Shown: one piece after another, positions 1 through 23,698 of the stretch
Numbering within the stretch: the first letter of the stretch is position 1
Layout of the letters: each line of letters opens with the position of its first letter
Virus record (IMG/VR): IMGVR_UViG_3300009496_000078
Span: 1 to 23,698 of that record
Source: a virus
DNA length: 23,698 bases
Reading direction: 5' to 3' (one strand)
The notes under the pieces: generated by a model
Seen by the model: only the letters and a program-made list of their open reading frames with translations
Told to the model about the DNA's origin: nothing
The model's database searches: none
Made by a program: the position numbers and the translations under genes

Positions 1-1
1 C

Positions 2-544
2 AGGCAGTTGGCAAAAGCTCACTCGTTCGCTCCTATTTATGGGGCAACGGGCAGTCAATATGAAGGTCATATCAAAAATTACTATACCCGTTTCTTTGAG
101 ATTTATAAGGGACTTGGGGCTTACCACAAGAAGCTCACAGACGGTGTGCTGAAGACCGGTCACATTCAGATCTTCTCAGGGCGGCAGTTCTTCTGGCCTA
201 ATGAGGAACGCCGCAAGAACGGACGCACAAAGCACTACACCCAACAGGTGAACTACCCTGTGCAGTCTGCAGCCACCGCTGACATTGTGCCACTTAGTTG
301 CATACGGGCATTCCGAAAGTTCAAGGAACTTAACCTGCGCTCTAAGCTAGTTCTGACTGTGCATGATTCTATTGTGGTAGACACCCACCCAGATGAAGAG
401 GAACAGGTCAAAGAGGTGCTGCAGTGGGCTATGGAGAAGGTCACAGAAGAGGCAAAAGAGCTTTGGGACTATGACTTTATTCTGCCCCTCAAAATAGAAA
501 CATCCCGTGGCAAAAATTGGCTGGATCAAGTCGAATATGATTGA
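2..544 (+). CDS. DNA polymerase family A, C-terminal part (5' end outside window)
   Basis: This is the 3' end of the phage replicative DNA polymerase (Pol I/T7 family), covering most of the fingers-palm polymerase site. The frame is open from base 2. It begins inside motif B (O-helix), where RQLAKAHSFAPIYGATG fits the family pattern R-x3-K-x6-YG that binds the incoming dNTP. A QxxxAD-like segment (QSAATADIV) follows, then motif C as TVHDSIVVD, whose His-Asp supplies a catalytic metal ligand. The residue after HD is Ser, where cellular Pol I has Glu. About 180 residues are visible, ending at TGA 542-544. The exonuclease and thumb regions lie left of the window. A TTG at 8 could be mistaken for a start but is internal. 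Family assignment is secure from motifs B and C. Confidence 0.95.
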   Translation, partial: RQLAKAHSFAPIYGATGSQYEGHIKNYYTRFFEIYKGLGAYHKKLTDGVLKTGHIQIFSGRQFFWPNEERRKNGRTKHYTQQVNYPVQSAATADIVPLSCIRAFRKFKELNLRSKLVLTVHDSIVVDTHPDEEEQVKEVLQWAMEKVTEEAKELWDYDFILPLKIETSRGKNWLDQVEYD

Positions 545-570
545 CTACTGCCACTTAGTAATGCCATACT
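541..570 (+). promoter_or_regulatory. Possible sigma-70 promoter between polymerase and the next gene
   Basis: The 57-base gap 545-601 holds no gene. TTGACT (541-546) and CATACT (565-570) are spaced 18 bases apart and match the -35 and -10 consensus at 5/6 and 4/6 positions. An imperfect inverted pair, ACTTA (553-557) and TAAGT (572-576), overlaps the -10 region. This is the only sizeable gap within the + strand block, so an internal promoter is plausible, but the evidence is weak. Confidence 0.25.
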
Positions 571-601
571 ATAAGTCCATCTAACAGAGGATCGAATCGA
601 G

Positions 602-1456
602 ATGAATGATCTTACAAATGTAAATCAACAAGACCTACAGGCAATGAATGAACTGTTAGGCACTCAAGTAACAGGCGGCACTGGTGGAGCGATTGTTCGT
701 GTTCCAGAGCTTAAAATAAACTCACGCTCACGGGATAAGGATACTAAGAAAGCTATCCCAGAAGGCTCCTACTTCCTGACCAACATGGATCAGAAGGTGT
801 ACGCAGAGAACGTCACGTTTCGCCCGTTAGCTACGCACATTCAATACTTCCATTGGGAAGAAATTGACGGGAAGCGCACATTGGTGAACAAGTCTATCGC
901 CATCCCAAGCCCCCGTGATGAAGCCCGTGACATTAAAGGTGGTATCGCCTGTGGTTATCCATCGTGGGAAACGCTGCAGGAAATGGATTACGCCGATGCT
1001 AAAGTGTATAAGTCCATGAAGCATCGTGTCACCCGTGGCCTTGTAAGTTACGATGGCGTCACTGCCGATGGCGAGAAGGTTTCCATTGAGAACCAGCCTT
1101 GCATCATGTTCCACAAGAACAGCACGTTTGGCGGCTTCTGGAACGGCTATATGAAGAACCTGCCCAAGGGTTCTAACATTTATGAGTATGAGACTGAAAT
1201 GGGTGCCGATTACAACGAAAACGGCTCCGTTGTTTGGTACACGCCTACCTACAAGGTTGACCTATCCAAGAAGCTGGATATGACCCAACAGGTGTTCGAC
1301 ACGATGTCTGTGTTTGCTCAGGCTATCAAAAAAGAGAATCAAGAGATTGATGCTAAATACTTCACGGCAATCAAAGAAGGTTCTCTGAATGACAAGGCAA
1401 TGAATGCGTTGAACATCGAAGATACCCTCGACAATGACTTTGTTGATGTAGCCTAA
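602..1456 (+). CDS. Conserved-type phage replication protein, possible ssDNA-binding protein
   Basis: The product is 284 residues with no catalytic motif or membrane segment that I recognise. It sits between DNA polymerase and a Cas4/RecB-like exonuclease, where many T7-like phages keep their single-stranded DNA-binding protein. The C-terminus is strongly acidic (IEDTLDNDFVDVA), like the protein-interaction tail of SSBs, although it does not end in the bacterial DDxxPF. The middle is rich in aromatic residues (WEE, FGGFWNGY, YEYETEMGADY), as expected for a nucleic-acid-binding beta fold. The ATG at 602 has AGAGG at 586-590, rather far upstream (11 bases), so translation may be moderate. Its TAA overlaps the next ATG (TAATG), so the two are translationally coupled. 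The SSB role is an inference from position and tail only. It could be another recombination or replication accessory protein. Confidence 0.7.
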   Translation: MNDLTNVNQQDLQAMNELLGTQVTGGTGGAIVRVPELKINSRSRDKDTKKAIPEGSYFLTNMDQKVYAENVTFRPLATHIQYFHWEEIDGKRTLVNKSIAIPSPRDEARDIKGGIACGYPSWETLQEMDYADAKVYKSMKHRVTRGLVSYDGVTADGEKVSIENQPCIMFHKNSTFGGFWNGYMKNLPKGSNIYEYETEMGADYNENGSVVWYTPTYKVDLSKKLDMTQQVFDTMSVFAQAIKKENQEIDAKYFTAIKEGSLNDKAMNALNIEDTLDNDFVDVA

Positions 1457-2304
1457 TGCTGCAATCCAAACTGGATGCAACTAATGACAAACTATCCAAT
1501 GATGAATTTGATGGACTAACCATTGAGGACAGTTGGATAGAAGAGGCTGGCGAAGAGTTTAAGGCGGCTCTTCGCAAGCAGCTTACTCCGCAAGACAGAG
1601 ATTTTCGTCTGCGGATGTCAAACATCGGGAAGCCTTTATGCCAGTTACAACATGGCGCAATGGGTTCTGAAAAGAAACGCAAGTCAAAGAACTTCAAGGT
1701 TCAGATGATGATTGGTGACGCTGTAGAGTGCATTACTAATCTGATCTTAAAGGTCGCAGAGGTTAACATTACCGGTGGTAAAAACCTTGTTAAAATGGAG
1801 TTCGGCTCAGTCACCATCAAAGGTGAAGATGACATAGAAATTGATCATAAGATCTATGACGTTAAGTCCTGCAGCCCCTTCGCTTTCGACAAGAAATGGT
1901 CACACGGTTATGAGGCTCTAAAAGAAGACGATCCATTCGGTTATATCGGTCAGCTTACCGGATATGCCCAAGCCCAAGACAAAGATCTGGGTGGCTGGAT
2001 TGTTGTGAACAAGTCTACAGGTGCAATGCTTGCAGTAGAAGCGGATGTTTCTCCAGCGGAGAAATCATTCAATCTGTTCAAGATGAAAAGCACGGTGGAC
2101 AAGGTCACTAGCGGAGCGCCTCTGGAACGGCAGTTTGATCCAGTGCCTGATAAGTTCAATCGCAAGCCCACGGGCCTAAAGCGATTGCCTATGTCCTGCA
2201 ATTTCTGTGACTTCACTCAAGCTTGCTATCCGAAGGCAGAGTATAAACCCCACCCCATGTCGAAGGCTAAGGAACCGCCTTCATACTGGTTCGTTGAGGA
2301 TTAA
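1456..2304 (+). CDS. Cas4/RecB-type PD-(D/E)XK exonuclease with probable 4Fe-4S cluster
   Basis: The product is 282 residues and a predicted DNA exonuclease. The PD-(D/E)XK core is visible as DHKIYDVKS: D130, then D135 and K137. GQLTGYA follows with Q166 and Y170, the QxxxY motif typical of the RecB/Cas4/AddB branch. Four cysteines match the Cas4/AddB iron-sulfur layout: one N-terminal (C62, in KPLCQLQ) and three C-terminal (C248, C251, C257, in SCNFCDFTQACYP). A 4Fe-4S cluster would therefore clasp the two ends of the nuclease fold. In this position it would replace the T7 gp6 exonuclease in host DNA breakdown and phage recombination. The start overlaps the previous stop, and the next gene begins 2 bases after it. 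Nuclease family confidence is high. The cluster is inferred from the cysteine spacing, and exonuclease polarity cannot be read. Confidence 0.88.
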   Translation: MLQSKLDATNDKLSNDEFDGLTIEDSWIEEAGEEFKAALRKQLTPQDRDFRLRMSNIGKPLCQLQHGAMGSEKKRKSKNFKVQMMIGDAVECITNLILKVAEVNITGGKNLVKMEFGSVTIKGEDDIEIDHKIYDVKSCSPFAFDKKWSHGYEALKEDDPFGYIGQLTGYAQAQDKDLGGWIVVNKSTGAMLAVEADVSPAEKSFNLFKMKSTVDKVTSGAPLERQFDPVPDKFNRKPTGLKRLPMSCNFCDFTQACYPKAEYKPHPMSKAKEPPSYWFVED

Positions 2305-2306
2305 GC

Positions 2307-2657
2307 ATGGCGATAAAACCTCAGTCTGCAAAGGCTAAGGGGCGGCGTCACCAGCAATGGGTAAGAGATAAAATACTAGCTCTGTTTCCGAAATTGGAAC
2401 CAGATGATGTCCGTTCCACTGGAATGGGTCAAGGCGGGGAAGACGTTCAACTGTCCCCCGCTGCTAGGAAGCTCTTTCCCTACTCCGTCGAATGCAAGGC
2501 TCTGAACAAGATCAGCGCATACAAATTCATGGAACAAGCTGAAGCCAACTGCCCACCAAAAGCTGAACCAATCGCAATCATTAAAGCAGACAGGCAAAAG
2601 CCCCTTGCCCTGATGGATGCAGAACACTTTTTCAAACTGATTGGAAAAAACAAATGA
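2307..2657 (+). CDS. Small PD-(D/E)XK endonuclease, Holliday-junction-resolvase-like
   Basis: The product is 116 residues. A basic N-terminus (SAKAKGRRHQQWVRDKIL) is followed by GGEDVQLSPAARKLFPYSVECKA. Acidic E45/D46 and the VECK motif (E62, K64) form the PD-(D/E)XK metal site, and Q77 (in MEQAEA) may complete it. The size and the GED...ECK arrangement resemble small Hjc/VRR-type nucleases found in phage replication modules. Resolution of branched replication or recombination intermediates before packaging is the likely job, working beside the exonuclease encoded 2 bases upstream. GAGG at 2296-2299 lies 7 bases before the ATG inside the end of the preceding gene. The stop overlaps the next start (ATGA). 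Nuclease fold is well supported; resolvase rather than another endonuclease specificity is inference. Confidence 0.8.
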   Translation: MAIKPQSAKAKGRRHQQWVRDKILALFPKLEPDDVRSTGMGQGGEDVQLSPAARKLFPYSVECKALNKISAYKFMEQAEANCPPKAEPIAIIKADRQKPLALMDAEHFFKLIGKNK

Positions 2658-2950
2658 AAGATAAAGACCCAATTGCATGCGGTATCTTTGTAACGCCCGT
2701 GGACCACACAGGCTTCAATCTTAGCGCCTTTAGCAACCTTGAAGGCAATGTATCCGAAGAAGAGGCTGAACACTACGAAGCCCTGCTTGAGGGTATCGGC
2801 TACATGATTCAAAACAACCCATTCTTCTTTGTCGATCTGGGGAACATGCTCCTCGACCAAGCTGAAATGGAAATCGAATTTGAGCCTGCCGATGAACTTG
2901 AGCAGGCCATCGCTGAAAGCAAAATCATCCCCTTTAACAAAAAAAATTGA
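2654..2950 (+). CDS. Small acidic protein of unknown function
   Basis: The product is 98 residues and is not recognised. It is strongly acidic through its second half (EEEAEHYEALLEG, EMEIEFEPADELEQAIAES) and looks mostly helical after residue 35. There is no signal peptide, cysteine motif or catalytic signature. The start lies in an ATGA overlap with the resolvase-like gene. The stop at 2948-2950 lies just before the DUF3310 start at 2958, so expression is coupled to the replication operon. The charge could suit a DNA-mimic or partner protein, but nothing in the sequence tests this. Confidence 0.75.
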   Translation: MKDKDPIACGIFVTPVDHTGFNLSAFSNLEGNVSEEEAEHYEALLEGIGYMIQNNPFFFVDLGNMLLDQAEMEIEFEPADELEQAIAESKIIPFNKKN

Positions 2951-2957
2951 GGACACC

Positions 2958-3209
2958 ATGATGGATCTCAACCAAATCACCGACATGGTCAACAGACCAC
3001 TTCATTACAACTCTGCGAAAATCGAATGCATCGATGCAATGGAAGCCATGGTCGAAGGCTCAGACTGTGAGCCTCATGTAGCGTATTGCTGGCAGAACGC
3101 TTTTAAATACCTCTGGCGCTGGCCCTACAAGGGCGGTCTTGAGGATCTCAAAAAGGCCCGGTGGTATTTAGACCGTATGATTTCTCAGCTTGAGGAGACT
3201 GCGGAATGA
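2958..3209 (+). CDS. DUF3310 family protein (SaV-like)
   Basis: The product is 83 residues and matches the phage DUF3310 pattern. It has RPLHY (13-17) and KIECIDAME (21-29), then WQNAFKYLWRW (45-55) and KGGLEDLKKARWYLDRMI (58-75). These are the conserved P-x-HY, IE-x-ID, N-x-x-KY-x-x-R and KA-x-WYL positions. The family is widespread in phages, often beside nucleotide-metabolism genes, and has been described as nucleotide-kinase-like, but its activity is not established. Here it precedes a MazG-like hydrolase and RNR, which fits a nucleotide role. GAGG at 2949-2952 overlaps the preceding stop and supports ATG 2958 (or 2961, the adjacent Met). An in-frame ATG at 2829 extends into the preceding gene and is unlikely to be the start. 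Confidence 0.85.
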   Translation: MMDLNQITDMVNRPLHYNSAKIECIDAMEAMVEGSDCEPHVAYCWQNAFKYLWRWPYKGGLEDLKKARWYLDRMISQLEETAE

Positions 3210-3631
3210 CCCCCGGATACGAGTACTTCGATGAAGGCACTGCATCCCTTCGTGACCCCGATACTTACATCGGTAAAACACCTATGGATATGGTTAAGCA
3301 TTTTGCCCGGACCTACCAGCAATCCATGGGCCACCAGTGGGCCAAGGGATCCCTAAAAGACCTTCTGCGCACAGTCCTTATCAAAGAGGAATACGCCGAA
3401 GTTTTAGCGGCTACAGAAGCACCAGAAATGCTCAAAGAATTAGCCGACCTTGTTTATGTGACCTACGGATGTGCCGCCACGTTTGGCTGGGATTTAGACG
3501 AAGCTGTGCGCCGTGTTCATGCATCCAACATGAGCAAGCTGGGTGTCGATGGGGACGTAATTTACCGTGAAGACGGTAAAGTTCTCAAAGGCCCAAATTA
3601 TGAAGAACCAAATCTAACAGATCTAGTTTGA
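3206..3631 (+). CDS. MazG-like nucleotide pyrophosphohydrolase
   Basis: The product is 141 residues. The all-alpha NTP pyrophosphatase signature is visible as E61-E62-x-x-E65 (KEEYAEV) followed by E78-x-x-D81 (LKELADLVYVTYG). These acidic residues hold Mg2+ in MazG, dUTPase-2 and PRA-PH proteins. The C-terminal RRVHASNMSKLG (102-113) is also typical. Such enzymes cleave (d)NTPs to the monophosphate and pyrophosphate. In phages they may remove damaged or unwanted nucleotides, or lower host ppGpp, though the latter is disputed. TGAGGAG at 3191-3197 precedes the ATG by 8 bases, and the ATGA overlap couples it to DUF3310. It sits immediately upstream of RNR, consistent with dNTP pool management. 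The substrate cannot be read from the sequence. Confidence 0.88.
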   Translation: MTPGYEYFDEGTASLRDPDTYIGKTPMDMVKHFARTYQQSMGHQWAKGSLKDLLRTVLIKEEYAEVLAATEAPEMLKELADLVYVTYGCAATFGWDLDEAVRRVHASNMSKLGVDGDVIYREDGKVLKGPNYEEPNLTDLV

Positions 3632-3639
3632 GGACGATT

Positions 3640-5607
3640 ATGAATAACTATCTACCAACCGATTACCAATCCTTTATACACACCAGCCGCTATGCCCGTT
3701 GGCTAGACGAAGAAGGTCGCCGTGAAACATGGGGCGAAACCGTAGGCCGCTACATGGACAGTATTGTTGAGCCTATAATTGATAGCGGCGAAAACGAAAA
3801 CAGTTTCAATGTAGCAAATGAAATTGAGCAAGCCATCTTGGGCCTTGAGGTTATGCCTTCTATGCGATCCATGATGACCGCAGGTGTTGCTGCAGCCCGT
3901 GATAACACATGCATGTACAACTGTTCGTACCTAGTCATAGATGACCCTAAAGCCTTTGATGAAGCTATGTTCATCCTGCTATGCGGGACAGGCGTAGGGT
4001 TTAGCTGTGAACGCCAGTACATCAAGAACCTACCAGAGGTTCCTGAGAAGCTTTTTGACAGCGAAACTACAATCGTGGTCAAGGACAGCAAGGAAGGCTG
4101 GGCCAAAGCTTATCGCCTTCTGATTAGCATGCTCTTTGCCGGTGAGATCCCCACATGGGATGTTAGTAAGGTACGCCCTGCCGGTGCCAGACTTAAAACC
4201 TTCGGTGGTCGTGCATCTGGCCCAGCGCCTTTGGTTGATCTGTTCAACTTCACCATTGATACCTTCAAAAAGGCTGCAGGCAGTAAGTTATCTTCTTACG
4301 AGTGTCACAGCATCATGTGCAAGATCGGTGAAGTAGTTGTCGTGGGTGGTGTACGCCGTTCTGCAATGATTAGCCTTTCCAACCTGTCAGATGATCGTAT
4401 GCGCCACGCTAAGTCTGGTAAGTGGTGGGAAACAGCACCGCACATGGGCCTAGCCAATAACTCTGTGGCCTATACCGAAAAGCCAGACGCCATGTCATTT
4501 CTGCGTGAATGGACTGCCCTAGCAGAAAGCGGTTCTGGTGAGCGTGGCATCTTCAATCGTGAAGCTGCAGTCAAGCAGGCCCAAAAGAACGGACGCCGTG
4601 ACCCTAGCTACGAATGGGGTACGAATCCATGTTCGGAAATTCTGTTACGGGGACCAAAAATAGATAAAAATGGCAACCCGATTTCAGGCACTGGTGGGCA
4701 ATTTTGTAATTTAAGTGAGGTAGTTATCCGTGCTACAGATACTAAGGAAGATCTTATTCGCAAGGTCCGTATCGCAACCATTTTGGGAACGATACAATCT
4801 ACCTACACCAAGTTCCCTTATCTGCGAAAGGTGTGGGCGAAGAACACGGCAGAAGAACGGCTGTTGGGCGTGTCGCTGACGGGCATCATGGATAACACCC
4901 TTACAAATGGCAACGAAGGCGATCTGGCTGCACTGTTAGAAGACCTGAAGCAGGTGGCTGTCGATACCAACAAGGAATGGGCTGATAAGCTGGGAATCGA
5001 AGTGTCGGCTGCTATAACTTGTTGTAAACCCTCGGGAACAGTTTCACAACTTGTTGATAGTTCGAGCGGGATACACGCACGGCATAGCCCATACTACATC
5101 CGCACCGTCCGTGGTGACAACAAAGATCCTCTGACGCAGTTTATGAAGGACTCAGGCGTTCCTAATGAGCCAGAGGCCTTTAAGCCTGACCAGACCACCG
5201 TCTTCAGCTTCCCAATGAAAGCACCTGATGGTGCAGTGGTCACAGCCGATATGTCAGCAATCGATCAGCTTAACATGTGGCTCATGTATCAGCGTCACTG
5301 GTGCGAACATAAGCCAAGCGTGACTGTGAACATCAAGTCTTCTGAATGGCTTGACGTAGGTGCATTTGTTTATGAGCATTTCGATGAAATGTCTGGAGTA
5401 TCGTTCCTGCCGTTTGATGATCACACCTACCAGCAAGCGCCCTACCAGCACGTTGGTAAGTCCGTGTATCAGGAAATGCTTGCTATCATGCCAGAGGCAA
5501 TCGATTGGACAAAGCTTTCTGCGTATGAAGCGGAAGACAATACCTCTGGCAGTCAAACACTCGCATGCTCTGGCGATAGCTGCGAAATCGTAGATCTCAC
5601 TGCGTAG
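3640..5607 (+). CDS. nrdJ: Class II (adenosylcobalamin-dependent) ribonucleoside-triphosphate reductase, monomeric
   Basis: The product is 655 residues, slightly shorter than the Lactobacillus monomeric enzyme. It reduces ribonucleotides to deoxyribonucleotides using a radical generated from coenzyme B12. The radical site is NPCSE: N329, thiyl C331, E333. The active-site redox pair is C95 (YNCSYL) and C356 (FCNLSEV). The phosphate-binding loop region is KPSGTVSQL (463-471) followed by SSSGIHARH. A C-terminal C-x4-C (CSGDSC) is the swinging dithiol that is re-reduced by an external thiol donor, and a glutaredoxin follows directly. No NrdB-like subunit or glycyl-radical motif is present, so this is class II. 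ATG 3640 has GAGG at 3630-3633; an in-frame TTG at 3628 is less likely. The enzyme ties infection to a host supply of B12. Codon use shifts near the active-site motifs. Confidence 0.95.
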   Translation: MNNYLPTDYQSFIHTSRYARWLDEEGRRETWGETVGRYMDSIVEPIIDSGENENSFNVANEIEQAILGLEVMPSMRSMMTAGVAAARDNTCMYNCSYLVIDDPKAFDEAMFILLCGTGVGFSCERQYIKNLPEVPEKLFDSETTIVVKDSKEGWAKAYRLLISMLFAGEIPTWDVSKVRPAGARLKTFGGRASGPAPLVDLFNFTIDTFKKAAGSKLSSYECHSIMCKIGEVVVVGGVRRSAMISLSNLSDDRMRHAKSGKWWETAPHMGLANNSVAYTEKPDAMSFLREWTALAESGSGERGIFNREAAVKQAQKNGRRDPSYEWGTNPCSEILLRGPKIDKNGNPISGTGGQFCNLSEVVIRATDTKEDLIRKVRIATILGTIQSTYTKFPYLRKVWAKNTAEERLLGVSLTGIMDNTLTNGNEGDLAALLEDLKQVAVDTNKEWADKLGIEVSAAITCCKPSGTVSQLVDSSSGIHARHSPYYIRTVRGDNKDPLTQFMKDSGVPNEPEAFKPDQTTVFSFPMKAPDGAVVTADMSAIDQLNMWLMYQRHWCEHKPSVTVNIKSSEWLDVGAFVYEHFDEMSGVSFLPFDDHTYQQAPYQHVGKSVYQEMLAIMPEAIDWTKLSAYEAEDNTSGSQTLACSGDSCEIVDLTA

Positions 5608-5615
5608 TGGTTGAT

Positions 5616-5840
5616 ATGTACACAATCTTAACAAGAGACCAATGCAACTTCTGTGACCGGGCAAAAGCAGTACTCCGGTCACAGGGGCAACCTTATGCAG
5701 AATACAACATACAATCTAAAAGTAGCAGGTGGTTAACGCCCCTGCTCCTTCTGGCTGACCTAAAAACCGTACCCCAGATCTTTGATCCTGAAGGAAAGTA
5801 CATCGGCGGCTACAGCGAACTTGAGGACTCATTCAAATAA
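5616..5840 (+). CDS. Glutaredoxin
   Basis: The product is 74 residues, a minimal glutaredoxin. The redox motif is CNFC near the N-terminus (RDQCNFCDRAK), the cis-proline loop is TVPQIF, and the glutathione-side turn is GGYSEL. Glutaredoxin passes electrons to the C-terminal cysteines of ribonucleotide reductase, whose gene ends 8 bases upstream. A GTG at 5607, overlapping the nrdJ stop by one base, would add VD-type residues before the Met (three residues more). I prefer ATG 5616 because phage glutaredoxins typically begin close to the first beta strand (MYTILTRD). Neither start has a good Shine-Dalgarno, so translation probably depends on coupling to nrdJ. Function is secure; only the start is uncertain. 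Confidence 0.92.
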   Translation: MYTILTRDQCNFCDRAKAVLRSQGQPYAEYNIQSKSSRWLTPLLLLADLKTVPQIFDPEGKYIGGYSELEDSFK

Positions 5841-5853
5841 TTGAGGCAGGTTT

Positions 5854-6036
5854 ATGAACAAAAACGAGGCATACGAAGTCGGATATGAAGACTTCTTCAA
5901 GAACAATCATCGATGCGCCTACAAACCTAAAAGTCGTTTCTACAAGGAATGGCAACGGGGTTTCAATGACGCATACTTCTACAACAGGAGAACCCATGTA
6001 CAAAGTATTCCAACAGCGAGACTTCAACAAGTATGA
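5854..6036 (+). CDS. Ribosome-modulation-factor-like mini-protein
   Basis: The product is 60 residues. Residues 6-43 show the spacing of the RMF family: AYEVGY (6-11), a basic stretch with a single Cys-Ala-Tyr (CAY, 21-23, where RMF has CPY), then W33-x-x-GF-x-x-A (EWQRGFNDAY). Bacterial RMF binds the 16S rRNA/anti-Shine-Dalgarno region and pairs ribosomes into inactive 100S dimers. RMF-like proteins occur in some phages and plasmids, with uncertain roles. The gene has a strong ribosome-binding site (GAGGCAGG 5842-5849) before ATG 5854. Its last 41 bases overlap the next CDS in another frame, and its tail (residues 44-60) is probably constrained by that overlap. A ribosome-targeting role is an inference from the motif. 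It could instead be an unrelated small basic helical protein. Confidence 0.65.
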   Translation: MNKNEAYEVGYEDFFKNNHRCAYKPKSRFYKEWQRGFNDAYFYNRRTHVQSIPTARLQQV

Positions 6037-6415
6037 TGAAGCGGCACGGGCAGCGGCTAAAAGGTTTTGGTCTTCGGTTGGCTATGATTGTACAGACAAT
6101 CCTGACGACTATGGGGTGGACCTAGTCGTTACCGGACAGAACCGACAGTTCTTCTGCGAAGTCGAGGTTAAAACGGTGTGGCACGGGGTACAGTTTAAGT
6201 ACCCCACCATCCATCTGCCGGTACGCAAGGCAAAGTTCTTAACCAAGCCCACACAGTTTATGATTTTCAACAACAGCCTCACTCATGCAGCCCTGTTTGG
6301 TCGCAAGGTGGTTCTGGATAGCCCCTGCGTTGAAGTCTCCAATGTGAAGATCTCACACGGCGAGAAGTTCTTTGACGTTCCTTTTGAAAAAGCAACCTTC
6401 GTACAAACAATTTAG
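5996..6415 (+). CDS. Small PD-(D/E)XK nuclease-fold protein of unknown target
   Basis: The product is 139 residues. After a helix (YDEAARAAAKRFWSSVGY) comes PDDYGVDLVVTG with D42, then a strand FFCEVEVKTVW carrying E57 and K59. This D-x14-E-x-K layout is the PD-(D/E)XK metal site of restriction-like nucleases. A conserved-looking HLPVRKAKFL (73-82) follows. AGGAG at 5986-5990, 5 bases before ATG 5996, fixes the start. The frame is open further left to 5885, but that start lies inside the RMF-like gene. The 41-base overlap with that gene couples their translation. It is the third nuclease-fold protein of this block and may act in host DNA degradation or defence against competing DNA. The substrate is not readable from the sequence. 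Confidence 0.78.
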   Translation: MYKVFQQRDFNKYDEAARAAAKRFWSSVGYDCTDNPDDYGVDLVVTGQNRQFFCEVEVKTVWHGVQFKYPTIHLPVRKAKFLTKPTQFMIFNNSLTHAALFGRKVVLDSPCVEVSNVKISHGEKFFDVPFEKATFVQTI

Positions 6416-6421
6416 GTGAAT

Positions 6422-7138
6422 ATGAGCAAGAATGCCCGTCGATACACAAGAAAGCGCAAAATAACAGAAGGGGGAGCACCCACGCCTAAACACGTTAAGT
6501 CTATCCAATTGGTGCCAAAAACATACAACCAACAATTGTACGCAAAGGCACTTAATAACGATCCGCTAGTATTCGTCACAGGATGCGCAGGTACTGGCAA
6601 GACCTATATGGCGGCGACACAGGCCGCTAAGATGTATTATGAAGGTAGTGTAGCAAAGATCGTCATCACACGCCCTAACGTAGCTGCAGGTGGCCGTGAC
6701 ATAGGCTTCTTTAAGGGCGGTCTGGAAGAGAAGATGGCACCGTGGGTAGCCCCACTAATTGATGTACTAAAGAAGCATCTAGGCGTCACCAAGGTGCAGA
6801 GCATGCTGTCAGATGGTAACATCGTAGTGGAACCCTTTTCTGTCATGCGGGGTAAGTCATTCGATGATGCATTTATCATCCTAGATGAAGCCCAAAACAC
6901 CACATACGTTGAGCTAAAGATGTTTCTGACCCGCATAGGTGAGAACACGAATGTAGTGGTAAACGGTGACGTAGCTCAGACAGACCTAGCAGAGAAGTCC
7001 GGGCTAGGCCGCATCATCAGAATGATCAAACAACAGATGATGCCCTTCCCTGTTATAGAAATGACTGTGGATGACATTGTGCGGTCAGATGTGTGTGCCA
7101 CATGGATTAAAGCGTTCATAAAAGAGGAAGCTGCGTAA
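6422..7138 (+). CDS. phoH: PhoH-like ATPase
   Basis: The product is 238 residues and made up mainly of the PhoH ATPase domain. Walker A is GCAGTGKT (54-61), followed by the PhoH-typical TRPNVAAGGRDIGFFKG (83-99). Walker B is FIILDEAQN (151-159), and TRIGENTNVVVNGD (170-183) carries the sensor-like segment. PhoH is a cytoplasmic P-loop protein related to the ATPase part of RNA helicases. It is very common in marine phages but its function in infection is unsettled, and phosphate-stress and RNA-metabolism roles have both been proposed. ATG 6422 has AGG at 6414-6416. A GTG at 6416, within that site, is a less likely start. The TAA overlaps the ATG of the following small membrane protein (TAATG). 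Confidence 0.95.
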   Translation: MSKNARRYTRKRKITEGGAPTPKHVKSIQLVPKTYNQQLYAKALNNDPLVFVTGCAGTGKTYMAATQAAKMYYEGSVAKIVITRPNVAAGGRDIGFFKGGLEEKMAPWVAPLIDVLKKHLGVTKVQSMLSDGNIVVEPFSVMRGKSFDDAFIILDEAQNTTYVELKMFLTRIGENTNVVVNGDVAQTDLAEKSGLGRIIRMIKQQMMPFPVIEMTVDDIVRSDVCATWIKAFIKEEAA

Positions 7139-7305
7139 TGGATTTATACCTGTCCGGTTGCCTATACATGATCGGCTCCTTGTTTATGACTTTAAACTTT
7201 GAGCCAGAAGAGGGTGCCTCAAAAGTGATGTACCTTTTGTTCGTATTCGCATGGCCCGTAATGACCTTATGGCTGGTCATAGAAGATATGTTTCACAAAG
7301 AATAA
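7138..7305 (+). CDS. 55-residue two-helix membrane protein
   Basis: This short gene ends the + strand block. The translation is MDLYLSGCLYMIGSLFMTLN for residues 1-20, then FEPEEGASKV (21-30), a second hydrophobic stretch MYLLFVFAWPVMTLWLV (31-47), and IEDMFHKE. It therefore has two predicted transmembrane helices joined by a short acidic loop, the shape of a small holin or another inner-membrane effector. The ATG overlaps the phoH stop (TAATG), and AGAGGAAG in the end of phoH (7122-7129) is a good ribosome-binding site. Those two facts support it as a real gene. Its place with early/replication genes rather than beside the endolysin argues against a firm holin call. It is unrecognised beyond the membrane topology. 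Confidence 0.72.
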   Translation: MDLYLSGCLYMIGSLFMTLNFEPEEGASKVMYLLFVFAWPVMTLWLVIEDMFHKE

Positions 7306-7336
7306 AGCGCCCCGTGGTGTTGACCTCGGAGCGCCC
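7306..7336 (+). promoter_or_regulatory. Direct repeat and imperfect dyad around the -35 box (possible operator)
   Basis: AGCGCCC occurs twice, at 7306-7312 and 7330-7336, exactly 24 bases apart and flanking the -35 hexamer. Between them CCGTGG (7312-7317) and CCTCGG (7324-7329) form an inverted pair with one mismatch, centred on the -35 box. Such nested symmetry at a promoter is what a repressor or activator site looks like, but no regulator gene is visible in the window to pair with it. Confidence 0.35.
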
Positions 7337-7348
7337 TAAGCGTATAAT
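7320..7348 (+). promoter_or_regulatory. Strong sigma-70-type promoter in the convergent gap
   Basis: TTGACC (7320-7325) and TATAAT (7343-7348) are separated by exactly 17 bases, an 11/12 match to the bacterial housekeeping consensus at ideal spacing. Transcription would start near 7355. It points right, against the late block, and reaches a strong terminator about 70 bases later with no gene between. The most direct reading is that it makes a short non-coding RNA. Confidence 0.7.
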
Positions 7349-7354
7349 ATACTT

Positions 7355-7426
7355 GAAGCTGGAAGTTTGGTCGCTTCCCCTTCGGTTTTAATTGGAACCC
7401 CTCAGATTTAGGTCTGGGGGGTTTTT
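7355..7426 (+). ncRNA. Predicted ~72-nt phage small RNA
   Basis: The RNA is defined by the promoter upstream (TATAAT at 7343-7348) and by the intrinsic terminator ending in TTTTT at 7426. It contains no open frame with a start codon. A 5' hairpin is visible: GGAAGT (7361-7366) pairs with GCTTCC (7373-7378) around a six-base loop TTGGTC. An alternative pairing is GAAGC (7355-7359) with GCTTC (7373-7377). A middle segment CCCTTCGG (7378-7385) is followed by GGTTTTAATTGGAACC, which can fold on itself and would compete with the base of the terminator stem. The layout (5' stem-loop, linker, terminator stem with U tail) is that of a bacterial trans-acting sRNA. Family is not recognised and the 5' end is a prediction. 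Confidence 0.5.
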
Positions 7427-7427
7427 C
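7396..7427 (+). terminator. Intrinsic terminator between the convergent blocks
   Basis: AACCCCTCAGA (7396-7406) pairs with TCTGGGGGGTT (7413-7423), an 11-bp stem with one G-U wobble and a six-base loop, followed by a T run to 7426. On the + strand it would stop both the promoter at 7320 and read-through from the replication block. On the - strand the same stem has one mismatch (A opposite C) and only a weak T run, so it would stop late transcripts less efficiently. The distal arm and T run end directly at the 1232-residue gene's stop codon. Confidence 0.85.
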
Positions 7428-10400
7428 TTATTGAGGCACTACGGCGTCTACCGCATTTAGAAACATATCACTTGTTTGATCGGATGCATCACCGACCCGC
7501 AATTCGTATTGCAGTGTTCTGTTAGCTACGCTTAGAAAATTATCCCGCAATGTAGCCAACAAACTAGGATCTGCACCATCTGCAATCTTAGTAGCAAGAT
7601 CAGCGAAGTCTTCAGGGTTTGCTAGAATAGTACCAATAATCCTTTGCTGTTCCTCTTTACCTAGTTTCTCCATTGCTTCGATTTGACCTGCAGTAATCCT
7701 ACGAGCCGCTGCGGCAGTTGGGTTCATGTATCCGAAGGCGAAAAGTATACCGGTAGATACACTGTCTCTAACACCTAAGTTAGCCGCTGTATCAGAACCA
7801 GACCGTGCTACCTTCATCCGTGCAGACAGGGATAAATCCTGTAAGCTGCCCAAGGTAAGCATCATGGTATCTTTCATAAACTCATCGTTAGGGAAGGCAC
7901 GAGATACCGCATCTATAAGACCACTAGCTCTCTCATTAGTTAGTTTTGCAAGCTGCCCCGTAGCAACATCACGCATACCGCCGGGTGCAATAGCAGTGGA
8001 AGTTTTTATGGTGTCATTAATAGTACGGAGCAACATAGATTGCGTTGCCATTCTAGCAGGTATTTGCTGATCCGCAGGAAGCTTATCTATCTCTTCCATA
8101 AGCGCACCAATAAAATTGCCGGGATCAGATCCAAGAAGCTCCCGTTTCACAGTGATGCTTGGGTTACTTTGAGCCTCACCTTTCCTGATTCTAGAAAGGA
8201 ACTGAGCTACAACAGTATCCTCTGCAGCAATCTTCCGCTGCCGTGCCATATCTGCTACTTCATCTGCAGCCAACGCCCGGTTCCCAAGCTCATCTTGAAC
8301 AGAAAGTATACGGGATTTAGCAGAATTAAGTTCTTCAACTAATGGACTATCCAGAGACCGTAATTGGCCGATAATACCCTCAAACGCTGCGTCTATTTGC
8401 TCTATGGTCTGGGTATCATTGTTTCGCAAAGCCTTCGCAAGCTTGTCGGCTTGTTCTGCTACAAACAGATCAATAAATGGCTTGTTTACCTCGCCCTTGC
8501 TCAACGCCCCAGATAAAGCGAACTGTAATTGCTCTAGCTGGTTACCTGTGCGATCCGAAAGCATTGCATCTGTATTTGCTACAGAGTTTGTTTCTAGGTC
8601 AGGCTGACCTCTACGGCTTCCTCCCTCTGGTACAGGTGTGCTTGTACCTGCATACGCTGGGGTAAAGGATGCGTCAGATAAATTCTGGGTAGTCATAGAG
8701 TTCTGGAACTTACTCTGTGTCTCAATGAACAAACTATCCGCAGCATTAGCGATCTCTGCAGTGTCGCCCCCATTACGGCTTACATATGCAAGCTGTCCGG
8801 TTGCTTCTCCTGCCTCGTTTACTGCCTTAGACGTAATATGATCTCTGAGTTGTACCAAGGACGCCGCTACATTGCGGTTGTTGGTTGAGGATATTAATTT
8901 ATCTATTTCCTTCTTGAGGCTGTATAGATCCTGAAACCCAATATCGTCAGTCAATCCATCTATGACCTGTTGAGGGGTTATCGCAGAAGCACCTTCCCGT
9001 GGGTCTCCCATTAAAGATGGCTCTGAAGATGGAGAAATCTTATCCCCAAACACCTGCTTTAATTTAGCAAGAATTGGTGCGCCATCCTGAGTTGTTTCAC
9101 CCAAACCGCCTGCATTGTTAAATACATTTGCAAGTTGTGTTTTGAATGCAGGCATGTCGATGGGATCATTCGGGATAGCTTCATACGCCACCTTAACCGC
9201 ATCATACGCCGCACGGTATTCATCCACAAAGGTCTTACCATACAAATTAGTAAGCTGTTCTACATACCGTGTGTCATCAAAGAAACGAGAAGGATCGACC
9301 TCCGCTACCATTTCCTTAATCAGGGGATCATTTTGGACCGCAGAACCTGCTTCGGCTCTAAAATTACCTGCCTGTGTTTCTGCGGCTGAAATCTCAGCAT
9401 CAATCTCTTGTATATCTAAGTTTCTGTTGTCCACCAGATCAGGTACGGTTTCCGTATCAAAGTCTATGCCGTCTGGGTTTACTGCCCTAGCTTCTTTTTC
9501 AAAGAGATTTCCTGCTGAATTAATCATTTCAGCTTGTTTATCCCTAATCATACTATTGTCAGTGGCACCTCTAGTTACCCCAATAGTATTGGAGACAATT
9601 GAGTTCGCTTCCTTTTCTACATATCGTTCCCATTCATCGGGCTTCATAGAGTTCTGCAACCTTTGGCGGGTAACAGTTATATACTTCTTTGCACCTGCAG
9701 CTAGAGCATTAACCGTGTCTACGGGTATTTCCTCTACCGTATTACCTACAGTCGCAATAATGGTTGCATTATCTTTCAACACCTGTGCCAGCGCACGGGA
9801 AGCTTCTGCAACTTCTTGGGCGTTTGCGTTTTTCAATGAAGGGTCAATAGTTGTAATTACACCTAATATAGCGGCACGTTGTGCTTTATCTCGCACAAAC
9901 TTTTTATTGATCAGACCTTGTGAGCTACTACCCATGTCACCGACTTTTCGTAGGGCAAGACCGGCTACACCCAGAAAAGTATCAAAAACACCATTGACCA
10001 CTAGACCATCAAAAGTCATTGCCAGATCTGCGGCCAGTTCGTCATCAACTCCGGTGAAGGTTTTCTTAACCATATCTGCATCAAAGATCAGACCTTCATC
10101 GCCTTCTTGCGAGAGAACACCCTCTGTTAAAGCTACTGCAAGGCTTCCGCCAGCGTATTGAACTGCGTTGTCCACTACGGAACCCGCACCCCGAATAGTA
10201 TTACCTACTACGTTATTTGGTAATACTTTATCGGCCTTCTTAACTAATTCAGAACCTACCCCAATAGCCGCCCTACCTGTTTTTTCAGCGGCAACGCCGG
10301 GAACACCGAATACCAAAAGATCTGTTAGTAGACCTTCACCTGTACTCTGGTCATAATCAGGAACGGCAGTTGCATAGTCGCTATCCTCTAGGAAGTTAAC

Positions 10401-11126
10401 ATCCAGACTACCATCTTCCTCACGCTCGACTAGGCCGTATAGCTCTGAGAATATGGTGCGGCCTGCTTGGCCCACTACACGCTCAAACATGTTGCTGCCC
10501 GGTCTAGGGATTAATACAGATTTGACTTCACTGTTTTCGTCTAGATATTTAAATACTCTTACTTTTCCATCAGAGATAAACTCATCATCTGTCGCAAAGC
10601 CCGTCAGGTCTATACCTAAAAGACGGGCTTCTGGCAGATCTACCTCTACAGAATTTTGATATATTTCTTCTGCCCGTGCATCGAATGCAGCCAACTCTTT
10701 AAGGTACGCATCTCGTTCCTGTTGGGATTGGTTTGGTAAGTCCTCTGGGTTAACAAAGTCGGAAAACTTAGCCCCTATACGAGTTAGGAAGCTTAATTCA
10801 GGACGCTCACCATATATAAAGTCTTGGTTTCGTACAGGGTTTCGGGCCGCAGTAACTTGTTCTGTTACGTCAATGCTGCCATCTGGAGTAGTGCTAGGGA
10901 CAAAACCTTCTGGGGCTGACACATCAATACCTTGGTCAATCATCCTTTGGCGTGTCTCTTCAGTACGCTTTAAAAAGCTATCAAGGTCTGCTTGTTCTTG
11001 CGCAATCCGGTCATCTACAGAAAACCCGTCTTCATCTAAGATGGGTTCTTGTTGTGAGGTATCTTCATCTGGAACTGCGTTATCAGCCCCACGGAGGGTT
11101 TTTACGAAATCATCAAATATACCCAT
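7428..11126 (-). CDS. Giant internal-virion/ejection-type structural protein (1232 aa)
   Basis: The product is 1232 residues, the last gene of the late block. I recognise no enzymatic motif. The N-terminus is acidic and probably unstructured (1-100). Glycine-rich hydrophobic stretches occur at about 266-280 (LLTDLLVFGVPGV), 322-336 and 368-392 (MTFDGLVVNGVFDTFLGVAGLAL). The remainder is long alternating charged helices. This composition and its place beside another 806-residue protein match the internal core proteins that podoviruses eject into the host to build a DNA channel (the T7 gp15/gp16 role). The hydrophobic patches would suit membrane insertion after ejection. The upstream gene ends 3 bases before the start. 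The Shine-Dalgarno is poor, so coupling is likely. The ejection role is inferred from size, order and composition. Confidence 0.75.
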   Translation of the reverse strand: MGIFDDFVKTLRGADNAVPDEDTSQQEPILDEDGFSVDDRIAQEQADLDSFLKRTEETRQRMIDQGIDVSAPEGFVPSTTPDGSIDVTEQVTAARNPVRNQDFIYGERPELSFLTRIGAKFSDFVNPEDLPNQSQQERDAYLKELAAFDARAEEIYQNSVEVDLPEARLLGIDLTGFATDDEFISDGKVRVFKYLDENSEVKSVLIPRPGSNMFERVVGQAGRTIFSELYGLVEREEDGSLDVNFLEDSDYATAVPDYDQSTGEGLLTDLLVFGVPGVAAEKTGRAAIGVGSELVKKADKVLPNNVVGNTIRGAGSVVDNAVQYAGGSLAVALTEGVLSQEGDEGLIFDADMVKKTFTGVDDELAADLAMTFDGLVVNGVFDTFLGVAGLALRKVGDMGSSSQGLINKKFVRDKAQRAAILGVITTIDPSLKNANAQEVAEASRALAQVLKDNATIIATVGNTVEEIPVDTVNALAAGAKKYITVTRQRLQNSMKPDEWERYVEKEANSIVSNTIGVTRGATDNSMIRDKQAEMINSAGNLFEKEARAVNPDGIDFDTETVPDLVDNRNLDIQEIDAEISAAETQAGNFRAEAGSAVQNDPLIKEMVAEVDPSRFFDDTRYVEQLTNLYGKTFVDEYRAAYDAVKVAYEAIPNDPIDMPAFKTQLANVFNNAGGLGETTQDGAPILAKLKQVFGDKISPSSEPSLMGDPREGASAITPQQVIDGLTDDIGFQDLYSLKKEIDKLISSTNNRNVAASLVQLRDHITSKAVNEAGEATGQLAYVSRNGGDTAEIANAADSLFIETQSKFQNSMTTQNLSDASFTPAYAGTSTPVPEGGSRRGQPDLETNSVANTDAMLSDRTGNQLEQLQFALSGALSKGEVNKPFIDLFVAEQADKLAKALRNNDTQTIEQIDAAFEGIIGQLRSLDSPLVEELNSAKSRILSVQDELGNRALAADEVADMARQRKIAAEDTVVAQFLSRIRKGEAQSNPSITVKRELLGSDPGNFIGALMEEIDKLPADQQIPARMATQSMLLRTINDTIKTSTAIAPGGMRDVATGQLAKLTNERASGLIDAVSRAFPNDEFMKDTMMLTLGSLQDLSLSARMKVARSGSDTAANLGVRDSVSTGILFAFGYMNPTAAAARRITAGQIEAMEKLGKEEQQRIIGTILANPEDFADLATKIADGADPSLLATLRDNFLSVANRTLQYELRVGDASDQTSDMFLNAVDAVVPQ

Positions 11127-11129
11127 AAG

Positions 11130-13550
11130 TTAGTACCCGCCCATTGCTTTAAGGTTTTCTACGGATGTACCCAAAGCTTGGGCTAACCCTCTAAGGTAGT
11201 CCTCCCTGTCCTTGGCCTTTTGTTCATCTGATCCTTGACCCTCTTGCAGATCTTTCAAAAAAGCATCTACAACTTTTTTTGTTAGAGGGGCCGACCCCCC
11301 ACCTTCGATAGATATGGTAAACGTACCAGTGTTTATAAAGGTCTCTAAGTTTGCATTATTAACTTCAGAAGTTTCTTCTGTGGCTGTAGCCGTAGGGGAA
11401 TACGAGACTGTGTTCTGATATGCCTCTGTTACTTTTGGATCATCGAATTGCGTAACAAAATCGGAGAAACTCGTTGGCTGTAGTATTGGCAGGTATTTAT
11501 ACCTTTCTTTAAAGACATTAGGCGGTCCAGTTAGAACGCTTTGGGCTTTAATATTGTACTGTCTGATTTTACCGGCCATAAATGTGCGCAGGGTTTGTTC
11601 AAACGCCTCATACCCACCTTTTACGTTAAGCATCTCTAACAAACGCTCGAAGTCTTTGTTAGACATTGCATTGCCCGATTGCCCTTCCATGCGACCTGCA
11701 CGGAATACTAAGGACAACAAAGAGGCTTCAAACATTGCTGTTTGGTCACCTAGATCCTGCACCTTACCACTAACAATTGCGTCTACTAAATCTCCAGAGG
11801 CATTTGGTGCGTTCTTTGCCACAGCCGCACGGAATTGTTCTTCCGTAATCATATAGTCATCTGCTTGCCCCTCAAACAGACTTTCCATGACCTGAAGAAC
11901 ACCAGATCCAGAGCGTACAAAGTTTGTAATAGCTTGAGCAACATCGCCTGAAGCGTTCCGCACACGGGGATCTGCCCTAGCAAAGGCCAGAACCTGTTCT
12001 GAGTTAACAAGACCCTCAACGAGGGCTACTTTAGCAGTCTCTGCTTCCTGATTATACTTGTTGGTTTGTACTGATATTTTATGAAGTTCTTTAGATTCTT
12101 CACCCTCAATGGTACGAAGGAATGTGTAATCTGTCCCCTCTACAAGAGGCCTCCCAGTTGAATCAAGCATCTGTACTTTACCATCGGCACCCGGCTTCTC
12201 TACTACCAGCATAAATGCCTGTTTTTTATCTGGCCCCGGAAGAGTTACTACTGCCTCATAAACCTTCTGCCCCGGTACACCGTTTTGTTTTGCAATTTCG
12301 CCCCTCTGTTGCGCCGCTGCTAATGACGCTAAACGGCTGATAATCTCTTCACCGGCATTATCATTTTCAGCAAGCTCTATTTGCTTCAGGGTGGCGTTAT
12401 AATTATTAGCCCCATCTCCATACTTTTTGTATGTTGGTAGCTTTTCTACCTTTTTAATATCAGAGGATATTTGTTTAGCGAGGCTTAAATCCTCAGATGT
12501 TGCCCCAGCGGCTTCCGCAACGATAATCAGGTTATCAATTTCTGCGGAGTTTTTACCTGCCAAATTGCTTGGGGTAACTATGTCTTGCCATTGACCCGAC
12601 TGTTTAATTTCGATGGCATTCTCAATAGTGGTCCTTTTGCTTTCATCCATATTAGGATCTACAGCTATAGAGGTCTTCAACTCATTTGCATCTGCTGTGA
12701 CTAGATACTCCCTAAAGAGTTGGTTGCCTCGGTTTTCGTACTCTTGTCGCCATGCCTCAGAATACTCAGTTGGATTAGCTCGTAGGTTACTCCCAAAAGC
12801 CTGCCAATCGGCAAAAGTTTTAATGCCTGATATGTCAATATCTTCAGGAGTTGATCCGAAAGGCTTAATTTTAACACCGCCGGGTGTGTTCACCTCGACA
12901 GAGCCATCTTCAGGAAGCGTTGTACCTTCTGCTAAGTGACCAAACATATCATTCATCTCAGACGCTTGTGACCTGAGCGAGGGGCTATTCTTGTCGTTAG
13001 TACTTATCTTAGGAAGATCACCTAGAGTTACATCTGTACCATCTTTAAATTTGTTACTGCCTACTGTACCCCCAAAGTCTTCTACTTTCGCATTAGGGAG
13101 GACGTTTGGCCCTTGGAATGGTGTGTCAACCATTTCTGTAGTTGGGGCAGTAAATTCAAGCTGCCCACTTTTAACCCGGTTTTCAGTGGAGGTTACAACA
13201 GCACCTACATCACCATCCATAAGTTCTAGTTGGTTTTGGAAGTAGGTAACGGCTGCAACATTGTCTGCAGTACCTGTGAAGTCGAGGGCAAGTACTTTAG
13301 CATTTTTAGCTATCTTCTTCGCCTCTGCCTCTTTTGCACGTTGTGCTGCGGCAAGGCGTTTAGCTTCTGCAGCGGCTTCTCTTTTGGCTATACGCTTCTC
13401 TTCACGCTCTTCTTCACCACGCTTCATAATGCCTTGAGCCATGATACCAGCACCGGTATCAATAGCCTCTGCCAGTGTATTATCAGGCTGCTTAAAACCG
13501 CCAGCGGCAATCTTACCTGTGATACGGGCTTTCGTTGCGCTATAGGCCAT
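11130..13550 (-). CDS. Large internal-virion-type structural protein (806 aa)
   Basis: The product is 806 residues. Residues 43-85 are almost entirely Ala, Glu, Lys and Arg (RGEEEREEKRIAKREAAAEA and onward), a long charged helix or coiled coil. This may bind DNA or pack against the 1232-residue neighbour. The rest is a mix of low-complexity Thr/Pro/Asp-rich linker (about 110-240) and helical segments, without a hydrolase motif that I can see. Its start overlaps the preceding stop (TAATG), with GAGGTGG upstream. It lies just before the 1232-residue gene, which has only a poor ribosome-binding site, so the two are probably made in a fixed ratio. Large adjacent proteins of this kind are usually capsid-internal ejection proteins. 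That function is inferred from context. Confidence 0.75.
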   Translation of the reverse strand: MAYSATKARITGKIAAGGFKQPDNTLAEAIDTGAGIMAQGIMKRGEEEREEKRIAKREAAAEAKRLAAAQRAKEAEAKKIAKNAKVLALDFTGTADNVAAVTYFQNQLELMDGDVGAVVTSTENRVKSGQLEFTAPTTEMVDTPFQGPNVLPNAKVEDFGGTVGSNKFKDGTDVTLGDLPKISTNDKNSPSLRSQASEMNDMFGHLAEGTTLPEDGSVEVNTPGGVKIKPFGSTPEDIDISGIKTFADWQAFGSNLRANPTEYSEAWRQEYENRGNQLFREYLVTADANELKTSIAVDPNMDESKRTTIENAIEIKQSGQWQDIVTPSNLAGKNSAEIDNLIIVAEAAGATSEDLSLAKQISSDIKKVEKLPTYKKYGDGANNYNATLKQIELAENDNAGEEIISRLASLAAAQQRGEIAKQNGVPGQKVYEAVVTLPGPDKKQAFMLVVEKPGADGKVQMLDSTGRPLVEGTDYTFLRTIEGEESKELHKISVQTNKYNQEAETAKVALVEGLVNSEQVLAFARADPRVRNASGDVAQAITNFVRSGSGVLQVMESLFEGQADDYMITEEQFRAAVAKNAPNASGDLVDAIVSGKVQDLGDQTAMFEASLLSLVFRAGRMEGQSGNAMSNKDFERLLEMLNVKGGYEAFEQTLRTFMAGKIRQYNIKAQSVLTGPPNVFKERYKYLPILQPTSFSDFVTQFDDPKVTEAYQNTVSYSPTATATEETSEVNNANLETFINTGTFTISIEGGGSAPLTKKVVDAFLKDLQEGQGSDEQKAKDREDYLRGLAQALGTSVENLKAMGGY

Positions 13551-14107
13551 TACACCACCTCTTCTTCAGTATCAGAGCCGCCCAACATGAGCGCCTGTTC
13601 TTCCGCTGTGGCGGTCATTTCTTCTGCAGGCTGTGCAGGGGCCATAAGACCGCCTTCGCCCTCTGAGACGGCCTCTACGGCGCTCTCAGGGTCTGTCTCT
13701 TCGGGATCTACATCGTCCACAACACCCATCATCATTTTAAGCGTGGTGGAGGTGATCGGTGTGCGTTTAGCATTTAGACCATCTTCGTATTTAATGTTCT
13801 CGCTGTCGGCTAAGATCTGCAGATAACGGTAGACCGGGCCAGCCGCTAGGATTGCCATGTCGATCTGGAATTTACCACGGCCAATGCCCTGCATCATTAG
13901 ACCTGCAACGATGTTAGTCAGAGGGCGTTTTAACTCCATAAGACTGTAGACTATCTCTGCGGTTGTTTCGTCATTCATGCGCTCCATGACGTACTCTACT
14001 GTACCGTCATAGGTCTCAATCTCTGGTGGCCGGTGCCATGGATAGTTACGAGTATCAGCGGTGTAGTTCTCACCCGGTATCGGGCCTATTGTTCTGGGAT
14101 CAAACAT
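13550..14107 (-). CDS. Virion-associated protein with acidic disordered tail
   Basis: The product is 185 residues. An N-terminal motif NYPWHRPPEIETYDGTVEY (21-39) leads into a helical domain rich in Met and Leu (40-105). Residues 130-185 are acidic and low in complexity (DDVDPEETDPESAVEA through TEEEVV). Proteins with this PWHRPP start and helical body recur next to structural genes of marine phages, but I know of no assigned function. The ATG at 14107 is preferred because GAGGTGG sits just upstream. An ATG at 14119 would place that ribosome-binding site inside the gene. It overlaps the previous gene by 8 bases and shares TAATG with the next. It may be a scaffold or chaperone for the internal proteins encoded downstream; this is speculation from the charge. 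Confidence 0.75.
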   Translation of the reverse strand: MFDPRTIGPIPGENYTADTRNYPWHRPPEIETYDGTVEYVMERMNDETTAEIVYSLMELKRPLTNIVAGLMMQGIGRGKFQIDMAILAAGPVYRYLQILADSENIKYEDGLNAKRTPITSTTLKMMMGVVDDVDPEETDPESAVEAVSEGEGGLMAPAQPAEEMTATAEEQALMLGGSDTEEEVV

Positions 14108-14279
14108 CTTCCACCTCATCTTCGGCTTCGGGTTCCATGTCTGCTAGATCGGTCTCTAGCTCATCCATGTAATCAGGTGTGTAAATCACAGGGTTGCCCT
14201 GAACCTTCATAAGCTCTTCGGGCATGCTACCTTTCAGAAAGCTCTTAATGGACTTCTCAATTGCGTCTTCAAATTTCAT
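14100..14279 (-). CDS. Small acidic protein of unknown function
   Basis: The product is 59 residues beginning MKFEDAIEKSIKSFLKGSMP, with an amphipathic helix first and then a strongly acidic end (DELETDLADMEPEAEDEVEDV). The start at 14279 lies 11 bases inside the end of the S74-domain gene and has GGGAAG upstream. An upstream ATG at 14327 would overlap that gene by 59 bases and has no better site. The stop overlaps the next start. No family is recognised. It shares its acidic C-terminal character with the next gene product, so the two may act together during virion assembly. Confidence 0.65.
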   Translation of the reverse strand: MKFEDAIEKSIKSFLKGSMPEELMKVQGNPVIYTPDYMDELETDLADMEPEAEDEVEDV

Positions 14280-16386
14280 TTTTAAGCTTCCCGTAATTAA
14301 CCATGAGGTAACCCTCTGGTCCCTCAATCACCGTGTCAGGATGTGTCTTCTGAACTTCCTGTGCGATAACACCCATGGTTGGATACTTGTCGGAGCCGAT
14401 TTCATTGGCCGTATCGTTCCAATCCCATGTGTAGAAATGGACGCCGTTGAGCGTATCGTATGGTTGAATGTTTTCTTTAAGTCGTACATCAGAGGCACCT
14501 GCAGCCGCTGCAGCAATTTTAATACCGCCGCCCAGAAGCGTGTCAAAAAGACTGGCTTTCTGTGGAGTAGCCGCCTGTGCCTGCATCTCACCTAAGAGAA
14601 GACGCAACTCAAACTCTTCCTCGCTAACCGCACCTTTAAACCTGTAATCCAATTCACTGTCCGTGCGATCCCAGATGCGGTTAAGACCCTCTTGCGACAG
14701 ATCCAGAATGGTCTTTGTATCGATTGCGGCGGCATCATACGCCATCTGCGTATTGGTGGTTGCAACGGTCTGCCGCCACCGGGCGTTAGATTCATCTACA
14801 GCGTATTGCATCTTGGAGTAGAACTGTTGGCGTTCATTTTCCAAAGCCATACGAAACTCTGTGGCGTCATTAATTTCGCCAGCATTGAACCGCTTTAGCT
14901 CAGACAAAAGGTTAGCGTTAAACTGTTCGACCTGCGTACCAAGCTCTGTGTAGAACTTAGTGAAGTCATTCTTACTTTCTGCAGAAAACCGGCGGGTGGC
15001 ATTCTCTTGCTGTGTATCCTCAAGCAGAACCTGAACACGGGCCTGAGTGTTAACCATAAAGGCCTGTTGTTCGTTGGTTAGATTGCTCAGATCCATCTCT
15101 AAGAAGGCTTGAGCGTTCTGTACCGCTGCAGTCTCACGGGCGTCTAGGTTAGCCAAATCAAAGTTAGACAGAACCGTAGCTTTGTTAATGATAGCCTGTT
15201 GCTTATTGTCTAAGTTTTTAACAGTGAGTGTTTGAAAGAACTGCGCCTCTTGCTGTGCAATTGGAAGGCTTGCTTCCATCAGGGCGGTAGCCATAGCCGC
15301 AGTAGCTGCAGTACCGGTCATACCGCTGAATGTGATTGTACGCCCTACTGCACGGGCCTGTGCTTGAGCAAAGGCAGGGATCTTAGGTTCACCGTCTGAG
15401 CCAACAAAAGAATCGGCCAGCATCTCAAGCTGTCCGGTTACGGTAGACTTGATATCTACATAGTTACCTTCGCCAAGGTTTTGGGCCATAAGCTTACCGG
15501 CAACGGTTCGTGTATCGATTATCGAACTGAACTTTTGTGTGGCGTAATCATTAAGAGCTTCACCAGTTTGGTTCACTGTACCATCGGCGTTAATGCCTGT
15601 GCCAGAACCCTTCATGTCCAGCGTGTAGCCTTCTGCATTCACTAGGTTAGCGTCACGGACCTCGCCTGTAGCAGCGTCCATAATAAACTGTGGGTTGTCC
15701 ATGCGATCAGATGCAGTCGCTGTGGTAAATGAAGCGGGGGCTACTGCCGTAGGGCTGCTAACCGGTGCAATACCGGTGACCGTCTGAGGCAGATATTTCT
15801 CAAGCCCCTTGAGGGCATAATTAGGATTACTAGGATCTAGTAGTGTCCCTGCAGTAACAGGGTCTAGGTTTGGGATAATGTCAGAAAGGTTTATACCCTT
15901 TGCATCTAGAAATGCTTTAGGGTCTGCAAGCATTGCTTTGATTTCTTCGTTGGACGTAACCACACCAGAATCCACAAGCATTTTAGCTATACCCTCAGAG
16001 GACAAAGCACCGGGTTCAGCATCTTCCGCAGTCTGATTACTATCATCCGCAGTCTGCGCAGAAGAACCTCCTGTATTGTTGTCATCATCATTAGCAGTAG
16101 GGTTTGGGTCAATTATTGCTGTGCCACTGCCAAAAATGTCTGTAATGTCACCAACAGCATCAGAAAACGTGTAGTCTTCTCCGTGTCCTGCAGACTTATC
16201 ACCAACAGATTTATTTTTCTGGTTGGTATCGGTAGAGTTCATTGCTCCGCCAGAAACAATCTTACCGGTATCAGTGTTTACCAGACTACCGCCTTGATAT
16301 TCTGTATTATTGCCTGTGGTAGTCACATTAGCCAAGCTTTCAGAAAAGCTGTTACCACCCCCGAAGGTATCTGCCCATAAACCCAT
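14269..16386 (-). CDS. Structural protein with 22-residue helical repeats and C-terminal S74 (intramolecular chaperone) domain
   Basis: The product is 705 residues. Residues 1-130 are Gly/Asn/Thr/Asp-rich and probably extended. Residues 360-470 form long helices that include three 22-residue tandem repeats (391-456). The C-terminus is a compact Peptidase_S74 domain starting SDVRLKENI (632-640), followed by GVIAQEVQKTHPD and LMVNYGKL. In endosialidase-type S74 domains the Ser of SD and the Lys five residues on form the self-cleaving dyad; S632 and K637 match. The domain would guide trimer assembly, then cut itself off before S632. The start overlaps the Rz1 stop (TGATG). The long helices suggest a tail tube or internal virion component rather than a classic fibre. 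The S74 call is firm; location in the virion is uncertain. Confidence 0.85.
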   Translation of the reverse strand: MGLWADTFGGGNSFSESLANVTTTGNNTEYQGGSLVNTDTGKIVSGGAMNSTDTNQKNKSVGDKSAGHGEDYTFSDAVGDITDIFGSGTAIIDPNPTANDDDNNTGGSSAQTADDSNQTAEDAEPGALSSEGIAKMLVDSGVVTSNEEIKAMLADPKAFLDAKGINLSDIIPNLDPVTAGTLLDPSNPNYALKGLEKYLPQTVTGIAPVSSPTAVAPASFTTATASDRMDNPQFIMDAATGEVRDANLVNAEGYTLDMKGSGTGINADGTVNQTGEALNDYATQKFSSIIDTRTVAGKLMAQNLGEGNYVDIKSTVTGQLEMLADSFVGSDGEPKIPAFAQAQARAVGRTITFSGMTGTAATAAMATALMEASLPIAQQEAQFFQTLTVKNLDNKQQAIINKATVLSNFDLANLDARETAAVQNAQAFLEMDLSNLTNEQQAFMVNTQARVQVLLEDTQQENATRRFSAESKNDFTKFYTELGTQVEQFNANLLSELKRFNAGEINDATEFRMALENERQQFYSKMQYAVDESNARWRQTVATTNTQMAYDAAAIDTKTILDLSQEGLNRIWDRTDSELDYRFKGAVSEEEFELRLLLGEMQAQAATPQKASLFDTLLGGGIKIAAAAAGASDVRLKENIQPYDTLNGVHFYTWDWNDTANEIGSDKYPTMGVIAQEVQKTHPDTVIEGPEGYLMVNYGKLKNEI
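15019..15216 (-). repeat. Three 22-residue protein repeats (66-bp DNA units)
   Basis: Residues 391-412, 413-434 and 435-456 of the S74-domain protein start NLDNKQQAI, NLDARETAA and NLTNEQQAF. They share N-L-x-N/A-x-x-x-A at fixed 22-residue spacing. The DNA copies have diverged, so the repeat is held by protein structure (a stacked or coiled helix) rather than by recent duplication. A weaker copy may precede residue 391. Confidence 0.8.
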
Positions 16387-16631
16387 CAGATCTTATCCTT
16401 TTCTTCTTCACATCTACGGATACGATCACGAAGGTAGATGTAGTTTTTGACAGCCTCATCGATTGCCGTAGCATCGGCAGGAAGGCTCTCTAATTCATTG
16501 GCTAATTGGGCATTGAACCGGTCATCATATTGCTTGATTTGAGGGCAATAAATTTCGAGTTGGGTTCTATAAACCGTTTGAGCGCAGCCGGTCAGTGATA
16601 GACTTGCGATCAGTAAGATTGTCGCTTTCAT
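16386..16631 (-). CDS. Rz1: Rz1-like outer-membrane spanin lipoprotein
   Basis: The product is 81 residues. MKATILLIASLSLTGCAQ is a lipoprotein signal with lipobox L13-T-G-C16, so Cys16 would be lipidated and the protein placed in the outer membrane. The mature part is short and charged (helical, ending RIRRCEEEKDKI). Its first 65 bases lie within the 3' end of the upstream spanin gene in another frame, the classic overlapping Rz/Rz1 layout. The frame is open further upstream to 16733, but that extension runs inside Rz and has no signal peptide. Together the two spanins fuse inner and outer membranes in the last step of lysis. This implies a Gram-negative host. Confidence 0.9.
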   Translation of the reverse strand: MKATILLIASLSLTGCAQTVYRTQLEIYCPQIKQYDDRFNAQLANELESLPADATAIDEAVKNYIYLRDRIRRCEEEKDKI

Positions 16632-16809
16632 TTTCAGACATCGCCTTATAAAAATCAGCCGCCTTTTGCTGCGCCTGTAGTTCATCGGTAAGGACTTTGT
16701 TCTTCTCTTTCGCCCGTCCTTTAATCTGCCCAAAGACGTAAATAATGGGCAGAGCGAGGGCTAAAGTGGCAATGATATAGGTCTTAACTTTGCCGAAGAT
16801 GCTAAACAT
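16567..16809 (-). CDS. Rz: Rz-like inner-membrane spanin
   Basis: The product is 80 residues. One N-terminal membrane helix (residues 9-28, TYIIATLALALPIIYVFGQI) is followed by a charged, coiled-coil-like periplasmic part (GRAKEKNKVLTDELQAQQKA). This is the i-spanin topology: anchored in the inner membrane and reaching across the periplasm to the Rz1 lipoprotein. ATG 16809 overlaps the end of the endolysin gene by 8 bases. An ATG at 16872 would start inside the endolysin and put 21 polar residues before the membrane helix, so it is rejected. The 65-base overlap with Rz1 and the position next to an endolysin make the assignment strong despite low sequence conservation of spanins. Confidence 0.88.
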   Translation of the reverse strand: MFSIFGKVKTYIIATLALALPIIYVFGQIKGRAKEKNKVLTDELQAQQKAADFYKAMSENESDNLTDRKSITDRLRSNGL

Positions 16810-17536
16810 CAACCCCGTCCTTTTGATCCTTCCAACGGGCATATGCAGCCAGAGCGATACCGGCGATTGCACAGAGTAGGAAAACGGTCTTGAGGCTGTC
16901 AGCGTAAGCTACAAGTCCCTGTAGCTGTCCGGCCATTTCGTTCAGGCCAGTGGCTGCACCAGCGATACCTACACCAGCCATAGTCTTAGATTTAGCTAGA
17001 GGTTTCTTGTCTTGTGCTGCAGGCTTCTGAGCCATTGGTACATCAACGTCATCGCTGGGTAGCTGTGCGTCCAATGTGAACAAAGCTGCCTCTGCAGAAC
17101 GGCGGCGTGTAAGACCGGTAAGAGGCTGAAGTTTGCCACTAACCCGTGCCTTGTTCCAGCGCATCAGTTGTGCCGGTACTGCAGAATAATCTCCAGCATT
17201 TAATTTTTTCCTCAGAGTCGATCCTGAGAAGGCACCACTACCAAGGTTGAATACAAACGACACTAGGGCGTCGAACTGGTATTGCGTCAGAGGTACATCC
17301 ACTAGGCGTTTAACATCCGCCTCGTAGATCTTCATGTCTTGCCGCAAAAGGTCTTCTGCCTCTTGCTTCGTGATACGCATATTCTTCTTAACACCTTTAA
17401 CGTGGCCGTATCCTAGTGTGAGAATGTTGGCTGGACAGCGATATGGTACTACCATGCCATCGTCCGTTACTTTGTGCAGACCCTCAAACTTCTTGATTAA
17501 GTTAAGGCCTTGGTCAGAGATTGATTTTGGATGCAT
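16802..17536 (-). CDS. T4-type endolysin (GH24 lysozyme) with C-terminal transmembrane anchor
   Basis: The product is 244 residues. Residues 5-155 are a GH24 phage lysozyme that cuts the glycan strand of peptidoglycan. Catalytic Glu is E18 (KKFEGL). The second position is C34 (PYRCPANIL), where T4 lysozyme has Asp; the E-C-T variant is known in P1/R21-type endolysins. The third residue is T40 in LTLGYGH. Residues 156-215 are a Pro/Ala/Lys linker and a Gly/Ala-rich helix. Residues 217-233 (TVFLLCAIAGIALAAYA) are a membrane segment followed by RWKDQKD, so the enzyme is tail-anchored. There is no N-terminal signal or SAR sequence. ATG 17536 has GAGG five bases upstream; the longer frame to 17608 lies inside the preceding gene. 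Spanins follow at once. No separate holin gene is adjacent. Confidence 0.93.
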   Translation of the reverse strand: MHPKSISDQGLNLIKKFEGLHKVTDDGMVVPYRCPANILTLGYGHVKGVKKNMRITKQEAEDLLRQDMKIYEADVKRLVDVPLTQYQFDALVSFVFNLGSGAFSGSTLRKKLNAGDYSAVPAQLMRWNKARVSGKLQPLTGLTRRRSAEAALFTLDAQLPSDDVDVPMAQKPAAQDKKPLAKSKTMAGVGIAGAATGLNEMAGQLQGLVAYADSLKTVFLLCAIAGIALAAYARWKDQKDGVDV

Positions 17537-17543
17537 GTTTACC

Positions 17544-18956
17544 TCACGCCGCCGTTGAAGAAAAAGGCTGTGACCCGACCATAAGTCCGGGGCTAGAAGA
17601 TCCGCCATAACCCATCTGGTCCATCTGGCTCATCAGCTTATCAATATTTATGCGGCTACGGTCTGTAATTTGGCCCTGCTGACTAAACGTGGCAATATTA
17701 AGATTGTTATTTGCGTCAAATCCACGCTGCGTGACGCTACCATTTTTGTTATTAGATTGTTGGATCAAACGGCCTTCTCCGTCAAAACTGTCTGCCAGTT
17801 TTGCGTATTCCATTGTTAAAGCTGGGTCCAAGTTTTGACCATTACCCAAGATAACTTCTCTAATAGTAGACAGCCTCTGAAGCATGTCCTGCTTAGTCTG
17901 TTGTTGTCCCGCTGTTTGCGCCTGAACCCCAGAACTAATTTGTTTAAAAGCAGAACCGAAGTTCGTGGACATGTCATCTTGGTTCCGCATTGTTTGCTCG
18001 GTGTTACGAGCAATAGAAGCGTTTTGCTGAGAGGTTGCATCAAAGTTTCGATTTAGATCGTCACGCACCTGCCCGAAACCTCCGGTGACCTGATTTACAA
18101 GGTCAGCCCGTGCTTGGGTCGCAAGCGTAGCATCGTCTGAATACTCAGAGCGGAAATCAGAAAAGTTATCCTGCAACCCACCGACTGAACTTTGAATGTT
18201 AGCCTGTCCATCTGATAAACCACCGTAGTATGTAGTTGCTCTATCGGACATGCCCTCAAGGTATTCTTGCAGGCTTGTTTGACCCCCAAGTACATTAGCA
18301 GAGAGATCCGTTAAGCTTTGGTTCTGTGTATCAAACTGTGTGTTTACGTTCTCGTTTACGCCAGCAAAGCCTGTGTCGAGAGAACTATCTACCGTATTAA
18401 AACGGTCTGTCATATTACCAGATAGATCAGAAACGCTGTTCTGTATGTTTGTCTGGCCCTCTGCAACATCGTTAAAGGATTGGTTCATGTCGCTGAACCC
18501 GGAGTTCACAGAACCTCGCACACCGTCCAAGTTGCTATTCACAGTAGCAAATCCAGTGTCAGTTACACCTTCAAGGCTACCAATGCGGTTTTCGATGCCA
18601 GAGGTGTCTACTGTTTGGTTTACAACTCGTGTCTGCGGGATAGCAGCGATCTGATTACTAAGGCCTGTCTGGCCCGATGTGAGTGTGTTTTGATTAGACA
18701 ACATAGTATCCTGATTGCCCATCATCGTGTTTTGATTACCCGTCATCGTGGCTTGGTTGTTAGTGATTGTCTCACCCATAGCCGCAGTTTCTGCAAAACC
18801 GGCATTAGTGTTTTCGTTAACAGTGGTCACACCCCCCTGAACACTTTCGTCCACTTGTGCCGCAGTAGCACCGCCGCCGCCGCCTTTATAGGCAATCAGG
18901 CCAGAAGCCCGTGGGTGTAGATACCGGTAAGGCATAAAAGGGTTAAGCAGTTTCAT
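17544..18956 (-). CDS. Repeat-rich coiled-coil structural protein (tail or virion filament)
   Basis: The product is 470 residues. After an N-terminal segment with a run of five glycines (25-29) come five 7-residue repeats (66-100). A long stretch (about 130-345) follows, dominated by Asn, Ser, Asp, Gln and Gly with recurring units such as GFATVNSNLDGV, GFSDMNQSF, GFAGVNENV and GFGQVRDDL. This regular G-F/phi-polar pattern without cysteines or catalytic motifs fits an elongated trimeric coiled coil, as in tail needles, fibres or baseplate filaments. The C-terminal 100 residues look globular (EVILGNGQNLDPALTMEYAK, then NIDKLMSQMDQM). The start follows the previous stop with no gap, and GGAG lies upstream. 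The next gene is the endolysin, 7 bases on. Structural role is inferred; no specific family recognised. Confidence 0.75.
   Translation of the reverse strand: MKLLNPFMPYRYLHPRASGLIAYKGGGGGATAAQVDESVQGGVTTVNENTNAGFAETAAMGETITNNQATMTGNQNTMMGNQDTMLSNQNTLTSGQTGLSNQIAAIPQTRVVNQTVDTSGIENRIGSLEGVTDTGFATVNSNLDGVRGSVNSGFSDMNQSFNDVAEGQTNIQNSVSDLSGNMTDRFNTVDSSLDTGFAGVNENVNTQFDTQNQSLTDLSANVLGGQTSLQEYLEGMSDRATTYYGGLSDGQANIQSSVGGLQDNFSDFRSEYSDDATLATQARADLVNQVTGGFGQVRDDLNRNFDATSQQNASIARNTEQTMRNQDDMSTNFGSAFKQISSGVQAQTAGQQQTKQDMLQRLSTIREVILGNGQNLDPALTMEYAKLADSFDGEGRLIQQSNNKNGSVTQRGFDANNNLNIATFSQQGQITDRSRINIDKLMSQMDQMGYGGSSSPGLMVGSQPFSSTAA
18657..18761 (-). repeat. Five tandem 7-residue (21-bp) repeats
   Basis: Residues 66-100 of the filament-like protein read NNQATMT, GNQNTMM, GNQDTML, SNQNTLT and SGQTGLS. 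The third position is always Gln and the hydrophobic residue recurs in register, a heptad phase. The DNA units remain recognisably similar (for example, repeated TTGATTA and ATCGTG on the + strand), so copy number could vary among relatives by slippage. Confidence 0.8.
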
Positions 18957-19412
18957 TTAAATCTCCATGTCGAAAACATAATATTGAGTTTTGTATTTGT
19001 TGCCTTGCCTAGAACTGAGCGTCTGTAGGCGTCTGAGCCAGCCCTTGCGCCCCCAGACCTGAAGATGCGAACAGCCGTTCTTTTTGGCAAAGTCCTCAAA
19101 CAATCTGTGATCTGCTTCGACCTGCTTGAGTGAAACACCGTCGGTGGTGTTGGTGATAATCTGACACGTTTTTACGTTCTTCTGTGTCAGGAATCTAAGG
19201 GTGGTTGTGCAGACTATCTTGCTAGCTGTGTCCAGTGTGATCCAAACAAAGACGGTGCCGTTTATGGCGTCCTTGAAGAGATCGAATACAGACATCTCAT
19301 CGATCCCGTGGGACAGTGCTTTGTCTATGTCGCCTTGTATGGAAGGCCATACATGCAATACTTCTGGGGGTGTTAGCAGGACGGTCTGAAACTCTGTGGT
19401 TTCATCTGTCAT
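18957..19412 (-). CDS. GNAT-fold (acyltransferase-like) phage protein
   Basis: The product is 151 residues. The layout is that of the phage GNAT-like family found beside tail genes. It has an N-terminal helix with VWPSIQGDIDKAL (21-33) and DLFKDAINGTVFVWI (44-58), then TTTLRFL in the core sheet. LFEDFAKKNGCSHLQVWGRKGW (104-125) follows, with the conserved GC and GR-x-GW positions. In true GNATs this last region contacts acetyl-CoA. Whether this protein transfers an acyl group or only keeps the fold is not clear. In related phages such genes lie among virion genes. ATG 19412 has TTTAGG upstream. It is the first gene after an 80-base gap with a possible promoter. It ends directly against the next start codon. 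Confidence 0.72.
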   Translation of the reverse strand: MTDETTEFQTVLLTPPEVLHVWPSIQGDIDKALSHGIDEMSVFDLFKDAINGTVFVWITLDTASKIVCTTTLRFLTQKNVKTCQIITNTTDGVSLKQVEADHRLFEDFAKKNGCSHLQVWGRKGWLRRLQTLSSRQGNKYKTQYYVFDMEI

Positions 19413-19445
19413 AAGTGCCTAAACTAATTGGTAATACTATGTAAA

Positions 19446-19474
19446 AGTTTAGCACTTAGTTAGTGCATTAGCAA
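19446..19474 (-). promoter_or_regulatory. Possible late-block internal promoter with palindromic spacer
   Basis: The 80-base gap 19413-19492 is the largest between - strand genes. On the - strand, TTGCTA (19474-19469) and TAAACT (19451-19446) are 17 bases apart, each 4/6 to consensus. The spacer holds a perfect dyad: GCACT and AGTGC around TAGTT (19452-19466). The start would be near 19439, leaving a leader of about 27 bases before ATG 19412. The dyad could be an operator or, in RNA from upstream, a small hairpin. The individual matches are modest. Confidence 0.35.
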
Positions 19475-19492
19475 GCGTTAATTAAAGGAGGT

Positions 19493-20008
19493 TTAAGGTT
19501 TAGTAGGCCAATCAGCCTCTTCAAGAAAAGGCCAGTTACTATTCACAGATAAGTCTCTAAGGCTTGTTCTGTATGTAGCCCATAAAGCTTTTACCTCATC
19601 TGATAGCGGAGTGTCAGCCGCCTGCGTCCAATCACATTCCATCAAAAGCACGTTCCGCTTGCTTCTGGTAATGTTTGCTTCGACTTCAATAACCTCTGGA
19701 AATTCAGGGGCAGCCGCCACAGCTTCTTCATCTGGGGTCGTTGGGATAGACAACACACCCTTAGATTCAGATTTTAAAAGATTCTGATTCCCTATCACAA
19801 ATGATTCAACCATTTCTTCTGTAGTAAATCTAAAAACAGGTGAAGACATTGATAAGAAATTAAAGTTAGGAATCTTGATGTGACTGCTTGCAACAAACGT
19901 ATTAGGCGTGAAGTCGCTATCGCTATCAGTTACCTCCTCTGGTGATTGGGAGCCAAAAACCAAAGTAGAAGTCAAGTCATCATGTATGGTTAATTGATAC
20001 TCGTGCAT
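19493..20008 (-). CDS. Tail-fibre assembly chaperone-like protein
   Basis: The product is 171 residues. The C-terminal 60 residues (about 113-171) match the phage tail-assembly-chaperone pattern (Phage_tail_APC type). RSKRNVLLMECDWTQAADTP is followed by W-x-x-YR-x-x-LRDL and a terminal WP-x-x-P (ADWPTKP). The N-terminal half is acidic and Ser/Thr-rich and may bind the fibre protein. Such proteins help fold or attach receptor-binding proteins, and this gene lies downstream of three fibre-type genes, as expected. The start overlaps the previous stop as TAATG, so it is translationally coupled to the 91-residue protein. It ends ahead of the 80-base gap. Domain match is good; whether it is a chaperone or part of the virion is not determined by sequence. 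Confidence 0.8.
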   Translation of the reverse strand: MHEYQLTIHDDLTSTLVFGSQSPEEVTDSDSDFTPNTFVASSHIKIPNFNFLSMSSPVFRFTTEEMVESFVIGNQNLLKSESKGVLSIPTTPDEEAVAAAPEFPEVIEVEANITRSKRNVLLMECDWTQAADTPLSDEVKALWATYRTSLRDLSVNSNWPFLEEADWPTKP

Positions 20009-20283
20009 TACTTTTCAACCCCCACTAACATAGTAGTGCCGCTGTTGTCAGCCTTAATTACATCGCCCTCGTTTAAGGTGATAGGTAGATAGGCATGTTG
20101 AAAATAGCTGCTGTGATAGGGCCAACTCAGTTGAGTCCCGTTAATATAACCGGGTCCCGTACTACTGTTATTCCACATATGCCCTTCAAAAGTTTTCCCT
20201 GCCGGGACCGTATACATGACTGCCGCCGATGATCCTGTCTTTGCAATGGTAGTACCGCCGCCACCTGCTGATGATAAAGCCAT
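20008..20283 (-). CDS. Small beta-rich virion/tail accessory protein
   Basis: The product is 91 residues. After a flexible ALSSAGGGG start it has alternating beta strands: SSAAVMYTVPAGKTFEGHMW, then YINGTQLSWPY, and PITLNEGDVIKADNSGTTML. The TVPAGK and LNEGDVI motifs recur in short beta-sandwich proteins that decorate phage tails or heads. There are no catalytic residues and no signal peptide. It has the best ribosome-binding site of the late block (AAGGAGG, five bases before the ATG), suggesting many copies per virion. It lies between the receptor-binding-type genes and the chaperone-like gene. The exact role is unknown. Confidence 0.7.
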   Translation of the reverse strand: MALSSAGGGGTTIAKTGSSAAVMYTVPAGKTFEGHMWNNSSTGPGYINGTQLSWPYHSSYFQHAYLPITLNEGDVIKADNSGTTMLVGVEK

Positions 20284-20296
20284 TATAGCCTCCTTA

Positions 20297-21733
20297 TTAT
20301 GTTTGTTCTATTCCGGTGATTGTTACTTTTACATCTGCGGAATTTAGACCCGCTGCGCTTGCTATAGAGGAAGGAATAGGATGTCCGTAGTGACGCCAAA
20401 GATAGCTAGCTGAACCTCCAGCATTTCCAAATTTAGGATCTGAAGTATATGAATATTTTAGACTACCTGTTGCATCTAAAGTATACATTTTATTGTTTGT
20501 ATCTCTGTACCGAACACCACCAGTGGCTGTGTAACCGAGTTGCCCTCCATGAAAGTTTTGATACAGTCCTGGCGCTGTAATGTTATTGTGTTCCTCCCAG
20601 TCAGAAGAAGCTATTTGCTTTCTAGTATTTACGGCAGAAGGGGCCGCTGCTCCAGTACTGCCTAACATTTGGGACCAAGACCACGGGCCTTTAACCTGTG
20701 TAAGATTATTAGCTCCATTATGGTAGTATATATACCAAGCATCGTTTGAGTGATCTACTGACAATACAAAACTACCGTGGGTCATTTGTATAGCAGCCGG
20801 TAGGTTTGCCTGATAGAATGCACCAGTGATAGTATTCTTGATGTATATCTGGCTAGTGTAGCCGCTACTAGGCATGTAACAATACATATCGTGGTACACA
20901 CCACCTCTGGGGTACGAGGAAGTAGGGTGTGGAGAAGGGTGGGAGGTGCTAGTCCACCAAGGGCTTGCTGTGTGGGTAGTCACGCTATAAGTTTGTGGGT
21001 ATATATAAGGCTGATGTTGCTTAAAAGCCGCACCATTCATATTGAAAAACCTGTCGTAGGAAGCAGAACGGCTTGGGCCTGATGCTGAGACTTCCTTTCT
21101 AAAGTCACGAAAGCCAAAAGTCCTATAGTTTTGATAAGTCATTTGATAGTTATTAGCAGGGCTATATCCAAGCGACCCTCCAGTTTCTAATGCTCTGGTT
21201 GCATGGAAAACTTGTACAGAGTTATCATCATGTGCAATGTAGTGAATGTTATTTGTCCCGCCTTGACTAGGACCCGGCTTGTATAGATCAATAATTTGGC
21301 TTGAGTAAGACAAAGACCCAACAGTTTCATTGGATTCCCATTGAAATTGTAGAGATGTGTTTGAAGTATTAACTGCGTTACCAGAAGAATCCTCTATGTA
21401 GGAATAATAACGAAGTTTTGTTCCGTCATTACAGACGCCAATTACTTTTTCGGCTACTATAGGAAAGTCTGTAGTTTTCAATTTAAGTACCGAAGTCGGT
21501 GCTAGAATTTGATGTCCTTCAAAAGTTGCAGAACCTCCTCTATCTACCTTGACGCTTCCGATGTTTACACCGTCCAACTCAAGATAAGTATCATTTAGTG
21601 CAATATCAGGTGAGGTTACGCTAATATTTTTTATAACTTTATTATTGCCACCGCTTAATAGCGTATGCTCACCATCGTTTAGATTGTTTTGGTTTAAAGT
21701 ACTGTCAAACAGCTTTTTAAATGCCTCTGCCAT
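20297..21733 (-). CDS. Receptor-binding/tail-tip-type protein, paralogue of the next gene to the right
   Basis: The product is 478 residues. It is almost all beta, with high Ser, Thr, Gly, Tyr and Trp and few charged residues, as in phage adhesins. The N-terminal 95 residues form a conserved module (DGEHTLL, then VIKNISV, YLELDGVNIGS and ILAPTSVLKLK), likely for attachment to the tail. The middle carries an HDDNSVQ segment (168-174), PTSSYPR at 270-276 and FVLSVDHSNDAWYIYY. The C-terminus is YLWRHYGHPIPSSIASAAGL. All of these have counterparts in the 491-residue neighbour, so the pair arose by duplication. SD AAGGA lies before ATG 21733, and the gap to the neighbour is 9 bases. The host receptor cannot be read. 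Receptor binding is inferred from composition, position and rapid divergence. Confidence 0.75.
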   Translation of the reverse strand: MAEAFKKLFDSTLNQNNLNDGEHTLLSGGNNKVIKNISVTSPDIALNDTYLELDGVNIGSVKVDRGGSATFEGHQILAPTSVLKLKTTDFPIVAEKVIGVCNDGTKLRYYSYIEDSSGNAVNTSNTSLQFQWESNETVGSLSYSSQIIDLYKPGPSQGGTNNIHYIAHDDNSVQVFHATRALETGGSLGYSPANNYQMTYQNYRTFGFRDFRKEVSASGPSRSASYDRFFNMNGAAFKQHQPYIYPQTYSVTTHTASPWWTSTSHPSPHPTSSYPRGGVYHDMYCYMPSSGYTSQIYIKNTITGAFYQANLPAAIQMTHGSFVLSVDHSNDAWYIYYHNGANNLTQVKGPWSWSQMLGSTGAAAPSAVNTRKQIASSDWEEHNNITAPGLYQNFHGGQLGYTATGGVRYRDTNNKMYTLDATGSLKYSYTSDPKFGNAGGSASYLWRHYGHPIPSSIASAAGLNSADVKVTITGIEQT

Positions 21734-21742
21734 GTCATATCC

Positions 21743-23218
21743 TTAGCTTGCAGTGTAACCGAAAACACTGATGTCAAAAGTTGGTTGACTTATTCCAGCG
21801 CTACTCATTTCTGAGGCGCTCATTTTACCCATAGTGCGTTTCCATAGATAGTCGTTATGGGGCGTAAAGTTATCTATACCCTGAAAAGTAGAGTGCGTGT
21901 ATATAACGCTACCATCATAATCACAGGCAACGTGTTCATTGGACTGATTTTTGTAGCCGAAGCCACCGTCCATGCGGTCAGAAAGCTGGCACGCTGAAAA
22001 ACTGTAGTCACAATAATTCCCGCCGTTGAAAGTTACGGTTGCATTGGTAATAGGTGCGTTTGGCACCCCACCCGGAGTAGTTGACTCAAGATAGCTAATG
22101 GTATCATTCGATGTTGATCGATATAGTGATGTTGAACTAGCGGGACGCCAAAAAACAAATTTATCGTTATCGGTATCAATTGACACCGTAAAATCTCTAT
22201 TACCAGAGGAGGACCAACCAGACATAGCGTTAAAATGGAACATTTGCCCTGTTTTTAAACTAACCCCGTATACTCGTTCACCATAACCGTTTTGTGGGAT
22301 CCAGAAATACCAGTCACCAATACTGTGCGCCCTTGGGTACGAGCTAGTAGGTTGTGGGCTGAATTGTCCATGGCTGGTTGCGGGGCTTGAATTTGCAACA
22401 CCACCCCACTTATCGAAGTCTACTAGGTTAGTTTCATTGTGACGAGGAGAGCCCCTTACTTGAAATCTATTTCCAGTGATATCTATGACGTTCAAAAGAG
22501 CCGCAGGTCCACCGTTACTTGCACTCAAGTTAGCGGTTTGCACTGAGCGGCTTATATCTCTATCAAACGCAAAGCCTTTGTAGTTCGCTGAGTGACCCGT
22601 TTGACTAATAACTCCTTGGTTCCCACTGTGACCTTCTGCGTAGTCTTGGGCATGATGCCTATTTATCTTTTGTACAGAGTTACCATCGTGGTATATTGCA
22701 TTCATCCAGTAAAATGGCTGATAAATAGAACTACCTGATCCCGGTATGCGTGCAGCAAACCCTCTTGCGTCAACTATATCTATGTAGTTGACAGCATTGG
22801 CGTTGCTGGTAGCGAACATACTTTTGTTTTGAGTAAGGGTGGTTGTAACCGTCCCAGTAGTTTGATCTCGAACCAGTGTGTTTACATACAGATGGCGAGA
22901 AGATGAAATAGTCTGTTCATACTCTTTATAAAAAGCAACAGGGTAAGTACTAGGTGCTTTTAGCTTTACTGTAGAATTAGGGGGGACAATAATCTCGCCC
23001 GTAAGAGCAGTACCTGAGTCTGAAATTGAAGCTACTTTGTGTCCGTTTACTTCAATGTAAGCATTTGTAAGCTTTACACCCGCACTAAGGTTAAATTTAA
23101 CCTCTTTAATTACCTGACTGGTGCTACTGTTCGTAGTGAAAAGTGTATGCTCCCCATCCGACTGAAGTTGGGAGTCTCCTAGTGTGGCGTTATAGATACG
23201 ACCTACTGAATTAGCCAT
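21743..23218 (-). CDS. Receptor-binding/tail-tip-type protein, paralogue of the next gene to the left
   Basis: The product is 491 residues and shares its whole order of motifs with the 478-residue protein. These are DGEHTLF, VIKEVKF, YIEVNGHKVAS, VPPNSTVKLKAPS, then YHDGNSVQ (176-183), PTSSYPR (290-296), FTVSIDTDNDKFVFW and C-terminal YLWKRTMGKMSASEM. Overall identity looks low outside these blocks, so the two have probably evolved toward different ligands. A module of this kind could give the phage two adhesins or a hetero-oligomeric tip. It follows the partial fibre gene after 11 bases, and AGGA lies upstream of ATG 23218. It contains no enzyme motif that I recognise. Confidence 0.75.
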   Translation of the reverse strand: MANSVGRIYNATLGDSQLQSDGEHTLFTTNSSTSQVIKEVKFNLSAGVKLTNAYIEVNGHKVASISDSGTALTGEIIVPPNSTVKLKAPSTYPVAFYKEYEQTISSSRHLYVNTLVRDQTTGTVTTTLTQNKSMFATSNANAVNYIDIVDARGFAARIPGSGSSIYQPFYWMNAIYHDGNSVQKINRHHAQDYAEGHSGNQGVISQTGHSANYKGFAFDRDISRSVQTANLSASNGGPAALLNVIDITGNRFQVRGSPRHNETNLVDFDKWGGVANSSPATSHGQFSPQPTSSYPRAHSIGDWYFWIPQNGYGERVYGVSLKTGQMFHFNAMSGWSSSGNRDFTVSIDTDNDKFVFWRPASSTSLYRSTSNDTISYLESTTPGGVPNAPITNATVTFNGGNYCDYSFSACQLSDRMDGGFGYKNQSNEHVACDYDGSVIYTHSTFQGIDNFTPHNDYLWKRTMGKMSASEMSSAGISQPTFDISVFGYTAS

Positions 23219-23229
23219 TTAGATATTCC

Positions 23230-23698
23230 TTAAACATAAGTGTACAGTGTCGCCATACTGACACCAGCCGCAGCGACCGCCGTATCAACATAGTTTCTGT
23301 TTGCTGCGTCAGTTCCAGACGAAACTGTATCCACACCCTGAATGCGGCCCGTACCGCTAAGTGAAATGTCACCACCTGTTACGGTTAGGTCTCCATTTAC
23401 AGAGGCACCGCCGCCAGTGGTTTCCAGCTTGTTGACTCCGTTGTGATACAAATATGCAGCGCCGTTGAATACATATCTAAAGCCCCATTCATTATGTACG
23501 TCATCAAACAGACCCATAGTGCTAGAGTTATCGTGCATAAACACGGCACGACCACCAATGTTGTAGCCTTCCCAACCACCATGCGCTCCTCCATCAATCT
23601 CAATAGAGCCATAGTTTCCAGAGACAGGACGGAAGTAGCCGTTGCCTGTGTCGCCTAAGCGTACACCTGTGCCGTTGACAGTTATTTCAGAAGAGCCG
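23230..23698 (-). CDS. Tail fibre protein, C-terminal part (5' end outside window)
   Basis: The frame is open to the right edge, so only the last 155 or so residues are present. The visible part is Gly/Asn/Thr-rich with short beta repeats: GNGYFRPVSGNYGSIEI, then WGFRYVFNGAAYLYHNGVNK and SVNGDLTVTGGDISLSGTG. It ends GTDAANRNYVDTAVAAAGV plus a short aromatic tail. The AAN-x-x-YVD motif is a common joint in phage tail fibres. The GYF/SIEI-type repeats suggest a beta-helical or triple-spiral shaft. A GTG at 23544 is internal and not a start. The two paralogous adhesin genes follow, so this fibre may be the stalk or adapter to which one of them attaches; that is inference. Confidence 0.82.
   Translation of the reverse strand, partial: GSSEITVNGTGVRLGDTGNGYFRPVSGNYGSIEIDGGAHGGWEGYNIGGRAVFMHDNSSTMGLFDDVHNEWGFRYVFNGAAYLYHNGVNKLETTGGGASVNGDLTVTGGDISLSGTGRIQGVDTVSSGTDAANRNYVDTAVAAAGVSMATLYTYV

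Follow-up and report, generated by a model that had tools for sequence, protein, structure and literature searches.

The window that we analysed is the whole of a 23,698-nucleotide stretch of phage DNA (IMG/VR record IMGVR_UViG_3300009496_000078), in which an early block of plus-strand genes, among them genes for MazG-like, ribonucleotide reductase, glutaredoxin and PhoH proteins, meets a late block of minus-strand genes across a gap of 122 bases (positions 7306-7427). The gap is bounded by a plus-strand ORF that ends at 7305 and a minus-strand ORF that ends at 7428. An earlier, sequence-only reading of this DNA had described the gap as lacking a reading frame, and we likewise find no credible ORF inside it; the listed frame at 7251-7391 is an out-of-frame overlap with the upstream gene. 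As judged from its proteins and gene order, the phage belongs with the HMO-2011-type roseophages. The isolates nearest to it are CRP-235, CRP-212, CRP-3 and CRP-738, which are HMO-2011-type phages of RCA roseobacters, and this type is one of the dominant groups of marine phages (PMC9038755). Elsewhere in the window, positions 5885-6415 encode an unannotated 176-aa protein that is conserved across this phage group, finds no match in Pfam or PHROG, and carries invariant D and ExK residues (GVDLVV...CEVEVK) that hint at a PD-(D/E)XK nuclease.

The gap holds a promoter, a 5' hairpin and an intrinsic terminator, from which a small RNA is predicted to be made (Table 1). The sequence-only reading had proposed a phage small RNA with just these three parts, and the conservation of all three among related phages, described below, supports that proposal. 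Its promoter, TTGACC-N17-TATAAT, is present as stated, and so is its 5' stem-loop (GGAAGT/GCTTCC). It had also recognised the terminator and its T run correctly, but took the stem to be 11 bp long, whereas we count 14 pairs including G-U pairs. The terminator hairpin itself occupies 7394-7425, is followed by the T run, and is presumably shared with the upstream plus-strand operon. The match of our covariance model to the window runs from 7351 to 7425.

Table 1. Features predicted in and around the gap between the early and late blocks
Feature	Position	Strand	Remarks
Terminator of the late operon; the -35 box of the small RNA gene forms its tip	7307-7334	-	GCGCTCCGAGGTCAACACCACGGGGCGC then TTTATTC on the minus strand
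-35 box TTGACC	7320-7325	+	TTGACC in 32/33 copies, TTGACG in 1
-10 box TATAAT	7343-7348	+	Spacer 17; nearly all of 33 copies have TATAAT or a near match
Predicted small RNA, ~72-75 nt	7355-7429	+	Start placed by the -10 box and end by the T run
5' hairpin GGAAGU-UUGGUC-GCUUCC	7361-7378	+	6/6 pairs changed on both sides; hexaloop invariant
Loop UUGGUC, matching the YUNR U-turn motif	7367-7372	+	Identical in every copy
U-rich linker, single-stranded	7379-7393	+	Weakly to moderately conserved; GUUUAG-like in relatives
Intrinsic terminator of the small RNA	7394-7429	+	14 pairs, loop of 4, T run; compensatory changes in relatives

Taken by itself, the promoter in the gap is not significant. With a score of 11/12 it is the best site in a promoter scan of the window, but about 0.5 sites of that score, with spacing of 16-18, are expected by chance in a window of such size, and the total of promoter-like sites (25) equals that in shuffled sequence (26.7). 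None of 200 shuffles folds as well as the predicted RNA (z -3.6). Judging from the alignments, it is conservation among relatives that lifts the cassette far above chance.

Relatives were gathered by searching IMG/VR with the neighbouring 1232-aa, PhoH, 55-aa and 176-aa proteins and then reading the equivalent gap. A direct blastn of the element against phages returned only the element itself, which is too diverged for homologues to be detected in this way, and a search of IMG/VR with a 16-base promoter pattern returned true relatives mixed with chance matches. We find the same cassette in the same position in about 47 IMG/VR contigs and in the isolated RCA roseophages CRP-3, CRP-212 and CRP-235, all of them phages of the HMO-2011 type. 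A covariance model built from 14 copies matched the remaining copies at E-values of 1e-17 to 1e-5, which are rough values, the building sequences matching by construction. Our first collection of copies demanded a TTGGTC-like loop, which is a selection caveat for the invariance of the loop, but the covariance model search carried no such requirement, and the further copies that it added also carry UUGGUC. The spacer between the promoter boxes is 17 in 27 of the 33 aligned copies and 18 in the other 6. CRP-738 appears to have a diverged version in the same place (a tentative match, E 0.009), with TTGACC, a long stem, UUGGUC near its tip and a terminator. This conservation does not simply reflect the closeness of the phages, since the window and the isolates share only 51-60% identity in the neighbouring 176-aa protein and the sequence downstream differs among contigs that have the cassette in common.

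Other relatives are without the cassette: CRP-1, CRP-2, CRP-207, CRP-345, CRP-603 and HMO-2011 have a simple terminator hairpin in the equivalent gap. Terminator function alone thus needs none of the cassette. In CRP-207 (18324-18352), CRP-603 (8028-8049) and CRP-2 (10045-10074) we see only a short palindromic terminator there, so that the cassette has been gained or lost between subgroups. Several close contigs have a short stretch with a minus-strand ORF inserted behind the small RNA gene, and behind that insert the cassette recurs in degenerate form, together with a minus-strand terminator of its own (5486-5557 in one contig and ~4400-4520 in two others). We also note that the left ends of CRP-3, CRP-212 and CRP-235 (~180-448, minus strand) contain intergenic hairpins, CCUCCC-like (anti-Shine-Dalgarno-like) segments and an intrinsic terminator, which together make a possible second small RNA.

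For the analysis of covariation, 33 copies (32 of them distinct) were aligned to the covariance model, MAFFT having misaligned several hairpins. Paired bases fill 97.4% of cells in this alignment, and both sides vary in 14 of its 17 pairs. Its covariation score is 0.653, whereas shuffles, which ignore relatedness, score 0.246 and slid versions no more than 0.23; the alignment itself was fitted to the structure. All six pairs of the 5' stem also show double changes in a sequence-only MAFFT alignment of 14 copies. This stem occurs in 17 versions (for example GGAAGU/GCUUCC, GGCGGU/ACUGCC, ACGGGG/CCCCGU and AAAAGU/ACUUUU) and stem columns average a conservation of ~0.6, whereas the loop is UUGGUC in 32/32 distinct copies. 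The sequence-only reading had suggested a covariance comparison among related phages, and had set against its proposal the case of a terminator kept where the promoter or 5' stem is not; the relatives present the opposite, with promoter, stem-loop and terminator all conserved and compensatory changes in evidence. We are highly confident that a conserved RNA gene lies in the gap, and on these patterns of substitution the cassette almost certainly works as RNA.

A stem free to change beneath a fixed loop implies that something reads the loop. UUGGUC is the conserved unpaired element of the RNA, and it is a feature that the sequence-only reading did not pick out; that reading had pointed instead to a CCCCTC segment as a complement of GAGG ribosome-binding sites. 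We set that suggestion aside, the segment being located in the terminator stem and not conserved (its counterparts in relatives include CCCTCAG, CCCTTGG, CCCCCTA and CCCTTCT). No conserved unpaired CCUCC-like segment, of the kind that would mark an anti-Shine-Dalgarno small RNA, occurs among the copies compared. YUNR motifs can adopt a U-turn, which makes contact between RNAs easier (PMC8464778), and in all copies the exposed loop contains such a motif, UUGG.

The promoter is nested in a second terminator, which serves the opposing operon. The inverted repeat at 7307-7334, which encloses the -35 box and had gone unremarked before, has an equivalent minus-strand stem with TTGAC(C) at its tip in 22/22 copies folded, usually with a T run after it. 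Because this minus-strand terminator lies beyond the small RNA start in every copy folded, late transcripts would have to cross the whole small RNA gene before stopping, and the small RNA is consequently perfectly antisense to the 3' end of the late mRNA, a relation that the sequence-only reading had likewise not remarked on. Late transcription and the small RNA promoter should, we infer, interfere with each other. Nesting a promoter in an opposing terminator is also a neat economy of genome.

We searched phage and host sequences for a partner of the loop. At phage translation starts the hexamer GACCAA shows no clear enrichment (6 against 3.3 expected in three genomes) and ranks low among hexamers, and no conserved GACCAA hairpin was found elsewhere in the phages examined. 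The only perfect complement of the small RNA is the minus strand in cis, no trans site being conserved among the phage sites examined. Host tmRNA and RNase P contain no GACCAA. Host 23S rRNA was considered as a partner, GACCAA lying just upstream of GGCTTAGAAGCAGCC in 56/73 Roseobacter 23S genes examined, and was dropped because the site varies even in Planktomarina, where one genome has GACCAU. A search of 154 host-group genomes (5 plus 149 family genomes) for a homologous hairpin RNA found only bare terminators; the host loci that we read are without a UUGGUC hairpin, and one of the bare terminator matches sits behind a gene whose end resembles ribosomal protein L20. The Rfam 6S model found no match in two hosts. 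The small RNA thus does not look like a borrowed host (Rhodobacteraceae) small RNA, within the sensitivity of these searches. Against Rfam 15 no family scored above its gathering cut-off, the best weak match being RsaE, at 24.3 bits against a cut-off of 79.

We propose that a host σ70-type RNA polymerase would start near 7355 and stop near 7429, giving a product of ~72-75 nt in which a hairpin presents UUGGUC and is followed by the U-rich linker and the terminator hairpin. UUGGUC, as a U-turn-type loop, would most probably pair fast, as a kissing loop or as a seed, with GACCAA where it lies exposed in an RNA of the host or the phage, and this pairing may alter the translation or decay of the partner RNA during infection. 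Transcription of the late minus-strand operon would continue across the small RNA gene as far as the terminator in which the -35 box lies, and such read-through should occlude the small RNA promoter, titrate the RNA itself and so restrict it to the early phase. Trans action, mode of pairing and timing are all read here from conservation and gene arrangement: an invariant loop suggests a trans-acting small RNA whose single partner does not change. A partner encoded elsewhere, whether a GACCAA-containing RNA or a protein, is more likely than one in cis, because the loop would be free to drift if it had only to pair in cis. We give an even chance to the suggestion that the small RNA acts in trans by pairing of UUGGUC; we count against it that a six-base loop is short and that no conserved GACCAA target was found among the sites searched. 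A broader reading, which we consider less likely than not, makes the RNA a lineage-wide regulator in abundant ocean viruses. Its loop, fixed across at least 17 stem versions, would co-opt some RNA or RNA-binding protein of Roseobacter-group hosts that does not itself change, with late transcription switching the small RNA off through its nested promoter.

The loop might instead be read by a protein. A phage or host protein could recognise the sequence UUGGUC and only the shape of the stem, in which case the abundant RNA would serve as a decoy, scaffold or cofactor. Protein-recognised hairpins are also marked by an invariant loop on a freely changing but always paired stem, and our searches of phage translation starts and phage hairpins gave no RNA target; however, we identified no known protein for such a loop, Rfam holds no similar element, and the 154 host-group genomes offer no similar hairpin to mimic. 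On balance we regard recognition by a protein as rather unlikely. We find it somewhat less probable still that the small RNA acts in cis on the 3' end of the late minus-strand mRNA, such that convergent firing, duplex formation and cleavage by RNase III control the late mRNA or block read-through into the early genes. The path of the late mRNA across the whole small RNA gene in every copy folded is what such a mechanism calls for, and U-turn loops are usual in antisense RNAs (PMC8464778), but complementarity in cis persists whatever the loop, leaving the invariance of UUGGUC beside a changing stem unexplained.

An account in which the gap holds only a bidirectional terminator with a spurious promoter, and is conserved because the phages share a recent ancestor and swap terminator modules, seems to us very improbable. 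Both strands do carry terminators, and a promoter scoring 11/12 arises by chance in about every second window, but the promoter hexamers and their spacing have been kept where other sequence has changed, and so has a hairpin that is no terminator and whose loop is invariant; the relatives with plain terminators show that termination needs far less.

Phage small RNAs are known as a kind (reviewed in PMC12197685). In the open-licence literature that we searched we found nothing on small RNAs of roseophages or on regulatory RNA of HMO-2011-type phages, and we regard the RNA predicted here as a new family of a known kind, an undescribed phage-encoded small RNA of HMO-2011-type roseophages. The family has members in CRP-3, CRP-212 and CRP-235, which are in culture together with their host, strain FZCC0040; this opens to direct testing the ways in which such phages manage early-late switching or control of the host, and the invariant loop offers a precise handle for finding the partner. 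PreS of phage lambda and VpdS of phage VP882 (PMC12197685) are similar in being short phage RNAs from intergenic genes, with likely activity in infection and a fixed partner. They were found, however, in phages of gammaproteobacteria, they need or bind Hfq, and their targets are known; for the roseophage RNA our searches gave neither a target nor an Rfam match. CfrI of cyanophage S-PM2 is likewise a marine phage RNA located at the 3' end of a gene and present in several phages (PMC12197685), but it is a cis antisense RNA at psbA. It has no known sequence relation to the roseophage RNA. ColE1 RNA I is an antisense RNA with a U-turn (YUNR) loop. The U-turn antisense RNAs of the SR5/bsrE, SR4/bsrG and pIP501 systems (PMC8464778) share with the roseophage RNA a YUNR loop and full complementarity in cis to an opposite transcript. 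Pairing in cis needs no fixed loop, whereas the whole loop of the roseophage RNA is invariant across phages. Type I 3' UTR small RNAs are located in 3' UTRs and have their own promoters. They resemble the roseophage RNA in that its promoter sits just behind the last early gene and its terminator presumably serves the upstream operon too, but they are bacterial, whereas the roseophage RNA belongs to a phage and has its promoter inside the terminator of the opposite operon.
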